A stretch of 64,000 bases of DNA. Origin: Rhizobium ecuadorense (GTDB lineage Bacteria; Pseudomonadota; Alphaproteobacteria; Rhizobiales; Rhizobiaceae). The translations under genes and the position numbers were made by a program. This document shows positions 1-64,000 of the stretch, in pieces. The notes below the pieces were generated by a model. It was given only the letters and a program-made list of their open reading frames with translations, was not told where the DNA came from and made no database searches. The number at the start of each line of letters is the position of its first letter. The first letter of the stretch is position 1. Where the stretch lies: NCBI RefSeq assembly GCF_001187535.1, contig NZ_LFIO01001733.1:186001-250000 (forward strand), given 5' to 3'.

Positions 1-1
1 C

Positions 2-808
2 GCGCCTGCAAAGACCGAAGACTTCGCCTCGTCCATCCCCGCCGGCGTCTACGCCGAGACGGTGCTTTCCGTGACGCATTACACCGACCGGCTCTTCCGC
101 TTCACGATGACCCGGCCGCAGGGCTTCCGTTTCCGTTCGGGCGAATTCGCGATGATCGGCCTGATGGTCGAGGGCAAGCCGGTTTTCCGCGCCTATTCGA
201 TCGCCAGCCCCGCCTGGGCCGAAGAGCTTGAATTCTTCTCGATCAAGGTGCCGGACGGCCCGCTCACCTCGCATCTGCAGGCAATCAAGCCCGGCGACCA
301 AGTGCTGATGCGCAAGAAGCCGACGGGCACACTGGTGCTTGATGCGCTGACGCCCGGCCGTCGTCTCTACATGTTCTCGACGGGAACGGGCATTGCGCCT
401 TTCGCCAGCCTGATCCGCGATCCCGAGACCTATGAAAAGTTCGAGGAAGTCATCCTCACCCATACGACGCGCGATGTCGCCGAGCTGAAATACGGCTTCG
501 ACCTCGTCGAAGAAATCCGGAATGACGAACTGCTGAAGGAAGTGGTCGGCGACAAGCTGCGCCATTATGCGACCGTCACACGCGAAGACTTCGCCTATCG
601 CGGCCGCATCACCGACCTGATTTCCTCCGGCAAGATGTTTACCGATCTCGGCGTACCGCCGCTCGACCCGTCAATCGACCGCGGCATGATCTGCGGTTCC
701 TCGGCCATGCTGAAGGACACCAAGGAGCTGCTCGAAAAGGCCGGCCTCGACGAAGGCGCCAACAGCAAGCCCGCCGAATTCGTCATCGAGCGCGCTTTCG
801 TCGGCTGA
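2..808 (+). CDS. fpr: Ferredoxin-NADP(+) reductase, 5' end cut by window
   Basis: Flavoenzyme that exchanges electrons between NADPH and ferredoxin/flavodoxin in the cytoplasm; bacterial forms also supply reductant in oxidative stress. The frame is open from base 2 and reads APAKTEDFASS before the first in-window GTG at 62, so the true start lies upstream of the window; the GTG is an internal valine. Seen: the FAD-binding RAYS motif (residues 43-46 counted from that GTG), the NADP-binding segment FSTGTGIAPF, and the C-terminal FVIERAFVG typical of proteobacterial FNRs. 268 residues are visible of an expected 270 or so. It is followed by a convergent GntR gene. Confidence 0.93.
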   Translation, partial: APAKTEDFASSIPAGVYAETVLSVTHYTDRLFRFTMTRPQGFRFRSGEFAMIGLMVEGKPVFRAYSIASPAWAEELEFFSIKVPDGPLTSHLQAIKPGDQVLMRKKPTGTLVLDALTPGRRLYMFSTGTGIAPFASLIRDPETYEKFEEVILTHTTRDVAELKYGFDLVEEIRNDELLKEVVGDKLRHYATVTREDFAYRGRITDLISSGKMFTDLGVPPLDPSIDRGMICGSSAMLKDTKELLEKAGLDEGANSKPAEFVIERAFVG

Positions 809-859
809 CGTTTTCCCCGAAAATCAGACCTGACAGCGGCTCCGGAAACGGGGCCGTTT

Positions 860-1474
860 TCATGTGCGGGCGAGATAGTCGATCAGCGCCGCCATGCTGG
901 CGCGCGCCTCACCCGCCCTGCCCTGATGGATGGCGCGGATGACGGCGACATGCAGGGCGACGGCGCGGTCCATGCGCTCCGGGCTTGCCGTCGAGTACCA
1001 GAGGCGACGCGCATGCGTCTGCACCGGGCCGAGTGCCGCCATGATGAAGCCGTTCGGGCAGGCATCCTCGAGAATTTCGTCGAAAGCCTTGTCGGCGGCG
1101 AAGAAGCCGGCGAGATCGCCGGTCACGGCGCATTCCTCCATCGCCCGGGCGCAGTCGCCGAGGCGGACGCGCTGTTCATCGGTCGCATGTTCGGCGGCAA
1201 GGCTCGCTGCAATCGGCTCCAGCTCGCGCCGCACCTGCATGACATTGCCGTGATCCTGTGGCGCGATCTCCGCCACCTGCAGCCCGACACGCGGCTTCAC
1301 CCGGATCAGCCCCTGCCAGGCAAGCTTCTGGATCGCCTCGCGCACCGGCGTCCGCCCATGGCCCGCCATATCGATCAGCTGCTTTTCGGTGACCAGCGCC
1401 CCGGGCTTCAGCGCCAGCGTGACGATCAGATGTTCCAGCGCGAGATAGGCAAGATGGCTCTGTGACGTCTGCAT
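860..1474 (-). CDS. GntR family (FadR-type) transcriptional regulator
   Basis: Cytoplasmic one-component regulator, 204 aa from the ATG at 1474. An N-terminal winged helix (GALVTEKQL, then GRTPVREAIQKL for the recognition helix) precedes an all-helical FCD-type ligand domain. A longer reading from 1507 adds MIYQVQSLDSS, but that extension covers a perfect palindrome (TGATATATCA, 1497-1506) that looks like an operator, and the 1474 ATG has GGACTCC upstream; I prefer 1474. No catabolic operon is adjacent, so the ligand is unknown; fpr converges from the other side. Confidence 0.85.
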   Translation of the reverse strand: MQTSQSHLAYLALEHLIVTLALKPGALVTEKQLIDMAGHGRTPVREAIQKLAWQGLIRVKPRVGLQVAEIAPQDHGNVMQVRRELEPIAASLAAEHATDEQRVRLGDCARAMEECAVTGDLAGFFAADKAFDEILEDACPNGFIMAALGPVQTHARRLWYSTASPERMDRAVALHVAVIRAIHQGRAGEARASMAALIDYLART

Positions 1475-1496
1475 GCTGGAGTCCAATGACTGTACC

Positions 1497-1506
1497 TGAT
1501 ATATCA
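1497..1506. promoter_or_regulatory. Palindrome upstream of GntR gene, possible autoregulatory operator
   Basis: TGATATATCA is a perfect 10-bp palindrome 23 bp before the preferred GntR start. Its position suits autoregulation. No second copy was found, so this is weak inference. Confidence 0.3.
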
Positions 1507-1904
1507 CATAGTGGCACGGTCAAAAACCGAAGACAAGTCGGCATTGAATATCAGAATAGAGACAAAGAGATAACAGCGGTGTGGGATCGGGGACTTTAGG
1601 CGTCTACACCACGAAAGAACTCATTTCGCCGCCCCATCCTCCGAGGCCGCCGCGGGAAGATTGGGAGCGGTAGGGTCGGATATGAGACTAAGTCTGGTGG
1701 AGTGAGCTATCTCCGGCGACTTTAGCCCCACTCTCCGTCATGCTCGGCCCTGAGCCGAGCATCCACGCCGCATCTGCCAGCAGTCGTGGCATGGATCCTC
1801 GGCTCAAGGCCGAGGAAGACGGAGGACGGGTTGGCGTTCCTCCCAAACTCACCCGGCGTAAAAGAGAGACATCGCGCGCTTTGAAACAACGCCTTTATCT
1901 TGCA
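1507..1904. other. Gene-free stretch between GntR promoter and MacB operon end
   Basis: About 400 bases without a believable gene. The only structured feature is the paired-hairpin repeat at 1733-1824; the 279-codon frame that crosses it runs antisense through the MacB permease and is a shadow. Confidence 0.6.
1733..1824. repeat. Intergenic palindromic repeat (two mirrored hairpins)
   Basis: The first 37 bases (CTCCGTCATGCTCGGCC onward) are nearly the reverse complement of the last 37, with only a handful of mismatches, and each arm holds its own hairpin (GCTCGGCCCTGAGCCGAGC and CCTCGGCTCAAGGCCGAGG). The form matches REP/RIME-like elements scattered in rhizobial intergenic DNA. It lies beyond the 3' end of the MacB permease and could act as an mRNA end structure. 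Confidence 0.7.
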
Positions 1905-3107
1905 TCACTCATGCCGCAGCGCCTCAATGGGATTCAGCTGCGCTGCCCGTCTCGCCGGGAAATAGCCGAAGATCATGCCGATTGCGGCGGAGAAGAGGAA
2001 GGCGACGGCGACCATCATCGGGCTGAAGACGAAGGGGACTTTCAGGAAAGTCACGGCCACCAGACCGAGGCTGAGGCCGAGCGCGATGCCGGTGATGCCG
2101 CCGAAGAGCGAGAGCGCCACGGCTTCGACCAGAAACTGGGTGAGCACCTGGTTTTCGAGCGCGCCGATCGCCAGGCGAATGCCGATTTCGCGGGTTCGTT
2201 CGGTGACGGAAACCAGCATGATGTTCATGATGCCGATGCCGCCGACGAGCAGGCTGATGGCGGCGACGGCGCCGAGCAGGCCGGTCAGCAGCGTCGTCGT
2301 GCCGGTCATCGCCTCGGCGATCTGGGTCATATCGTTGACGTTGAAGTCGTCCTGGCGGCCGGGGATGATCTTGCGGCGCTCGCGCAGAAGATCTTCGACA
2401 TCGGACTGCACCTTGGCCGTGGAGACGCCGTCGCGCGCCGAGATGATGATCTGCGGCACGTTGCTGTTGCCGCTGATGCGCCGCTGGAACACCTTGACCG
2501 GCATGATGACGACATCGTCCTGATCGGTCCCCATGCCGGACTGGCCACGCTTGGCGAGCACGCCGATAACAGGGCATGAGACCTTGCCGACGCGGATCTG
2601 CTGGCCGATCGGGTCGGCGGCGCCGAAGAGCTGCGAGCGCACCGTCTCGCCGATGATGCAGCGGGACTGGCCGCGCTCCTCGGCGGGGGTGAACGTGCGG
2701 CCGAGCGCCAGGTTCCAGTCCTGGGCGACGAAATAGTCGTTGGTGGTGCCGGAGACGCTGGTCGAATGGTTCTGGCCGCCGGATATCACCGTCGCTGTCG
2801 ACTGGTTGAGCGGCGCCACCGCCCTCAAGCCACTGATCTGGTCGCGGATGGCGGCGACGTCCTTGACGCTGAAGCGCTTGGCCTCGGAGCTCGCCCGGCC
2901 GGGACCGAACTGGCCGGGGCGGACGAACAGCATATTGGTGCCGAGCCGCGACAGTTCGGTCGAGACCTGTGCGGTCGTGCCGTTGCCGATCGTTACCAGC
3001 GCGATGACGGCGGCAACGCCGATGACGACGCCGAGCACGGTGAGGAAGGAACGCAGCATGTTGCGGCTGATGGCGCGCAGAGCCAGCTTCAGCGTCTCAA
3101 AGAACAT
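1905..3107 (-). CDS. MacB-type ABC transporter permease (FtsX/MacB_PCD)
   Basis: Inner-membrane subunit of a MacAB-like tripartite exporter, 400 aa. The start [16 protein letters not shown] follows AGGAGGG and overlaps the end of the ATPase gene by 11 bp, which implies translational coupling; a longer frame from 3200 is antisense noise. One N-terminal membrane helix (about 19-42), a large periplasmic MacB_PCD domain, then three C-terminal helices with the FtsX-type [14 protein letters not shown] loop and the ending NPIEALRHE. In E. coli the ATPase and permease are one polypeptide; here they are separate, as in many alphaproteobacteria. Substrate unknown (macrolides, peptides, lipids are exported by relatives). 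No outer-membrane TolC partner is encoded here. Confidence 0.9.
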
Positions 3108-3813
3108 GATCCGCCCTCCTGCGATGCTCGACCTCGGTCTCCAGCTTGCCGTCGACGAACCTGAGCAGCCGCTGCGCATAGGCGGCGATATCGGGCTCAT
3201 GCGTGACCATGACGATGGTGATGCCCTGCTCGCGGTTCAGCCGGGTCATCAGATCCATGATCTCGACGCTGGTTTTCGTGTCGAGATTGCCTGTGGGTTC
3301 GTCGGCCAGCAGCAGCGCCGGTTCAGTGACGATGGCGCGGGCGATGGCGACGCGCTGCTGCTGGCCGCCCGATAGTTCCTGGGTCTTGTGATGTTCGCGG
3401 CCGGAGAGGCCGACCAGCGCCAGGGCTTCGCGCGCCCGTTCGCGGCGCTCGCGCACCGCCATGCCGCGATAAATCAGCGGCAGTTCGACGTTCTCGACCG
3501 CTGACGTGCGCGACAGCAGGTTGAAGCCCTGGAAGACGAAGCCGAGCATATGGCGGCGCAACAGCGTCAGCTGGCTTCGGTCGAAGCCGCTGGTCGGAAT
3601 GCCTTCGAAGATGTAGTCGCCTGATGTCGGCACGTCGAGGCAGCCGAGGATGTTCATCGCCGTCGACTTGCCGGAGCCCGACGGCCCCATGATCGCGACG
3701 AATTCATGGGCGTTGATTGCAAGGTCGACATGGTCGAGCGCGCGGATCGCCGCCTCGCCCTCGCCGTAGACTTTCGAGACCTGCCTGAATTCGATGAGCG
3801 GCGGGCTTGCCAT
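3097..3813 (-). CDS. MacB/LolD-type ABC transporter ATP-binding protein
   Basis: 238-aa cytoplasmic ATPase that energises the adjacent permease. Walker [10 protein letters not shown] (43-51), signature [14 protein letters not shown], Walker B LLLADEP followed by TGNLDTKTS, the MacB/LolD subfamily hallmark. Middle gene of the efflux operon: adaptor, then ATPase 12 bp downstream, then permease overlapping its end. Confidence 0.93.
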
Positions 3814-3825
3814 CCGTCCCTCCGC

Positions 3826-5121
3826 CTAATTCGCGCGCGTCGTGGCGTCGGTCACCAATGCGTCACCTTCCTTGAGGTCACCGGAGACGACCTGGGTGAA
3901 CTGGCCGTCGGATGAGCCGACCTGGATGACGACGGGTGTGGGCCGGTCGCCGCGCAGCACCCAGACGCGGCGCTCGGCGCCCGTCAGCGCCTGGCCGGAA
4001 TTGCCGCCGCCGCGCTGGCGTGGCGGGCCGAAGATGCCGAAAATACCGCGGCCGCGCCGTCCCGCCTGCGGGGGCGCATAGCGCAGCGCCGTGTTCGGCA
4101 CCATCAGCGTATCCTTGACGGCCTCGACGGTGACGTCGGCGGTCGCCGTCATGCCGGGACGCAGCAGCAGGTCGGCATTGTCGACGGAGAGGACCGCCTT
4201 ATAGGTCACGACGTTGTTGACCACCTCAGAGGCGAAGCGGATCTGCTCGATCTCGGCGGGAAAACTCCGGTCGGGATAGGCGTCGACTGAAAATTTCGCC
4301 TTCTGGCCGACGGCGATCTGGCCGACATCGGCCTCATCGACATCGACCTGCAGCTCCATCTTCTTCAGGTCGCCGGCGATGGTGAACAGGATTGGCGCCG
4401 AAAGCGAGGCTGCGACGGTGGCGCCCGGATTGACGGCGCGGGTGAGGATCACGCCGTCGATCGGCGAGACGATCTTTGCCTTGGCGAGATTGACCTCGGC
4501 CAACTGCAGGTCGGCTTCCGAAGCGAGCACCTCGGCTTCGTTGATCTGTTTGGCGGCGACGGCGGAATCATATTTGTAGGTGGCGTCATCGAGGCTCTGC
4601 TGGGTGGAGACATTGCTCCTGACCAGGCTCTTCAGCCGCTCAAGCGAGGTGCTTGCCGACTGCAGATCGGCATTGGCCTTGGCGACATTCGCCTTGGCCG
4701 AATTCAGCTTGGCGCGCGAACTCTTCACATCGGCCTCGAGCTTGTTGGTGTCGAGCAGCGCCAGCACGTCGCCCGCTTTGATCGTGCTGTTGTAATCGAC
4801 ATTGACGTCGCGGACCGTGCCGGAAAGCTCGCTCGATATATCCACCTGCTCGGTCGGCTGCACCGAGCCGGTGGCGGTGACGAGCACCGTCAGATCGCCG
4901 CGTTTTGCCGGCTGGGTGGCATAGCTCACTTCGCTTTGCCCGCGGCCCATATAGAAATAGGCGGCGCCGGCTGCAGCAGCAACGAGGATCAACAGGATGA
5001 ACAGCCGCCCGCGCCAGCGGCTGCGCCTGCCCTGCCGTCCCGATGCGGCGAGCACCGCTGCAAGGTCGGACGCGCCGCCTGTCTCTGCCCCGGTCTTCTT
5101 GCCGGTTCCGGTATCGTTCAT
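3826..5121 (-). CDS. MacA-like periplasmic adaptor (HlyD/RND membrane fusion protein)
   Basis: 431-aa adaptor linking the inner-membrane MacB-type pump to an outer-membrane channel. A cytoplasmic tail of about 40 residues, one membrane helix (LFILLILVAAAAGAAYFYM), a lipoyl/barrel-sandwich half (VTATGSVQPTEQVDIS), an alpha-hairpin rich in Ala/Lys/Ser, the second lipoyl half (IVSPIDGVILTRAV) and a beta-barrel domain. A Gly/Arg-rich insert (RRGRGIFGIFGPPRQRGGG) near the C-terminus is unusual and probably a disordered loop. First gene of the operon. Confidence 0.9.
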   Translation of the reverse strand: MNDTGTGKKTGAETGGASDLAAVLAASGRQGRRSRWRGRLFILLILVAAAAGAAYFYMGRGQSEVSYATQPAKRGDLTVLVTATGSVQPTEQVDISSELSGTVRDVNVDYNSTIKAGDVLALLDTNKLEADVKSSRAKLNSAKANVAKANADLQSASTSLERLKSLVRSNVSTQQSLDDATYKYDSAVAAKQINEAEVLASEADLQLAEVNLAKAKIVSPIDGVILTRAVNPGATVAASLSAPILFTIAGDLKKMELQVDVDEADVGQIAVGQKAKFSVDAYPDRSFPAEIEQIRFASEVVNNVVTYKAVLSVDNADLLLRPGMTATADVTVEAVKDTLMVPNTALRYAPPQAGRRGRGIFGIFGPPRQRGGGNSGQALTGAERRVWVLRGDRPTPVVIQVGSSDGQFTQVVSGDLKEGDALVTDATTRAN

Positions 5122-5278
5122 GTCATCCTCGATCAGTCAGTGCCTGCCTTGACCCGCAGTAAAATAATCACAGCGCAGATGAACCGGGCATTAGCGTTGC
5201 CGCCGAAGTGGCACGGAATTGCGGATGGGGGAAATGAAATATTGGTAAGAAAAGTCAAGTTTTGGTGCGGGACACTCG

Positions 5279-5653
5279 TCAGTCGGCATCCTCGGCATAT
5301 TGGCCGGCGCCCGGCAGCTGGTGCAGCCAGGGTTCGCGCCGCTTGATCCAGACTTCATGATCCGGGACAAGGTCGCTCGGCGGGCTGTCGAGCGAGCCGA
5401 GACGGATTTCCGCGGCCTCCTCCTGCAGGCAGAAAAGCCTGCTGCCGCAGGCGGGGCAGAAGCTGCGGCCGGAGAAAGTGGCGATCTCGCCGCTGTGGGA
5501 AAAAACCAGGCGCGGCCAGACCGCGAAGAAGACGAAGGCGGAGCCGCTCGATTTGCGGCAATCGGCGCAGTGGCAAAGGCCGACGCGAAGCGGCTCGCCT
5601 TCGACGCGATAGGCGACCGCCCCGCACAGGCAGCTTCCGGTGCGGATCCGCAT
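5279..5653 (-). CDS. GFA/CENP-V family zinc protein
   Basis: 124-aa cytoplasmic protein with the Cys pattern of the Gfa (glutathione-dependent formaldehyde-activating) fold: CLCGAV, CHCADCRK and CPACGSRLF, which bind zinc. Most members are annotated Gfa-like but few have shown formaldehyde chemistry, so the reaction is left open. The next gene upstream on the same strand is 8 bp away, so the two are probably cotranscribed. Confidence 0.85.
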   Translation of the reverse strand: MRIRTGSCLCGAVAYRVEGEPLRVGLCHCADCRKSSGSAFVFFAVWPRLVFSHSGEIATFSGRSFCPACGSRLFCLQEEAAEIRLGSLDSPPSDLVPDHEVWIKRREPWLHQLPGAGQYAEDAD

Positions 5654-5661
5654 AGCGACCG

Positions 5662-5871
5662 TCAGGCGTCGAGACTGGTGGGCAGCCCCGGCGGGCGCCG
5701 CTTTGCCGCCATCAACAGATCGAGTTCAGTGGCGGAGGGGCCAAACTTGTCGTAGAGGCGTTTTGCCTCCTTGTCATCCAACCGGTATTTCCTGGCAAAT
5801 TCGCCAATGCTGTAGGGGCGGCCACGCAACACTCTTCGCGCCGGGGTCGCCGTATTCGGTGCGTCGGTCAT
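5662..5871 (-). CDS. Small conserved helical protein
   Basis: 69 aa, unrecognised. The ATG follows AAAGGAGAAACCC, a strong ribosome site. The sequence reads as a helix-turn-helix-like segment (YSIGEFARKYRLDDKEAKRL) and may bind nucleic acid or a partner; no function is claimed. Cotranscribed with the GFA gene. Confidence 0.65.
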   Translation of the reverse strand: MTDAPNTATPARRVLRGRPYSIGEFARKYRLDDKEAKRLYDKFGPSATELDLLMAAKRRPPGLPTSLDA

Positions 5872-6172
5872 GGGTTTCTCCTTTCATTCCCTGCGCTTTA
5901 AGTTAGAGCGATGGGGTCGATTGGAAAGAGCCGAAGGGCTGGAGCGGGCTTCCGGCATGGGTCGATCGGGCTGATTGCGGAACCTTCCTGCCGCTAGACG
6001 CATTGTCGAATCGAGGTAGCGGGCCGCGCCAAGCGGACGCGGCGGTGCTGGAGAACATCGGGATTTTTCCACTTTCTCCCGATGGCCAACGAAACGGCAG
6101 GCGAGCTCCCTACCCGCCCGGTCCGCTTCCTCATCCTGTTTTCCGAAATGAGATCACGAAATATTAAAATTT
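5872..6172. other. Intergenic, no gene seen
   Basis: The frames here are short, lack ribosome sites and differ on both strands. The stretch holds the 5' region of the 69-aa gene on one side and leads into the stress promoter at 6173 on the other. Confidence 0.5.
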
Positions 6173-6197
6173 GGAACACCTGCGCCGGAGCGAGGTT
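6173..6197 (+). promoter_or_regulatory. EcfG-type general stress promoter
   Basis: GGAAC, 17-bp spacer, GTT: the consensus used by the alphaproteobacterial general-stress sigma factor EcfG. It lies 48 bp before the KGG-protein start. Three further matches with the same 17-bp spacing occur at 46-50 kb. Confidence 0.65.
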
Positions 6198-6245
6198 TTT
6201 CCCCTCGAGGTCGACGTGGCCTCGTTCAAACCGAAGGAGAACCGG

Positions 6246-6428
6246 ATGGCAAACCAAGGTGGAACCCATGAACAGCACGTCAAAGCCGGGCAGCAGAGTC
6301 ACAAGAACGACGCCAATGCCCGCAGCTCCTCTTCAGGTGGCCGCGACGCGCAGTCCAGCGGATCCCGCGGCGGCAGCCATGAACAGCATGTAAAAGCTGG
6401 TCAACAGAGCCACAAGAACAGCCACTAA
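6246..6428 (+). CDS. KGG/con-10-like small stress protein with duplicated motif
   Basis: 60-aa very hydrophilic protein. The start MANQGGTHEQH follows AAGGAG; an upstream in-frame start at 6171 would begin before the promoter's expected transcript start. The 15-residue unit THEQHVKAGQQSHKN recurs near the end as SHEQHVKAGQQSHKN, joined by a Ser/Gly linker. Related con-10/KGG proteins accumulate in stressed or stationary cells; their biochemical role is unknown. Monocistronic, with an EcfG promoter upstream and a strong terminator downstream. Confidence 0.85.
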   Translation: MANQGGTHEQHVKAGQQSHKNDANARSSSSGGRDAQSSGSRGGSHEQHVKAGQQSHKNSH

Positions 6429-6451
6429 AGCTGTCTTGATATGAAAATTCG

Positions 6452-6483
6452 GCCCGCGCCTCCATTCCGGCGCGGGCTTTTTT
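6452..6483 (+). terminator. Rho-independent terminator after KGG gene
   Basis: A perfect 9-bp GC stem (GCCCGCGCC/GGCGCGGGC), an 8-nt loop, then six T residues. Confidence 0.9.
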
Positions 6484-6490
6484 CGGCTTC

Positions 6491-7570
6491 TCAAGACAGA
6501 CGCCGGCCATCCTCGCCGAAGAGGTGCAGCACGGCGGGATCGAGATGGAGCGGCAGGCTGTCGCCAGATTTCATCCGTTGCTGGCCGGCAAAGACGGCGA
6601 TCAGCTTCTTGCCCGATGCGTCGGCGTGGACCACGGTCTCCGAGCCCAGTTCCTCGACGAGGAGGATGCGGGTATCCAGCTTGCGAGCGTCAGTCCCATC
6701 GGCAAGGGTGATGTGCTGCGGGCGAATGCCGATGCTGACCCTCTCGCCGATCGGGCGTGAATCCCGGGCAATAACGGAAAGACGATGGCCGCCGACGGTT
6801 TCGACCTCGGTGAGATCGCCGTCATGGCCGATAATCGCGCCTTCCAGGAAATTCATATGCGGGGCGCCGATGAAGCCGGCGACGAAGCGGTTGGCCGGCC
6901 TGTTGTAAAGTTCCAGCGGCGTTCCCACCTGCTCGATCCGGCCGCCTCTCAGCACCACGATGCGGTTTGCCAGCGTCATCGCCTCGACCTGATCATGGGT
7001 GACGTAGATCATCGTCGCCTTCAGGCGGGCGTGAAGGGCGGCGAGTTCGGCGCGCATGCTCACTCTCAACTCTGCGTCGAGATTGGACAATGGCTCGTCG
7101 AGCAGGAAGGCATCCGGGCGGCGGACAATGGCGCGGCCGATCGCGACGCGCTGGCGCTGGCCGCCGGAGAGCTGGCCGGGACGGCGCTGCAGGAAGGGCT
7201 CGATCTCCAGCATGCGGGCGGCGTCGGTGATGCGCGCTTCGATCTCGGCCTTGGCCACTTTGGTATTCTCGAGCCCAAAGGCCAGGTTTTCCCTGACGCT
7301 CATATGCGGATAAAGCGCATAGGACTGGAAGACCATGGCGAGGCCGCGGTCGGCGGCGCCGATCTCGGTGACATCCTTGCCGTCGATGGCGATGCTGCCG
7401 CCTGTCGGCTTGTCGAGGCCGGCGATCAGGCGCAGCAGCGTCGACTTCCCGCAGCCGGACGGACCGACGAAGGCGACGAACTCGCCGTCCTCGACCTCAA
7501 GCGAGACATCGCGGATGACCTCGACGGCGCCGAAATTCTTGACGATGTTCCTGAGCTCGAGCCCGCTCAT
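6491..7570 (-). CDS. Carbohydrate ABC importer ATPase (MalK/UgpC type)
   Basis: 359-aa cytoplasmic ATPase. Walker [10 protein letters not shown] (36-44), signature [14 protein letters not shown], Walker [12 protein letters not shown], and a C-terminal TOBE/OB domain (IGIRPQHITL) of the MalK group. The start MSGLELRNIV follows CAGGAGAG; the frame extends upstream but without homology. Last gene of the sugar operon binding protein - permease - permease - ATPase. Confidence 0.92.
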   Translation of the reverse strand: MSGLELRNIVKNFGAVEVIRDVSLEVEDGEFVAFVGPSGCGKSTLLRLIAGLDKPTGGSIAIDGKDVTEIGAADRGLAMVFQSYALYPHMSVRENLAFGLENTKVAKAEIEARITDAARMLEIEPFLQRRPGQLSGGQRQRVAIGRAIVRRPDAFLLDEPLSNLDAELRVSMRAELAALHARLKATMIYVTHDQVEAMTLANRIVVLRGGRIEQVGTPLELYNRPANRFVAGFIGAPHMNFLEGAIIGHDGDLTEVETVGGHRLSVIARDSRPIGERVSIGIRPQHITLADGTDARKLDTRILLVEELGSETVVHADASGKKLIAVFAGQQRMKSGDSLPLHLDPAVLHLFGEDGRRLS

Positions 7571-7596
7571 GCACTCTCCTGTATTTTTAGCCTGGC

Positions 7597-8646
7597 CTAT
7601 TTCAGGCCCGAGCCGGCGATGCCTGTGGTGATGAAGCGCTGCAGGAAGACGAAGATCAGCACGACGGGGATCATCGAAACGACGGTCATGGCGAGGATAT
7701 AGTGCCATTGCACATTAAGCTCGCCGGCATAGACGTTGAGGCCGACCTGCAGCGTATAGAGTTCCTTGCGCGACAGCACGATCAGCGGCCAGAGAAAGTC
7801 GTTCCAGCGCCAGACGACCGAGAAGATCGCCAGCACCGCCAGCGCCGGCGCCGACAGCGGCAGGATGATGCGCCAGTAGATCTGCCATTCGCTGGCCTTG
7901 TCCATGCGCGCGGCGTCGATCAGCTCGTCGGGGATGGTCAGCATATATTGGCGCAGCAGGAACACGCCTGTCGGGGTGGCGACCGTCGGCAGGATGACGC
8001 CCCAGAGGCTGTCGAAGAGATTCAGGGTGCCGATGACGGAATAAAGCGGCACGACGATGACCGAGAGCGGCACCATCAGCGTCGCCAGGATCATCAGCAT
8101 GACGGCGGTGCGGCCGGGGAACTGGTATTTCGACAGCGCGAAGGCGGCCATGGAATTGACGAGCAGCGTGATCGCCGTCGCCACGACAGTCACGAAGACG
8201 GAGTTGCGCAGGAACAGGAAGAAATCGAAACGCTGGAACGGTTCGGTGTAATTGGCGGCGGCGAATTCGACCTTGCGCACCGGGGTGCGATCCTTGATGT
8301 TCGCCTTGACGATTTCGCCAGGCTGTTTCGGATCGACCATCTGGCCGATGATGCCGATGCGGCGGACTTCGGCGAGCACGCGGCTGCTGCCATCCGGCAT
8401 GGTGACGTTATAGAGCGGCAGCGGCTTGTCATAGCCCGGCACGACGGCCTGTTCGGTGACATAGGGCAGCAAGGACGGAGGGAACTCGGCAAGGGCGGCC
8501 GGCGTCTTGAAGGAGGAGAAAACCAGCCAGACGGCCGGGCCGAACATCAGGAAGACGCCCGAGATCAGCCAGATCCAGGTGACGACGTCCGTCCAATGCC
8601 AGCCGCGGCCGCGGCGGCGCAGCAGGAACGAGCCGACAGCGCTCAT
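7597..8646 (-). CDS. Carbohydrate ABC importer permease (MalG type) with long periplasmic insert
   Basis: 349-aa inner-membrane permease with the EAA-type loop IDAARMDKASEWQIYWRIILP and an ITTGIAGSGLK end. Usual MalG-type permeases have about 280 residues. Here roughly 100 extra residues (about 55-155, including VPGYDKPLPLYNVTMPDG) lie between helices 1 and 2 and should face the periplasm. The start codon overlaps the stop of the preceding permease gene in an ATGA. Confidence 0.9.
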   Translation of the reverse strand: MSAVGSFLLRRRGRGWHWTDVVTWIWLISGVFLMFGPAVWLVFSSFKTPAALAEFPPSLLPYVTEQAVVPGYDKPLPLYNVTMPDGSSRVLAEVRRIGIIGQMVDPKQPGEIVKANIKDRTPVRKVEFAAANYTEPFQRFDFFLFLRNSVFVTVVATAITLLVNSMAAFALSKYQFPGRTAVMLMILATLMVPLSVIVVPLYSVIGTLNLFDSLWGVILPTVATPTGVFLLRQYMLTIPDELIDAARMDKASEWQIYWRIILPLSAPALAVLAIFSVVWRWNDFLWPLIVLSRKELYTLQVGLNVYAGELNVQWHYILAMTVVSMIPVVLIFVFLQRFITTGIAGSGLK

Positions 8647-9680
8647 TGGCGTGTTCCCTTCTTCTCGTTGCGGCTGCTGGCGGCGAGCTGAATCAGTGTC
8701 AGAATGACGAGCACGATGCCCATCAGGATCGAGGCGGCCGAGGCAAGCCCCGGATTGCGCAGCGAACTGGCAAAGCCGGTCTCGTAAATATACTGGGTGA
8801 TGTACATGGTGCTGGTGCCCGGGCCGCCGCCAGTGAGAACAAAGACCTCGTCGAAGATCTGCACAGCGCGGATCAGCGCCAGCACCAGGACGACGATGAG
8901 GTTCGGCATCAGGAGCGGCAGGGTGATGCGCCGGAAGATGCGGGTGGGGCTCGCCTTGTCCATCGCCGCCGCCTCATAGAGATCCCGCGGGATCGCCTTC
9001 AGGCCGGCAAGCAGGATCAGCGCGTAGAAGCCCATATGCGCCCAGACCGAGACGAAGACGGCGAAGAAGAAGGCCCAGAAACGATCGCTGAGCCAGGAGA
9101 AGGGTTCGAAGCCGAAAGGGCTCAGCGCGTAGTTCAGCAGGCCCTGGCGCTGCAGGATCCACTTCCAGATCAGGCCGACGACGACGGGCGACAGCAGCAC
9201 CGGAAAGAAGAACACGGCGCGCCAGAAGCCGCGATTGGAAAGCTCGCGGTTGAGGATCAAAGCCGTCGCCAGTGCGGCGATCAGCATTGCCGTCACCTGG
9301 AAGACGACGAAGACGGCGGTGTTGCGCACGGCCGCCCAGAAGGTGTCGGCCGCGCAGGTCGAGGGATCGAGGTAGGAGTCGCAATCGAACAGGATGCGGT
9401 ACTGCTCGGCGCCGACATAGGTTCTGTTCGGCAGGAAGATGGCGCCGCCGCTCGTCGTCGAATAGATGAAGTTGATGACCAGCGGCAGCAGCACGAAGAC
9501 GGTGAAGATCAGCATGTTGGGCGCCAGGAAGACGCCCGCCATGCCGGTCAGCCCCGTCAGCTTCTGCCAGGCGCGCATGGGAATATCGACGATCCCCATC
9601 AGGAGCCGGATAGGTGCCGAGAGCGCCTGCCGCAGACCGGCTTTTGCCGGTGGTTCGGAAGAAACCGTCTTCTCCGCCAT
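8643..9680 (-). CDS. Carbohydrate ABC importer permease (MalF type)
   Basis: 345 aa. The start MAEKTVSSEPPAKAG is chosen because it lies just after the binding-protein gene (11-bp gap); the frame continues upstream only inside that gene. Six predicted helices and the EAA loop YEAAAMDKASPTRIFRRITLP. A periplasmic loop holds several Cys (FDCDSYLDPSTCAADTF), which could form a disulfide. Forms the channel with the MalG-type partner. Confidence 0.9.
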   Translation of the reverse strand: MAEKTVSSEPPAKAGLRQALSAPIRLLMGIVDIPMRAWQKLTGLTGMAGVFLAPNMLIFTVFVLLPLVINFIYSTTSGGAIFLPNRTYVGAEQYRILFDCDSYLDPSTCAADTFWAAVRNTAVFVVFQVTAMLIAALATALILNRELSNRGFWRAVFFFPVLLSPVVVGLIWKWILQRQGLLNYALSPFGFEPFSWLSDRFWAFFFAVFVSVWAHMGFYALILLAGLKAIPRDLYEAAAMDKASPTRIFRRITLPLLMPNLIVVLVLALIRAVQIFDEVFVLTGGGPGTSTMYITQYIYETGFASSLRNPGLASAASILMGIVLVILTLIQLAASSRNEKKGTRQ

Positions 9681-9691
9681 CTCTACGTCCG

Positions 9692-10951
9692 TCAGTTGGC
9701 GCCGACCTTGGCCTTGATGTCCTCGTCGATGCGGGCATAGGCGTCGTCGAGCTTCATTTCGCCGGCGATCACCTGGCTGATGCGGGCAACGATGGCGCTG
9801 TAATAGGCGTCCGACCACTTCCAGCCCGGCAGCTTCATCGCCGGCGCCGCCGTCTCACCGGCCGCCGCGACGAAGGCCTTCAGCGCCGCCTGCACATGCG
9901 GATTGTCGGTCTTGAAGTCCATCTGGCCTGAGGCGACGCCCTTATGCGCCGGAATAAACAGGCTGCGCTCGGCAAATTCCTTCTGCGCGTCGGCGCTCGC
10001 CAGGTAATCCATCACCTTGGCGACATCCTTGGGGTTCTTGGTGTATTTGACGGCAACGAGACCGGCGCCGCCCTGCAAGCCGGTGCAGGCGGCCGTGCCG
10101 CAGGGGCTTCCCGCCATGACCCAGTCGAAACTGTCGCCGATCTTTTGGGCGAAGGCCGAGATCTGCCAGCTGCCCGAATAATAATAGGCAAGGCCGCCAT
10201 TGATGAAGTCTTCGGCGGCGGCGCGATAGGTGGTGCCGGCAGCACTGACCCAGACATCCTTGTTGATCGTGCCGTCCTCGTTCCACTTGACGAAGCGGCT
10301 GAGGAACTCCTTGGCGCCCTGATCGATCGGCGCCGGCTTGCCGTCGGCGGCGATGTAGTTGGCGCCGTATGAGATATTCGGGCCGGAGACGCGGTGGCCG
10401 GAGCGGTCGATCGCCATGGCGAAGACCTTCTGGCTGTCGGCGACCTTCCTGGCGGCCGCCGCCCAATCATCCCAGGTGGCTTTCGGGCCGGGGATTTCGA
10501 CGCCGGCCTGCTCGAACAGCGTCTTGTTGACGAAGCCGCCGGTCAGGGTCAGCTGCGTCATGAAGCCGGTGATGGCGTTCGAGCCGTCGGGGCGCATCCA
10601 GTCGGCCTGGGCGCCGAAATTGTCGTCCCAATATTTCGCATCGGCGAGCAGCGGGCGAAGATCGAGCCAGTGCTGGGCCTGCGCCTTCAGATTGGTGACG
10701 CGGGCGATGTCAGGCCCCTTCCCGGCTTCGAGCTGCACCGGCAGCTGTTCCTTGACGACGTCGTAGGAGACCTCGTCGAGGATGACGTTGACATCGGGAT
10801 TGGCCTTGGAGAAGCGCGCCAGCAGGTCCTTGACGACAGCGCCTTCGCCGCCGTCGGAATACCACATGATGCGCACGTCGCCGGCATGGGCGGCAACGGA
10901 ACTCAAAAGAACCGCGGCAAAGGCCGCGCCGATCGATTTCATTCTGGTCAT
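9692..10951 (-). CDS. Periplasmic sugar-binding protein of ABC importer (family 1)
   Basis: 419 aa with a signal peptide (MTRMKSIGAAFAAVLL, cleavage after AHA). The extracellular solute-binding fold follows (IMWYSDGGEGAVVKDLLARF; ARVTNLKAQAQHWLDL). Captures the transported sugar for the permease pair. The gene has its own good ribosome site (GAGGAGGAAAA) and a RIME-like repeat separates it from the upstream 839-aa gene, so it may be expressed at a different level. Substrate unknown. Confidence 0.9.
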   Translation of the reverse strand: MTRMKSIGAAFAAVLLSSVAAHAGDVRIMWYSDGGEGAVVKDLLARFSKANPDVNVILDEVSYDVVKEQLPVQLEAGKGPDIARVTNLKAQAQHWLDLRPLLADAKYWDDNFGAQADWMRPDGSNAITGFMTQLTLTGGFVNKTLFEQAGVEIPGPKATWDDWAAAARKVADSQKVFAMAIDRSGHRVSGPNISYGANYIAADGKPAPIDQGAKEFLSRFVKWNEDGTINKDVWVSAAGTTYRAAAEDFINGGLAYYYSGSWQISAFAQKIGDSFDWVMAGSPCGTAACTGLQGGAGLVAVKYTKNPKDVAKVMDYLASADAQKEFAERSLFIPAHKGVASGQMDFKTDNPHVQAALKAFVAAAGETAAPAMKLPGWKWSDAYYSAIVARISQVIAGEMKLDDAYARIDEDIKAKVGAN

Positions 10952-10978
10952 TTTCTCCTCCTCTTGACCGATGAAGTC

Positions 10979-11085
10979 CTACAGCGCCGCGCGTCTTTTC
11001 AGACGCGCAAAGGACGCTGTAACACTTTGAATTGCTGCATAATTTTATCCCTAAATCGATTCCGATTTAAGGAATTATGCAGTAG
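10979..11085. repeat. RIME-like rhizobial intergenic palindromic element
   Basis: About 107 bp beginning CTACAGCGCCG and ending ATGCAGTAG. It holds an 8-bp perfect hairpin (GCGCGTCT at 10989-10996 with AGACGCGC at 11101-11108 minus 100, i.e. 11001-11008) and a second long stem (CTGCATAATT at 11035-11044 with AATTATGCAG at 11073-11082). I recognise this as a sequence common between rhizobial genes. It sits inside the sugar operon, between the 839-aa gene and the binding-protein gene, where its hairpins could process or stabilise the mRNA. Confidence 0.75.
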
Positions 11086-11120
11086 GCCCGGTCGGTCCTC
11101 CACCTGCCCGGGCACGTCGT

Positions 11121-13640
11121 CTACGAAGCGGCGCGTCGAAGCTGCCTGCCTGGTATCTCAAGATGTACCGCGTCTCCCCGCACCGACCAGTCCGACGGCC
11201 GAAGAATACGGCCTTCGGCGCGCACGGTGCCGTCCTCTTCGAAGACGAGCTGGCCATAATCCGGATCGATGACGATCAATGCGCCGTCATTGCCGCGGTT
11301 AGCTGCCAGCGTAGCGAAACGTGCCCGCATGCCGTCAAGGCCGCCTTCGCGCCCGCGATCGGAGAGACGGACGATCCAGCGGCCCTTGCGGCCGGCGAGG
11401 CGCAGTTGGACGTCCGTCGTCGGGCCATGCTTCACCGGCTCCAACGGCCCGTTGCCGATCAGCATCGCAAGGCCATTGCCGGAACGGGCGAGCGCCACAT
11501 TGCCCTCGATCATCGTGTCGTCGAAGGCTTCGAGCGGGAACCAGGCATGGGTGAAATCCGGCTGACCCTCGTGGATATCGAAATCGAGGATGGCGAGATC
11601 GCGATATTGATGGACGCGCGGCAGCGTTCCGCAGCCGCCCCAGAAACTCGGCCGGCCGTAACCGAACTGGATGGTTTCGCCGGGATGGTTGATCCAGACC
11701 TGCGCTTCCGGCCGGTCGCCGAGCCGCAAGTGCAGCACCGTCTCCTGATATCCCCAGGCACCGGGGCGATAATGGGCGATGGTGCCGAGGGCGGTATCGC
11801 GTGTCTTGTAGTGATAGAGGGCGGCAAAACGGTTTTCGCCTTGCGAAAAGGTCCACTCCTGCGCATCGTCGGCGTCATGCGCGGCAATCGCGGCAAGCGC
11901 CTTGGGGAACTGCAGGCCGTGATCGCGGATGCAGACGGCAAGCTGCGGCAAAGCGTGGACGCGCCGGCCATACCAGCCGCGGCCCCAGAGCAGCCGGGCG
12001 ATACCAGACAGCTCGACCGAGCGGCCGGGGCGTAGCGTGTGTTCATAGGAGCGGCCCTGGCTGCCGGTCAGCATGCCGTGATGGGCCGAGCGGGCGACGA
12101 TCTCCATCAGGCGGACGATGCTGGCATTCGCCCGGGCGCGGATCGTCTCCTCAGGTGCGCAGGCCGCAAGCGCCGTCAGGCCCTTGAGGTCGATCGGGAA
12201 ATAGGGAACGGAATTCCACTCGGCCATTTCCCAGCGCTCGAAATGATCGAGCCAGGCGCGGACACGCTCTTCGCCGACCTTCATCTGCTCCGCGCCGGTG
12301 CGGCCGGAGCGGACGAAGACGGAATTGGGGAAAAGCCTGCCGCCGAGATAGGCGGCGGTGTGGAAGAGCAGCGCGTGGTTTTCGGAAAAATACCACTGAA
12401 CGTCGTTGCCCGGCTCATCCATCCAGTAGCGGTAGTTGAGAACCGCATGCTCGATCCTCTGCCGCAGATCTTGCGACAGCAGATCGCTCCAGCGGGTATA
12501 GGCAAACAGCAGCGGCACCAGCACGAAATCGGCGCAGTCGTGACAATCCTCGATGACGGGCAGCATCGCCGAGATCATCACCTCGGTCTGCTCGCCGCCC
12601 TGCCCCAAGGCGAGGCGCGCGAAAGCGCAGACCGTATCGGGCTCGGAATGGGCGGCGACTTCGGCGAGCGCCTCGGTGACGCGGTCTTCCAGCGCAGCCG
12701 GTGCCGGCCCCTGGCGCTGGGGATGACAGATCTCGACACCGAGGGTGCGGCCGACGGAAAGGTCACCTGTTTTGAAGGTGATGCGAAAATGGCGGAAATC
12801 GGCGGGCATTTCAGCCGAGGTACCGAGTTCGAGCCTGGTCGCGCCCTTCTCCAACGCGAAGTCATAATCGAAGCGCTCGACCGACATGAAGTCGCCCTCG
12901 ATCTCGACATGGCAGGTCAACGCCACCGGCAGCGGCGCGGGAAACAGGATCGTCACGTCTTCGCCGAGATAGGCGGTGCGGTCGAAGCGCATGCCTTCGA
13001 GGATCGCCTCCAGGCCATCCGCAGCATCAGCGGCGATCGGAACCGGAACCGATGTTTCGACCTCCGGCCCGTCGAGGTAATCCAGCTGGAAATAGAAGCG
13101 GGCGTCGCGCTCGGCGAGATCGTCGAAATAGATGCGGATCTCGTTGAGGCCCGCCGAAAGTTCGACCTCGAAAAGCTGCTGGGCTTCCAGATTGCGCTCA
13201 TAGGGCGCCATGAAGCCCTGCTCGCGGCCATTGACGAAGAGGATCGCGCCGCCGCAGGTCGACAGGCGAAGTCTGGCAGGTCCGGTCGAGCCGGCATCGA
13301 GGAAGGTGCGCGCCCAGCAGCCGATGCGGGTCGGGCGAAACCAGAAGCCGGAGAGATCGACACGCGGCGAGGCAAAGGGCAGCCACCACCGGACCGCCTC
13401 GAATTCGGCGGTCGGTTGCGGTCTTTGGGCGGAGAAGGATTTTTTGAATTCGGTGCGGCAGGGATATTCGTGCGGGATGAAGTTCTTCGTCTTGGTGACG
13501 AAGAAAAACGGATCCATCCTGCCTTCCATCGGCCGGTCGGCGACGTCGTAGCGCGCCTGCGAGAGGTGGCCGAGCTGCCAATAGACGATCGGGCTCTGCT
13601 TGCCGGTGGCGCGGCGAAGATGGGATTTCTCAGCGGTCAT
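11121..13640 (-). CDS. Large unrecognised protein, putative carbohydrate-active enzyme
   Basis: 839 aa with no signal peptide, so probably cytoplasmic. I see three regions. Residues about 95-195 look like a beta-sandwich/galactose-binding-like module (LRLSTCGGAILFVNGREQGF, ending in a YFQLDYLDG strand). About 330-600 is alpha-helical with aromatic-rich conserved motifs (VQWYFSENHALLFHTAAYL; AEWNSVPYFPIDLKGLTAL), the style of an (alpha/alpha) toroid as in heparinase/alginate-lyase or glycosidase families. About 640-839 is beta-rich. It heads a sugar-importer operon and is divergent from a LacI regulator, so it probably degrades the imported oligosaccharide. The family is not identified. Confidence 0.75.
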   Translation of the reverse strand: MTAEKSHLRRATGKQSPIVYWQLGHLSQARYDVADRPMEGRMDPFFFVTKTKNFIPHEYPCRTEFKKSFSAQRPQPTAEFEAVRWWLPFASPRVDLSGFWFRPTRIGCWARTFLDAGSTGPARLRLSTCGGAILFVNGREQGFMAPYERNLEAQQLFEVELSAGLNEIRIYFDDLAERDARFYFQLDYLDGPEVETSVPVPIAADAADGLEAILEGMRFDRTAYLGEDVTILFPAPLPVALTCHVEIEGDFMSVERFDYDFALEKGATRLELGTSAEMPADFRHFRITFKTGDLSVGRTLGVEICHPQRQGPAPAALEDRVTEALAEVAAHSEPDTVCAFARLALGQGGEQTEVMISAMLPVIEDCHDCADFVLVPLLFAYTRWSDLLSQDLRQRIEHAVLNYRYWMDEPGNDVQWYFSENHALLFHTAAYLGGRLFPNSVFVRSGRTGAEQMKVGEERVRAWLDHFERWEMAEWNSVPYFPIDLKGLTALAACAPEETIRARANASIVRLMEIVARSAHHGMLTGSQGRSYEHTLRPGRSVELSGIARLLWGRGWYGRRVHALPQLAVCIRDHGLQFPKALAAIAAHDADDAQEWTFSQGENRFAALYHYKTRDTALGTIAHYRPGAWGYQETVLHLRLGDRPEAQVWINHPGETIQFGYGRPSFWGGCGTLPRVHQYRDLAILDFDIHEGQPDFTHAWFPLEAFDDTMIEGNVALARSGNGLAMLIGNGPLEPVKHGPTTDVQLRLAGRKGRWIVRLSDRGREGGLDGMRARFATLAANRGNDGALIVIDPDYGQLVFEEDGTVRAEGRILRPSDWSVRGDAVHLEIPGRQLRRAAS

Positions 13641-13755
13641 GCTTCAGCTCGTTCGAGCCGCGAGATGTCGGAAACACCGACGCGTGGACTGGCCGTCAAA
13701 CCGCATCTTCAAAGCCTCCCTGCTCTGTCGCTTGTCGCGGACTCCTCTTGGCCAA

Positions 13756-13804
13756 TTGTGCATAGGCATTCCGTTTGCGCAATCTGAAAGATTTTTGCAT
13801 AAAG
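13756..13804. promoter_or_regulatory. Candidate LacI-family operator region
   Basis: The divergent gap (13641-13826) holds TTGTGCAT (13756), the perfect palindrome TTGCGCAA (13775-13782) and TTTTGCATAAA (from 13793). LacI-type regulators favour palindromes with a central CG, so TTGCGCAA is the best candidate; the flanking elements are related half-sites. This would control both the regulator and the sugar operon. Confidence 0.4.
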
Positions 13805-13826
13805 GCATGGGAGCGAGGAGAACGAC

Positions 13827-14885
13827 ATGGTGGCGGAGGAGAAAAAAGGCAGGCGCACGCGTCTCGACGATATCGCCGCCCGATGCGGCGTCTCGATCAG
13901 CACGGTGTCGCGGGCGCTCGCCGGCGAAAAGGGTGTGAGGCCCGAGATTCGCAAGCTGGTGCTGGAAACGGCAAGTGCGGTCAGCTACGCCCTGCCGGCC
14001 AGCGTCGCCGGCAAGAAGGTCATGCTCGTCGCCTCCGGCGCGGCGATGATCGATTATGTCCGCAACCAGTTCACGCTCTATGTGCTCGAAGGATTGAATG
14101 CGCGCGCGGCCGCTCTCGGCATCGAGATGGCGATGCGTCCGGTCGCCGACAAGGCCGACGAAGCCCGTGTCATAGCCGAGATGCGGGATGATCCAAGCTT
14201 CGGCGGCATGCTGATCCTGACCGTCGACGAGGAAGATATGCTGGCCGCCGCCGCCGGTCTCGGAAAGCCCGTGGTGCTCGTCAATAGCGACGATCCCTAT
14301 ATGCGGCTTTCCAGCGTGACGCCCTGCAACCGTTCGGCCGCCTTCATCGCCGCCGAGCACCTGATCCAGGCCGGGCACGAACGCATCCTGTTCATGCTGC
14401 GGCCGGGACGGCGAACGATCGAGCGGCGCCTGGAGGGCTGGCGCGATGCCCTGCAGCATCACGGGCTGAAGGCCGATGCCGATCTGGTGCTCGAGGTCGA
14501 CGACTGGCTGCCGGAATTGGGCGCCGAGGCGATCACCCGCCTCGTCCGCGACAAAGGCCTTTCCTTTACCGGTATCCTGACGGCGGGCGACAGCCTTGCC
14601 AGCGGCGCCGTACGCGGATTGCAGGCGATGGGTTATGCCGTGCCGCAGGACATCTCCGTCATGGGCATCGACGACCTGCCGCAATCGGCCTTTCTCAATC
14701 CGCCACTGTCGACCGTGCATATTCCGATGCGCGAACTCGGCGCCACCGCGCTCGATCTCTTGCGCGACATGATGCTCGGCCTGGCCACGCCGCGGCGGCG
14801 TGTGGAGCTTTCCTGCCATCTCGTCGAAAGGGGTAGTGTGGCGGTGGTCAGCGGCGCAACAGCGGGAAATATCAGGCCTCGATGA
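13827..14885 (+). CDS. LacI family transcriptional regulator
   Basis: 352 aa. HTH at 12-32 (RLDDIAARCGVSISTVSRAL), hinge, then a periplasmic-binding-protein-like effector domain (GILTAGDSLASGAV, VMGIDDLPQSAFLNPPLSTV). The start ATG is preceded by GCGAGGAGAACGAC. Divergent from the 839-aa gene and its importer, which it most likely represses until the sugar is present. Its 3' end overlaps the convergent peptide-type ATPase gene by 14 bp. Confidence 0.92.
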   Translation: MVAEEKKGRRTRLDDIAARCGVSISTVSRALAGEKGVRPEIRKLVLETASAVSYALPASVAGKKVMLVASGAAMIDYVRNQFTLYVLEGLNARAAALGIEMAMRPVADKADEARVIAEMRDDPSFGGMLILTVDEEDMLAAAAGLGKPVVLVNSDDPYMRLSSVTPCNRSAAFIAAEHLIQAGHERILFMLRPGRRTIERRLEGWRDALQHHGLKADADLVLEVDDWLPELGAEAITRLVRDKGLSFTGILTAGDSLASGAVRGLQAMGYAVPQDISVMGIDDLPQSAFLNPPLSTVHIPMRELGATALDLLRDMMLGLATPRRRVELSCHLVERGSVAVVSGATAGNIRPR

Positions 14886-15615
14886 AGCTCGCTTCGAACA
14901 GTTCGCGTGCATAGGCATCATGGGTGATGCCGGCCTGCAGATCCTGTTTGGTCAGTTCGTCGACAAAGCCGCCGTTCTTCATGATCAGCACCCGGTCACA
15001 CATATGGGCGATAACCGCGAGGTCGTGGCTGACGAGCAGATAGGTCAGCCCCTTTTCCTCGCGCTGATCGGCCAGCAGGTTGAGGATTTCGGCCTGAACG
15101 GAGACGTCGAGCGCCGATGTCGGCTCGTCGAGCAGCAGGATCGGCGGCGCCAGGATCAGCGCCCGGGCGATCGCCACGCGCTGCCGCTGGCCGCCGGAAA
15201 GCTCATGCGGGAAACGATTGGCGAAGCTTGCCGGCAGGCCGACCTGGATCAAGGCCTTTTCGACCTTCGACCAGATCTCCGAATGACGCATGGCGCGCAG
15301 CGGCTCGGCGAGCGCGGTGCCGATGCGATGACGCGGATGCAGGGAGCCGTAGGGATCCTGAAAGACCATCTGGGCAAATTTCAGCTCCTCGCGGGAGCGA
15401 TGCTTGCCAATCGGTCTGCCGCCAAGCTCGATCTGCCCGGTCCAGCCGGCCTCCATTCCGGCAAGGCAACGCAGCACCGTCGATTTGCCGCAGCCGGATT
15501 CGCCGACAATGCCGAGCGTCTCCCCCTGCCTGACCTCAAAACTGATGCCTTTGACGACATGGTTGCTGGATTTGCCGGAGGCAAAGACGACATCGAGGTC
15601 GCGAACGTTGATCAT
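14872..15615 (-). CDS. Dpp/Opp-type ABC importer ATPase (second, OppF-like)
   Basis: 247 aa. Walker A GESGCGKST, signature [14 protein letters not shown], Walker B LLLDEPTSALDVSVQAE. It lacks the long OppF C-terminal oligopeptide motif and Cys cluster, so it is a short member. Last gene of the binding protein - permease - permease - ATPase - ATPase operon; its start overlaps the stop of the preceding ATPase by 4 bp. Confidence 0.9.
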   Translation of the reverse strand: MINVRDLDVVFASGKSSNHVVKGISFEVRQGETLGIVGESGCGKSTVLRCLAGMEAGWTGQIELGGRPIGKHRSREELKFAQMVFQDPYGSLHPRHRIGTALAEPLRAMRHSEIWSKVEKALIQVGLPASFANRFPHELSGGQRQRVAIARALILAPPILLLDEPTSALDVSVQAEILNLLADQREEKGLTYLLVSHDLAVIAHMCDRVLIMKNGGFVDELTKQDLQAGITHDAYARELFEASFIEA

Positions 15616-16457
15616 TGCGCCGTCTCCAGATCGAGTTTTGCCCTGTCGAGAACGGCCAGCCGGCGAACCGGGTTCTTCGGGTCGGGCAGCGCGGCTATCA
15701 GCCCGCGGGTATAGGGATGGCGGGCCTCTTCGAGGCTGCTGAGCGTCTCGACGATGCGGCCGGCATACATGACGATGATGCGCTCGCAGAAAGCCGCCAC
15801 CATGCGGATGTCGTGGCTGATCAGCAGCAGGCCGGAATTGTTCTCGCGCACCAGTTCATCGAGCAGCAACAGCACGTCCTTGCGGACGCTGACATCGAGC
15901 GCCGAAGTCGGTTCGTCGGCAATGACAAGCTTCGGCCGCGCCAGCAACATCATCGCGATCATCACGCGCTGGCCCATGCCGCCGGATATCTGGTGGGGAT
16001 AAAGCGCCATAACCCGGTCCGGATCACTGATGCGCACACGCTCCAGCATGGCGCGGGCGGCATCGAGCGCTTGGGCCTTGCCAAGGCCGAGGTGAAGACG
16101 TGCAGCCTCGGCGATCTGCTTGCCGATCGAGAGCACCGGATTCAGCGAATAACGCGGATCCTGCATGATCAGCGCGATGTCCTTGCCGCGAAGCGCGCCC
16201 ATCTGCCGCTCGCTCTTGGATAGCAACGGATCGCCACCGAGGTCCAGGCGTTCGGCGGTGACGACCGCTGCCGGCGGCAGCAGCCGCATGATGGCGCGGC
16301 CCGTCGTCGATTTGCCGGAACCGGATTCTCCGACGATGCCGACCCTTTCGCGCCCGACGTCGAAACTGACATTGGAGACGGCGGGCACGGCGCCGCGCCC
16401 GAAGCGGACGCTCAATCCTTTGACGGAGAGAACGGGTTGAAGATCACGATCATTCAT
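15612..16457 (-). CDS. Dpp/Opp-type ABC importer ATPase (first, OppD-like)
   Basis: 281 aa from MNDRDLQPVLS, whose ATG lies one base after the upstream permease stop. An alternative ATG at 16472 gives MPDREMNDRD and would overlap the permease end. Walker A GESGSGKSTT, LMQDPRYSLNPVLSIGKQI, signature ISGGMGQRVMIAMML (Met/Gly variant of LSGGQ, common in this subfamily), Walker B LVIADEPTSALDVSV, and the HPYTRGLIAALP motif of oligopeptide-type ATPases. Confidence 0.9.
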   Translation of the reverse strand: MNDRDLQPVLSVKGLSVRFGRGAVPAVSNVSFDVGRERVGIVGESGSGKSTTGRAIMRLLPPAAVVTAERLDLGGDPLLSKSERQMGALRGKDIALIMQDPRYSLNPVLSIGKQIAEAARLHLGLGKAQALDAARAMLERVRISDPDRVMALYPHQISGGMGQRVMIAMMLLARPKLVIADEPTSALDVSVRKDVLLLLDELVRENNSGLLLISHDIRMVAAFCERIIVMYAGRIVETLSSLEEARHPYTRGLIAALPDPKNPVRRLAVLDRAKLDLETAQ

Positions 16458-16458
16458 T

Positions 16459-17361
16459 TCACGATCTGGCATGGCGGGGATCCAGAATGTCGCGCAGAGC
16501 ATCTCCGGCGATGTTGAAGGCAAGGCTGGTGAGAAGGATGGCGATACCCGGCATGACGGCGACCCACCAGTAATCCAGCATGAATTTCCGGCCGTTGGAG
16601 ATCATCGCGCCCCATTCCGGCGCCGGCGGCTGCGCGCCGAGGCCGAGGAAACCGAGTGAGGCCGCCGTCAGGATGATGCCGGCCATGTTGAGGGTCAGGC
16701 GAACGATCACCGAGGGAACGCACATCGGCGCGATATAGAGGAGAAGGATGCGGATCGGCGAAGCGCCGTAAAGGCGGGCGGCGACGACATAGTCGGCGTT
16801 TCTGACGACAAGCGCCTCGGCGCGCGCGAGTCTCGCAATCGGCGGCCATGCGGTCAGCGAGATGGCGATGATTGCCGTGGTCAGGCCGGCGCCGAGTGCT
16901 GCCGCAAAAGCCAGCGCCAGGATCAGCGACGGGAAGGACAGGACGATATCGGTGGCGCGCATCAGCAGCGCATCGGTGCGCCCGCCGAAGAAGCCGGCGA
17001 CGACACCGATCAGCAGGCCGATCGGCCCGACGATCAGCGAGATCGACAGCACGGTCTGGATGGTGATGCGCGTGCCGAAGATCAGGCGGCTCAGAATGTC
17101 GCGGCCGAATTCGTCGGTGCCGGCCCAATGCGCCAGGCTCGGGGCCTGCAGGGCATCGCCGAGCGACTGCACGACCGGATCATAAGGCGCCAGAAGCGGT
17201 GCGAAGATCGCGATCAGGCAGAGCAAGCCGAGGATGACGAAGCCGGCAAGGCCGAGCGGCTCGGCCGCCAATTTGCGGCCGGCGCGCGCAAACGAAGCCG
17301 CAACGCGGGTCGACACGCTTGGCGGGCGGATCTGAATGTCGGCGTGGATAGCGTCGCTCAT
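16459..17361 (-). CDS. Dpp/Opp-type ABC importer permease (DppC-like)
   Basis: 300-aa inner-membrane subunit. The LLAPYDPVVQSLGDALQAPS segment followed by HWAGTDEFGRDILSR is the DppC/OppC hallmark, and the GASPIRILLLYIAP segment is its EAA loop. Starts 4 bp inside the end of the DppB-like gene. Confidence 0.93.
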   Translation of the reverse strand: MSDAIHADIQIRPPSVSTRVAASFARAGRKLAAEPLGLAGFVILGLLCLIAIFAPLLAPYDPVVQSLGDALQAPSLAHWAGTDEFGRDILSRLIFGTRITIQTVLSISLIVGPIGLLIGVVAGFFGGRTDALLMRATDIVLSFPSLILALAFAAALGAGLTTAIIAISLTAWPPIARLARAEALVVRNADYVVAARLYGASPIRILLLYIAPMCVPSVIVRLTLNMAGIILTAASLGFLGLGAQPPAPEWGAMISNGRKFMLDYWWVAVMPGIAILLTSLAFNIAGDALRDILDPRHARS

Positions 17362-18386
17362 CGGGCCGCCTCCCGCATGCGCGGATCGAAGACGGCGTAA
17401 GCGACGTCGGCGAGGAAGTTTAACAGCATGAAGATGAATCCCACGATGATGGTGCCGGCCACGATGGCGTTCATGTCGCCGATCATGAGGGCGTTCGTCA
17501 TGTATTGGCCGATGCCCGGCCAGGAGAAGACGATCTCGGTGACGACGGCGCCTTCAAGCAGCCCGCCATAGGAAATGGCGAGGATGGTGATCAGCTGCAC
17601 CGCAATATTCGGCAGCACGTGACGCCAGATCGTGCCGAAAGGGCTGACACCCATGGCGCGGGCCGCGATGACATAGTCCTGGCTCAACTGCTCCAGGGTG
17701 AAGCTGCGTGTCATGCGGGTGATATAGGCCATCGCCGCATAGGCGAGGATGATGGCCGGCAGAATGATGTGGCCAAGTGCATTCCAGAAGATTTCCGTCT
17801 CGCCCTGCAGCAGGCTGTCGATCAGCAGCAGGCCGGTCTGCGGCGTGACGAGGCCTTCGTAGAAGACATCGATCCTTCCAGGTCCGCCGACCCAGTTGAG
17901 GCCGGCATAGAAGATGACGAGCCCGACGATGCCGAACCAGAAGACGGGGATCGAATGCCCGACGAGCGCCACCACCCGGGCTATCTTGTCGATGAAGCTG
18001 TCGCGAAACAAAGCCGCGACCAGGCCGAGCGGCACGCCGACGAATGTCGAGATGATCACCGCCAGCGTCGCCAGTTCGAATGTCGCCGGAAACGCCTGAG
18101 CGAGGTCCGACGAGACCGGATTGCCGGTGAGCACGGCAGTGCCGAAATCACCATGCGCCAGCCCGTTCAGATAGAGGAAAAACTGCTGGTAGATCGGCAG
18201 ATCGAGCCCGAGGCGGGCCCGCATCGCCGCATAGGCGGCGGGATCGGCGAGTTCACCGACGATCGCGCCGACCGGATCGGTGGGCAGAACGCGGCCGATC
18301 ACGAAGGTGACGCAGAGGAGAATGAACAGGCTGACCAGCAAATGCGCCAGGCGTCGGCCGAATTCGGCTACGGAGAGTTCCTTCAT
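17358..18386 (-). CDS. Dpp/Opp-type ABC importer permease (DppB-like)
   Basis: 342 aa. N-terminal membrane helix followed by RVLPTDPVGAIVGELAD and LGLDLPIYQQFFLYL, as in DppB proteins; EAA loop AARAMGVSPFGTIWRHVLPN; C-terminal VEIVFSWPGIGQY-like segment (TEIVFSWPGIGQYMTNALM). Pairs with the DppC-like subunit. Confidence 0.93.
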   Translation of the reverse strand: MKELSVAEFGRRLAHLLVSLFILLCVTFVIGRVLPTDPVGAIVGELADPAAYAAMRARLGLDLPIYQQFFLYLNGLAHGDFGTAVLTGNPVSSDLAQAFPATFELATLAVIISTFVGVPLGLVAALFRDSFIDKIARVVALVGHSIPVFWFGIVGLVIFYAGLNWVGGPGRIDVFYEGLVTPQTGLLLIDSLLQGETEIFWNALGHIILPAIILAYAAMAYITRMTRSFTLEQLSQDYVIAARAMGVSPFGTIWRHVLPNIAVQLITILAISYGGLLEGAVVTEIVFSWPGIGQYMTNALMIGDMNAIVAGTIIVGFIFMLLNFLADVAYAVFDPRMREAAR

Positions 18387-18407
18387 GATCGGCTGCCCTC
18401 TCGAGTC

Positions 18408-20003
18408 TTACTGGGTTTCGACCTTGGTCACGTTCTCGAGACGCGTCATTTGAGACGGATGTCCGACATATCCCTGGACCCTGCCGGTCAGCACGATCGG
18501 CTCAAAGCGCTCGAACATCGGCAGCACCGCCGGCTTCTGTTCGACGAACAGCTTCTGCATCTGAACGTAGAGTTCGCCGCGCTTCTTGGCGTCCGGTTCC
18601 ATCGATGCCTTTGCGGTCAGGGCTGTCAGCTCGGGAATGTCCCAGGCCGAGCGCCAGACGAAATTGCCGGCATTGTTGGCCTCTTTCGAATTGTCCGGAT
18701 TGGAGGAAAACTGCTCCATAGAGCCGAGCACGTTCGGCATGTAGGCGCTGGTCTGCGGGATCAGCAGGTCGAAATCCCGGGCGCGATGGGCGGCGATGAT
18801 TTCCGAGCCGTTGCCCTGCTGGATGTCGATCTTGATGCCCACCTGGGCAAGTGATGCCTGGATGGCGGTGGCAAGATCGATGCGCGGCGTTTGCGCAATG
18901 GTCTTCAGCGTCAGCGAGAAGCCGTCCTTGAAACCCGCCTCGCTCAGCAGCTGCTTGGACTTTTCGACGTTGAGCTGCCAATCCGGGCTCGGGATCGCAT
19001 ATTCGAAGTTCTCCGGAACGGGAACGGTTCTCGCCCGTCCGTAAGGACCCATGATCGTCTTCTCGATGCCCTTGTAGTCGATGCCGTAGGCAATTGCCTC
19101 GCGGACCTTGGGGTTGGAGAGGTACTGGTTGCCGGCATTCATCGACAGCACGTAGAAGCCGCCTGTCGGAATACGTTGGATGGCGAAGCCCTGCTTGGCC
19201 TGGAATGTCGCGAGATCGGAGGCCGTGAGCGCACTGGCAATATCGATATCGCCGCGCTCCAGCATCAGCCGCTCGACCTGGCTTTCCGGCACATGGCGAA
19301 CGATGACGCGCTTCATCTTCGGCGCGCCGGTCATATAGGCCTTGTTGGCGTCGAGAATGACCAGTTCGTTCGGAGACCAGCGGTTGAGGGTGAACGGACC
19401 GGAACCGGCCGAATGCGTCCGCATCCAGGCATTGCCGTAGTCATTATCGACAGCGTGGCTTTCGACCTCGACGCTGTCGACTACGCTGGTGGTGGTCGTC
19501 GTCAGCCGGTAGAGCAGAAGCTCCGCCGTCACCTGGTCGGAAAGATCGATGCGCACCGTCTGGTCGTCGACAGCCTTGACGAGCTTATCGACATTGTTCT
19601 TGTCGTAGCCGACGCGCTTAAGGTTGGCGGCTGCGGCCTGATCCATCTTCAACAGCCGCGCCAGCGAATAGACGACGTCCTTCGAGGTGACCGGGTTGCC
19701 GGAGGCGAAATTGGCCTTGCGCAGCGTGAAGGTGATGCCCTTGTCGTCGACCTTCCAGCTTTCCGCCAGCTGCGGAAGGATCTTACCATCAGCCGTGCTG
19801 GCGACCAGCCGATCGTAAAGATTCGACATGATCTCGACGGCTTTGCCTTCGGTCGCCTGTTGCGGATCGAGGGACAGAACCTGCGCCAGCGACGTCCCGA
19901 TCACCAGCTGGTCCTGCGGCGTCGCAGCCTGCAACTGCGGTGCTGCTATCGTGAGGGCGCCGAAAACGGCGCCGACGAACAGGCCTTTAGAAAAATGCTT
20001 CAT
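18408..20003 (-). CDS. Periplasmic binding protein, family 5 (DppA-like)
   Basis: 531 aa. The start MKHFSKGLFVGAVFGALT is chosen for its ribosome site (GGAGGAGTGAC) and signal peptide ending LQAA; a longer frame to 20147 runs through the operator region and the GntR gene start. Family 5 signature around TFTLRKANFASGNPVTSKDVVYSL (split here for length). Although the family name says peptide/nickel, many members bind sugar acids or oligosaccharides. With UxuA-like and KdgD genes next door, a sugar-acid ligand is inferred. Confidence 0.9.
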   Translation of the reverse strand: MKHFSKGLFVGAVFGALTIAAPQLQAATPQDQLVIGTSLAQVLSLDPQQATEGKAVEIMSNLYDRLVASTADGKILPQLAESWKVDDKGITFTLRKANFASGNPVTSKDVVYSLARLLKMDQAAAANLKRVGYDKNNVDKLVKAVDDQTVRIDLSDQVTAELLLYRLTTTTTSVVDSVEVESHAVDNDYGNAWMRTHSAGSGPFTLNRWSPNELVILDANKAYMTGAPKMKRVIVRHVPESQVERLMLERGDIDIASALTASDLATFQAKQGFAIQRIPTGGFYVLSMNAGNQYLSNPKVREAIAYGIDYKGIEKTIMGPYGRARTVPVPENFEYAIPSPDWQLNVEKSKQLLSEAGFKDGFSLTLKTIAQTPRIDLATAIQASLAQVGIKIDIQQGNGSEIIAAHRARDFDLLIPQTSAYMPNVLGSMEQFSSNPDNSKEANNAGNFVWRSAWDIPELTALTAKASMEPDAKKRGELYVQMQKLFVEQKPAVLPMFERFEPIVLTGRVQGYVGHPSQMTRLENVTKVETQ

Positions 20004-20033
20004 TGTCACTCCTCCGTGGATTACTATAGAAGA

Positions 20034-20063
20034 CATATTATGTCGCCCGTATGTCGTATTATG
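20034..20063. promoter_or_regulatory. Candidate GntR operator, importer/regulator promoter
   Basis: GACATATTATGTC (20032-20044) is a near-palindrome, and TATGTCG repeats 11 bp later. The 11-mer CATATTATGTC recurs exactly at 20870-20880 before the UxuA-like gene, so both promoters probably bind the same regulator. Confidence 0.55.
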
Positions 20064-20137
20064 ATCTATCGAAGTCTGATACGGTTGACAAGGCCCGAGC
20101 GGGAGACTTGAGTGCAAAGGGATTGGGGAATGAAAAA

Positions 20138-20848
20138 ATGACGACACTCAGCCGTGGGCGAGAAAGACTGGCGCAGCAGGTCATCGATCAGCTGCGGGCG
20201 CAGATCGAGACGGGCAAGCTGCGCGTCGGCGATCAGCTGCCGACCGAGCCGCAGCTTGAAGCGACCTTCGGCGTCAGCCGCACCGTGGTGCGCGAGGCGA
20301 TCGCCGATCTGAGGTCGGCCGGCTTCGTCAAACCGATCCAGGGCAAAGGGGTGTTTGTCGCGGATCCGAAATCTCAATCGGTGCTGCCGTTGACGCCGGT
20401 GGAAATCAAAAGCATTCCCGAAACCCTTGAATTGCTGGAGTTTCGCATGGCGGCCGAGGGTGAAGCAGCGGCGATTGCCGCCTATCGCCGCACCGCCGAG
20501 CAGGAAGCCGCCATCCGTGAGGCCAACCGCCGTATGGCGAACCTGATCGAAACCGGACAGCAAACGGTGGAGGCGGATTACGCCTTCCATATGGCGATCG
20601 CCGCCGCCACCAACAACCGATTCTATGTCGATGTCCTGCGCCAATTCGGCCCCAAATCAATCCCCCGCGGCCAGTTTCCGACGCTGCCCGAAGCCAATGA
20701 CCGCGACTACCTGCAGAAGGTCTATGCCGAACATGTCGAAATCCTCTCGGCCATCGCCGATCAGGATCCGGATCGCGCCCGCCAGGCGATGCGCGCGCAT
20801 ATGATGGCGAGCCAACGCCGCTACCGGATGCTCGCCGAGCAGCAATAG
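20138..20848 (+). CDS. GntR family (FadR-type) regulator of sugar-acid genes
   Basis: 236 aa from MTTLSRGRERLAQQ; an in-frame start at 20051 would add residues encoded across the operator and lacks homology. Winged helix with LRVGDQLPTEPQLEATFGVS and RTVVREAIADLRSAG, then a C-terminal FCD domain with metal-ligand-type residues (DYAFHMAIAAATNN, AEHVEILSAI). Divergent from the importer and upstream of the dehydratase genes; controls both in the model given. Confidence 0.9.
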   Translation: MTTLSRGRERLAQQVIDQLRAQIETGKLRVGDQLPTEPQLEATFGVSRTVVREAIADLRSAGFVKPIQGKGVFVADPKSQSVLPLTPVEIKSIPETLELLEFRMAAEGEAAAIAAYRRTAEQEAAIREANRRMANLIETGQQTVEADYAFHMAIAAATNNRFYVDVLRQFGPKSIPRGQFPTLPEANDRDYLQKVYAEHVEILSAIADQDPDRARQAMRAHMMASQRRYRMLAEQQ

Positions 20849-20869
20849 GGCTCGACTCTCTTCAAAATT

Positions 20870-20889
20870 CATATTATGTCATATGACAT
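20870..20889. promoter_or_regulatory. Candidate GntR operator before UxuA-like gene
   Basis: Contains ATGTCATATGACAT, a perfect 14-bp palindrome (20876-20889) overlapping the shared 11-mer CATATTATGTC. It lies 24 bp before the ATG at 20914. Confidence 0.65.
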
Positions 20890-20913
20890 TGTGTAATTTC
20901 GAAAGAGACTCAA

Positions 20914-22852
<1,939 letters not shown>

Positions 22853-22899
22853 TCGCCGACCGAGGACCGCGGGAATGCCTGCTGCGCCCTCTCGATTCC

Positions 22900-22923
22900 C
22901 TCTTCTCCCCTCGGGGAGAAGAG
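22900..22923. repeat. GC-rich palindromic hairpin after kdgD
   Basis: CTCTTCTCCCC and GGGGAGAAGAG form an 11-bp perfect stem around TC. There is no T-run, so it is a palindromic repeat unit or 3' stabiliser rather than a standard terminator; a related unit occurs at 30804-30829. Confidence 0.65.
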
Positions 22924-22947
22924 GATGCGCCGCACCCTCTCCGTTCC

Positions 22948-23222
22948 CTAGAGCCTTTCCTGGTTAGATTGAAGCATTCTGCCGGAGCAGGTTTTCGTCA
23001 GGGCAGAGGCGATTGGCGAAGGGCATACCCCTTGGTACGTCCGAGCCGATCGCCTCTGATCCTGGCGGAAAGATGCCCGGCCCTTTGGGTTGGCTGAAAC
23101 GGGCCGGCTGATCGACCGGCCGGCTTGGCCGTAGAGCTGGGCTACGACGCGCGCCGGCCGGTCGACCATCCGACTCCGTTTGAGCCAACAGAATGCTTCA
23201 ATCTAACCAGGAAAGGCTCTAG
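22948..23222. mobile_element. MITE-like element with perfect 34-bp terminal inverted repeats
   Basis: The first 34 bases (CTAGAGCCTTTCCTGG onward) are the exact reverse complement of the last 34 (ending GGAAAGGCTCTAG). The 275-bp interior encodes no convincing protein and contains further inverted pairs, for example CAGAGGCGAT with ATCGCCTCTG and GACCGGCCGG with CCGGCCGGTC. No transposase is present, so it would be non-autonomous. It lies between the convergent kdgD and the second sugar importer. Confidence 0.75.
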
Positions 23223-23237
23223 CAGACTAAACCGCGC

Positions 23238-24311
23238 CTACAGCGCCACCCCGCTGCCGCGGTCGAAGACATGCACCTGGTCGCTGGCGATGCTTGCCTC
23301 GAACACGGCGCCGTAGCGGGCGGGGTATTCGCCGTCGACGATCGCCGTCACCTGCTGTCCGGCGAGATCGAAGACGACATGGGTCTGGGCGCCTGTGGGT
23401 TCCACCAGCATGGTGCGGCCGGCGAGCGGCGTGCCGGCCGACAGGCCGGGAACGAGATGTTCGGGGCGCAGGCCGATGGTGACAGCCTGGCCGCGCCTGA
23501 CCCTGCGGTCGGGCGCGATGCGGATTGCCGTGCCGTCTTCAAGGCGAGCGGCCGGTTCGCCGTTTTGACCCTCCACCGTGCCCTCCAGCATATTCATCGC
23601 CGGCGAGCCGATGAAGGCGGCGACGAAGAGATTGGCGGGCTTCCGGTAAAGTTCGAGCGGCGTACCCTGCTGCTCCACCCTGCCCTGGTTGAGCACGACG
23701 ATGCGGTCGGCGAGCGTCATCGCTTCGATCTGGTCATGGGTGACATAGATCGAGGTCGTCTTCACCTTCTGGTGCAGCGTCTTGATCTCCGAGCGCATCT
23801 GCACGCGGAGTTTCGCATCGAGGTTGGAGAGCGGCTCGTCGAACAGGAAGACGGCCGGATTGCGCACGACGGCGCGGCCCATGGCGACGCGCTGGCGCTG
23901 GCCGCCGGAAAGCTGGGCCGGCTTGCGGTCGAGCAGCTGGGCGAGATCGAGCATGCGGGCGGCCTCGGCGACGCGGATCTCGATCTGCGGCTTGGCGACG
24001 CCGGCGAGCTTCAGGTTGAAACCCATGTTTTCGGCGACCGTCATATGCGGATAGAGCGCATAGGACTGGAAGACCATGGCGATGTTGCGCTCGCGCGGCG
24101 TCATGGCGTTGACGATATTGCCGCCGATCGCGATCTCGCCGTCGGTGATCTCCTCGAGGCCGGCGATCATCCGCAGCAGCGTCGATTTTCCGCAGCCGGA
24201 GGGGCCGACGAGGGCGACGAATTCCCCATCCTCGATATGAAGCGAAATGCCGTGGATGACGTCAACGGCGCCATAGGCCTTAGTTACATCGTGCAGTGAA
24301 ACGGATGCCAT
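23238..24311 (-). CDS. Carbohydrate ABC importer ATPase (MalK/UgpC type)
   Basis: 357 aa. Walker [10 protein letters not shown] (36-44), signature [14 protein letters not shown], Walker [16 protein letters not shown], then the TOBE/OB domain ([11 protein letters not shown]). The start [14 protein letters not shown] is chosen by homology; upstream frame is shadow of the permease. Terminal gene of the second sugar operon. Confidence 0.92.
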
Positions 24312-24334
24312 GATTGCAGCTCCAAGGGTTGGGC

Positions 24335-25183
24335 TCAGGACTTGACGGCGCCGGCGGTCAAGCCAGCGATGATGTGCCGCTGGGCGACGAAAAAGACGAT
24401 GATCGTCGGCAGGATGGTGAGCGTGATGAAGGCCAGCACTAGCTGCCACTCCGTGCCGTATTCGCCGCGATAGACCATGATGCCGAGCGGCCAGGGATAT
24501 TTGGATTCCGAGTTCAGCATGATCAGCGGCAGGATGTAGCTGTTCCAGCTGCCGACGAAGGAGATGATGCTGACGGTGGCGACGATCGGGCGCGAAAGCG
24601 GCAGCGAGATATGCCAGAAGAATCTCATATAACCGCAGCCGTCGACGAAGGCCGCCTGAAACAATTCTTCCGGAAGGTTGCGAAAGTAGTTTCTAAACAA
24701 AAGGATGCTCATGCCGAGGCCGAAGGCCACCTGCGGCAGCACCACACCCCAATAGGTGTTCAGCAGGCCGAGATCGCGGATGCGGATGAACAGCGGCAGG
24801 ATCGCGGTCGCCGCCGGAAACATCAGCCCGAGCAGGAAATAGTTGAGCAGGAAGGACGATCCGAAGAAGCGGACATGGGCGAAGGCGAAGGCGGCCATCG
24901 ACGAGACGATCAGCGTCAGGAGCACGGTGAGCGCCGCAATGATCAGCGAATTGCCGATCTGCAGCCAGTAGCGTTCGCCGAAGAGGATGTCGGTATAATT
25001 CGCCCACTGCCACTCCGTCGGCAGACCGAAGGGATTGGTGCGCAGGTCGCCCAGCGTCTTGAAGCCGCCAAGCGCCGTCGTCAGCAGCGGGATCAGCACG
25101 ATCGCGGCGATCAGGCTCAGCGACACATAGAGATAGATGCGTGTCGAGGTGCGCATGCGGATGGAAGAGCTCATATCAGTCAT
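24335..25183 (-). CDS. Carbohydrate ABC importer permease (MalG type)
   Basis: 282 aa, start [13 protein letters not shown] overlapping the stop of the MalF-type gene by 8 bp (an ATG at 25174 is the alternative). Six helices, EAA loop [21 protein letters not shown], end [12 protein letters not shown]. Usual length for the family, unlike the enlarged MalG-type permease at 7597-8646. Confidence 0.9.
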
Positions 25184-26114
25184 GGCGCATGAAGATCCTT
25201 TTGTAACCGAAGGCGAGCGTGACGCAGATGATGAAGAGCACGACGCCGACGGCGCTGCCGAGACCGACCTGCATGCGCATGACGCCATAGGTGTAGAGGA
25301 AGGTGACCATCGTCTGCGTCGAATTGGACGGGCCGCCGCCGGTCAGCGGCATGATCATGTCGAAGAGCTGCAGCGACCCGACGACGGCGAAGAAGATCGA
25401 CAGGCGCAAGGTCGAGCCGAGCAGCGGCAGCGTGACGTAGCGGAACTTCTGCCAGCCGGTGGCGCCGTCGATTTCGGCCGCCTCGAGCACGCTCTTGTCG
25501 ACCGATTGCAGACCGGCGATGAACAGCATCATGTGAAAGCCGAAATATTTCCAGACGATGACGCCGAGCACGGCGTAGATCGCCACATCCTTGTCGGCGA
25601 GCACGTAAGGATTGGCGAAGCCGAAGAAGTTGGAAATGGCGGCAAACAACCCGTAATCGCCGTCATAGACGAAGCGCCAGATCAGGCCGGCGGCAACGTC
25701 TGCCAGTACATAGGGCAGGAAGAAGATCAGGCGGTAGCCGACGACGCCGGGAATGCGGTGGGCGAGCATGGTGGCAAGCCAGATGGCGAGCGGCACCTGG
25801 ATGCAGATCGAGATGACGATAATCAGGCCGTTATTGAGCAGCGCCTGGGTGAAAGCCGCATTGCGGAACAGAACCTGGAAATTGCGGAGCGCGATGAATT
25901 CGGTCGGCGTGCCGTAGCCGTTCCACTTGTAGAGGCTGTACCAGGCCGCCTCGCCCATCGGCATGATGACGAAAAGCGTGAAGAGCAGCAGCGCCGGCGG
26001 CAGAAAGAGCAAGAGCACCTTCAGCCGGTCATGGGCGACCGAGCTCCTGCTGTTTGCCGCTCTTCGGGCCGGCCGTGCGGAAGTCGTTATCGATGGAACT
26101 GAAATATTGGCCAT
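25176..26114 (-). CDS. Carbohydrate ABC importer permease (MalF type)
   Basis: 312 aa with six predicted helices; EAA loop LEAAEIDGATGWQKFRYVTLP; C-terminal LTGGGPSNSTQTMVTFLY typical of MalF/UgpA permeases. Separated from the binding-protein gene by a 79-bp gap containing a strong hairpin. Confidence 0.92.
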   Translation of the reverse strand: MANISVPSITTSARPARRAANSRSSVAHDRLKVLLLFLPPALLLFTLFVIMPMGEAAWYSLYKWNGYGTPTEFIALRNFQVLFRNAAFTQALLNNGLIIVISICIQVPLAIWLATMLAHRIPGVVGYRLIFFLPYVLADVAAGLIWRFVYDGDYGLFAAISNFFGFANPYVLADKDVAIYAVLGVIVWKYFGFHMMLFIAGLQSVDKSVLEAAEIDGATGWQKFRYVTLPLLGSTLRLSIFFAVVGSLQLFDMIMPLTGGGPSNSTQTMVTFLYTYGVMRMQVGLGSAVGVVLFIICVTLAFGYKRIFMRHD

Positions 26115-26144
26115 GGGTCCTGCTTTCGTTCGTCGGCAGCAATG

Positions 26145-26173
26145 CCGGCGCTCCGCTTGATCGGGAGCGCCGG
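26145..26173 (-). promoter_or_regulatory. Intra-operon stem-loop between binding protein and permease
   Basis: A 10-bp perfect GC stem (CCGGCGCTCC/GGAGCGCCGG) without a T-run. In many importer operons such a hairpin protects the binding-protein message and lowers permease expression; that role is inferred. Confidence 0.5.
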
Positions 26174-26193
26174 GAAAGCTCTGCGGGCGCTGG

Positions 26194-27498
26194 TTATTGT
26201 TCCAGCTCGAAAGCGTCCTGGATCATCTGGGCGCCGTCCTTGGAATTCATCTGTCCGGAGACGATTTCCACCGAGACGTCGTTGACGACACGGCCGACCG
26301 CCGCACCGAGATCCTGGTCGAAGAAGTTCTGATGCCAGGTCGAACCGGCAAGCTGTTTCGCCGATTCGGAAAGCAGCGGGTTGACGACGCCGTCATCGGC
26401 GCCGACGGCAACGGGAAGCAACATGCCTGATTTGGCCATCGCCCGCTCGTTCTCGGCGCTGGTCAGGAAGGCGAGGAAATCGATCGCCTCCTTGGAAGCC
26501 TTCTTGGTGACGGCCCAGCCGTTCAGACCGCCGAGCGTATCGGTCGGCTTGCCGGCGCCGCCATCAACGGTCGGGAAGACAAAACGGCCGATATTGTCGG
26601 GCGCCAGGCCCTTGCCGTCGCCGGCATTCTTGCGCTGGTTGGCCTCGGTGGCTTCAAAGCCGAGGATCATCGCCGCCTTGCCGTCGCCGAAGACACCGAG
26701 CGTCTGCGGCCAGGTCGCGCCGAGATAGCCGGGCTGGAAAGGTTCGAGCTTGCCGAGTTCGGCGAGGTCGTCACCGGCTTTGATGATGGCGGGATCGAGG
26801 AAACCTTCGCCCTCGCCGTTCTTGGCCGCTTCGAAGACCTTCTGGCCGCCTTCGCGCATGACGAGATAGCTCCAGTAAAAATGGATCGGCCATTTCTCGC
26901 CGCCGCCGCCGGCAATCGGCACGATGCCGGCCGCCTTGATCTTCTTCACTGTGGCGAGAAAATCGGTCCAGCTCTTGATGTCTTCGGCCTTGACGCCAGC
27001 CTTGGCGAATAGCGCCTTGTTGTAGAAAAAGCTGACCAGACCGACCTTGTAGGGAATGGCCCAGGTCTTGCCCTCAAAGGTCAGGCCATCGACCGAAGCC
27101 GGGGTATAGGCCTTGCGCAGCTTGCCGCCATCGGCATCGAGGGCTGCCGTCACATCCTGCAGCGCGCCGGTCTCGGACTGCTGCTTCAACACGCCGCCGC
27201 CCCAACTGAAAAAGAAATCCGGCACGTCGTCGGATTGCAGCAGCGTGGGAAGCTTGGCCTTGAAAGCCTCGTTTTCGAGGAACTGCATCTGGATATCGAC
27301 GTCGGGATGCTGGGCTTCGTATTTCTTGACGATGTCTTCCCAAGCCGCGACGTTTTTCGGGTCGAGCTCAAGATGCAGCCACTTGACCACCGTCGTCGCC
27401 GAGGCAGCACCGGCTCCTGCCAGCAACATGCCGGCTGCCGCGGCCATGGATACGATGCACCTGCCGCCGAAAGCGGCGTTCTTCAGCATAAAATTCAT
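26194..27498 (-). CDS. Periplasmic sugar-binding protein of ABC importer (family 1)
   Basis: 434 aa. Signal peptide ends near GAASA (about residue 34). TTVVKWLHLELDPKNVAAW and DDVPDFFFSWGGGVLKQQ are typical of sugar-binding family 1. Start MNFMLKNAAFG follows GGGAGGAAATC. First gene of the second sugar operon, divergent from the ROK regulator. Likely ligand a glycoside or disaccharide, judging by the ThuA/oxidoreductase genes across the promoter. Confidence 0.92.
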   Translation of the reverse strand: MNFMLKNAAFGGRCIVSMAAAAGMLLAGAGAASATTVVKWLHLELDPKNVAAWEDIVKKYEAQHPDVDIQMQFLENEAFKAKLPTLLQSDDVPDFFFSWGGGVLKQQSETGALQDVTAALDADGGKLRKAYTPASVDGLTFEGKTWAIPYKVGLVSFFYNKALFAKAGVKAEDIKSWTDFLATVKKIKAAGIVPIAGGGGEKWPIHFYWSYLVMREGGQKVFEAAKNGEGEGFLDPAIIKAGDDLAELGKLEPFQPGYLGATWPQTLGVFGDGKAAMILGFEATEANQRKNAGDGKGLAPDNIGRFVFPTVDGGAGKPTDTLGGLNGWAVTKKASKEAIDFLAFLTSAENERAMAKSGMLLPVAVGADDGVVNPLLSESAKQLAGSTWHQNFFDQDLGAAVGRVVNDVSVEIVSGQMNSKDGAQMIQDAFELEQ

Positions 27499-27606
27499 GA
27501 TTTCCTCCCAGGGGACCTATCCTCACAATTTTTCCCCAATGCGGATTAATTCAACGGAGCTTTCGCCGGATGTCAACCCAATTGCCGCTATTTTTCCCAA
27601 AAGCGC

Positions 27607-27637
27607 TTGACAGCCTCACGGGATTGCCTGCTATTTA
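27607..27637 (+). promoter_or_regulatory. Candidate sigma-70-type promoter for ROK operon
   Basis: TTGACA at 27607-27612 and TATTTA at 27632-27637 with a 19-bp spacer, slightly longer than ideal. Confidence 0.4.
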
Positions 27638-27643
27638 TTTCGT

Positions 27644-27665
27644 AACCCGTTAAAAATATTGGGTT
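27644..27665. promoter_or_regulatory. Candidate ROK-regulator operator
   Basis: AACCCGTTAAAAATATTGGGTT reads as an imperfect 22-bp palindrome (AACCC ... GGGTT) with an A/T core, the style of NagC/Mlc sites. It overlaps the region just downstream of the candidate promoter. A related half-site AACCCAATT lies at about 27575. Confidence 0.5.
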
Positions 27666-27696
27666 CCGCCCAACGAACGATGCCGGCTAGTTTTTC

Positions 27697-28896
27697 ATGA
27701 AGACCGCAGATCCAGAATTGATGCGCGCGATCAATCGCTTGAACGTGCTTGATACCATCCGGCGCCATGGTCCGATCTCGCGCATCGAGATCAGCGAACG
27801 CACCGAACTTTCCACAACCACCGTTTCCGCCATTACTGCTTCGCTGCTCGACGACGGGCTGATCCTGCCGCGCCACGAAGGCGACATCCGTAACGAGGCG
27901 GTGCGCGGACGGCCGCGCGTGGCACTCGAGCTAAATCCCGACGCCGCCCGCGTCGTCGGCGGCAAGATTGCGGCGAACCGGATGGTCTTCGTCCTCACCA
28001 ATTTCCGCGGCGACGTGCTGTCGAAGCTCGCCTTGCCAATCCGCCTCGACCGGCAGCCGATCGGTGTCATCGCCGATCTGGTCGAGGACGGGGTCAGGCG
28101 TTGCGTCGTCGATGCCGGGCTGTCGCTTGAGGATGTCGACAGCGTCTGCCTCGGTTTTCCCGGGGTCATCGAGCACCGCACCGGTTACATCAGAAGCAGC
28201 CCGATCTTCCGCGACACCAATGTCGATTTCGCCGCCGAGATGTCGACGCGGCTGTCGACGCCGACCATTGTCGAAAGCGACGCGCATGCCATCACGCTCG
28301 GCCATCACTGGTTCGGGAGGGCGCGCGATCTCGAGGATATGGTGTTGATTTCGTTGGAACAGACGCTGGGGCTCGGCGTGCTGCACGGCAACCGCCTGTT
28401 CCGCGGCGCCGGCGGCCTCAGCCATAATCTCGGTGACCTGGTGCTCGGCATGGGGCCGAGCGGCGTCGTGCGGCTCTTCAGCCAGGCCGGCGAAAGCGCC
28501 ATTCTCGGCGAACAGCAGGCCGACGGGCGTTTTGCCGAAGCGATCCGTCTCGGGCGCGGCATGACCCATGCCCAGGCGCTGATCAAGGCCGATGACGACC
28601 GGCTGATCGGCGCCGCCATCCGCGCCGGCGAAGCGGTGGGGCTGACCATCGCCAATATCGTCACGCTGTTTGCGCCACCGCGCGTCATCCTGGTGGGATC
28701 GAGTCTCGCGCTCGGCGAGCCATTCCTGAACAGCCTGCGCGATGCCTATGCGCTCGCCATTCCGCCTTCGCTGAAGGGGGTGAGCGAACTCGTCTTCGAC
28801 GATTCGAGCGACGACTTCTGGGCGCAGGGTGCGGCTGCCGTGGCGCTCTACGAACTCTACGAATCGCCCTGGAGCACGACCGGGCCGGCGCTCTGA
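27697..28896 (+). CDS. ROK family transcriptional regulator lacking the zinc motif
   Basis: 399 aa. N-terminal winged helix (RRHGPISRIEISERTELS, then TTTVSAITASLLDDG) and a ROK sugar-kinase-like domain (VCLGFPGVIEHRTGYI, LGLGVLHGNRLFRGAGGLSH). Standard ROK proteins continue with a zinc-binding CxCGxxGC cluster after the G-A-x-G-x-x-G-E segment; here the equivalent stretch is NLGDLVLGMGPSGVVRLF, with no Cys at all. The regulator therefore probably folds without zinc. It heads the operon ROK - oxidoreductase - ThuA and most likely controls the divergent importer. Confidence 0.9.
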   Translation: MKTADPELMRAINRLNVLDTIRRHGPISRIEISERTELSTTTVSAITASLLDDGLILPRHEGDIRNEAVRGRPRVALELNPDAARVVGGKIAANRMVFVLTNFRGDVLSKLALPIRLDRQPIGVIADLVEDGVRRCVVDAGLSLEDVDSVCLGFPGVIEHRTGYIRSSPIFRDTNVDFAAEMSTRLSTPTIVESDAHAITLGHHWFGRARDLEDMVLISLEQTLGLGVLHGNRLFRGAGGLSHNLGDLVLGMGPSGVVRLFSQAGESAILGEQQADGRFAEAIRLGRGMTHAQALIKADDDRLIGAAIRAGEAVGLTIANIVTLFAPPRVILVGSSLALGEPFLNSLRDAYALAIPPSLKGVSELVFDDSSDDFWAQGAAAVALYELYESPWSTTGPAL

Positions 28897-28930
28897 CGGG
28901 CGTCACAATCACGATCAGATGGAGGAACTC

Positions 28931-30031
28931 ATGGAAAGAGTTGGTATCGGCATCATTGGATGCGGCAATATTTCGGGCGCCTATCTCAGGGCGATGGCAT
29001 CCTTTCCCATTCTCGATATCCGCGGCGTCGCCGACCTCAACCGGGAACTGGCGGAAGCCAAGGCTAAGGAATTCAACGTTCCGGCCAAAACGGTCGAGGA
29101 GCTGTTTGCCGACCCGAAGGTCGAGATCATCGTCAATCTGACGATCCCCAAGGCCCATGTCGCAGTGGCGCTGCAGGCGCTCGAGGCCGGCAAACATACC
29201 TATTCGGAAAAACCGCTCGGGATTAATTTCGCAGAAGGGAAAAAATTGGCCGAGGCGGCCAAGGCCAGAAATCTCCGCATCGGTGCTGCCCCCGACACCT
29301 TTCTCGGCGGCGGCCATCAGACGGCGCGTGCGCTGATTGATCAGGGCGTCATCGGCCAGCCGGTCGGCGGCTCGGCGAGCTTCATGTGCCCGGGCCATGA
29401 GCGCTGGCATCCGAACCCGGCCTTCTATTACGAAGTCGGCGGCGGGCCGATGCTCGACATGGGTCCCTATTACATCACCGATCTCGTCAATCTTCTCGGG
29501 CCGGTCGCTCAAGTGGCGGGCTTTGCGACGACGCCGCGCGCCGAACGGTTGATCACCAGCGAGCCGCGCAACGGCGAGCGCATTCCCGTGCATGTGCCGA
29601 CCCATGTCGCCGGGATGATGGCATTTGCGAGCGGCGCCGTCGTTCAGATCGCCATGAGCTTCGATGTCGCCGGCCACAAACATGTGCCGCTCGAGGTCTA
29701 CGGCACCGAGGGCACCCTGATCGTGCCCGATCCCAACAAATTCGAAGGCCCTGTCGAATATCTGCGGAAGGGCGGCCAATTCGAGGATCAGCCGCTCACA
29801 TCTCCCTATGCCGATGGCAATTACCGCTCGCTCGGCGTCGCCGACATGGCGCATGCGCTCCGCTCCAACCGGCCGCATCGCGCCAATGGCGACCTGGCGC
29901 TGCATGTGCTCGAGGTCATGGAAGCGTTCCACACGGCGTCTGCGACAGGCAGGACGGTGGCCATCTCAATGGCGGTGGAGCGCCCTGCCCCTCTGTCCCA
30001 ATCCATCGTCGACGGACGGCTGGCGAAATAA
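28931..30031 (+). CDS. Gfo/Idh/MocA family oxidoreductase
   Basis: 366-aa NAD(P)-dependent sugar dehydrogenase. Rossmann motif GIIGCGNISG (7-16), the conserved EKPLG (93-97), and the C-terminal alpha/beta domain with GGGPMLDMGPYYITDLVNL. Start follows GGAGGAACTC. Neighbouring a ThuA-like gene, it resembles the thuAB pair of Sinorhizobium, whose products form 3-keto derivatives of disaccharides; the same chemistry is inferred, not shown. Confidence 0.9.
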   Translation: MERVGIGIIGCGNISGAYLRAMASFPILDIRGVADLNRELAEAKAKEFNVPAKTVEELFADPKVEIIVNLTIPKAHVAVALQALEAGKHTYSEKPLGINFAEGKKLAEAAKARNLRIGAAPDTFLGGGHQTARALIDQGVIGQPVGGSASFMCPGHERWHPNPAFYYEVGGGPMLDMGPYYITDLVNLLGPVAQVAGFATTPRAERLITSEPRNGERIPVHVPTHVAGMMAFASGAVVQIAMSFDVAGHKHVPLEVYGTEGTLIVPDPNKFEGPVEYLRKGGQFEDQPLTSPYADGNYRSLGVADMAHALRSNRPHRANGDLALHVLEVMEAFHTASATGRTVAISMAVERPAPLSQSIVDGRLAK

Positions 30032-30048
30032 ATTCAGGAGGAAAGACT

Positions 30049-30690
30049 ATGCGTGAAGCACTGATCGTCTGGGGCGGCTGGAGTGGCCACGAGCCGCAGG
30101 AATGTGCCGAAGTCATCAAGACCATGCTCGAGGAGGACGGCTTCAAGGTCTATCTCGAACACGGCACCGAGGCGCTTGCCGACCCTTCCGTCCACGATCT
30201 CAGCCTCGTCGTGCCGATCATGACGATGTCGAAGATCGAGAAGGAGGAGGTCAAGAACCTCGCCGCCGCCATCGAGAGCGGCGTCGGCATCGCCGGTTAT
30301 CACGGCGGCGCGGGCGATGCCTTCCGCGACTCCGTCGACTACCAGTTCATCATCGGCGGCCAGTGGGTGGCCCACCCGGGCAACATCATCGACTATACCG
30401 TCAACATTACCCGGCCTGACGATCCGCTGATGGAGGGTATTGCCGATTTCCCCTATACTTCGGAGCAATATTACATGCATGTCGACCCCTCGAACGAGGT
30501 TCTGGCGACGACCAAATTCACCGGCGAGCACGCCTACTGGATCGACGGCGTCGTCATGCCCGTCGTCTGGAAGCGCAAATACGGCAAGGGCCGCGTCTTC
30601 TATTCCTCGCTCGGCCACCAGGCCAAGGAATTCGACGTGCCGGAGATGAAGACGATTTTCCGCCGCGGCGCCAATTGGGCGGCGCGGTAG
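30049..30690 (+). CDS. ThuA-like domain protein (class I amidotransferase-like fold)
   Basis: 213 aa. Starts EALIVWGGWSGHEP, contains GIAGYHGGAGDAFR and GGQWVAHPGN and ends with the VFYSSLGHQAKEF segment common to ThuA proteins. ThuA in rhizobia works with a dehydrogenase in trehalose/maltitol use. Ribosome site AGGAGGAAAG; 17 bp after the oxidoreductase gene. Cytoplasmic, exact reaction unknown. Confidence 0.88.
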   Translation: MREALIVWGGWSGHEPQECAEVIKTMLEEDGFKVYLEHGTEALADPSVHDLSLVVPIMTMSKIEKEEVKNLAAAIESGVGIAGYHGGAGDAFRDSVDYQFIIGGQWVAHPGNIIDYTVNITRPDDPLMEGIADFPYTSEQYYMHVDPSNEVLATTKFTGEHAYWIDGVVMPVVWKRKYGKGRVFYSSLGHQAKEFDVPEMKTIFRRGANWAAR

Positions 30691-30713
30691 GGGCAAAATT
30701 GGACCCCAAAGAT

Positions 30714-30851
30714 GCCCCTCACCCTAACCCTCTCCCCGTAAAACGGGGAGAGGGGACGTGCCCTGCGAGAGGCTGCGGGGAACGGAGAGGTCGCGGCATA
30801 TCCCCTTCGCCCCGCGCGCGGGGAGAAGGTGCAGGCAGGCGGATGAGGGGC
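30714..30851. repeat. Rhizobial intergenic repeat with two GC hairpins
   Basis: An 8-bp outer inverted pair (GCCCCTCA at 30714, TGAGGGGC at 30844) encloses CCCTCTCCCCGT/ACGGGGAGAGGG (30728-30754) and CCTTCGCCCCGC/GCGGGGAGAAGG (30804-30829). Palindromic units of this kind are frequent between rhizobial genes. It lies between the convergent ThuA-like and DUF2938 genes. Confidence 0.7.
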
Positions 30852-30862
30852 AGGCCGCAATC

Positions 30863-31342
30863 TCAGCGCAGAATCAACGCCGTCCCGTAAAGCCCCAATG
30901 CAAACACCGTATGCGCCAGCAGATTGAAGCACCGGACCTTGTTCGGTGTCGGATGTTTGGAGGCCGCCCAGCCGATGCCGAGGCCCGGCTGCAGCAGGAA
31001 CCACCCTGCCCCGACGGTGACGATGCCGAAGATCCAGGCAGGCAGAAATGTCGGAGCGGCAAGCCAGCCCTGCCCCATGATGAGCGCAAAGATCACGCCA
31101 TAGAGAATGCCGACGGCGTAATGGGTGATCCAGCCGAGCGCCAGTTCATGCTCATAGGGCTCGGCATCGGCGATGCTGTCGTGAAAGACCTTGCCGCGGC
31201 GGAGATGCCAGAACCAGCGGCCGACCGGGGCCCAGTTGGGCGCCGTCTGACCGAAAAACTTGGTGAGCACGATCGCCCAGAGGTCCATCAGGATGGTTGC
31301 GCCGGCGCCGATCGCCAGGCCGCGCCACAGAATATCGAACAT
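30863..31342 (-). CDS. DUF2938 family membrane protein
   Basis: 159 aa with about four membrane helices. The DUF2938 pattern is visible: MDLWAIVLTKFFG, WAPVGRWFWHL, HELALGWITHYAVGILYG. Function unknown. Transcribed alone toward the repeat. Confidence 0.8.
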   Translation of the reverse strand: MFDILWRGLAIGAGATILMDLWAIVLTKFFGQTAPNWAPVGRWFWHLRRGKVFHDSIADAEPYEHELALGWITHYAVGILYGVIFALIMGQGWLAAPTFLPAWIFGIVTVGAGWFLLQPGLGIGWAASKHPTPNKVRCFNLLAHTVFALGLYGTALILR

Positions 31343-31494
31343 TGGGAATCACCGGAGAGCGTTGAATTGCAGAGGGGGCAGCAAACCATTGCAGACGCGT
31401 CGGCGCAATGGCTTCAGTGAATTCCTGGCCGCATCCAGCTCATGCAATGGTGGCCCCCTGCCCTTTGCACGGCCGGCATCGCTGTATCATCCGC

Positions 31495-31531
31495 AAAAAG
31501 GCATCGGTGCGGGCGCAAATTGATGCTTTTC
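31495..31531 (+). promoter_or_regulatory. LysR-regulon box before creatininase gene
   Basis: A 37-bp sequence starting AAAAAGGCATCG and ending TTGATGCTTTTC. It matches 32 of 37 positions of the box at 33409-33445 in the LysR/importer promoter, in the same orientation. It holds the inverted pair GCATC ... GATGC with a 16-bp gap and ends 53 bp before the start codon. Confidence 0.7.
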
Positions 31532-31584
31532 GCGTGCAGCGATATTTCCTACTCACTGTCAAAACGGCAAAGAGAGGCGCGGCG

Positions 31585-32382
31585 ATGGCAATGCCATTTT
31601 ACTGGAACGAACTGAACAGCTCCGATTTCGCCGGACTTTCGCCCGACGCGACCATTGCCATCCTGCCGATCGCCTCGACCGAACAGCACGGCCCGCACCT
31701 GCCGATCGCGACCGATGTGGCGATCGCCAACGGCATGCTGGCCGAACTGCGGAAACAGAAGCCCGACGACCTCGATTTCCTGGTTCTGCCGACGCAGGAG
31801 ATCGGCAAGGCGAACGAACATATTTACGGGCCGGGAACGCTGTCGCTCGGTGCTGAGCTGCTCATTCCCGTCTGGACGGCGATCGGCGCCAAGGTTGCCG
31901 AAGCCGGCATCCGCAAGTTGGTCATCGTCAATTCGCATGGCGGCAATGTCGACATCATGAGCATCGTCGCGCGCGAGTTGCGCGTTCGCTATCAGATGGC
32001 CGTGATCTCGACGCAATGGGGCCGCTTCGGTCATCCCGACGGCATGATCAGCGAAGACGAGTTAAAATACGGCATCCATGGCGGCGAGGTCGAGACCTCG
32101 CTGATGCTCCATTTCCGCCCCGATCTGGTGCGGATGGACAAGGCGCAGAATTTCACCTCCAAGGCCGAATGGATGCGCGGACAATCGAGATATATCCAGC
32201 CGCTGCCGCCGCATTCGCTCGCCTGGATCGCCCACGACCTCAATCCGCACGGCGTCGTTGGCGACGCCTCGCGCGGAACGGTGGAGAAAGGCGAAGCGAT
32301 CTGCCGCCATCAGGTTAAGGGCTTCATCGAGTTGCTGTCCGACCTGAAGCGCTATCCGCTTTCCAGCCTCTATTCACGATAA
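31585..32382 (+). CDS. Creatininase family amidohydrolase
   Basis: 265 aa, start MAMPFYWNELNSSDF chosen by homology. Seen: STEQHGPHLPIATDVAIA (metal residues E33, H35, D44) and the metal/active-site segment VNSHGGNVDIM (H118). The HGGN form, without the second acidic ligand of true creatininase, is shared with MftE and formamide hydrolases of the family, so cyclic amide or formamide hydrolysis is likely but creatinine is not implied. Convergent with the LysR gene; its promoter carries the same box as the importer operon. Confidence 0.85.
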   Translation: MAMPFYWNELNSSDFAGLSPDATIAILPIASTEQHGPHLPIATDVAIANGMLAELRKQKPDDLDFLVLPTQEIGKANEHIYGPGTLSLGAELLIPVWTAIGAKVAEAGIRKLVIVNSHGGNVDIMSIVARELRVRYQMAVISTQWGRFGHPDGMISEDELKYGIHGGEVETSLMLHFRPDLVRMDKAQNFTSKAEWMRGQSRYIQPLPPHSLAWIAHDLNPHGVVGDASRGTVEKGEAICRHQVKGFIELLSDLKRYPLSSLYSR

Positions 32383-32392
32383 CGCCGGCGAT

Positions 32393-33343
32393 CTAAGGGC
32401 CGACAGGCTTTTCCATCGCGATATGACCTTTGGCCTGCAGTTCCTGCACGAGACCGGCAAGTTCGGCGAGCAGATATTCGACGAACAGGCTGGTGGCGGA
32501 ATCGAGCGGCGCGCGGGCGCGGGCAAAAAGCTTCATCGGCTGCTGGCGCGCATGCGGTTCGGCGATCGCCCGGAAGACGAGCTCGCCCTGCCGGCATTCG
32601 GTGATGACGTCGAGCGGGTTCAGTATCGTCAGCCCCGCCCCCGATTTGACCAGCTTCTTCAGCATCTCGGATGCGTTGGTCTCAAGCACCGGCTCGACAT
32701 GCACGTCGAGGCGCGCCAAGGCGAGATTGATCACATCACGCAGGCTGGTGCCCTGCTGGGCCAGCACCAGGCGCTCCTGGACGATATCGGCCAGATTGAT
32801 CGGGCCTGAACCGATCAGGTGATGGCCGGGCGGCAGCACCACGCCGATCGGGATGTCGAAACTGCCAAGCGTCCGGATGCCCGGCGTCGCCGGAATGTTG
32901 AAGCCGAGGCCGATATCCACCTCACCCGACAGCACCGGATTGACCGTCATCGTGCCCGCGTCATTGCGCAGCTGCATGAAGACGCGCGGATGCTCCGCCT
33001 GGAACCGAGCGATGATGTCAGGCAGCGGGCCCGCGGCAAGCCCAACCGTGGTAACGATGCGGACCTTACCGGCCTGCTGCATCTTCAGGCTGCGGATGCG
33101 CCCCTCCAGCCGCTCGTAATTCTTCAGCACTTCGCGAATATGTTCGATGCAGAGTTCGCCGGCTGCCGTCAGCCGCAGGCCGCGCGGCAGCCGCTCGAAA
33201 AGCGGCGCACCCATTTCCTCCTCCAGTGCGAGAATCTGGCGGTTGATCGCCGATGACGCCACATTCAGCCGCGCCGCCGCCTTGCGGATCGAACCGGTGC
33301 GGGCGATCTCGTTGATGTAGATGAGCTTTCGGGAGTGCAGCAT
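32393..33343 (-). CDS. LysR family transcriptional regulator
   Basis: 316 aa from MLHSRKLIYINEIARTG. HTH at about 3-60 (GSIRKAAARLNVASSAINRQ) and a type-2 periplasmic-binding effector domain (VLSGEVDIGLGF, IPIGVVLPPGHHL). The gene is divergent from the NMT1-type importer operon and convergent with the creatininase gene, the classic layout for an activator of both. Confidence 0.92.
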   Translation of the reverse strand: MLHSRKLIYINEIARTGSIRKAAARLNVASSAINRQILALEEEMGAPLFERLPRGLRLTAAGELCIEHIREVLKNYERLEGRIRSLKMQQAGKVRIVTTVGLAAGPLPDIIARFQAEHPRVFMQLRNDAGTMTVNPVLSGEVDIGLGFNIPATPGIRTLGSFDIPIGVVLPPGHHLIGSGPINLADIVQERLVLAQQGTSLRDVINLALARLDVHVEPVLETNASEMLKKLVKSGAGLTILNPLDVITECRQGELVFRAIAEPHARQQPMKLFARARAPLDSATSLFVEYLLAELAGLVQELQAKGHIAMEKPVGP

Positions 33344-33402
33344 CGCAACCTCGTTGCATGAAAATAAAGCAGACGCACAAATTAGGCACAGGCTGCCGTT
33401 GA

Positions 33403-33445
33403 GATGCCAAAAAGGCATCGTTGCGCACGAAATTTGATGCTTTTC
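33403..33445. promoter_or_regulatory. LysR-regulon box, importer operon promoter
   Basis: The second copy of the 37-bp box (33409-33445, AAAAAGGCATCG to TTGATGCTTTTC). It overlaps a perfect GATGCC-N5-GGCATC palindrome (33403-33419) absent from the first copy. It lies in the 181-bp divergent gap, 79 bp before the binding-protein start. Confidence 0.7.
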
Positions 33446-33524
33446 AAAGAGCAAAGCAATCGCTCCAATGAAGAAAATCCGACGTCATCACAGGCGTTGC
33501 GAACTCAAAAGGGGAACGCTGATC

Positions 33525-34541
33525 ATGCCCAATGCACTGAAGAATACGGTCTTTTCCGCTCTCCTGGGTCTCGGTGGCGCGCTCGCCGCTGCCGGCGCGG
33601 CGCATGCGGCCGACAAGGTAAGCTACGGAACGAACTGGCTGGCGCAGGCCGAGCACGGCGGCTTCTACCAGGCAGTCGCCGACGGCACCTATGCGAAACA
33701 CGGCCTCGACGTCACGATCGTGCAGGGTGGCCCGAACGCGGCCAATAGCGCGCTGCTGATCTCCGGCAAGATCGATTTCTACATGGGTGGGCCGCAGGGC
33801 GAGATCTCGGCTGTCGAACAGGGCATCCCGCTCGTCGATGTCGCGGCGATCTTCCAGAAGGATCCGCAGGTCCTGATCGCACACCCCGACGCCGGGATCG
33901 ACAAATTCGAAGATCTTGCCAAGCTCAAGACGCTGTTTCTCGGCAAGGACGGTTACCTCACCTATTTCGAATGGATGAAGGCGAACTTCAAGGGCTTCAA
34001 GGACGAGCAGTACAAGCCTTATAATTTCAGCCCCGCTCCCTTCCTTGCCGACAAGCAATCCGCCCAGCAGGGCTATCTCACCTCCGAGCCCTACGAGATC
34101 CAGAAGCAGGCCGGCTTCGAACCGAAGGTCTTCCTGCTCGCCGACAACGGCTATTCGCCCTATTCGACGATGATCACCACCACGCAGACGATGATCGACA
34201 GCAAACCGGATGTCGTCCAACGTTTCGTCGATGCCTCGATCGAGGGCTGGTACAACTACCTCTACGGCGACAACAGCAAGGCGAACGAGCTGATCAAGAA
34301 GGACAATCCTGAAATGACGGATGGCCAGATCGCCTACTCGATCGCCAAGATGAAGGAATACGGCATCATCGAATCCGGCGACAGCCTGGACAAGGGCATC
34401 GGCTGCATCACCGACGCACATTACAAAGCGTTCTTCGACGAGATGGTTGATATCAAGGTGTTCAAGCCGGAGACAGACTACAGCAAAGCCTTCACGACGA
34501 AATTCGTTTGCAAGAGCACGGGAATGGCGATGAAGAAGTAA
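33525..34541 (+). CDS. Periplasmic binding protein, NMT1/SsuA type
   Basis: 338 aa. The start MPNALKNTVFSALLG follows AAAGGGGAACG and gives a signal peptide cleaved after AHA. The fold is that of ThiY/SsuA/TauA (VSYGTNWLAQAEHGGFYQA, LISGKIDFYMGG). Members carry pyrimidine precursors, sulfonates, taurine or nitriles; with deaminase-like and amidase-like enzymes in the operon, a nitrogen heterocycle is inferred. Confidence 0.9.
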   Translation: MPNALKNTVFSALLGLGGALAAAGAAHAADKVSYGTNWLAQAEHGGFYQAVADGTYAKHGLDVTIVQGGPNAANSALLISGKIDFYMGGPQGEISAVEQGIPLVDVAAIFQKDPQVLIAHPDAGIDKFEDLAKLKTLFLGKDGYLTYFEWMKANFKGFKDEQYKPYNFSPAPFLADKQSAQQGYLTSEPYEIQKQAGFEPKVFLLADNGYSPYSTMITTTQTMIDSKPDVVQRFVDASIEGWYNYLYGDNSKANELIKKDNPEMTDGQIAYSIAKMKEYGIIESGDSLDKGIGCITDAHYKAFFDEMVDIKVFKPETDYSKAFTTKFVCKSTGMAMKK

Positions 34542-34601
34542 GCCCCTCCGACGTCGTCCGATGGTCCGCTTGAGGTGGCGGACCACATCCTCCCCTGGTG
34601 A

Positions 34602-35438
34602 ATGAGACAGGCAATGCCGTTAGCAAAAGCCCAGGCCTTATCTCCGCACGAGACGCGCAAGCGGCCGCTGGTCGTGATGCAATCGGTCTCGAAGGTCTTT
34701 TCCAGCGGCACCGTCGCCCTTTCCGATATGTCGCTTACGGTCGAAAGCGGCGAGTTCGTCAGCCTGCTCGGCCCTTCGGGCTGCGGCAAGTCGACGGCGC
34801 TGCGCATCATCGCCGGCCTTGGCGACGTGACGTCGGGGGCGATCGACTGGCCGAGTTCGCGCATCAACTCCAGGGGCCTGCCGGAGGGCGATATCGGCTT
34901 CGTCTTCCAGGAGCCGACGCTGATGCCGTGGAAGAACGTGTTCGACAATGTCCACCTGCCGCTGAGATTGAGGCGGGTTTCGAAGGCGGCAGCGCATGAA
35001 GGGATCATGCAGGCGCTGACCACCGTCGGCCTCCAGGATTTCGCCAAAGCCTATCCACGCGAACTTTCCGGCGGCATGAAGATGCGCGTCTCGATCGCCC
35101 GCGCGCTGGTGACCAAACCGAAGCTGCTTTTGATGGATGAGCCCTTCGCCGCACTTGACGAAATCACCCGCCAGAAGCTGAACGACGACGTGTTGCGGCT
35201 CTGGAAGACGACAGGCATCACCGTCATCTTCGTCACCCATTCGGTCTATGAGTCCGCCTATCTTTCGAACCGCATCGTGGTGATGAAGGCAAGGCCCGGC
35301 CGTGTGCATGCCGATGTTCCGCTGACCACCAGCCTGGAACGCGACGAGCATTACCGCACCTCGGAAGAATACCGGAAGGCTTGTGAGACGGTCTCCCTTT
35401 CGCTGATCGGGGCAATCAACGCGGCGGGAGAGCATTGA
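34602..35438 (+). CDS. ABC importer ATPase, SsuB/TauB type
   Basis: 278 aa. Walker [28 protein letters not shown], signature LSGGMKMRVSIARAL (M for Q, usual in this subfamily), Walker B LLMDEPFAALDEITR. Two closely spaced ATGs (34602, 34614) are possible starts. Its stop overlaps the permease start. Confidence 0.92.
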   Translation: MRQAMPLAKAQALSPHETRKRPLVVMQSVSKVFSSGTVALSDMSLTVESGEFVSLLGPSGCGKSTALRIIAGLGDVTSGAIDWPSSRINSRGLPEGDIGFVFQEPTLMPWKNVFDNVHLPLRLRRVSKAAAHEGIMQALTTVGLQDFAKAYPRELSGGMKMRVSIARALVTKPKLLLMDEPFAALDEITRQKLNDDVLRLWKTTGITVIFVTHSVYESAYLSNRIVVMKARPGRVHADVPLTTSLERDEHYRTSEEYRKACETVSLSLIGAINAAGEH

Positions 35439-36286
35439 TGCGTGACGAAACGGATACGCCGCAGATCCTTCATCTTGCTGTAAATGCCGCAGGCGCAAGA
35501 CGCCGCGATCTCGCGCTGCGCATCGCCGTCCCCTTCCTCGTTATCGGCCTGCTGGTCCTGATCTGGTACGCCTATGTGAAGCTCTCAGGCGTGCCGCCCT
35601 ATATCCTGCCGGGTCCGGCCGCCGTCGCAAACGCTTTCGTGACGGACTGGGATACGCTTGCCCCAGCGCTTTGGGTCACCACCAAGATCACCTTGCTGTC
35701 GCTGATGCTGGCCCTTGTCGGCGGCGTCGGCTTTGCGATCTTCCTGGTGCAGTCGCGCTGGATCGAGCTTGCCTTCTATCCGCTTGCCGTCATCCTGCAG
35801 GTGACGCCTGTGGTGGCGATCTCGCCGCTGATCCTGATTTATGCGCCGTCGACCCAGGTGGCGCTGCTGATCTGCGCCTTCCTCGTCGCCTTCTTCCCGA
35901 TCCTTTCGAATATGGTTCAGGGGCTGAAGAGCGTCGACCACAATCTCATCAATCTCTTCGAGCTTTACGGCGCCTCGCGCTGGCAGACGCTGCTCTTCCT
36001 CAAGCTGCCTGCCGCCCAGCCCTATTTCATGACGGGCCTCAGGATCGGCGGCGGCCTGGCGCTGATTGCCGCCGTCGTCGCAGAATTTGCGGCCGGCTCG
36101 GCGGGCGCCGGCTCCGGCCTTGCCTTCCGGCTGCTCGAAGCACAGTACCGGCTCAACATTCCGCGCCTCTTCGCCGCGCTGCTGATGCTCTCCCTGCTTG
36201 GCGTGGCGATCTTCGCCGTCACCTCGTTCATTTCCTGGCTCGCCCTGCACCGTTGGCATGAGAGCAGCCTGAAACGGGAAAACTGA
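35438..36286 (+). CDS. ABC importer permease, SsuC/TauC type
   Basis: 282 aa, six helices; GVPPYILPGPAAVANAF after helix 1 and the EAA loop FELYGASRWQTLLFLKLPA identify the nitrate/sulfonate/thiamine-precursor permease family. Start and stop both overlap their neighbours by one to four bases, so this is a tight operon. Confidence 0.92.
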   Translation: MRDETDTPQILHLAVNAAGARRRDLALRIAVPFLVIGLLVLIWYAYVKLSGVPPYILPGPAAVANAFVTDWDTLAPALWVTTKITLLSLMLALVGGVGFAIFLVQSRWIELAFYPLAVILQVTPVVAISPLILIYAPSTQVALLICAFLVAFFPILSNMVQGLKSVDHNLINLFELYGASRWQTLLFLKLPAAQPYFMTGLRIGGGLALIAAVVAEFAAGSAGAGSGLAFRLLEAQYRLNIPRLFAALLMLSLLGVAIFAVTSFISWLALHRWHESSLKREN

Positions 36287-37599
36287 TGACCTATTCGTTC
36301 ATTTCGCCGCCCAATGCCGGCCGCTTCGTGCTGAGCAATGCGACGCTGCCTGCCGTCGCCGTCGAGGGATTTGACGCGCCGGCGATCGAGGGGCTGGTCA
36401 AGGCGGATATCGTCATCGCCGATGGTGTCATCTCCGCGCTGCTGCCGGCGGGTGCAGCACCAGTGGAATTGCCGCGGTCCGATCTGAAGGACGGCATGGT
36501 CTGGCCCTGCTTCACCGATATGCACACTCATCTCGACAAGGGCCATATCTGGCCGCGCAACGCCAATCCCGACGGCACCTTCATCGGCGCCCTGGACGCT
36601 GTGCGGACGGACCGGGAGGCGTACTGGTCGACGGCGGATGTCGGCAAGCGCATGGAATTCTCACTGCGTTCGGCCTATGCGCACGGCACCAGCCTGATCC
36701 GCACGCATCTCGATTCGCTGGCGCCTCAGCACCGGATTTCCTTCGAGGTTTTCGCCGAGATGCGCGAGGCCTGGAAAGACAGGATCGCGCTGCAGGCGGT
36801 GGCGCTCTTCCCGCTGGAAAACATGGTGGACGCGGCCTATTTCGCCGAGCTGGTCGCCGTCGTGCGCGAAAAAGGCGGGCTGATCGGCGGCGTCACCCGG
36901 ATGAATCCCGATCTCGACAGCCAGCTCGATCTACTTTTCAGGGCTGCCGCCGACAACGGCCTCGACGTCGATCTTCATGTCGACGAAAGCGACGATCCCG
37001 CCGCCGAGACGCTGAAGGCGATCGCGCAAGCCGTGCTGCGCAACCGGTTCGACGGCAAGGTGACGGCGGGCCATTGCTGCTCGCTCGCCAGGCAGGACGA
37101 GGAGACGGCAAAACGCACGGTCGACATCGTCGCAAAGGCCGGCCTCTCCATTGTCTCGCTGCCGATGTGCAACCTCTATCTGCAGGACCGATATCCCGGC
37201 CGGACCCCGCGCTGGCGCGGCGTCACCCTGTTCAAGGAACTGGCAGCGGCCGGCGTTGCGACGGCGGTGGCCTCCGACAATACGCGCGATCCCTTCTATG
37301 CCTATGGCGATCTCGACCCGGTCGAGGTGTTGCGTGAAGCTGTCCGCATACTGCATCTCGATCACCCGCTGGACACGGCGGCCCGCGTCGTCACCACCTC
37401 GCCTGCCGATATTCTCGGCCGGCCCGACAAGGGGCGCATTGCCGCCGGCGCCCTGGCCGATCTCGTGCTCTTCAGCGCCCGCCGCTGGAGTGAATTTCTC
37501 TCCCGTCCACAGTCCGACCGCGTCGTGCTTCGCCGCGGCAAGGTAATCGACCGCAGCCTGCCGGATTACCGTGAACTCGATAACATCGTTGGAGCCTGA
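36286..37599 (+). CDS. Cytosine-deaminase-like amidohydrolase
   Basis: 437-aa metal-dependent amidohydrolase. The ligand set of cytosine deaminase is visible with matching spacing: DMHTHLDKG (H80, H82), DLHVDES (H230, E233), AGHCCSL (H262) and ASDNTRDPF (D330). E. coli CodA has H61/H63, H214/E217, H246, D313. The enzyme should hydrolyse an amino- or ring-amide bond of a heterocycle; the identity is not fixed by sequence. Its ATG overlaps the permease stop. Confidence 0.88.
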   Translation: MTYSFISPPNAGRFVLSNATLPAVAVEGFDAPAIEGLVKADIVIADGVISALLPAGAAPVELPRSDLKDGMVWPCFTDMHTHLDKGHIWPRNANPDGTFIGALDAVRTDREAYWSTADVGKRMEFSLRSAYAHGTSLIRTHLDSLAPQHRISFEVFAEMREAWKDRIALQAVALFPLENMVDAAYFAELVAVVREKGGLIGGVTRMNPDLDSQLDLLFRAAADNGLDVDLHVDESDDPAAETLKAIAQAVLRNRFDGKVTAGHCCSLARQDEETAKRTVDIVAKAGLSIVSLPMCNLYLQDRYPGRTPRWRGVTLFKELAAAGVATAVASDNTRDPFYAYGDLDPVEVLREAVRILHLDHPLDTAARVVTTSPADILGRPDKGRIAAGALADLVLFSARRWSEFLSRPQSDRVVLRRGKVIDRSLPDYRELDNIVGA

Positions 37600-37600
37600 C

Positions 37601-39007
37601 ATGCCGGATTATCAAACGATCAAAAAAGAACTCGAGGGCATCGCCATCGAGGACAATCCGGCGCTGGTGCGCCAGAAGAGCCGCGATTTTTACTGGTATT
37701 CGCCGATCCTGAAGGCGCAGCTCGACAATGTGACGGCCGATCTCGTCGTCACGCCGAAAAACGAGGACGAGGTCATCCGGACGCTGAAGGTCGCCTTCGC
37801 GCATGGCGTGCCGGTAACGCCGCGCGGCGCCGGCACCGGCAATTACGGCCAGGCCATGCCGCTTTCCGGCGGGATTGTGCTGAACCTTGCCGCCATGAAC
37901 AGGATCAAGGAGATCCATCCCGGCCGGGTGGTCTGTGAACCGGGCATCGTCATTGCTCAGCTCGACAAGCAGACCAAGGCGCATTCGGGCCAGGAACTGC
38001 GTTTCCACCCGTCGACGGCGCAGACGGCAACGGTCGGCGGCTTCGTCGCCGGCGGCTCCGGCGGCGTCGGTTCGATCACCTGGGGCGGACTGCGCGATCT
38101 CGGCAATATTCTGCGTCTGCGCGTCGTCACCATGGAGGCCGAGCCGCGCGTGCTCGACCTGACCGGCTGGGATCTGCAGAAGGTGAGCCATGCCTACGGC
38201 ACCAACGGCATCATCACCGAAATCGAAATGCCGCTCGCCCCTGCCTATGATTGGGTCGACGTGCTTGTCGGCCATGACGACTTCATGGCATCGGTGCGCT
38301 TCTCCGATGCGCTGGCCAAATGCAACGGCATCCTCGTCAAGGAAATCGCCCCGATCGCGGCACCGATCCCGCACGACTATTTCACCCGCCACAAACCCTA
38401 TATCCGCAAGGGCCAGTCGGTGGTGGTGCTGATGATCGCGCCGCATTCGATGGATGCCTTCCTCGCCTTTTCAGCCGCCCACAAGGGCGAGATCATCTTC
38501 CGCTCCGACACGGTCGAAAGCATGAAAGGTATTCCGCATGCCTACGAGCTTGCCTGGAACCACACGACGCTGCGTGCGCTGAAGGTCGATCCCGGCTTCA
38601 CCTATCTGCAGGTTCAGTATCCAGGCCCGGATCACGTCGCCAAGGTCGCCAAGATGGTCGAGATCTTCGGCGACGAAGTGCCTGGACATCTCGAATTCAT
38701 CAGGTTCGACGGGCAGATCCAATGCTCCGGCCTGCCGCTGGTGCGCTATAGCACGGAGGAGCGCCTCGAGGAGATCATCAAGATCCACCAGGATCACGGC
38801 TGCCCGATCTTCAATCCGCATCGTTACACGCTAGAGGAAGGCGGCATGAAGCGCACCGACAAGGTACACCTCGCCTTCAAACAGGAAACGGACCCGAGGG
38901 GGCTGTTGAACCCCGGCAAGATGATCGCCTGGGAAAATCCCGATTTCGATTTCAATGCCGGCAAGAATTATCTCTTCCCGGGGCTGGCGAGCGTCATGGA
39001 GGCCTGA
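37601..39007 (+). CDS. FAD-linked oxidase (GlcD/VAO superfamily)
   Basis: 468 aa. The start MPDYQTIKKELEG lies one base after the amidohydrolase stop. FAD-binding PCMH domain with VTPRGAGTGNYGQAMPLSGG and a GGFVAGGSGGVGSITWGG loop; C-terminal segment LNPGKMIAWENPDF of the FAD-oxidase cap. Oxidises a hydroxy- or ring-carbon substrate using FAD. It lacks the iron-sulfur partner of GlcF, so it works alone or with the flavin reductase next door. Confidence 0.88.
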   Translation: MPDYQTIKKELEGIAIEDNPALVRQKSRDFYWYSPILKAQLDNVTADLVVTPKNEDEVIRTLKVAFAHGVPVTPRGAGTGNYGQAMPLSGGIVLNLAAMNRIKEIHPGRVVCEPGIVIAQLDKQTKAHSGQELRFHPSTAQTATVGGFVAGGSGGVGSITWGGLRDLGNILRLRVVTMEAEPRVLDLTGWDLQKVSHAYGTNGIITEIEMPLAPAYDWVDVLVGHDDFMASVRFSDALAKCNGILVKEIAPIAAPIPHDYFTRHKPYIRKGQSVVVLMIAPHSMDAFLAFSAAHKGEIIFRSDTVESMKGIPHAYELAWNHTTLRALKVDPGFTYLQVQYPGPDHVAKVAKMVEIFGDEVPGHLEFIRFDGQIQCSGLPLVRYSTEERLEEIIKIHQDHGCPIFNPHRYTLEEGGMKRTDKVHLAFKQETDPRGLLNPGKMIAWENPDFDFNAGKNYLFPGLASVMEA

Positions 39008-39588
39008 TGAGAGTTCTCGTTCTTCACTCGCATCCGGTCGAGGAAAGCTACGGCAAGGCGCTCTACAAACAGACGCTGGAAAGCCTGGAAGAGGCCGGTC
39101 ACGAGGTGGATGCGTGCGATCTCTATGCCGAGAATTTCGATCCGGTGCTCTCCCGAGACGACCGGCTCGCCTATCACGATTATCCCGGCAATACCGAGCT
39201 GGTGAAATCTTATGTCGATCGGCTGAAGCAGGCCGAAGCGCTAGTGCTGGTGACGCCGATCTGGAATTTCGGCTTCCCGGCGATCCTGAAGGGCTATTTT
39301 GACCGCGTCTGGCTTCCCGGCGTCTCCTTCGAACTGGTCGACGGCAAGGTGGAATCGCGGCTGCGCCACATCAGGAAACTCGCGGCCGTGCTGACATATG
39401 GCGCGACGCCGTTTCGCGCCTTCGCGGCCGGCAACCCGCCGAAGAAAATCGTCAAGCGTGTGCTGAGGGCGCAGATCAATCCGCTGCGGCCGGTCACCTT
39501 TCTTGCCCATTACGACATGAACAATTGCACGCCGGAAAGCCGGGCCAGTTTTTTGGAGAAGGTGAAGACGGCGATGGAGCGGTTTTGA
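39007..39588 (+). CDS. NAD(P)H-dependent flavodoxin-fold oxidoreductase
   Basis: 193 aa of the NQO1/MdaB-like family: MRVLVLHSHPVEESYGKAL and VTPIWNFGFPAILKGYFDRV form the FMN/FAD site. ATG overlaps the previous stop. Likely reduces a quinone, flavin or nitroaromatic substrate in the same pathway. Confidence 0.85.
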   Translation: MRVLVLHSHPVEESYGKALYKQTLESLEEAGHEVDACDLYAENFDPVLSRDDRLAYHDYPGNTELVKSYVDRLKQAEALVLVTPIWNFGFPAILKGYFDRVWLPGVSFELVDGKVESRLRHIRKLAAVLTYGATPFRAFAAGNPPKKIVKRVLRAQINPLRPVTFLAHYDMNNCTPESRASFLEKVKTAMERF

Positions 39589-39626
39589 GAGCCCGCATCT
39601 TCCTCGCTGTACCCTAGGAAAGGCCT

Positions 39627-40016
39627 ATGAAGATTTTCAATCCCCCGTCTGTCCGCCGTCCATTCGGAAATTACAATCACGGGCTGCTGGTGCCGGCGGG
39701 CGCCTCGCTGCTCGTGACCTCCGGCCAGCTCGGCATCGGTCTCGACGAGAAAGTGCCGGGGGATATCGGCGCGCAAGCAGAACTTTGCTTCGAGGCCATC
39801 AAGGCAATTCTCGCCGAGGCGGAAATGAGTTTTGCCGACGTCATCCGCATCTCAGGCTTTGTGACGAAGCGCGAGGATTTCCCCGCCTATATGGCCATGC
39901 GGGATCGCTATACACTCGATCCGAAGCCGGCCTCGACGCTGATCATCGTCAGCGGCTTCACCCGCCCCGAATTCCTCGTGGAAGTGGAAGTCACCGCCGC
40001 CAAACTGTTTTGCTGA
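39627..40016 (+). CDS. Rid (YjgF/RutC) family protein without the catalytic arginine
   Basis: 129 aa. The Rid fold is clear (LLVTSGQLGIGLDEKVPGDI, VIRISGFVTKREDFPAYMAM, EFLVEVEVTAAKLF). Active RidA enamine deaminases carry Arg in PARS near residue 105; the aligned stretch here is KPASTLIIVSGF, so that Arg is missing, as in the Rid subfamilies lacking imine-deaminase activity. RutC in pyrimidine breakdown belongs to the wider family. Last gene of the operon, 38 bp after the reductase. Confidence 0.85.
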   Translation: MKIFNPPSVRRPFGNYNHGLLVPAGASLLVTSGQLGIGLDEKVPGDIGAQAELCFEAIKAILAEAEMSFADVIRISGFVTKREDFPAYMAMRDRYTLDPKPASTLIIVSGFTRPEFLVEVEVTAAKLFC

Positions 40017-40039
40017 AGAGAGCCAGGGACGCGCCCTCG

Positions 40040-40552
40040 TCAGCCGCCCTCTCCCCGGGATTCTCCCACCTCGCCGCCGGCATCATCGCCGATATCCTCC
40101 GCAAACTTCCGCATCAGCCGCACCAGCTCATTGAAGTCGTGCTCGTCCCAGCGCTCGAAGATGGCGCGGCCGACCCTTTCGCGCGCCAGGTCGATGCGGT
40201 CGGTCATCGCCTTGCCTTTCGGGCTGATGACCGCCTCGCGCACGCGGCGGTCGGCGGCACTTCCGCGCCGCTCCACCAGATCGAGGCTTTCGAGCTTGGC
40301 GACCTGACGGCTGACGGTGGTGTAGTCGCGCCCGGCACGGTCGGCGAGCTCGACCACGCCGATCGGGCCGAGGCGTTCCACCGTGACCAGCAGCGGAAAC
40401 AGCGCGCGATCGAGCGAAATCCCCGCCTCGCGCACCATCTGCTCGTCGCGCTGCGGACGGTTCATGACGCTGACGATCTCGATCAACGCCCCATGCAACT
40501 CGCGCAGCTTCTCCGACATATGTGTATTTTGCACATTTTTTCTTGACGCCAT
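40040..40552 (-). CDS. MarR family transcriptional regulator
   Basis: 170 aa from MASRKNVQNTH, whose ATG follows TTGGAG; a shorter start at 40519 lacks a ribosome site. Winged helix LADRAGRDYTTVSRQVAKLES and the wing SAADRRVREAVISPKGKA. Divergent from the flavin monooxygenase, with two copies of a 17-bp palindrome in the gap; one overlaps the first codons of this gene. Confidence 0.9.
   Translation of the reverse strand: MASRKNVQNTHMSEKLRELHGALIEIVSVMNRPQRDEQMVREAGISLDRALFPLLVTVERLGPIGVVELADRAGRDYTTVSRQVAKLESLDLVERRGSAADRRVREAVISPKGKAMTDRIDLARERVGRAIFERWDEHDFNELVRLMRKFAEDIGDDAGGEVGESRGEGG
40520..40536. promoter_or_regulatory. MarR operator copy 1
   Basis: ATGTGTATTTTGCACAT: near-palindrome differing at one base from the reverse complement of copy 2. 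It overlaps the 5' codons of the MarR gene. Confidence 0.7.
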
Positions 40553-40567
40553 ATCGATTCTCCAATT

Positions 40568-40584
40568 ATGTGCATAATACACAT
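40568..40584. promoter_or_regulatory. MarR operator copy 2
   Basis: ATGTGCATAATACACAT, 12 bp before the preferred monooxygenase ATG. Its centre is 48 bp from that of copy 1. Confidence 0.7.
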
Positions 40585-40596
40585 ATGGAGATGACG

Positions 40597-42099
40597 ATGA
40601 CACAGAATTCTGCAGTCGACGTGCTGATATCAGGAGCTGGTGCTGCCGGCCTGACGCTGGCGATCGAGCTGGCGCGGCGCGGCGTCAGCTTTCGCCTGAT
40701 CGAGAAATTGAACGACCCGTTCCGCGGATCGCGCGGCAAGGGCATCCAACCAAGAACGCAGGAGGTCTTCGAGGATCTCGGCATCCTCGACCGGATCGTC
40801 GCGCTCGGCGGCGCCTATCCCCGGCAGCGGGAATATCGCGACGATGGAAGCGTCAGTGAATCCGACGCCGTCCTGCGCGCGGAGCCGACGCCCGCCGAAC
40901 CCTACCATTTTCCGCTGATGGTGCCGCAGTTCCTGACCGAGGGCGTGATGCGCGAGCGTCTGCTCGAACTCGGGCACCGCCCGGATTTCGGATGTGAACT
41001 CATCGGCTTCGAGCAGGACGATACGGGCGTGACGGCGCGGCTGCAGGGCCCGTCCGGTGAAGAAACCGTCCGCGTGCGCTGGCTCGTCGGCGCCGATGGC
41101 GGCCGCAGCTTCGTGCGCCACGCGCTTGATATCGGCTTTCCCGGCAAGACGCTCGGCGTGCGCGCCATCGTCGCCGATGTCATGCTGACGGGTCTGGATC
41201 GCGACGCCTGGCATCGTTTCGGCGAAGGCGACATGCGGCGGCAGATCGGGCTATGCCCACTCGCAGGAACGGAACTGTTCCAGATCCAGGGACCGATCCC
41301 GCTCGAAGGCGAGTTCGATCTTTCCGCGGCGGGTCTGACCGAGTTGGTGGCGGAGCGCACCGGCCGCGACGATATTCACGTCCGATCGGTTTCCTGGGCA
41401 TCGGCCTTCCACATGAACGCCCGGCTTGCCGATCGCTACCGGCTCGGCCGCGTCTTCCTGGTCGGCGATGCCGCTCACACGCATCCGCCGACCGGCGGCC
41501 AGGGTCTCAATACCAGCGTCCAGGACGCCTATAATCTCGGATGGAAGCTGGCGGCCGTCGCCGGCGGCGCGCCGGATGCGTTGCTCGACAGCTATGAGGA
41601 AGAGCGCCGCCCGATCGCAGCGGCAATGCTCGGTCTTGCCACCGGTCTTCTCGATGCTCTGAAGCGCGGCGATTTCAGGCGCGGCCGCGAGGTCCATCAG
41701 CTCGATATCGGCTATACCGAGTCTTCCCTCGCTCTGGGAAAGCCGGAGCGGCGCAGCGGCCTGCTGGCCGGCGACCGTGCGCCCGATGCGCCGCTGACCG
41801 GTGCAGCCGGCCAGCCGAGGCGTCTGTTCGACCTGTTCAAGGGCGCTCACTGGACGCTGCTCGGCTATGAGGTCGGGCAAGTCACCGTGCCGCCACGCTT
41901 GGGGCTGCACATCCACAGGATTTGCCAAGGCGGCGACGTCATCGATAAAGGCGGGCATTTCCGCGAGGCCTATGGCCTGGCCCCAGGCGATTGGATGCTG
42001 GTGCGCCCGGATGGTTATGTCGGCGCCATCGTCGCCTCGGCTGAGGCCTGGGCGCTGGAAGACTATCTGGCACATGTCGGTTTCGAACATGATGTCTGA
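40597..42099 (+). CDS. FAD-dependent aromatic monooxygenase (PheA/TetX-like)
   Basis: 500 aa. GxGxxG dinucleotide motif in LISGAGAAGLTLAIELARRG, the second FAD motif GRVFLVGDAAHTHPPTGGQG, and a C-terminal thioredoxin-like domain (WMLVRPDGYVGAI). This fits single-component phenol or polyketide hydroxylases. Three ATGs lie close together; 40597 is preferred because GGAG of the first ones serves as its ribosome site. Induced by release of the divergent MarR repressor, probably by a phenolic ligand. Confidence 0.88.
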   Translation: MTQNSAVDVLISGAGAAGLTLAIELARRGVSFRLIEKLNDPFRGSRGKGIQPRTQEVFEDLGILDRIVALGGAYPRQREYRDDGSVSESDAVLRAEPTPAEPYHFPLMVPQFLTEGVMRERLLELGHRPDFGCELIGFEQDDTGVTARLQGPSGEETVRVRWLVGADGGRSFVRHALDIGFPGKTLGVRAIVADVMLTGLDRDAWHRFGEGDMRRQIGLCPLAGTELFQIQGPIPLEGEFDLSAAGLTELVAERTGRDDIHVRSVSWASAFHMNARLADRYRLGRVFLVGDAAHTHPPTGGQGLNTSVQDAYNLGWKLAAVAGGAPDALLDSYEEERRPIAAAMLGLATGLLDALKRGDFRRGREVHQLDIGYTESSLALGKPERRSGLLAGDRAPDAPLTGAAGQPRRLFDLFKGAHWTLLGYEVGQVTVPPRLGLHIHRICQGGDVIDKGGHFREAYGLAPGDWMLVRPDGYVGAIVASAEAWALEDYLAHVGFEHDV

Positions 42100-42203
42100 G
42101 CGCCGGCCGGGGGAAAAGCCTCCATAAAGGATGCCCTTCAAAACGCCTGGCCATCGCCCTTCTGCGCGGCTTGCTGAGGTCGACGCGCGCGGCGCGCGAT
42201 CTC

Positions 42204-42500
42204 TCAATCCTGCCTCGGCTGCGCGACCAGATAAGAGCGAAACATAATCGTCAGCTGCTTTTCGGCCTCGTGAGCATCGGCGGCGGACAGAACGCGGTGG
42301 CAGAAGGGCGGAACCGTTCCGTAAAGCGCTGCCGTCAGCGTTTGCGCCAGCAGGCCCGGATCGGCGAAACGGCCATCCTCTGTGGATAGCATCGCCTCGA
42401 TGGCGCTTGCGCTTCGCCGGGTCGCGGCCTCGATCAACGCGCGGGCGTCCAGTTCCATGGCGATGGGATAGAGGGCCGGAGAGACCTCGGCGCGCGAGCG
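42204..42500 (-). pseudogene. TetR family regulator remnant (C-terminal domain only)
   Basis: The frame reads RAEVSPALYPIAMELDARA and ends LTIMFRSYLVAQPRQD, as in the ligand domain of TetR proteins. The N-terminal DNA-binding helix is gone: homology stops at about 42500, exactly where the oppositely oriented SDR remnant begins. No start codon and ribosome site fit, so it is taken as dead. Confidence 0.65.
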
Positions 42501-42992
42501 ATATCTCCAGAATCGCTGATATCGACGCGCTTCGCGACCATATCGAGAAAAAGCACGGTCGCGTCGACATCATCTTTGCGAATGCCGGCGGAGCGAAGCC
42601 AAACCTGCTCGAATACATGTCGGAGGAAGAATTCGATTTCTCGATCGCCAACACCGCTGAGCAGACAAGGCCGCCCCTATGTCAGCGTCTACTCAGCGGG
42701 GAAAGCGGCCATTCGCTCGCTGGCACGCTCGCTTACCGTGGAACTGAGCGAGAAAGGGATTCGCGTGAATGCCATGGCTCCCGGCTACATCGATACGGAT
42801 CAGGCGCGCAAAGCCGGCGTGAACGAGGAGATGATCGAACAGACGAAGGTGCAGGTGCACGGCCAAATCCCCATGCACCGCAGCGGCACTGTCGATGAGA
42901 TCGCCAAATCAGTCCTTTTCCTCGCCTCCGACGACTCGGCCTACATCACAGGCTCGGAATTGTGCGTCGACGGTGGCTGGGCGCAGATCTGA
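42500..42992 (+). pseudogene. Short-chain dehydrogenase remnant with two lesions
   Basis: Frame one gives DISRIADIDALRDHIEKKHG and RVDIIFANAGGAKPNLLEYM, lacking the N-terminal Rossmann GxxxGxG strand. Near 42660 the frame shifts by one, and homology resumes at RPYVSVYSAGKAAIRSLARS (catalytic YxxxK kept) through SELCVDGGWAQI. The roughly 40 residues with the catalytic serine are missing. Thus an N-terminal truncation plus an internal deletion; non-functional. Confidence 0.75.
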
Positions 42993-43061
42993 CGGCGCTT
43001 CGGCGCGCTCTTTGCGAGGCGCGTCCGCAAAAGACGCGCGGCTGCGCGAGGCTCTGTTGTG

Positions 43062-43343
43062 TCAGAGGGCGTCGCGTTTGTATCGCGGCGTCCAGCCTCG
43101 GGTCATCCCGCGGCTCATCGCCCCCTCCGCCAGCGCCAGCTGCTGGCGGAGATGTTTACAATCGTCGAGCAGCGAGCGGATCGCCGCCTTGGCATTGTCG
43201 TCATGCCAGGCCAGCACGGCTTCGACTTCCCAGGCAGGATCGGGCCAAGCAGCATCGGGCGACGCAGCATCAGGCAAGGCAGCACTGGGCAAGGCCGGAT
43301 CGGGCCACATGGGATCGGGTTCCAGGATCTTTGCCGGCTGCAT
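43062..43343 (-). CDS. Small protein with N-terminal 5-residue repeats
   Basis: 93 aa, unrecognised. Residues about 8-37 are a Pro/Asp/Ala/Trp pentapeptide repeat encoded by six tandem 15-bp units. The C-terminal half is a helical segment (AAIRSLLDDCKHLRQQLALA) followed by SRGMTRGWTPRYKRD. Translationally coupled to the 60-aa gene before it. No function is claimed. Confidence 0.6.
   Translation of the reverse strand: MQPAKILEPDPMWPDPALPSAALPDAASPDAAWPDPAWEVEAVLAWHDDNAKAAIRSLLDDCKHLRQQLALAEGAMSRGMTRGWTPRYKRDAL
43234..43323. repeat. Six tandem 15-bp units inside a coding region
   Basis: Units such as GCAGCATCGGGCGAC, GCAGCATCAGGCAAG and GCAGCACTGGGCAAG follow one another in frame from 43234 to 43323; the last unit is the most diverged. 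Each encodes one pentapeptide of the small protein on the minus strand. Confidence 0.75.
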
Positions 43344-43525
43344 CAGTTCAGTGCCAATGGCAATTGAACCGGACGCGGCAAAGGTGGCAGCGGCCGGCTG
43401 AGTTCGACCTTTCTCTGCCAGGCGGCGCGTCGCAGCTGATCGCGCTCACGCGCCGCACGCGACGCTTCGACAAGGGCTAGGGCGTTGGCGATCACTTGTT
43501 CCGTATGTGTCATGACCATCTCCAA
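43343..43525 (-). CDS. Small hypothetical protein
   Basis: 60 aa (possible shorter start MTHTEQVIANALAL). Helical N-terminus with basic residues and a proline-rich tail (SRPLPPLPRPVQLPLALN). Stop overlaps the next start by one base, so the two small genes form a unit. Function unknown. Confidence 0.55.
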   Translation of the reverse strand: MEMVMTHTEQVIANALALVEASRAARERDQLRRAAWQRKVELSRPLPPLPRPVQLPLALN

Positions 43526-43611
43526 TGTTCCTGTTTTGTTCTAAATTAAACCTCATCCCGAAAAAGTCAAGTCGGGGGGCTGGTGTTCAGGACGGTGGAT
43601 CAGATGGATGT

Positions 43612-43869
43612 TCAGTCGGCAGCTTCGATGACGGCGATGCCGGCTTCCTGCGCAGCTCTGATAAAGGATGCGCGCACCTCTTCCGGCGGCAGATCGCCGA
43701 TGATCGCATCCAGGCATGACTTCACGGCTTCGAAATAGTCTTCGCCGTCATCGACCGGCCAATCGCGCAGCAGCGTGCGCGCGGCGTCCCACACAGAGTT
43801 AATAACGGCATAATGGCCGAGCCCCACTGAGGCCAAGCCGACCGGTCTAAAATTTGCCGTCTGTCTCAC
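43612..43869 (-). CDS. DUF982 family protein
   Basis: 85 aa, GTG start. The DUF982 pattern is seen: GLGHYAVINSVWDAARTLL, then CLDAIIGDLPPEEVRASF and IRAAQEAGI. DUF982 genes are numerous in rhizobia, of unknown function. A second member lies at 45242-45535. Confidence 0.75.
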   Translation of the reverse strand: MRQTANFRPVGLASVGLGHYAVINSVWDAARTLLRDWPVDDGEDYFEAVKSCLDAIIGDLPPEEVRASFIRAAQEAGIAVIEAAD

Positions 43870-44090
43870 TTTACTACAGCTTTTCCAATTTCCGTGAGCT
43901 TACGAGTTAACGATGCAATTTGCGTGCCGTTGGCGGGGCCGGGAACCGACAGGCTCCTTCGCCCCTCCAGCCAGGCGCTTTGAGCACATGCAACGCTTAA
44001 AGCGTCCCGATCGGCCCCGAGAAACCCGCGCTCAGTTACCAAACGACAGATTATGGTAAATATCAGGCTTCGCCCTCCTGTCCTACTCAT
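43866..44090 (-). CDS. Possible small hypothetical protein
   Basis: 74 aa whose stop overlaps the DUF982 start. No ribosome site is visible. The segment ADRDALSVACAQSAWLEG followed by a Thr/Lys-rich tail faintly recalls phage small-terminase proteins, but not enough for a call. Confidence 0.3.
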   Translation of the reverse strand: MSRTGGRSLIFTIICRLVTERGFLGADRDALSVACAQSAWLEGRRSLSVPGPANGTQIASLTRKLTEIGKAVVK

Positions 44091-44258
44091 TAAAATCCGG
44101 CCTTTTCCTAGTATTCTATAGAATTTACATCAACGCATCGAATTTTCTGGAAGCAACAGCCTGAATATTCATTCTTTGATTGTGCCAAAGGTGGACGCGG
44201 AAGCATCCAGACCGTACAGTGTCATTCCTTGCACGCGGCGGTTCTGGAAGGATGCGCG

Positions 44259-45086
44259 ATGCCTATCTTCATGGACCGGCACTTTCTCGAGGGAACGTCG
44301 GCGGCCGACGTTGCCCGGGCGCATCGCATGGATCTCGACATTCAGGATCGCTACGGCGTCAAGTTCCTCACCTATTGGTTCGACCAGCGGCGCGGGACGG
44401 CCTTCTGCCTCATCGATGCTCCCGACGTGGAAACCGCACAATGTGTGCATCGCGAGGCGCATGGCTTCGTCGCCGGCGAGGTGGTCGAGGTGGCTTTGTC
44501 AGCGGTCGAGGCTTTTCTCGGCCGAATTCATGACCCCGAGCCGGTGCCTGGCCAATCCTCGGCCGATGTGGATCCTGGCCACCGGGCAATTCTCTTTACC
44601 GATATCGTCGGCTCGACCGAGATGACGGCGCGGCTCGGCGATCGCATCGGGGCCGAAATGGTAAGAGCCCATGACGCGATCGTGCGCCGATGCCTCGGCC
44701 AAAATTCCGGCCGCGAAGTGAAGCACACCGGCGACGGCATCATGGCGGCCTTTTCCTCGACAACGGCCGCCGTCGAATGCGCCATAGCGATCCAGAAGGA
44801 ATTCCAGCTTTACAACGGCGGCAACACCGAGCCGATCCATATCCGCATCGGGCTGGATTGCGGCGAGCCGGTCGAGGACAGCAACGACCTGTTCGGCTCG
44901 ACCGTCCAGCTCGCCGCACGGCTCTGTGCGGTCGCGTCCAGCGACCAGATCCTCGTCTCGGAGAATATCTTTCGGGAATATGGCGCCGCCGATCTCTTCG
45001 GTCACGCCTCGCGCCGACGGCTCAAGGGCTTTTCGAAGCCGATGATGGTCTTCCGGTGCGACTGGGCGAATGGCGGGCTTGCTTGA
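44259..45086 (+). CDS. DUF4242 - class III adenylate/guanylate cyclase fusion
   Basis: 275 aa from MPIFMDRHFLEGTSA (GGAAGG upstream; an earlier ATG at 44229 adds ten residues without homology). Residues 1-80 are a DUF4242 domain (SCO4226-like, some members bind nickel). Residues about 105-270 are a class III cyclase domain: AILFTDIVGSTEMTARLGD (metal D115), VKHTGDGIMAAF (K155, D159) and DLFGSTVQLAARLC. The Lys-Asp pattern favours ATP. A soluble cyclase with a putative metal-sensing front end, making cAMP in response to an unknown cue. Confidence 0.85.
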   Translation: MPIFMDRHFLEGTSAADVARAHRMDLDIQDRYGVKFLTYWFDQRRGTAFCLIDAPDVETAQCVHREAHGFVAGEVVEVALSAVEAFLGRIHDPEPVPGQSSADVDPGHRAILFTDIVGSTEMTARLGDRIGAEMVRAHDAIVRRCLGQNSGREVKHTGDGIMAAFSSTTAAVECAIAIQKEFQLYNGGNTEPIHIRIGLDCGEPVEDSNDLFGSTVQLAARLCAVASSDQILVSENIFREYGAADLFGHASRRRLKGFSKPMMVFRCDWANGGLA

Positions 45087-45192
45087 GGTTCCGCCAAGAT
45101 TCCCCGGGGTCACCTCCGCCTCATGCAGATGTCTGTCGTCCCGCTTTTTTGGCAAGGAAATAGACGTCCGGCAGGCAGCCGCCATCAAAACC

Positions 45193-45227
45193 AAAACGCG
45201 CCGCACGTGATGTGCCGGCGCGTTTTT
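45193..45227. terminator. Bidirectional terminator between cyclase and DUF982 genes
   Basis: AAAACGCGCCG and CGGCGCGTTTT pair around CACGTGATGTGC, with T-runs on both strands. It separates convergent genes. Confidence 0.8.
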
Positions 45228-45241
45228 GTTCATTCTGCCAA

Positions 45242-45535
45242 TCAGGCATTGCCGATATTTCGATCGCCCATCAGCTGCTCGAATTTGGGGGCGCCCTCGA
45301 CCTTGGCAAGCACGCCCGACATCTTCAGAAAACGCCGGAAATTCTCGCGCGCAGCGCTCAGCGGGAAACGCCCGCTGGCGGTGTCTCTGCACGCCTTCAA
45401 CAGCGTGTCATATGCCAGACCTCGTTTGTCCTCCGGCCATTCATCCAGAAAATCGAAGATTTCATCGAGACAGGTGATCTCAGCGATGAAATGTTGACGA
45501 TGAAGCAAAACCGGATCGAACCGAGTTTCCGTCAT
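45242..45535 (-). CDS. DUF982 family protein
   Basis: 97 aa. FDPVLLHRQHFIAEITCLDE, IFDFLDEWPEDKRG and ACRDTASGRFPLSAARENF fit the DUF982 pattern. Ribosome site GGGAGGATACT. Distinct in sequence from the member at 43612-43869. Confidence 0.75.
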   Translation of the reverse strand: MTETRFDPVLLHRQHFIAEITCLDEIFDFLDEWPEDKRGLAYDTLLKACRDTASGRFPLSAARENFRRFLKMSGVLAKVEGAPKFEQLMGDRNIGNA

Positions 45536-45843
45536 AGTATCCTCCCATTTATATTACTTTTTTATGGCATAATATTACTGAAAAACCTTGATTCATTCAA
45601 GACAAAATCGGCCACCCCTACCCAAAAGCATCCGCAACTACTTCCATAACGGCAGAATAGCTCGATGAGATTATCTTGAGTGAATTGATCAGCGATCAAG
45701 GTTCAAACGCACACGCCCAAGGTTAACTGATCCCTCGCACACGTGTTCAGCCAAGCGTGATCAAGCGCGCCGGAAGTTTTCGTGTAGGCTCGTGACGGCG
45801 TGGTAGATTGTGACCAAGATCAACTCCGCAGGGGAGAGCCTAG
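45536..45843. other. AT-richer intergenic region
   Basis: 308 bases without a gene. It holds the DUF982 promoter on the left (ATATTACTTTTTTATGGCA region) and leads to the small exported-protein gene. No EcfG match was found. Confidence 0.5.
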
Positions 45844-46026
45844 ATGAACCGATTTCTCACATTTATCGCTGCCGGGGCGCTGCTCGGCGCGTCCGCGATC
45901 AGCTCATCCTGCACCACGCCTGGCAAGCCCGATCGCGAAGATTTTCAGTACCAGCGGGATACATCGATCAACCCGGCCTGCGCGGGGGGCTTCAGGCCCG
46001 GCAACGCACGCTCGTGCAGTTATTGA
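45844..46026 (+). CDS. Small exported protein
   Basis: 60 aa with a signal peptide (MNRFLTFIAAGALLGASAIS) and a Cys just after it (SSSCTTPG), possibly a lipoprotein although the lipobox is poor. The mature part ends NPACAGGFRPGNARSCSY with two more Cys. Ribosome site GGGGAGAG. Function unknown. Confidence 0.6.
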   Translation: MNRFLTFIAAGALLGASAISSSCTTPGKPDREDFQYQRDTSINPACAGGFRPGNARSCSY

Positions 46027-46137
46027 AGGTGCGAGCGGCCGACATGGGTGCGGAGCATCGCCGCGATTGCCCCAGGGAGCAGCCGCGGTATGACTGCGTC
46101 GCGAGAGGAAGCGCGTTACAGCAATAGGAGTGGTTAG

Positions 46138-46162
46138 GGAACCGCAAGCTCGCCCCGCAGTT
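46138..46162 (+). promoter_or_regulatory. EcfG-type general stress promoter
   Basis: GGAAC, 17-bp spacer, GTT, 50 bp before the tiny membrane-protein gene at 46212. Confidence 0.65.
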
Positions 46163-46211
46163 AAGTCAACGGGTCACGGTTGGCTCAATTCAAACAGGAG
46201 AACGGTTCCCA

Positions 46212-46286
46212 ATGAACAATTTGATCTGGCTTGTCGGCGCTGTCGTCATCGTGCTCGCGATTTTGAGCTTCTTTGGCTTTCGCTGA
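46212..46286 (+). CDS. Tiny single-helix membrane protein
   Basis: 24 aa reading MNNLIWLVGAVVIVLAILSF then FGFR. Almost entirely a membrane helix. CAGGAGAACGG precedes the ATG with good spacing, and an EcfG-type promoter lies upstream. Similar 23-25-residue proteins occur widely in rhizobia; role unknown, probably envelope stress. Confidence 0.7.
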   Translation: MNNLIWLVGAVVIVLAILSFFGFR

Positions 46287-46557
46287 TTGATGTAAATTGT
46301 GGCGATGGGCCCTCTCTCCACGCCGATCGGATGGAGATGAGACCCTCTGACGCCGATCTTCGGAGCGACTTGTCTCTGTCGGCTTTGGCGGGCCGAACGC
46401 TGTTTGCGCGTGTTGTCCGCTGAGCGTCGAACCGCGCTCCATTGCCGTTTCGTCAATAATCCACCGAATGACGCTCGGATAGGCTACATCACCCCCCTCG
46501 ACTTCCTTTACAGTCAAGCGTTTCGGCCTACCCCGGGGCCGGTCGCGAGGGAATTCG

Positions 46558-47289
46558 ATGGAACGTCTTGGCGTGCATAAAGCGACTGAATCCAGGAAGC
46601 GGGCTGCAGAAGCCGATCACTCCGGTTCTGCCCGGGATGTTTCAGTTGTCAAAGTCGGCGACTGCCTGCTGGGGTACAAGGCGGCGCAGCGTCGTGCGCG
46701 AGGCGGCCACTGGAACCATTTCCGCGGCCGGATGCGCGAGATCGAAAAATTGATCCGGCATCGCCATGGCGACATCGTACCCGAGGCGGACGACGCATTG
46801 ATCTATGTCGAGGTGATCGCCAGCCTCGCCCTTGTCGAATTCGGACAAGACTTCGTCGACGTGGTTCTCGGCTGGGCGGCGCGATGGCTTCCCTGGGCTG
46901 GGAAAGCCGACGTGGAGGAGATCATCTACGAGCGGACGAAGGTGCGTTTTTCCGCCTTGTCGGCCGACGCGCTCGGCCATGCGCTGCATGTGAGCTACGC
47001 CGAACGGTGCGCCCTCGATATCCGCACGATCGGCGCCTTCGATGTGCCGAAGGCGAAAAGAGCAAGGCTTCAAAAGGAAAAGCGGCGCCAGCGCAACCGA
47101 AGCCGGAAAGAGGAGCAACGCCGCGCCGCCGGCGCGCTTCCCAGAGCCGACTATCTCGCCAATTCCTTCAGCCAGGCCCGCCCCTGGGACGCTTTCGGCA
47201 TCAGCCGCCGGACATGGGAGCGCCGCGGCAAACCCATGCCGGGGGCCGAGGCGATATCGGATTGCGGTTCGATGCCGCTGGCCGCTTAG
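46558..47289 (+). CDS. Hypothetical protein, mobile-element type C-terminus
   Basis: 243 aa, unrecognised overall. The middle is helical (EIIYERTKVRFSALSADALG). The C-terminus has a highly basic segment (KRARLQKEKRRQRNRSRKEE) then DYLANSFSQARPWDAFGISR and RTWERRGK, an HTH-like ending I associate with phage- and plasmid-borne proteins. Convergent with the broken monooxygenase, overlapping by 4 bp. May be residue of an old insertion. Confidence 0.55.
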   Translation: MERLGVHKATESRKRAAEADHSGSARDVSVVKVGDCLLGYKAAQRRARGGHWNHFRGRMREIEKLIRHRHGDIVPEADDALIYVEVIASLALVEFGQDFVDVVLGWAARWLPWAGKADVEEIIYERTKVRFSALSADALGHALHVSYAERCALDIRTIGAFDVPKAKRARLQKEKRRQRNRSRKEEQRRAAGALPRADYLANSFSQARPWDAFGISRRTWERRGKPMPGAEAISDCGSMPLAA

Positions 47290-48801
47290 GCCGGAGTCTT
47301 TTCGGCATTGGCCGGTGGTCCGAACCAGGTCGTCATCGCCTCGTGGAGACCATCCGGCTTGCCCTCGCCCACCCACGCCACATAGCCGTCGGGCCGGATC
47401 AGCACTGCGGTTGGGGCGGAGACCGCGCCCAGCACCGGCAGCTCCCATGCGCCGTCATAGCTGGCGTCAACCAACTGGACGCGGGCTGACCATGGCGTGA
47501 TGTCGAGGCTGCCGGGTGCGCCGAGATTCAACAGCGCTGGCCGCGCATTTTGGAGCAGCACATAGACGCGGAGCGGGCCATCGGGCGTGGTGAGGTCGAG
47601 GTCGGGCATGCGGCGGCCGCGCAGCGGATGCCCCTCGCCGAACTCGTAATGGATGGCCAGTCCGGACATTTCGGCGGCGATCTTTTTGCGGGGCTCGTCG
47701 ATCGCGAGGAGTTCCAGGACGATCTCCCGCAAGGCTTCGGTGCGGTCATCGGTCCGTTGCAAGGCGACCTGCGCCATCGTCGCGCGCAGCACGCGGGCGG
47801 CCACCGGATGCCGCTCGGCGTGATAGGTGTCGAGCAAGCTTTCCGGCGATATTCCTTTCACCACCTGCGCCAGCTTCCAGCCGAGATTGACGGCATCCTG
47901 CACGCCGGTGTTGAGGCCCTGCCCGCCCACCGGAGAATGCACATGCGCGGCATCGCCGGCCAGGAAGATGCGGCCGTTGCGGTAAGCCGCCGCCTGCCGC
48001 GACATCGGTGAACCTGGAAATCCACCTTAAGCTGTGGATTCCAAAATCCGTTCCGCATGACTCGATCAGGGTTTGCCTGAGGTCGCCGAGCGTCGGTTCG
48101 CTTGTAGTAGCGCCGGCAGTCTTTTCCGTCACCATGACGTTGATCGGACCTTCACTGGCAAAGACGACCTTGCCGTCGCGGATTTCATATTCCTCGCGGC
48201 CGAAGGCATGCATGCCGAGCGCCGTGCGATGGACGCCGAGCGGCGGCTCCTCCTCCATCTCGGCCTCGGCCAGAATATTGCTGGTCGTCGCATCCCATCC
48301 CGGAAATTCAATGCCCGCGATCTTGCGAACCAGACTGCGGCCGCCATCGCAGCCGACGAGGTAGCCTGCCCTGAGCTGGAAACCATCGGAGAGTTCAATG
48401 GTGACGCCGGTATCGTCCTGCGCAAATCCGGTCAGCTCGCGGCCACGATAGATCGTCACCGGCAGTTCGCCGACCCATCCGGCCAGAATGCGCTCGATAT
48501 GCTTCTGCCGCAGCGCCAGCCCGTAATTGTGCCGTGTCGGAAAATCGCTGATATCGAGCCGCGTGACGGCAAACCCGGTGACCTGGGCGATCTGCCCTGC
48601 CGCGAGAAACCGGTCGACCACGCCCCGCTGATCGAGAACCTCGAGCGTGCGCGCGCTCAGCCCACCGGCGCGCGAACCGACGACTTCCTGGTTCGGCCGG
48701 CGCTCGACGAGCGCGACATCGACACCTGCCAGAGCCAATTCGCCCGCCAGCATCAGCCCCGTCGGCCCTCCTCCGGCAATCACGACGGCATGTTCTCTCA
48801 T
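47286..48801 (-). pseudogene. FAD-dependent aromatic monooxygenase, frameshifted
   Basis: N-terminal part from MREHAVVIAGGGPTGLMLAG (ribosome site GAGGAG) runs in one frame to SLRWISRFTD at about 48004, then the C-terminal part continues in the next frame as SRQAAAYRNGRIFLAGDAAH to the end. Removing one G after the GAT codon restores a continuous protein of about 500 aa. All family motifs are otherwise intact, so this is a recent one-base insertion (or a two-base loss) or a sequencing error. Confidence 0.85.
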
Positions 48802-49132
48802 CTGCAAACTCCTCAGTTCCGAGGCCGATATCTCAGAACTCCAAGAAACGCCCAACCACTGCGGAGCGCCAAATTGACCCGGCCTGCCGGGTGACGATTT
48901 TGCCTGTCGCAGGTTGTTCTCCCTATAAATAGAGATCTCTACTGGTTGGAAGGACTTGCGACAGGAATTTCCGCCTTGCTTTTCGAAGCCATATTGATTG
49001 CCGCTTGCTGCTTTCCTGCCGGAGAATCCAGGCTTTTCAACACGACCTGACCGGGTGGGCGCGGATGCGGCAAGCGCTTCCCGGAATCACCCTTCGTGCT
49101 CGAAAGCGATCATTCGAATATTTGCTACAGCC
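48802..49132. other. Monooxygenase promoter region
   Basis: No gene seen. TAGAGATCTCTA (48930-48941) is a perfect 12-bp palindrome in an A/T-rich patch, suited to a TetR- or MarR-type regulator of the monooxygenase; no regulator gene is adjacent. Confidence 0.5.
48930..48941. promoter_or_regulatory. Perfect palindrome, candidate operator
   Basis: TAGAGATCTCTA, 129 bp upstream of the broken monooxygenase start. Confidence 0.4.
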
Positions 49133-49303
49133 TCACTGCGGCGGCGGCGCCTTTTGCGGAATCGTCTCGGCCGCCGGCTGCTCGGACGGATCGGCGGGAT
49201 GGCCATAGATGGTATAAACGGCCCCCGCCAGAACGCCCAGGACGAGAAGAGCGAGTACGTACAACATCATCCCACGGATTGCCGTTTTCGGTGTCCTGTC
49301 CAT
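49133..49303 (-). CDS. Small single-pass membrane protein
   Basis: 56 aa from MDRTPKTAIRG (GGAGATCC upstream). One membrane helix (MMLYVLALLVLGVLAGAVY) and a Pro/Ala-rich tail ending QKAPPPQ. Function unknown; its position beside CsbD suggests a stress role. Confidence 0.6.
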   Translation of the reverse strand: MDRTPKTAIRGMMLYVLALLVLGVLAGAVYTIYGHPADPSEQPAAETIPQKAPPPQ

Positions 49304-49480
49304 GAGGATCTCCAAGATTGCTCAGTGTTCAAATTCACTGCGAGCACTTCCGGTTCCGAGAATGGAAGTCTGTCGATGACGCTTTTCCCACATGCCGCGT
49401 TGCACTTCATCGAAGCCGCGACCTGCACAGATAAGCCGCCGACCAAAAGCCGGCGGCTTAAGACAGGCGAGTCTCGCTGA

Positions 49481-49684
49481 TTACCAGGGCTGGCGGCCGT
49501 ACCAGTCGTCGATGTCTCTTTTCGCACGGTCTTTTTCGTAGCCGTAGCGCTCCTGGATCTTGCCTTCGAGCTGATCGCGCTTGCCATCGATGACGTCAAG
49601 GTCATCGTCAGTGAGCTTGCCCCACTGCTCCTTCACCTTGCCCTTCATCTGCTTCCAGTTACCTTCAACGCGATTCCAATCCAT
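49481..49684 (-). CDS. CsbD family stress protein
   Basis: 67-aa hydrophilic protein. MDWNRVEGNWKQMKGKVKEQ and WGKLTDDDLDVIDGKRDQLE form the CsbD domain; CsbD proteins are abundant under sigma-factor-controlled stress. The ATG follows AGGAGGAAATAC and an EcfG-type promoter ends 31 bp upstream. Confidence 0.92.
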   Translation of the reverse strand: MDWNRVEGNWKQMKGKVKEQWGKLTDDDLDVIDGKRDQLEGKIQERYGYEKDRAKRDIDDWYGRQPW

Positions 49685-49714
49685 GGGTATTTCCTCCTAT
49701 CGTTGGAATAGAGG

Positions 49715-49739
49715 AACGGGGATGAAGGGTAAGTGTTCC
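49715..49739 (-). promoter_or_regulatory. EcfG-type general stress promoter for csbD-like gene
   Basis: On the minus strand GGAAC (49739-49735), 17-bp spacer, GTT (49717-49715). Confidence 0.7.
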
Positions 49740-49812
49740 GATGATATTGGGCGACGCGAGACCCGATGGTGCGGGTCGATTTCATGAACAATCGCGTAGC
49801 GGTGGTGACGCG

Positions 49813-49837
49813 GGAACAATCAGATCCGGATCTGGTT
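49813..49837 (+). promoter_or_regulatory. EcfG-type general stress promoter
   Basis: GGAAC, 17-bp spacer, GTT, 33 bp before the 75-aa membrane-protein gene. It lies back-to-back with the csbD promoter. Confidence 0.7.
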
Positions 49838-49870
49838 TAGCCTACACCCTGGTCCCTAGCGGAGGCGACG

Positions 49871-50098
49871 ATGTGGGCAATCCTGATCGGTGCGGCCCTG
49901 ATAATTGGAGGCGTTGTTGTTCTCTTTCGGTCGGCGCTCAGCCGAAGGCCGAGTGACCCGCACCAGATGCCGCAAGGCGGCAGCACCCTCGAACCGCGGC
50001 ACCAAGGCCTGAGGTTCCTCGGCGTATCGCAAAATTGGCCAGCCATGGCTGTGATTGCGGTTGGCGCACTTCTCTTGGCTTTTGGCGGATATTCATGA
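49871..50098 (+). CDS. Small membrane protein under stress promoter
   Basis: 75 aa, two predicted helices: MWAILIGAALIIGGVVVLF and MAVIAVGALLLAFGGY. Ribosome site GGAGGCGACG. Function unknown; the promoter points to the general stress response. Confidence 0.7.
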   Translation: MWAILIGAALIIGGVVVLFRSALSRRPSDPHQMPQGGSTLEPRHQGLRFLGVSQNWPAMAVIAVGALLLAFGGYS

Positions 50099-50259
50099 CA
50101 ACGAGCCGCGCTCGACCGGCGACCTGCGCGTGGTGAAAGAGATTCTGCAGCGGATCGAGGCGACGCAGAAGCGGTCGACCAACTAAAACGGCCGTGTGAC
50201 GCGTGTGACTTTTTTGCGGTCACAAATCTCACAAATTTTCCGGTAAATTATTGATTTTA

Positions 50260-50305
50260 TGGTGAGAGCGTCGGGGTTCGAACCCGAGACCTACTGATTA
50301 AAAGT
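50260..50305. other. Attachment site (att), distal copy of tRNA-Lys 3' half
   Basis: 46 bases (TGGTGAGAGCGTCGGGG to GATTAAAAGT) identical to 61055-61100, the CCA-to-anticodon-loop part of the tRNA-Lys gene. After one mismatch a further AGTTGC also matches. It marks the left boundary of the integrated element. Confidence 0.92.
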
Positions 50306-50436
50306 AAGTTGCAGACCAGATTCTAGCGCCAACAGTCACCAGCATGACAGCTCCATACATTCATAAATACGGCAAGTTTTACAGTTATTTAGACCATCAC
50401 TAATAAACACTCGCCAACACTTGCAATCCCTCTTAT

Positions 50437-50460
50437 AATTTTCCCCCAGGTTTCCCCCGG
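50437..50460. repeat. Left tandem CCCCC motif, candidate integrase arm site
   Basis: AATTTTCCCCCAGG followed by TTTCCCCCGG, a doubled motif matching that at 60965-60990 near the other end. Confidence 0.5.
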
Positions 50461-50491
50461 ATGTTCCGGGGAAAATATTGAGGGGTGGAAA

Positions 50492-51781
50492 ATGACAAGG
50501 GCGAAGAGCGCATTTACATCAAAATGGGTCGATTCCGTCCAGGCGACGGACAAGCGGCAAGAGATACCCGACCCCAGCTTGAGGGGGTTCTACCTCATCA
50601 TCCAGCCGGCTCCGGGGGCGGCGAAGAGTTGGGCTGTGCGCTACAAAGGCAAGCCTAAATTTACGATCGGCAGCGTCGCGGCGTGGAGCCTCGCGGATGC
50701 CCGTAAGGAAGCTGGGCGCGTCATGCGCGCCCTTGACGAGGGCCGTGATCCGCACGCCGAAAAAAAGGAGGCGACCAGCGATGATAATCTCACCGAGAAT
50801 GTGCTCGACGAATTTCTGAAACGACACGTCAAGGCGAAGAACAACGGTCGCACCGCCTACGATGTAGAGAATACGATCAGGCGGGAGATCAAGCCGAAAA
50901 TGAAAGGGAAGATGATCACGGCTATCCGCCGCCGTGATGTCATCAGTCTGCTGGACGACATGGTTGACCGCGGCGTGCCGACCATGGCGGTGAGGACCTA
51001 TGCGCTGCTTAAGAAATTTTTCAATTGGTGCATTGAACGGGGAATTCTCGAAGTTTCGCCTATGGGCGGTCTGAAGCCTCCCGCGACAGTGGAAGCCCGT
51101 GACCGGGTTCTTTCTGACACGGAGCTTCGCTGGGCATGGCTCGCGGCGGACGAGATCGGATGGCCTTTCGGGCCTCTATTCAAAATGTTGGCAGTGACGG
51201 CCCAGCGCAAGGAGGAAGTAGCAGGAGCATCCCGCTCAGAATTCGACTTGAAAGCCAGAGACCCCGTGTGGGTTATCCCGCCAGCGAGGGCTAAGAACGG
51301 CCGCGAGCATCTTGTGCCGGTCACGCCGCTGGCGATCAGTCTTATCGAGTCGCTGCCTGTTATCAATGCGTCAGATCTCCTCTTTACTACCAACGGCGAA
51401 ACGACCGTGGGCGGCTTTTCCAAGGCCAAGGAACGACTAGATGCCGCGATGTTGAAGATCGCTCGCAGAGAGGCACAGGAACGGTGCAACGATCCGGAGG
51501 AAGTCAAGATCGCACCGTGGGTATTGCATGATTTCAGGCGAACGGCGGCAAGCGGTATGGCTGCACAAGGGGTTCAACCCCATGTCATTGAGGCCGTGCT
51601 GAATCATAAGAGCGGCGCGATCAAAGGCGTCGCAGCAGTATACAATCGCTACGACTATGATCGCGAGAAAAAACAGGCCCTGACAGGTTGGGAGAGACAC
51701 GTCAGGTCGATCATCGCCGCCGAACCGGGTTCTAATGTCATTTCGTTCGGCAAGGTAACCTTGCGGGAGACCGGCGAATAA
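50492..51781 (+). CDS. int: Tyrosine recombinase / integrase (P4-type, DUF4102)
   Basis: 429 aa. N-terminal DUF4102 arm-binding domain (LRGFYLIIQPAPGAAKSWAV), SAM-like core-binding domain, then the catalytic domain with AVTAQRKEEVAGASRSEF (first Arg), VLHDFRRTAASGMA (HxxR), VLNHKSG (His) and the nucleophile tyrosine in VYNRYDYDREK. It should integrate and excise the element at the tRNA-Lys att site. Ribosome site GAGGGGTGG. Confidence 0.95.
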   Translation: MTRAKSAFTSKWVDSVQATDKRQEIPDPSLRGFYLIIQPAPGAAKSWAVRYKGKPKFTIGSVAAWSLADARKEAGRVMRALDEGRDPHAEKKEATSDDNLTENVLDEFLKRHVKAKNNGRTAYDVENTIRREIKPKMKGKMITAIRRRDVISLLDDMVDRGVPTMAVRTYALLKKFFNWCIERGILEVSPMGGLKPPATVEARDRVLSDTELRWAWLAADEIGWPFGPLFKMLAVTAQRKEEVAGASRSEFDLKARDPVWVIPPARAKNGREHLVPVTPLAISLIESLPVINASDLLFTTNGETTVGGFSKAKERLDAAMLKIARREAQERCNDPEEVKIAPWVLHDFRRTAASGMAAQGVQPHVIEAVLNHKSGAIKGVAAVYNRYDYDREKKQALTGWERHVRSIIAAEPGSNVISFGKVTLRETGE

Positions 51782-51827
51782 AATCGCGTGATTTCCTTGT
51801 GATCCGGCATATTGGTGAGTTGTATGC

Positions 51828-51884
51828 GCAAGCTTTGCTTGCCAAAAAGTGAGGCGATGACTGTATACCGCAAGTTTTACTTGC
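51828..51884. promoter_or_regulatory. Two GCAAG-N5-CTTGC palindromes
   Basis: GCAAGCTTTGCTTGC (51828-51842) and GCAAGTTTTACTTGC (51870-51884), spaced 42 bp start to start, about four helical turns. They lie between integrase and the excisionase-like gene and look like paired binding sites for an element-encoded regulator. Confidence 0.5.
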
Positions 51885-52033
51885 AGGTAAATAAAATTAC
51901 TGGATGTAAATACTGTTTGCATTGAGCGCAGGTGTTGTCGTTTGATGGGAGTTGATTTGGTTCGGTAGTGGCCTTGGAAGGTCGCCTGGAGTGCCAAGCC
52001 GAAGAGGTTCCTAACGACAGAGAAGGCACGCTC

Positions 52034-52297
52034 ATGGCCAAGAAATTTATTACCAGGGCGCAAGTCAGGAAGCGCTACGGCGGCATCTCCGACATGACGA
52101 TCACGAGATGGCTTAGGGCCGGTCGCATTCCAGAACCGGCGCTGATCGCCAATCGACATTATTTTGACGAGGACGAGCTTGATGAGGCTGATCGCCGGGC
52201 GAAGTCCGACTACCGGCGCACACGGGCTGAACCGCCGAAGCACGTGCCGCCGCAGCTCAAGGCTGCTGAGGAAGAGAGCGCGCCGGGTGACTCATGA
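52034..52297 (+). CDS. AlpA/excisionase-like HTH protein
   Basis: 87 aa from MAKKFITRAQVRKRYGG (AGAAGG upstream). MerR-like winged HTH (YGGISDMTITRWLRAGRIPE) then a linker (RHYFDEDELDEADRR). Small proteins of this type act as recombination directionality factors or as activators of the element; located right after the integrase. Confidence 0.75.
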   Translation: MAKKFITRAQVRKRYGGISDMTITRWLRAGRIPEPALIANRHYFDEDELDEADRRAKSDYRRTRAEPPKHVPPQLKAAEEESAPGDS

Positions 52298-52653
52298 AGC
52301 AACAAATACGGCGAAGGCCGCTCGCTGGTGCAGCGTGCGGCCTTCAAAAAGATGTCTTACCACGGCAGCGGTTGGACAGCGAGGAGCCTACTCCTCCATC
52401 GCCTGAAGTTCAACGGCTCGACCGTGTCCGCCGCCACAAATGGCTGCTCGCGCACATCCGCTCGTCCCGCGGCGATTTCACACGCGAAGTGGAATCCCGA
52501 CGCCGGTTGCTGTCATCGCTCGAACCGCCGCCCGATGGTCCGTTTCTGGTTTCGATCGAAGCGGCGTGGCAGCGGTTGTATGCCGATTACGCGCGACATC
52601 GAAGGATGACTCCTTACCCCGTCAGGAAGGGGAGCGAGCGACGTGGCAGATGA
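52294..52653 (+). CDS. Hypothetical element protein
   Basis: 119 aa, very basic, unrecognised. Overlaps the previous stop (ATGA) and the next start by 11 bp, so it belongs to the early operon. Confidence 0.55.
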   Translation: MKQQIRRRPLAGAACGLQKDVLPRQRLDSEEPTPPSPEVQRLDRVRRHKWLLAHIRSSRGDFTREVESRRRLLSSLEPPPDGPFLVSIEAAWQRLYADYARHRRMTPYPVRKGSERRGR

Positions 52654-53806
52654 ATTCTGGCCGGAGTTCCCGGATGATCCTCCCGAGGTCGGGTCACGAG
52701 AGCAGCCTCGGAGGCGAGGAAACGGCGACAGTAACCGCGATTTCGGGCCGAGGCCGGACGCAGTGCCGCTAGGATACGGTAAGGGCCGCAGGCGGCGGGA
52801 GCGTCCCTATCAGGGCCTCGTCACCACGCAACAATTCATGGGACGCATGCGGCCGCCGGATTACTTGATCGACGGTCTTCTGCTGCGGGGTTCCACTTAT
52901 ACCTTGACCGGCCCTACCGGCCACGGAAAGACGCTCGTGGCGCTCCTGATGGCCATCCGGATTTCGCGCGGGGAATGGTTCTGCGGGCGCAAATGCCGCA
53001 AAGGTCCGGTAGCGTTCTTCGCTGCCGAAAACCCGGACAACGTGCGGATTCAATTTTTCGCCTTGTGTGCGGAAATGGGCATAGAGCCGGAAACCGTCGA
53101 TATCCGTTGGCATGACGGTCTGTTTGCATTGGATACCGCCGTCGCCGCCGTGCGTTCCGATCTGGCACGATGCCCCGACCTCGCCTTCTGCGCCTTCGAT
53201 TCACTTCAAGCGTTTTTTCAGGGTGACGATGATAATGCGAACATGGCGATGCTCGACCTTGCGCTCGATTTCCGCGACCTGACGGCGGCGCATCCCAACA
53301 GACCAGCCTCTCTGATTATCGCCCATCCGATTAAGAATGCTTCGAAGGGTAATCTCCTGCCGCGCGGCGGCTCGGCCATCACCAACGAGCTGGACGGCAA
53401 TCTGACTTGTTGGGCCGACAACGGCATTGTCGAGCTTCATAATCACGGAAAGTTCCGGGGCGTCCCTTTCGACCCGATCAAGCTGGAACTATCGGTTGTC
53501 CGGCCGGAAGGTCTGCTGGATGCGCGCGGCGATCAGATGGGATGCACCATCATTCGTCCCCTGCCAGAAGGCCGCGAAAGTGAAATCTTGCGGCAGGCCG
53601 GCAATAGGGAGGTCGCCATTCTCGAAGCGATCAAGCAGAGCCCTGGTATCAACCAAACCGCGCTGGCTTCGCTTCTGAACGTGGGCCGCGCGACGATCCA
53701 GCGAGACCTTGATGCGCTGACCAAGAAGAAATGGATTCGCGATTACAGCGGCAGAAAAAAAATCTTGGCCGAAGGCGAACGCGCTTTGGAGATGGCCAGA
53801 AAATGA
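52643..53806 (+). CDS. RepA-like AAA ATPase with C-terminal HTH
   Basis: 387 aa. Walker A in LTGPTGHGKTLVALLMAIR, Walker B-like FCAFDSLQAF, and AHPIKNASKGNLLPRGGSAI as in the RSF1010 RepA/AAA_25 hexameric helicases. The C-terminal 70 residues form a winged helix (INQTALASLLNVGRATIQRD). It probably unwinds or initiates replication of the excised element, next to the repeat-rich DNA directly downstream. Confidence 0.82.
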   Translation: MADEFWPEFPDDPPEVGSREQPRRRGNGDSNRDFGPRPDAVPLGYGKGRRRRERPYQGLVTTQQFMGRMRPPDYLIDGLLLRGSTYTLTGPTGHGKTLVALLMAIRISRGEWFCGRKCRKGPVAFFAAENPDNVRIQFFALCAEMGIEPETVDIRWHDGLFALDTAVAAVRSDLARCPDLAFCAFDSLQAFFQGDDDNANMAMLDLALDFRDLTAAHPNRPASLIIAHPIKNASKGNLLPRGGSAITNELDGNLTCWADNGIVELHNHGKFRGVPFDPIKLELSVVRPEGLLDARGDQMGCTIIRPLPEGRESEILRQAGNREVAILEAIKQSPGINQTALASLLNVGRATIQRDLDALTKKKWIRDYSGRKKILAEGERALEMARK

Positions 53807-54075
53807 CCCCGATACAACCGAGCGAAAAGCCACAACCAAAATCAAAAATACCCCCCGAAAAACAGTGGGCAGGTGCCCACCCCTACTTTTACATTTGGTT
53901 GTACCTGCCCACCGCAAAAGTTGTGCGGGCGGACTTTCGAAATTCATTAATCGCAGCAAGAGCTTACGCGGAAAGTTGTGCGGGCACTTTGCGGGCAGCG
54001 ATTCGGAAGCGGTGGGGGTGCCCGCCCATGCCCATTCCTAGGGGATGGGCAGTGGGCACCCAGCGCCGAATTTGA
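53803..54075 (+). CDS. Possible small element protein over repeat region
   Basis: 90 aa starting MTPIQPSEKPQPKSK with an ATGA overlap to the ATPase gene. No family match; the repeats that define the candidate origin lie within it, so it may be either a gene or a chance frame. Confidence 0.35.
   Translation: MTPIQPSEKPQPKSKIPPEKQWAGAHPYFYIWLYLPTAKVVRADFRNSLIAARAYAESCAGTLRAAIRKRWGCPPMPIPRGWAVGTQRRI
53865..54060. repeat. Repeat-rich candidate replication origin
   Basis: GTGGGCAGGTGCCCAC palindrome (53865-53880), its reverse arm ACCTGCCCAC (53903-53912), two exact 14-bp direct repeats AAAGTTGTGCGGGC (53917-53930 and 53972-53985), and the related pair GGGTGCCCGCCCATGCCC / GGATGGGCAGTGGGCACC around 54016-54060. 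The iterated GGGCA/TGCCC pattern beside a RepA-like gene is what an iteron origin looks like; this is inference. Confidence 0.5.
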
Positions 54076-54146
54076 CCCATTCCAAAGCCATTTAGACGGC
54101 AATGCCCGGAGCCGACGATCCGGCGGAAGAGGAGAGGAGAACGGCG

Positions 54147-54860
54147 ATGAATTCTGACCGCATGATCGCCCGAGCCATGGAAATGTCGAACGCCCGACTT
54201 CCGGTAGCCTATGAGCGGGCGACGCAGGCCATAGCGGAGTGCGATCGCATAGACGAGTGCAAGTCCTGGTCCGACAAGGCCGCCGCGCTCGCCTCCTACG
54301 CCCGGCAAGCCGACGACAAGACGCTCGAAAATTATGCCATGCGGATTCGATCGAGGGCGATAAAGCGGGCGGGCGAGCTGCTGAAGGAGTTCGATGACAG
54401 AGGCCGCCCGGCCAAAAATAGTGACGACGCCGTCACTAATATTTCGCAGCGTGAAGCCGCCAAGGCCGCCGGCATGTCCGAACGGCAGAAGGTCACCGCT
54501 ATCCGCGTCGCCAATGTTCCTACCGAGGAGTTTGAGCGGCAAGTCGAAAGCGATGCGCCGCCGACAATCACGCAACTGGCGGAGCAAGGCAAGAAGGCCG
54601 CGCCGCAGCAACCGCCCCAGCCGCCCGGCTTCGCCGATGCCACCAAACTGATCGGTGAGCTCGAAAGGTTGTCCGCATTCCTGGCGGACAAAACGCCCGG
54701 ATTCATCCTCGGCGCGATGAAGCAATTCGAGATCGTCGATGCCCGCGCGAACGCCACGACCGTAAGCGGATGGTTTCAAAAATTCATCGATCAATCACGA
54801 GAGCATGACCATGCCTTACAGGGAGAGGCAGCAGTGGGACTGCCGGAGGCTGTTCTATGA
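54147..54860 (+). CDS. Phage-type hypothetical protein
   Basis: 237 aa from MNSDRMIARAMEMSN (GAGGAGAACGG upstream). The segment ALASYARQADDKTLENYAMR and RIRSRAIKRAGELLKEF-like helices are typical of a protein family common in phages and ICEs of proteobacteria, often near replication genes. A degenerate relative lies at 60077-60262. Function unknown. Confidence 0.7.
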   Translation: MNSDRMIARAMEMSNARLPVAYERATQAIAECDRIDECKSWSDKAAALASYARQADDKTLENYAMRIRSRAIKRAGELLKEFDDRGRPAKNSDDAVTNISQREAAKAAGMSERQKVTAIRVANVPTEEFERQVESDAPPTITQLAEQGKKAAPQQPPQPPGFADATKLIGELERLSAFLADKTPGFILGAMKQFEIVDARANATTVSGWFQKFIDQSREHDHALQGEAAVGLPEAVL

Positions 54861-55213
54861 AAGACGAGGCCATCATCGTTCAACAGATCGTCAGGATTGA
54901 GCGAGCCGTTAACCGCATCGAGGCGAAGCTCGACCGGGTGCTTGCGACGGGTGATCGTCAGATGCAGAGCACCGACCAGCGCGATCCGGTCGCAGCGTTG
55001 CGGGCCGTCTGCCACGAACGCGCCATCGTCCTAACCGGCGACGGCCGGATCGGAGAGTATGACGCCGCCATGCTTCTCGGAAGGTCGCCCACGACCCTCA
55101 GAAATTGGCGATTTGGTGAGCGCCCTATACCACACAACAAGCTCGGCGGCAGGATCATGTACCGCCTCGAAGACCTCGCTGCTTTCCTGAATGGCGGACA
55201 GAACGACGACTGA
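54857..55213 (+). CDS. Small HTH-type element protein
   Basis: 118 aa. N-terminal coiled coil (QQIVRIERAVNRIEAKLDRV), C-terminal HTH (YDAAMLLGRSPTTLRNWRFG then RIMYRLEDLAAFLN), like excisionase-family DNA-binding modules. Start overlaps the previous stop by 4 bp. Confidence 0.65.
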   Translation: MKDEAIIVQQIVRIERAVNRIEAKLDRVLATGDRQMQSTDQRDPVAALRAVCHERAIVLTGDGRIGEYDAAMLLGRSPTTLRNWRFGERPIPHNKLGGRIMYRLEDLAAFLNGGQNDD

Positions 55214-56318
55214 CCACCCGAAACCGCCCGAAACGGACTTACCGCAGATGCAGTCGAGCGCGATACTCGCAGTGAAGATCAGCAGGAGTTTTGCCGCTAT
55301 GTCCGCCGTTTCGCTCGCGCCGAGGGGTTCAACGTTCGTCAGATGTGCAATGGCGCTAGCCCTCGCCAAAGGTGATATGGTTCACGCGGCCGAGATTGCA
55401 GCCGGGCGATGGGGTCTTATGTCGCCCGCCGCGCGCGTCGCGAAAGCGGCTGTTGAGGCTGGCCAGCTGGGTGGCGGCTCCGGCACCTGGGGAAGCGAAC
55501 TCGCAGGTGATCTCGCGACCGCCACCGTCGAATTCTTCCAACTCGTGGCCGAGCGTTCCATCGTCGGGCGGATGGCCGGCCTGCGGCGAATGCCGTTGTT
55601 GACGAGATCGATCTCAGTCATCGGCGGTTCCACCGCGCATTGGGTCGGCGAAGGTAAGCCCAAGCCGGTTAGCGCCTTGGTGTTCGGCGACGCGCGGCTG
55701 CCGTCTCGGAAGGTGATCGCACTCTGTGTCGTCACGCGCGAGCTGCTAGAAAGTAGCGATCCGGCGGCTGAAGGCGTGATCAAAACTGATCTAGTCCGCG
55801 CCGTGGTGGATGCACTCGACGTCGCGTTTATTGATCCGGCGAACGCTGGCATCAGCGATGTGATGCCTGCTTCGATCACCAACGGTCTTATACCGTCCGC
55901 CGATTTGGAGGCGCTGGTCTCGGACTTCGCCGGCGACCTTGGTAGCGCCGTGCTTGTGATGAACCCGGCAACAGCGGTTTCGCTTTCGAGCGCCGACCGT
56001 CCGAACATCGGTGCCCGAGGCGGCGAGCTTTCCGGCGTGCCGGTCGTTACGTCCCGTAACGTAGCCGAAGGCAATATCGTGTTGGCCGATCCGACCGGCA
56101 TTGCCCTCGGTGAAGGCTCTGCCGATCTGCGCGTGACCACTGAGGCGACGGTTGAAATGCTGGATAGCGGCCTGACGCAGGACGCCACCGACGGCACCGG
56201 AACGTCTCTCGTCTCGCTGTGGCAGACCAACGCGGCGGGACTCCTCGCCGAACGGGCAATGAACTGGGCCGTCGCACGCCCCGGCAGCGTCGGTTACGTC
56301 GCCGCCGGCGGTAGTTGA
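55191..56318 (+). CDS. HK97-type phage major capsid protein
   Basis: 375 aa (an internal start at 55248 is possible). The HK97 fold signature is plain: GGSTAHWVGEGKPKPVSAL, KVIALCVVTRELLESSDPAA, DLVRAVVDALDVAFIDPANA, and a C-terminal GIALGEGSADLRVTTEATVE strand pair. It starts inside the end of the upstream gene. No portal, protease or large terminase accompanies it. Confidence 0.88.
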   Translation: MADRTTTDHPKPPETDLPQMQSSAILAVKISRSFAAMSAVSLAPRGSTFVRCAMALALAKGDMVHAAEIAAGRWGLMSPAARVAKAAVEAGQLGGGSGTWGSELAGDLATATVEFFQLVAERSIVGRMAGLRRMPLLTRSISVIGGSTAHWVGEGKPKPVSALVFGDARLPSRKVIALCVVTRELLESSDPAAEGVIKTDLVRAVVDALDVAFIDPANAGISDVMPASITNGLIPSADLEALVSDFAGDLGSAVLVMNPATAVSLSSADRPNIGARGGELSGVPVVTSRNVAEGNIVLADPTGIALGEGSADLRVTTEATVEMLDSGLTQDATDGTGTSLVSLWQTNAAGLLAERAMNWAVARPGSVGYVAAGGS

Positions 56319-56333
56319 TCGGAGGTAAGGCGG

Positions 56334-56678
56334 ATGTCCGTGAAGGAAGAGATGGAGCGGCAGTTCGGCAACAAGGCGCTTGAGCGCGTGATCAAAGCGG
56401 GCGAGTTCTTCGACGCCTTGGATGCGATCACGGAAGCGATTCAATCGTTGAAGGCGCGTGTCGAACTGCTGGAAGGCCGTGGGATTGAATTCGCCGGAAG
56501 CTGGCAACGCGCCCTGCCATATAGGAGGGGCACTGTGGTGACCGCGTCCGGCGCGATGTGGACGGCGTTGCGCGATACAACCGAAGGCGAGCAGCCCGGG
56601 AAGGCGTTAGAGGCATGGCAGCTCTCGGCTAAATCCGCTCGCCCGGCCGTGCGCCTGAAGACAGGGAGAGAACAATGA
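56334..56678 (+). CDS. Small capsid-adjacent protein
   Basis: 114 aa. Helical N-terminus (FFDALDAITEAIQSLKARVE) and a C-terminal beta module with RRGTVVTASGAMWTALRDTT and GKALEAWQLS, similar to carbohydrate-binding-like tails seen in phage structural accessory proteins. Sits 15 bp after the capsid gene. Confidence 0.6.
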   Translation: MSVKEEMERQFGNKALERVIKAGEFFDALDAITEAIQSLKARVELLEGRGIEFAGSWQRALPYRRGTVVTASGAMWTALRDTTEGEQPGKALEAWQLSAKSARPAVRLKTGREQ

Positions 56679-56908
56679 TATCCTTCGAAGAAGCAATGGC
56701 GCGGACCGCCGCATCGCTCGACCGACAGATCGCGGACGCCCTCGACCAATCCGAGTTGCTCCTCCTCGACCAAGGCGCAACCGCAGACGAGATCGCCTCT
56801 TTCCGTACTGGATACCTGGCCGAAGCCCAAGAGTGGAAGGCCGAAGCCCTGGCTGAGATCATTCGCGGACTGTCAGATTGGAACGCGCCGACCGGCAAGC
56901 TGCAGTGA
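56675..56908 (+). CDS. Small hypothetical element protein
   Basis: 77 aa, acidic and helical (SFEEAMARTAASLDRQIADA). Start overlaps the previous stop (ATGA). Unknown; part of the capsid-linked operon. Confidence 0.6.
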   Translation: MISFEEAMARTAASLDRQIADALDQSELLLLDQGATADEIASFRTGYLAEAQEWKAEALAEIIRGLSDWNAPTGKLQ

Positions 56909-57092
56909 AGTCACGGCGGCAGGCGGCAATGCGAACCGTGGTTCGTATCTCGGAGCCGAGCATCATCGAGAACCGACCTAGCGGGGGGCATTCGGACCAG
57001 GAAACCGGCGCGTCAGAAGACCCGCGCGCACCCTCACGCCCGGATTTTTTTTCGCAGGCAGAATAACGAGGACGGGTTTTTCCCGCCTATGG

Positions 57093-57407
57093 ATGAAACT
57101 CCCGAATCAAACCTCCGGCCGACCCCGGCATCACCCCACGGACATGCAACGTCGTCTGGTCCAGGTACTTGCCGGTCAGGCCGTTCCGCAGCCGGAAATC
57201 TGCCGCATCCTCGCCGTCAGCCCAAAGACGTTGCGGAAGCGTTATCGCCGGGAGCTGGACGTCGGTGCCGCAAAGCTCCAAGCCGCTCTTATCGGCCATC
57301 TGCTCGGCCTTGCCGCAGGCGACGACGAGGTGGCATTAAGGGCCATCATCTTCCTTCTTCGATGCCGGTTCGGGTGGTCGCGCTTTGCACCACCGCCATG
57401 CGGCTGA
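57093..57407 (+). CDS. HTH protein, small-terminase-like
   Basis: 104 aa. VPQPEICRILAVSPKTLRKR is a helix-turn-helix, followed by DVGAAKLQAALIGHLLGLAA, as in phage DNA-packaging small subunits and related regulators. It could target packaging of the element's DNA. No clear ribosome site; convergent with the cargo cassette. Confidence 0.6.
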   Translation: MKLPNQTSGRPRHHPTDMQRRLVQVLAGQAVPQPEICRILAVSPKTLRKRYRRELDVGAAKLQAALIGHLLGLAAGDDEVALRAIIFLLRCRFGWSRFAPPPCG

Positions 57408-57431
57408 CAGACCGGAAGCGCGTGCACGCGG

Positions 57432-57929
57432 CTATTCGTGAACCATTCCCAAAGACACGATCGCTCCGTCGAATAGTTCAAATAGCGTCGATTGAATCTC
57501 CAGTATCTCCTCGTCGGAACGTTCCTTAGCGCTCACTGCGATTGCATGAGCGGGATTATCCGGAAAAGGCGGCGCATCGAGAACCGGATCATCGACCACG
57601 CAAAGAAGCCGGTCTTCCACTTCATCTCGTAGTGACCGCAGTTCTAAGGCGCTCCGAATGAGTAAACCACTGGGGCTTTCCCCTTCCTTCTGCCTAGCGA
57701 TTTTGTGAGATATGTCAGTAATCGCGACTTCCTGCATATGGTCGACGCGCATTAGGGAGAGGCCAGAACTCTTGATATGTGACAGAGGAAAGACACCGGG
57801 CTTCAGGCCGCCGTCTTTTCGAAAGTGATTGGGGCTTGTGACCAGCCGAGCGAGCCGCTCATCGTCGGATACTGGCCCTAAATCACCATGGCTTTCCGCC
57901 TCACATGCACAATATTGCGCACCGTCCAT
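57432..57929 (-). CDS. Cargo gene 3: unrecognised protein
   Basis: 165 aa from the ATG at 57929 (GTG at 57932 adds one residue). Visible: SDDERLARLVTSPNHFRKDG, PLSHIKSSGLSLMRVDHM and a regularly charged C-terminus (ILEIQSTLFELFD). The pattern D-E-R-L-A-R ... F-x-P ... L-S-x-x-R recurs in proteins I associate with TIGR04255 neighbourhoods, but no enzyme motif is seen. Last gene of the minus-strand cassette. Confidence 0.6.
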   Translation of the reverse strand: MDGAQYCACEAESHGDLGPVSDDERLARLVTSPNHFRKDGGLKPGVFPLSHIKSSGLSLMRVDHMQEVAITDISHKIARQKEGESPSGLLIRSALELRSLRDEVEDRLLCVVDDPVLDAPPFPDNPAHAIAVSAKERSDEEILEIQSTLFELFDGAIVSLGMVHE

Positions 57930-57935
57930 CACCGC

Positions 57936-58550
57936 TTATGCAACCCTAATAAAGTCGATAAGCTCCTGCGGAACGGAGTTGTCGAGAACGCCTACGCCCT
58001 TAATCTTGGAACCGTCCTGCTTGTTCTTCGCATAGTAGGCAAATTTACCCGGCCGAGTGAAAGACACAGTGGCGTAGATGCTGGCTGTGTTCCAAAACCA
58101 GCTCACCGATCCGTCTGCAGACACAGATGGTTCCGGTGCCAACAGTTCGAGAGGAAACGCGCGCAAGAAGCCAATAGCCGATTCAATAACCGGAGGGCGA
58201 GGTGCAACGCTCCCGATACCGTCCCATCCCGATGCCAAGTTCTGATATCGGAGCATTTCGCTGATCGCTTCTTGAAATGCGAGAGGCACCGCGACAGCCA
58301 ATCGATCAATCGGAAAGCGGCTTGCGGTTTCCGCATAATTGGGAGCTGTAAGCGTTTGCGCCGAAAATTCATTTGTTAGCGCTAGGAAAGCAGCGGCGGC
58401 CGTAAAACCCGTAAACATCAGGCTCATAGCCCGACCCGACCTAACACCAGTCATAGAAGCAACGTTGCCCGTAGTCTCCGAATGGATGGACGCCGCAAGT
58501 TGGGATTGCGAACGCCCCCCCAGGGCAGATGTCGAGGTGTCAAGCCACAT
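57936..58550 (-). CDS. Cargo gene 2: hypothetical protein with central WDG motif
   Basis: 204 aa. A hydrophobic stretch near residue 40-60 (AMSLMFTGFTAAAAFLAL) may anchor it in the membrane. The conserved core is NLASGWDGIGSVAPRPPVIE with a beta-rich C-terminus (GSVSWFWNTASIYATVSF). Overlaps the TIGR04255 gene by 11 bp and is followed after 3 bp by gene 3. Function unknown. Confidence 0.65.
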   Translation of the reverse strand: MWLDTSTSALGGRSQSQLAASIHSETTGNVASMTGVRSGRAMSLMFTGFTAAAAFLALTNEFSAQTLTAPNYAETASRFPIDRLAVAVPLAFQEAISEMLRYQNLASGWDGIGSVAPRPPVIESAIGFLRAFPLELLAPEPSVSADGSVSWFWNTASIYATVSFTRPGKFAYYAKNKQDGSKIKGVGVLDNSVPQELIDFIRVA

Positions 58551-59340
58551 TGAGATTTATCCTCGTCGCCATCTCATCAGTTATGAATGAGGCAAGCAAT
58601 ATTTTATTCTTGTCGTGCATACTAGCAAAAGTTGATTCGATCCACCCTCCAGAAATAGCCTCAGTTGGTGTATAAAAAGTTGCTAGTTGGTGCTGCATGT
58701 AGGTATCGAATTTCACAATTGGAATGCCTTCGTCGTCTTGAACCGCATCAATGTGCACTCTCGACAACACCCGACCATTATCTGCTGGCTCAAACCAGCC
58801 CTGATGAAGGTGCCAGAACGGTCCTTTATCAAATAAAACGGGGGGCACGTTCTGACCGGGTTTCATCACCTGTCTTGCGTTATACTCGGATACATCAGAC
58901 GTCCATTTAAAGATATCGACATACTGGAGAGTCGCGCTCGACACCAAAGCATCAGCTGCACCGGCCACACCGATCACGTCTTGCATATATTTCGCAGCGC
59001 GAGGCCAAATTTCTGCCCATCGAGTATATGACAGGCAGTTCACGAAAATATTATTCTGATCGACCAGGACTCTCCAATCTAGCGATCCATCAGTCTTGAT
59101 GCGCTCGAAGGAAACGCCACCGGCGATGCCGCCAAACTGAATACCGTCAGCAAACTGAAGGTTGTTCCCAATCATGAAGGGGAAACCAGGTGTTCGGTTA
59201 AGTCGTGGCAGGTCTGCCTTCCATTTCGAGTGACTCCTCGCGACACGCTCTATTTCAGGCGCAGCGAACGGCCGGGAAAAACTCAGACCAAATACGACTT
59301 CGGCGATTGCATGATCGCCACTCACAGGATCGAATGCCAC
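58540..59340 (-). CDS. Cargo gene 1: TIGR04255 family protein
   Basis: 266 aa, GTG start behind AAGGGGAGCGC. AIAEVVFGLSFSRPFAAPEI opens the family, which is described as sporadically distributed with no known function. No catalytic motif is seen. The AT-richer composition differs from the structural genes, a sign of separate acquisition. First of three tightly packed minus-strand genes in the element's variable zone, where satellites usually carry anti-phage systems. Confidence 0.75.
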   Translation of the reverse strand: MAFDPVSGDHAIAEVVFGLSFSRPFAAPEIERVARSHSKWKADLPRLNRTPGFPFMIGNNLQFADGIQFGGIAGGVSFERIKTDGSLDWRVLVDQNNIFVNCLSYTRWAEIWPRAAKYMQDVIGVAGAADALVSSATLQYVDIFKWTSDVSEYNARQVMKPGQNVPPVLFDKGPFWHLHQGWFEPADNGRVLSRVHIDAVQDDEGIPIVKFDTYMQHQLATFYTPTEAISGGWIESTFASMHDKNKILLASFITDEMATRINLNVA

Positions 59341-59357
59341 AGCGCTCCCCTTAACGG

Positions 59358-59543
59358 TTGCGTCCTCATAAATCCGACTTGCACGAATGTCATGAAGAAT
59401 TTTCTAATTTCAAGCTTGCGTCGAAATGGATAAGGCAGGTCGGTCGACTGACGCAACCGCCGGTTTGGTTTCCCAACGCAAACCAGAGGCTTGCGGATGA
59501 GTACGACGCCGCGCAGCGATCAGGACAAAAACCGAATCGTTAG
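59358..59543 (+). CDS. Doubtful small frame
   Basis: 61 codons from a TTG. The end RLADEYDAAQRSGQKPNR looks protein-like but there is no ribosome site; perhaps the tail of a lost gene. Confidence 0.25.
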   Translation: MRPHKSDLHECHEEFSNFKLASKWIRQVGRLTQPPVWFPNANQRLADEYDAAQRSGQKPNR

Positions 59544-59736
59544 GGATTTACGCCCGACCGTCCTTTTATGCGATGAGCGCCCCATCAACCCCGGCAGAAG
59601 TCCGGGAACCGATCGAGGCATCTGGTGGCGGACGGCAGGCCCGTAGGTCGGAATGGACGGTATACCTCTTTCGGACAGATATTCGCCTTGCGCCAACGCG
59701 GTTACAATCTCCGCGCGACATGGCGGAGACGGGGGC

Positions 59737-60054
59737 ATGCGTCCGGGTTATCGCAATCCACAGAAGCGATCGGTGCTTCTCAAGTTTCCGGGTTTGGTCA
59801 TCGGCGCGGTCGCGTTTGGTGCGGCCGGCGGCTGGACCGCGAGCGACTTGCTGGCCTCATGGAGCGCTGCTGGCGGCTCCGGACAATCGTGCACGATCAA
59901 GGGCAATATCAGCATCAACACCGGCGAGCGCATCTTCCACGTGCCGGGCCAGCGACGCTACGCAGAGACGAGAATCAGCCCTCGGTATGGAGAACGGTGG
60001 TTCTGCTCGGAAGCTGAAGCCTGGGCGGCCGGCTGGCGGAAATCGAAATCGTGA
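59737..60054 (+). CDS. Membrane-anchored sunset-type domain protein
   Basis: 105 aa from MRPGYRNPQKRSV (GGAG upstream). One membrane helix (FPGLVIGAVAFGAAGGW), then a conserved secreted module: CTIKGNISINTGERIFHVPG, RYAETRISPRYGERWFCSEA, EAWAAGWRK, with two Cys. This module is found in many exported bacterial proteins and phage-borne genes; role unknown. It would face the periplasm. Confidence 0.65.
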   Translation: MRPGYRNPQKRSVLLKFPGLVIGAVAFGAAGGWTASDLLASWSAAGGSGQSCTIKGNISINTGERIFHVPGQRRYAETRISPRYGERWFCSEAEAWAAGWRKSKS

Positions 60055-60076
60055 TGCTTTCTTCACGCCACGCCCG

Positions 60077-60262
60077 GCCGACGCCGCCGAAATCCGCATG
60101 CGGGCTACGCGACGGCTCGATCAGATGCGGCAAGCGCAGAAGGATACGGTCGGGCTATCGAAGGGCGGGCGCCCGGCGGAAACCGGGTTATCAAAAAACC
60201 CAGTTACGCCTACCCTCGCCGAAGCCGGCATTGACAAGAACCTCGCCAAAGAAGGCCGGTGA
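60077..60262 (+). pseudogene. Fragment related to the phage-type protein at 54147
   Basis: ADAAEIRMRATRRLDQMRQA and TPTLAEAGIDKNLAKEGR read as the middle of the same family as the 237-aa gene, without a start or the C-terminus. Taken as a decayed copy. Confidence 0.45.
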
Positions 60263-60424
60263 GCTGCGGCGGCAAGAGCAAAAGAATGCAGGAGTCGCCG
60301 CCCCAACGGTTCCCCCCTGGGGGGGCAGCGGGCACCGGCAACGCGCGATGTTCGGCACCGAGCATAATCCCCCGGCCGGATCGACGGTGCGCGCTGGCGG
60401 CCCGGTGGGAGGCAAGGCGGGGCA

Positions 60425-60925
60425 TCAACGGCGGGTAGCTAGCCGCCAGAGTTCAGCGAGATCGTCAAGACCCATGCGGAGCATATCCGCCGCTGTCAGC
60501 CGTTCTCGTTTTCCTTCGAAGATTTCAGTTAGGGCAAATCCCTCGCCGCAGACGGCGGACACGAGACCATAAAGACGGACGCCCAGAAGCTCCCGGCACT
60601 TCGCGAGTTCCTTGCCGGCATTGACCTCCCTCTCGGTGATCAGGTCGCGCCCCTTGCCGCCGTCGACATGTTCCTTGCCGTAATCAATAGCGCCGGCTCC
60701 CTTGCCGCCCATTGATTCCCACAGCGCCCGAAAGCGAGTCGCGGCGGCGACCTGAGCAGCATCGAGAACACCTCTCGCCGCCATCGTCGTGATCGCCGAT
60801 TCGCGGACGTTTATCATCGCGACGACGTCGCGAGGGTTCGTCGCATCCGGCGGATGGGAGCGGGAATGATAGGGATTCTCCACGAGGACGGGGCGGAGCT
60901 TTAATTTCTTGGATGGCGCGGGCAT
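60425..60925 (-). CDS. Conserved phage/island regulatory-type protein
   Basis: 166 aa. NPRDVVAMINVRESAITTMA, then AATRFRALWESMGGKGAGAI and ERLTAADMLRMGLDDLAELW are a pattern seen in proteins of rhizobial prophages and islands. Probably DNA-binding, at the right end of the element and reading inward. Confidence 0.65.
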   Translation of the reverse strand: MPAPSKKLKLRPVLVENPYHSRSHPPDATNPRDVVAMINVRESAITTMAARGVLDAAQVAAATRFRALWESMGGKGAGAIDYGKEHVDGGKGRDLITEREVNAGKELAKCRELLGVRLYGLVSAVCGEGFALTEIFEGKRERLTAADMLRMGLDDLAELWRLATRR

Positions 60926-60964
60926 GCCTGCAGGATGCCATAGAGACGGGGAAACCGGAAAGCC

Positions 60965-60990
60965 AATTTTCCCCCAGATTTTCCCCCAGG
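60965..60990. repeat. Right tandem CCCCC motif, candidate integrase arm site
   Basis: AATTTTCCCCCAGAT then TTTCCCCCAGG, mirror partner of 50437-50460. Confidence 0.5.
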
Positions 60991-61054
60991 CCGATTCACC
61001 GGAGCGTCCGTTCCGTGTTCGAAACTACATGCACTTGTTTTTATTGGATGTTTT

Positions 61055-61100
61055 TGGTGAGAGCGTCGGGGTTCGAACCCGAGACCTACTGATTAAAAGT
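61055..61100. other. Attachment site (att) within tRNA-Lys
   Basis: Identical to 50260-50305 over 46 bases; right boundary of the integrated element. Confidence 0.92.
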
Positions 61101-61130
61101 CAGTTGCTCTACCGGCTGAGCTACGCTCTC
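61055..61130 (-). tRNA. tRNA-Lys (anticodon TTT)
   Basis: 76 nt with CCA encoded. Acceptor GAGAGCG pairs CGCTCTC; D-arm TAGCTCAGCCGGTAGAGC; anticodon loop CTTTTAA gives TTT; T-arm GGGTTCGAACCCC. Its 3' part (61055-61100) is the attachment site of the element, which restores the gene on insertion. Confidence 0.97.
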
Positions 61131-61456
61131 CCGCTCCGCGGGTGAAGCACCCCGGCTGGAAGTGGGCGGAACATAGGCAGGCGACCCATTGCGGTCAACC
61201 GAAAAATTCAGCTTTTTCCGGCAGTCGGCACATTTCTTGCGGACGCAAGCCACATGCCTTGCGAGCGGAAGGCACACGACGGGAAATCGGCGGCGAGCTT
61301 GTTAGCCAATCCTTGGCGATGTTCTGCGACCCACAGCGGCCTGTCGCTTCTGATCGCATGATCCGGACAGGCCGCGATCCAAACGCAAAAAGGTGATTGG
61401 CAATCCCGGCCTCGCAAAGCTAGGAACAGGGCGCAGATTGCAGCCGGAGAGAATGT
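61131..61456. other. Gap between tRNA-Lys and CcdA gene
   Basis: 326 bases; two opposing frames of 69 and 84 codons have no ribosome site or recognisable content. It should hold the tRNA and ccdA promoters. Confidence 0.5.
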
Positions 61457-62206
61457 GTGTCGATTGCCGATATTTCGCTGTGGAGCGCGTTGATAGCAGG
61501 GGCGCTTTCCTTTCTTTCGCCTTGCGTGCTTCCCCTCGTCCCGCCCTATCTCTGTTACATGGCCGGCATCTCAGTCGAGCAGTTCCGCGGCGGCGGTGCG
61601 GTTGCGGTCGCGCCCGATATCAGGCGTGGCGTGCTGTTCTCCGCTTTGCTCTTCACGCTCGGCTTTGCCACCGTTTTCGTGGCGCTCGGCGCCGGCGCTT
61701 CCAGCATCGGCATGGCGCTTCGCCAGCATCTCGACCTGTTGTCGAAGCTCGGCGGGCTGATCATCATCGTCATGGGGCTGAATTTCCTCGGCCTCTTCCG
61801 GTTGGGGATCCTTGCCCGCGAGGCGCGCTTCCAGGGCGGCGGCAAGCCGGCGACGCTGACGGGCGCCTATATCATGGGACTTGCCTTCGCCTTCGGCTGG
61901 ACGCCCTGCATCGGGCCGGTGCTCGGCGCGATTCTCGGTGTCGCCGCCTCGCGAGAGACGGTGGGCTCCGGCGCCGGGCTGCTCGCCGTCTATTCGCTCG
62001 GCCTTGCCATCCCCTTCTGGATCGCCGCCGGTTTTTCCGGCGCCTTCATGCGCTTCCTGTCGCGCTTCCGCCGCCATCTCGGCACGGTGGAGAAGGTGAT
62101 GGGTGTCTTCCTCGTGCTGACCGGCCTCGCCTTCCTGTTCGGATGGGTCAGCGATGTGGCGATCTGGTTTCAGCAGACCTTCCCGATCCTGATGCAGATC
62201 GGCTAA
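61457..62206 (+). CDS. ccdA: CcdA/DsbD-family cytochrome c biogenesis protein
   Basis: 249 aa, six helices, GTG start behind GGAGAG. Carries the reductant across the membrane to apocytochrome c via the redox pair of Cys in LSPCVLPLVPPYLCYMAG and FGWTPCIGPVLGAILG. Ordinary chromosomal gene. Confidence 0.93.
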   Translation: MSIADISLWSALIAGALSFLSPCVLPLVPPYLCYMAGISVEQFRGGGAVAVAPDIRRGVLFSALLFTLGFATVFVALGAGASSIGMALRQHLDLLSKLGGLIIIVMGLNFLGLFRLGILAREARFQGGGKPATLTGAYIMGLAFAFGWTPCIGPVLGAILGVAASRETVGSGAGLLAVYSLGLAIPFWIAAGFSGAFMRFLSRFRRHLGTVEKVMGVFLVLTGLAFLFGWVSDVAIWFQQTFPILMQIG

Positions 62207-62398
62207 AGCGCGGCCGGTCGGTCGATCCGCGCCGGTTGTCCGACGCCCCGGCAACTTGCATGACGGGACCTATGCCGTGGTATAGCTCGCCCTGTCCCTC
62301 GACCCATTCGCCCTGACCTTCGACCCAATCGATCGAAAACACGCCTCGATGTAGCGTCGTCGGTGCCGTGTTCAAGCGGCGGTCAGAAGGAGACAAAC

Positions 62399-63334
62399 AT
62401 GAGCCTCGCGACAAATATGAGCCTGGAAGACGCCTCTCATCCCGGTGGACCAGGGCCCGGCGAACTGGTTCCCTCGCGCTATGCAGTGCAGATCGGCGAG
62501 ATCGAGGTGATGATCATCAGCGATGGCGTGCTGCCGCTCCCGACCACGATGTTGGCGCACAACGCCGAGCCCGCGGTCCGTGAAGCCTGGCTGAACCACA
62601 TGTTCCTGCCGCCGGACTCGCTGGATTGGCCGCTGAACGTGGTGGTGGCGCGCAGCGGCGGGCAGACCATACTTCTCGATGCCGGGCTTGGCCTCGACCC
62701 GGACCTGCACTTGCCGCGGGCCGGGCAGTTGATCAAGCGACTGGAGGACGCCGGCGTCGATCTTGCATCCGTGACCGACGTGGTGCTGACCCACCTGCAC
62801 ATGGACCACATCGGCGGGCTTCTCGTCGACGGGGTGAAGGAGCGGCTGCGCCCCGACCTAAGAATCCACCTGGCGGCCGCCGAGGTGAAGTTCTGGGAAG
62901 CGCCCGATTTCTCCCGGACCCGCATGCCGCCGGGCTTCCCGGATGCGCTTCGGGCCACCGCCAAGCGGTTCGTGAACGAGTACCGCAGCCACCTGCGGCT
63001 GTTCGACGACGAGTGCGAAGTGGCGCCAGGGGTAGTCGCCCGCCGCACCGGCGGCCACACCCCCGGACACAGCGTGATCCGCCTGGCCTCCGGCGGCGAC
63101 CGGCTGACATTTGCCGGCGACGCGGTGTTCGCGGTCGGCTTCGACCAACCCGACTGGCATAACGGCTTCGAGCACGACCCCGAGGAGGCGGCTCGCGTCC
63201 GGGTCGGCCTCCTGCGGGAACTGGCCGCGACCGGCGAGCTGCTGGTCGCCACTCACCTGCCCTTCCCCTCCGTCTGCCATGTGGCGGTTGACGGCGATGC
63301 CTTCCGCTGGGTGCCAGTCTTCTGGGATTACTGA
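62399..63334 (+). CDS. MBL-fold metallohydrolase
   Basis: 311 aa from MSLATNMSLEDASH (AAGGAG upstream). Metallo-beta-lactamase motifs: VVLTHLHMDHIGGLL (HxHxDH), RRTGGHTPGHS (His), LTFAGDAVF (Asp) and a final ATHLPFPS. Closest in style to N-acyl-homoserine lactonase-like and other small-molecule hydrolases; the substrate is not determined. No signal peptide. Confidence 0.9.
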   Translation: MSLATNMSLEDASHPGGPGPGELVPSRYAVQIGEIEVMIISDGVLPLPTTMLAHNAEPAVREAWLNHMFLPPDSLDWPLNVVVARSGGQTILLDAGLGLDPDLHLPRAGQLIKRLEDAGVDLASVTDVVLTHLHMDHIGGLLVDGVKERLRPDLRIHLAAAEVKFWEAPDFSRTRMPPGFPDALRATAKRFVNEYRSHLRLFDDECEVAPGVVARRTGGHTPGHSVIRLASGGDRLTFAGDAVFAVGFDQPDWHNGFEHDPEEAARVRVGLLRELAATGELLVATHLPFPSVCHVAVDGDAFRWVPVFWDY

Positions 63335-63372
63335 CGGCTTGGTTAGGCCTGCACCAAGGGGCGTCCCGCCCG

Positions 63373-63420
63373 TAGAGCGTTTCCGTCTTTCCCTCGAATG
63401 ACGAAAACGCTCTATCGATT
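63373..63420 (+). terminator. Terminator-like palindrome after MBL gene
   Basis: TAGAGCGTTTCCGTC pairs with GACGAAAACGCTCTA (one mismatch), followed by TCGATTTTTT. The sequence also resembles a recurrent rhizobial palindrome. Confidence 0.6.
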
Positions 63421-63516
63421 TTTTGCACAACTCCCGAGGCTAAACAGCTACACAGTTTCGCTGGAATTGCGTAAGTCAGATCCTGACCCGCCGATCCCCG
63501 CGCACTGGAAAACCTC

Positions 63517-64000
63517 TTGGCCGATATCGTCAGCCTGCTCCTGCCGTTCTTCGGCCTGATCCTCATCGGCTATGCCGCCGCCAAGGCGACGAAGCAGCCG
63601 GCTGACGCGCTCGGATGGCTGAATACCTTCATCATCTATGCCGCCCTGCCCGCTCTGTTCTTCAAGCTCGTCTCGCGCACGCCGATCGAAGAGCTGACGC
63701 GCATCGATTTCATCGTCACCGATATTGCCGCGACCTATGCGGTGTTCATCCTGCTGTTTGCCATCGGCCGCCTCGTGCGCGGCAATTCGCTTGCCGATTG
63801 CACCATCCAGTCCTTTGCCGGCGCCTATGGCAATATCGGCTATATGGGGCCGGGCCTGGCGCTTCTGGCGCTCGGCGAAAAGGCGGCAGTGCCGGTGGCG
63901 CTGATCATCTGTTTCGAGAACGCACTGCATTTCATCGTCGCGCCGGCGCTGATGGCGGCGGCCGGCGACGACAAGCGTTCCGCGGGCCGGCTTGCCGCCG
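63517..64000 (+). CDS. AEC family permease (auxin efflux carrier), 3' end cut by window
   Basis: Membrane transporter running off the right edge. The frame starts at a TTG: LADIVSLLLPFFGLILIGYA, then NTFIIYAALPALFFKLVSRT and GAYGNIGYMGPGLALLAL, the AEC signature N-x-G. Relatives export malonate or auxin-like acids. At least 161 residues are visible of about 310. Confidence 0.85.
   Translation, partial: MADIVSLLLPFFGLILIGYAAAKATKQPADALGWLNTFIIYAALPALFFKLVSRTPIEELTRIDFIVTDIAATYAVFILLFAIGRLVRGNSLADCTIQSFAGAYGNIGYMGPGLALLALGEKAAVPVALIICFENALHFIVAPALMAAAGDDKRSAGRLAA

Follow-up and report, generated by a model that had tools for sequence, protein, structure and literature searches.

ABC-3C systems are three-component conflict systems with an ABC ATPase component, and capsid-forming satellites carry head, portal and terminase genes of their own. 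The TIGR04255 protein family has so far been a name without a function, and a literature search by the name 'TIGR04255' found no mention of it. The P4-like and other satellites with defence cargo treated in the excerpted text of PMC10121019 share with the element analysed here an integrase, an AlpA-like regulator, a primase-like gene, insertion at a tRNA gene and a cargo slot. The gene trio that occupies this slot, located in a 64,000-nt stretch of the Rhizobium ecuadorense genome (the window), is not named in the excerpts covered from the literature on satellites, three-component systems and defence prediction. We propose, with moderate confidence, that the trio is a conflict system of three components, mobile and modular, most likely directed against phages via abortive infection and carried as cargo of a satellite-like element (Table 1).

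Genes A, B and C lie tightly packed on the minus strand, with an overlap of 11 bp between A and B (58540-58550) and a gap of 3 bp between B and C (57933-57935). This layout, and the lengths of A and B, had been given in an earlier note on this DNA and were confirmed; the 165 aa given there for C is corrected by the ORF (Table 1). Gene calls throughout are longest ORFs, a crude set with some antisense ORFs among them. The trio was also found to be AT-rich, as had been claimed relative to the structural genes, with 51.8% GC compared with 60.0% in the element backbone and 61.6% in the window. The TIGR04255 model of NCBIfam aligned to A over model positions 4-252 of 252, with 56.5 bits at a cut-off of 30. 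None of the three window proteins generated a match in Pfam, in PHROG or, at E 0.01, to any family in PADLOC-DB 2023, and B and C matched no NCBIfam model. A sigma-70 scan found no promoter-like site in the conserved segment upstream of A.

Table 1. Features of the cassette and its carrier element, in window coordinates.
Feature	Coordinates	Strand	Details
Left attachment repeat (copy of tRNA-Lys 3′ part)	50256..50312		57-nt direct repeat, 96% identical to 61051-61107
Tyrosine integrase of element	50492..51781	+	phrog_1 integrase, E 1.3e-55
AlpA/excisionase-like regulator	51968..52297	+	phrog_66, E 1.6e-8
Primase/helicase-like ATPase	52643..53806	+	phrog_906, E 1.2e-13
Major-head-like protein	55191..56318	+	phrog_617, E 1.4e-45
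Small HTH-like protein directly before cargo	57093..57407	+	phrog_12540, E 1.4e-16; HTH_23 below its cut-off
Gene C, candidate effector	57432..57932	-	166 aa, start GTG; family in 17/19 loci; model pLDDT 92.9
Gene B, 'WDGxG' protein	57936..58550	-	204 aa, start ATG; ORF; family in 17/19 loci
Gene A, TIGR04255 family	58540..59340	-	266 aa, start GTG; NCBIfam E 3.5e-15; model pLDDT 91.2
Conserved upstream segment, possible promoter region	59341..59437	-	in block common to window and G463; 27 nt identical
Element protein at tRNA end, weakly DUF6456-like, conserved small gene	60425..60925	-	phrog_21451, E 1.1e-61; DUF6456 below its cut-off
Right attachment repeat inside tRNA-Lys	61051..61107		direct repeat
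tRNA-Lys (ttt), insertion target	61055..61130	-	ARAGORN

The carrier is a 10.8-kb integrative element bounded by the tRNA-Lys direct repeat, and the integrase, regulator and replication gene between its attachment repeats correspond to a phage-satellite gene set. Among the nine backbone proteins scanned against PHROG, no portal was found, and the only terminase signal was a weak small-terminase match (phrog_57, E 0.0013) generated by the AlpA-like gene. We know of no helper for this element. Across the genus, 17 of 148 genomes have the head-like protein, mostly in diverged form. A sibling element in genome G406 (L159), which possesses the same head-like, HTH and end genes, lies at a tRNA-Ser between 33-nt repeats (88% identical) located 10.2 kb apart, and carries two other ORFs (272 and 483 aa, L159:9544-11992) in the place of the trio. 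Thus, the trio is the occupant of a cargo slot, and the earlier description of the genes as mobile cargo is upheld by both the tRNA-bounded element and the different content of the same slot in the sibling. The 483-aa protein of the sibling appeared HEPN-like by eye but generated no match in Pfam, PADLOC, PHROG or PDB sequences. In the comparison with plasmids, the element matched 48 records, none above 80%, and the 20 listed cover 4% of the element, at about 59634-60060. This segment, beside the trio in the element, shows approximately 86% identity to genes on rhizobial plasmids, for which succinoglycan biosynthesis protein ExoI is a frequent annotation (ExoI or an unnamed annotation in most rows, among the 20 listed of 48). 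Elsewhere in the window, 47286-48855 contains two overlapping minus-strand ORFs that by eye correspond to one FAD monooxygenase in two frames, possibly frameshifted.

Within the genus, a search with the single sequence of B matched two of 148 genomes, and it missed the diverged B of genome G014 described below. Genome G463 carries the trio with gene lengths, overlap and gap identical to those in the window, and with protein identities of 85% for A, 78% for B and 84% for C; the recurrence of the same genes in the same layout in a second genome indicates that the trio is more than a chance arrangement. The only DNA common to the window element and G463 is 57431-59437 (79% identical), a block that takes in 97 bp upstream of A and the three genes through the C stop codon. 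In G463 the trio comes after genes that by eye resemble a shikimate/quinate-type cluster, of which one dehydroquinase was confirmed, and no satellite or structural genes were found in the 8 kb upstream; the contig stops about 150 bp past C, leaving only the upstream side visible. Genome G014 carries a diverged trio (L188:2629-4645) at the same gene 3′ end as the G463 copy, with identities over the aligned parts of 29% for A, 30% for B and 21% for C. Part of the gene end recurs 5.7 kb downstream in G014 (158 bp, 97.5%); this second copy touches an assembly gap (NN) that leaves its exact extent uncertain, and no integrase was seen between the two copies. L188 also contains an internal 404-bp repeat (4751-5154 and 6235-6638). 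The trio is absent from genomes G026 and G017 within about 4.5 kb beyond this gene, and further loci at the same gene end (L168-L187) showed no A within 1.5-kb flanks, which are too short even for the G014 trio. Among seven chosen genomes of the genus, TIGR04255 was detected in G014 and not in G026, G017, G032, G001, G469 or G406. This gene end is an exchange site, with diverged alleles in one place and empty relatives.

A search by pattern, based on the A proteins of the window clade, identified 15 loci in contigs of bacterial genomes (Proteobacteria and one Verrucomicrobiaceae), nearly all of them metagenome-assembled, and four loci in virus-catalogued contigs; further scans of viral contigs returned only contigs already found. 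B and C lie behind A on the same strand in 17 of these 19 relatives (13 of 15 in bacterial genomes and 4 of 4 in virus-catalogued contigs), the exceptions being L078 and L082. Some of the 19 loci coincide with loci found by other routes, L073 being the G463 copy. Profiles built by leaving out one locus per round (the window and L073 together, with other close relatives kept) detected B at 42.6 bits or more and C at 51 bits or more in all 17. The order kept in 17 of 19 loci, together with the one DNA block shared with G463, bears out the claim that the three genes form one unit.

In the wider samples, TIGR04255 was sporadic, occurring in 18 of 289 genomes of the class and 29 of 398 genomes of the phylum. 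Among 48 TIGR04255 loci from both samples, B was found in 19, C in 18, either in 24, both in 13 and neither in 24; this count omits L024, which was found with B, includes a doubtful 'B' tag in L062 that falls within the A region, and relies on profiles that include proteins from five of these genomes' loci. The C profile matched at least 11 of the 398 genomes and the B profile at least 20, with weaker matches to B within larger proteins elsewhere, both numbers being lower bounds with at most eight candidates scored per genome. In nine of the 11 C matches, B is located just upstream of C: A precedes B-C at six of these loci, an AAA_21 ATPase gene does so in G594, and G549 and G590 carry B-C alone. 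In G795, one of the nine, C was matched only in part, about 240 bp after B. The remaining two of the 11 C matches were weak (E 5e-4 and 0.008). Window A, B and C and two other C proteins had no match in 72,556 plasmid records, and A and two C proteins had none in 50,697 phage records, in a search that may have missed records from the window's own genome or very near ones.

Both A and the B-C pair were found with other partners. In G594 (L127:3853-6173), the AAA_21 ATPase gene is directly followed by B and C. Conversely, A precedes a second, HTH-like gene in L029/L005, L030/L006 and L032/L020, the product of which matched Pfam HTH_3 over the cut-off in L029 and below it in L030, and generated weak antitoxin-HTH matches in L032. 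A third protein of 272-291 aa follows in L029 and L032, and L049, L052 and L058 contain genes of sizes similar to those of such operons. L029:5368-7828 and L032:2949-5680 represent a second TIGR04255 operon type, whose third proteins share an 'SQTCD' stretch; neither matched NCBIfam, and that of L029 did not match Pfam. A is set apart from the gene for 221-233 aa that comes after it in L003/L027 and L004/L028. These downstream proteins (L027:6823-7488 and L028:6971-7672) have a 'GDGLTCATF' stretch in common; neither matched NCBIfam, and that of L028 did not match Pfam. The occurrence of A with other partners indicates that A and B-C are separable parts, and the exchange of partners, A with an HTH protein and third protein and B-C with an AAA_21 ATPase, supports modularity. 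Besides its trio, L087:3477-11155 contains a further gene that by eye resembles TIGR04255 (10433-11155) and another that resembles B (3477-4076). L082:2621-3519 and L066:544-1495 each carry an A relative, an unrelated second gene and a third gene of 113-125 aa. These third genes were read by eye as HEPN-like on the basis of the HEPN motif, a reading not confirmed by a PF05168 search of both genomes, which found nothing there; compared with sequences of solved structures, the L082 third protein matched designed TIM barrels only.

The small and tightly packed genes of the trio could also be a toxin-antitoxin-like addiction module, in which B-C or the whole trio would secure maintenance of the element with no direct phage role. 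This main rival, which we consider unlikely, fits the B-C pairs lacking A in G549 and G590 and the pairing of some A genes with an HTH protein, as in toxin-antitoxin regulation, whereas the conserved components number three and not two, single copies far from visible mobile elements would profit little from addiction, and the trio matched no toxin-antitoxin family in Pfam, NCBIfam or PADLOC.

The surroundings of the copies were surveyed in a set of 129 neighbour proteins from 26 loci, reduced from 174 proteins by leaving out L130, L131, L137, L084, L085, L127 and L025 entirely and 21 single ORFs. At E 1e-8, 88 PADLOC models were matched among the 129 neighbours, with one or two members in each of the 25 models listed, these being raw counts, not an enrichment. 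Three neighbours matched phage integrase, two matched phage tail hub, and many are metabolic genes. Two of the 129 matched Imm52 (PF15579, best E 6e-9), an immunity-protein family. In L132, the second gene downstream of C encodes an OLD-like ATPase. By eye, L088 and L138 lie beside phage-tail-looking genes and L089 beside an integrase, and the copies in L128, L129, L045 and L080 are found among housekeeping-looking genes (between them in L128 and L129). The neighbours vary from locus to locus, and the neighbour data as a whole indicate scattered and mobile copies that are not strongly tied to large defence islands. According to the excerpted text of the DefensePredictor study (PMC13092281), systems outside islands cannot be found by co-localisation. 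The earlier note had staked its proposal on frequent co-occurrence of the three genes and on neighbourhoods other than stable core ones: the co-occurrence was found, and the neighbourhoods are mixed, with several single copies among housekeeping-looking genes in different places.

Two further explanations were weighed. A satellite- or prophage-specific helper function, such as helper-phage interference or particle redirection, would suit a trio located within a satellite-like element with a head-like gene, as well as the tail-looking genes beside L088 and L138 and the two tail-hub matches; it is distinctly improbable in view of the G463 trio, which adjoins a metabolic gene with no structural genes in the 8 kb upstream, of the copies between housekeeping-like genes elsewhere, and of the window proteins unmatched in PHROG. 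An accessory metabolic or stress function, mobile by happenstance and unrelated to conflict, draws on the many metabolic neighbours and on a trio with no known function. We regard it as improbable, as the neighbours differ between loci, the distribution is sporadic (B in 2 of 148 genomes of the genus, TIGR04255 in 29 of 398 of the phylum) and one site holds diverged alleles. Taken together, the trio stays together as a block of about 2 kb that is common to unrelated sites, and these sites are changeable.

The predicted structures and conserved residues were then considered for each product. A and C were both predicted confidently (Table 1), and the strand order of the A model was read as two similar halves. 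Structural matches of A included guanidino kinases (Z up to 7.7), a rolling-circle initiator (7.5) and AdoMetDC (6.7), and structural Z values below 8, as here, may reflect a common arrangement only. Our interpretation of the model is that its strand and helix order approximates two TBP-like repeats; however, TATA-binding protein chains scored Z 6.0-6.6 over 142-163 residues with rmsd 4.7-5.8, not above unrelated folds, and the guanidino kinases, the rolling-circle initiator and AdoMetDC score equally or better. In Foldseek, the sole match of A with E below 0.001 was an AdoMetDC/prozyme chain, at TM 0.27. Profiles of A, B and C against sequences of solved structures generated nothing credible. 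In window B, the maximum 19-residue hydropathy is 1.64, at residue 41, and values of 1.51-1.62 at positions 40-51 were obtained for L073, L074, L075, L088 and L089. Most B proteins in the other 17 rows have no such N-terminal peak, the stretch being shared mainly by close relatives, and the hydropathy hints only weakly that B may be membrane-attached, as had been suggested.

For C, Glu25, Arg29, Ser59, Arg62, Arg99 and His129 are invariant in 18 sequences, and Arg29 and His129 alone in a wider set of 22. Foldseek gave no clear fold match for C (best E 1.8 in PDB and 0.95 in viral models), which is no proof of a new fold. The best structural match of C was 6ede (Z 4.1, rmsd 3.9, 94 residues), and this match, with the conserved Arg and His, recalls the Tpt1/KptA tRNA 2′-phosphotransferases and is taken as a lead only. 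The excerpted text of PMC6333775 divides Tpt1/KptA into lobes 1-85 and 86-182, the second being the NAD lobe, and places three of the four essential tetrad residues outside the NAD lobe. C differs in that its matched range, 87-181, would cover just the NAD lobe, provided that 6ede follows the residue numbering of the enzyme in the excerpted PMC6333775. Membership of C in Tpt1/KptA was rejected, as its hhalign comparison with a profile of five KptA proteins, a shallow one, gave a probability of 0.1%.

From the behaviour of the unit, the partner exchange and the residues conserved in C, we infer a defence role for the trio and a provisional division of labour. A, with its predicted two-repeat TBP/helix-grip-like fold, may sense or bind a trigger, perhaps nucleic acid or a phage protein. 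B might couple A to C, possibly with a membrane tether in the window clade. C, a compact domain with the six conserved residues above, could be an enzymatic effector. More tentatively, and as a possibility that we hold at less than even weight, the trio may represent a new modular class of three-component immunity, with a TIGR04255 sensor, a WDGxG coupler and a small enzyme effector of new fold, in which the sensor would be replaceable by an AAA_21 ATPase, and the effector pair swappable in other TIGR04255 operons, and which would spread by satellites, prophages and small insertions at gene ends. With TIGR04255 tied into a fixed unit of three genes alongside two unnamed partner families, its function becomes testable, and the natural exchange site and the partner swaps help to make it directly so. 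Should the trio serve in defence, C would act as an effector whose fold is not recognised, and the swappable first component would illustrate the recombining of sensors and effectors by bacteria.

Compared with known systems, window A falls over the cut-off of TIGR04255 and shares the sporadic occurrence of that family, while the family name is silent on function and A-B-C is just one of several gene settings. The window element differs from the P4-like satellites in the excerpted text of PMC10121019 in possessing a major-head-like gene, and its nine scanned backbone proteins include neither a portal nor a clear terminase. The window trio differs from ABC-3C in having no ATPase match, and in that B and C match neither Pfam nor NCBIfam; it resembles ABC-3C in its three-gene operons and exchangeable parts, and in G594 an AAA_21 ATPase precedes B-C.
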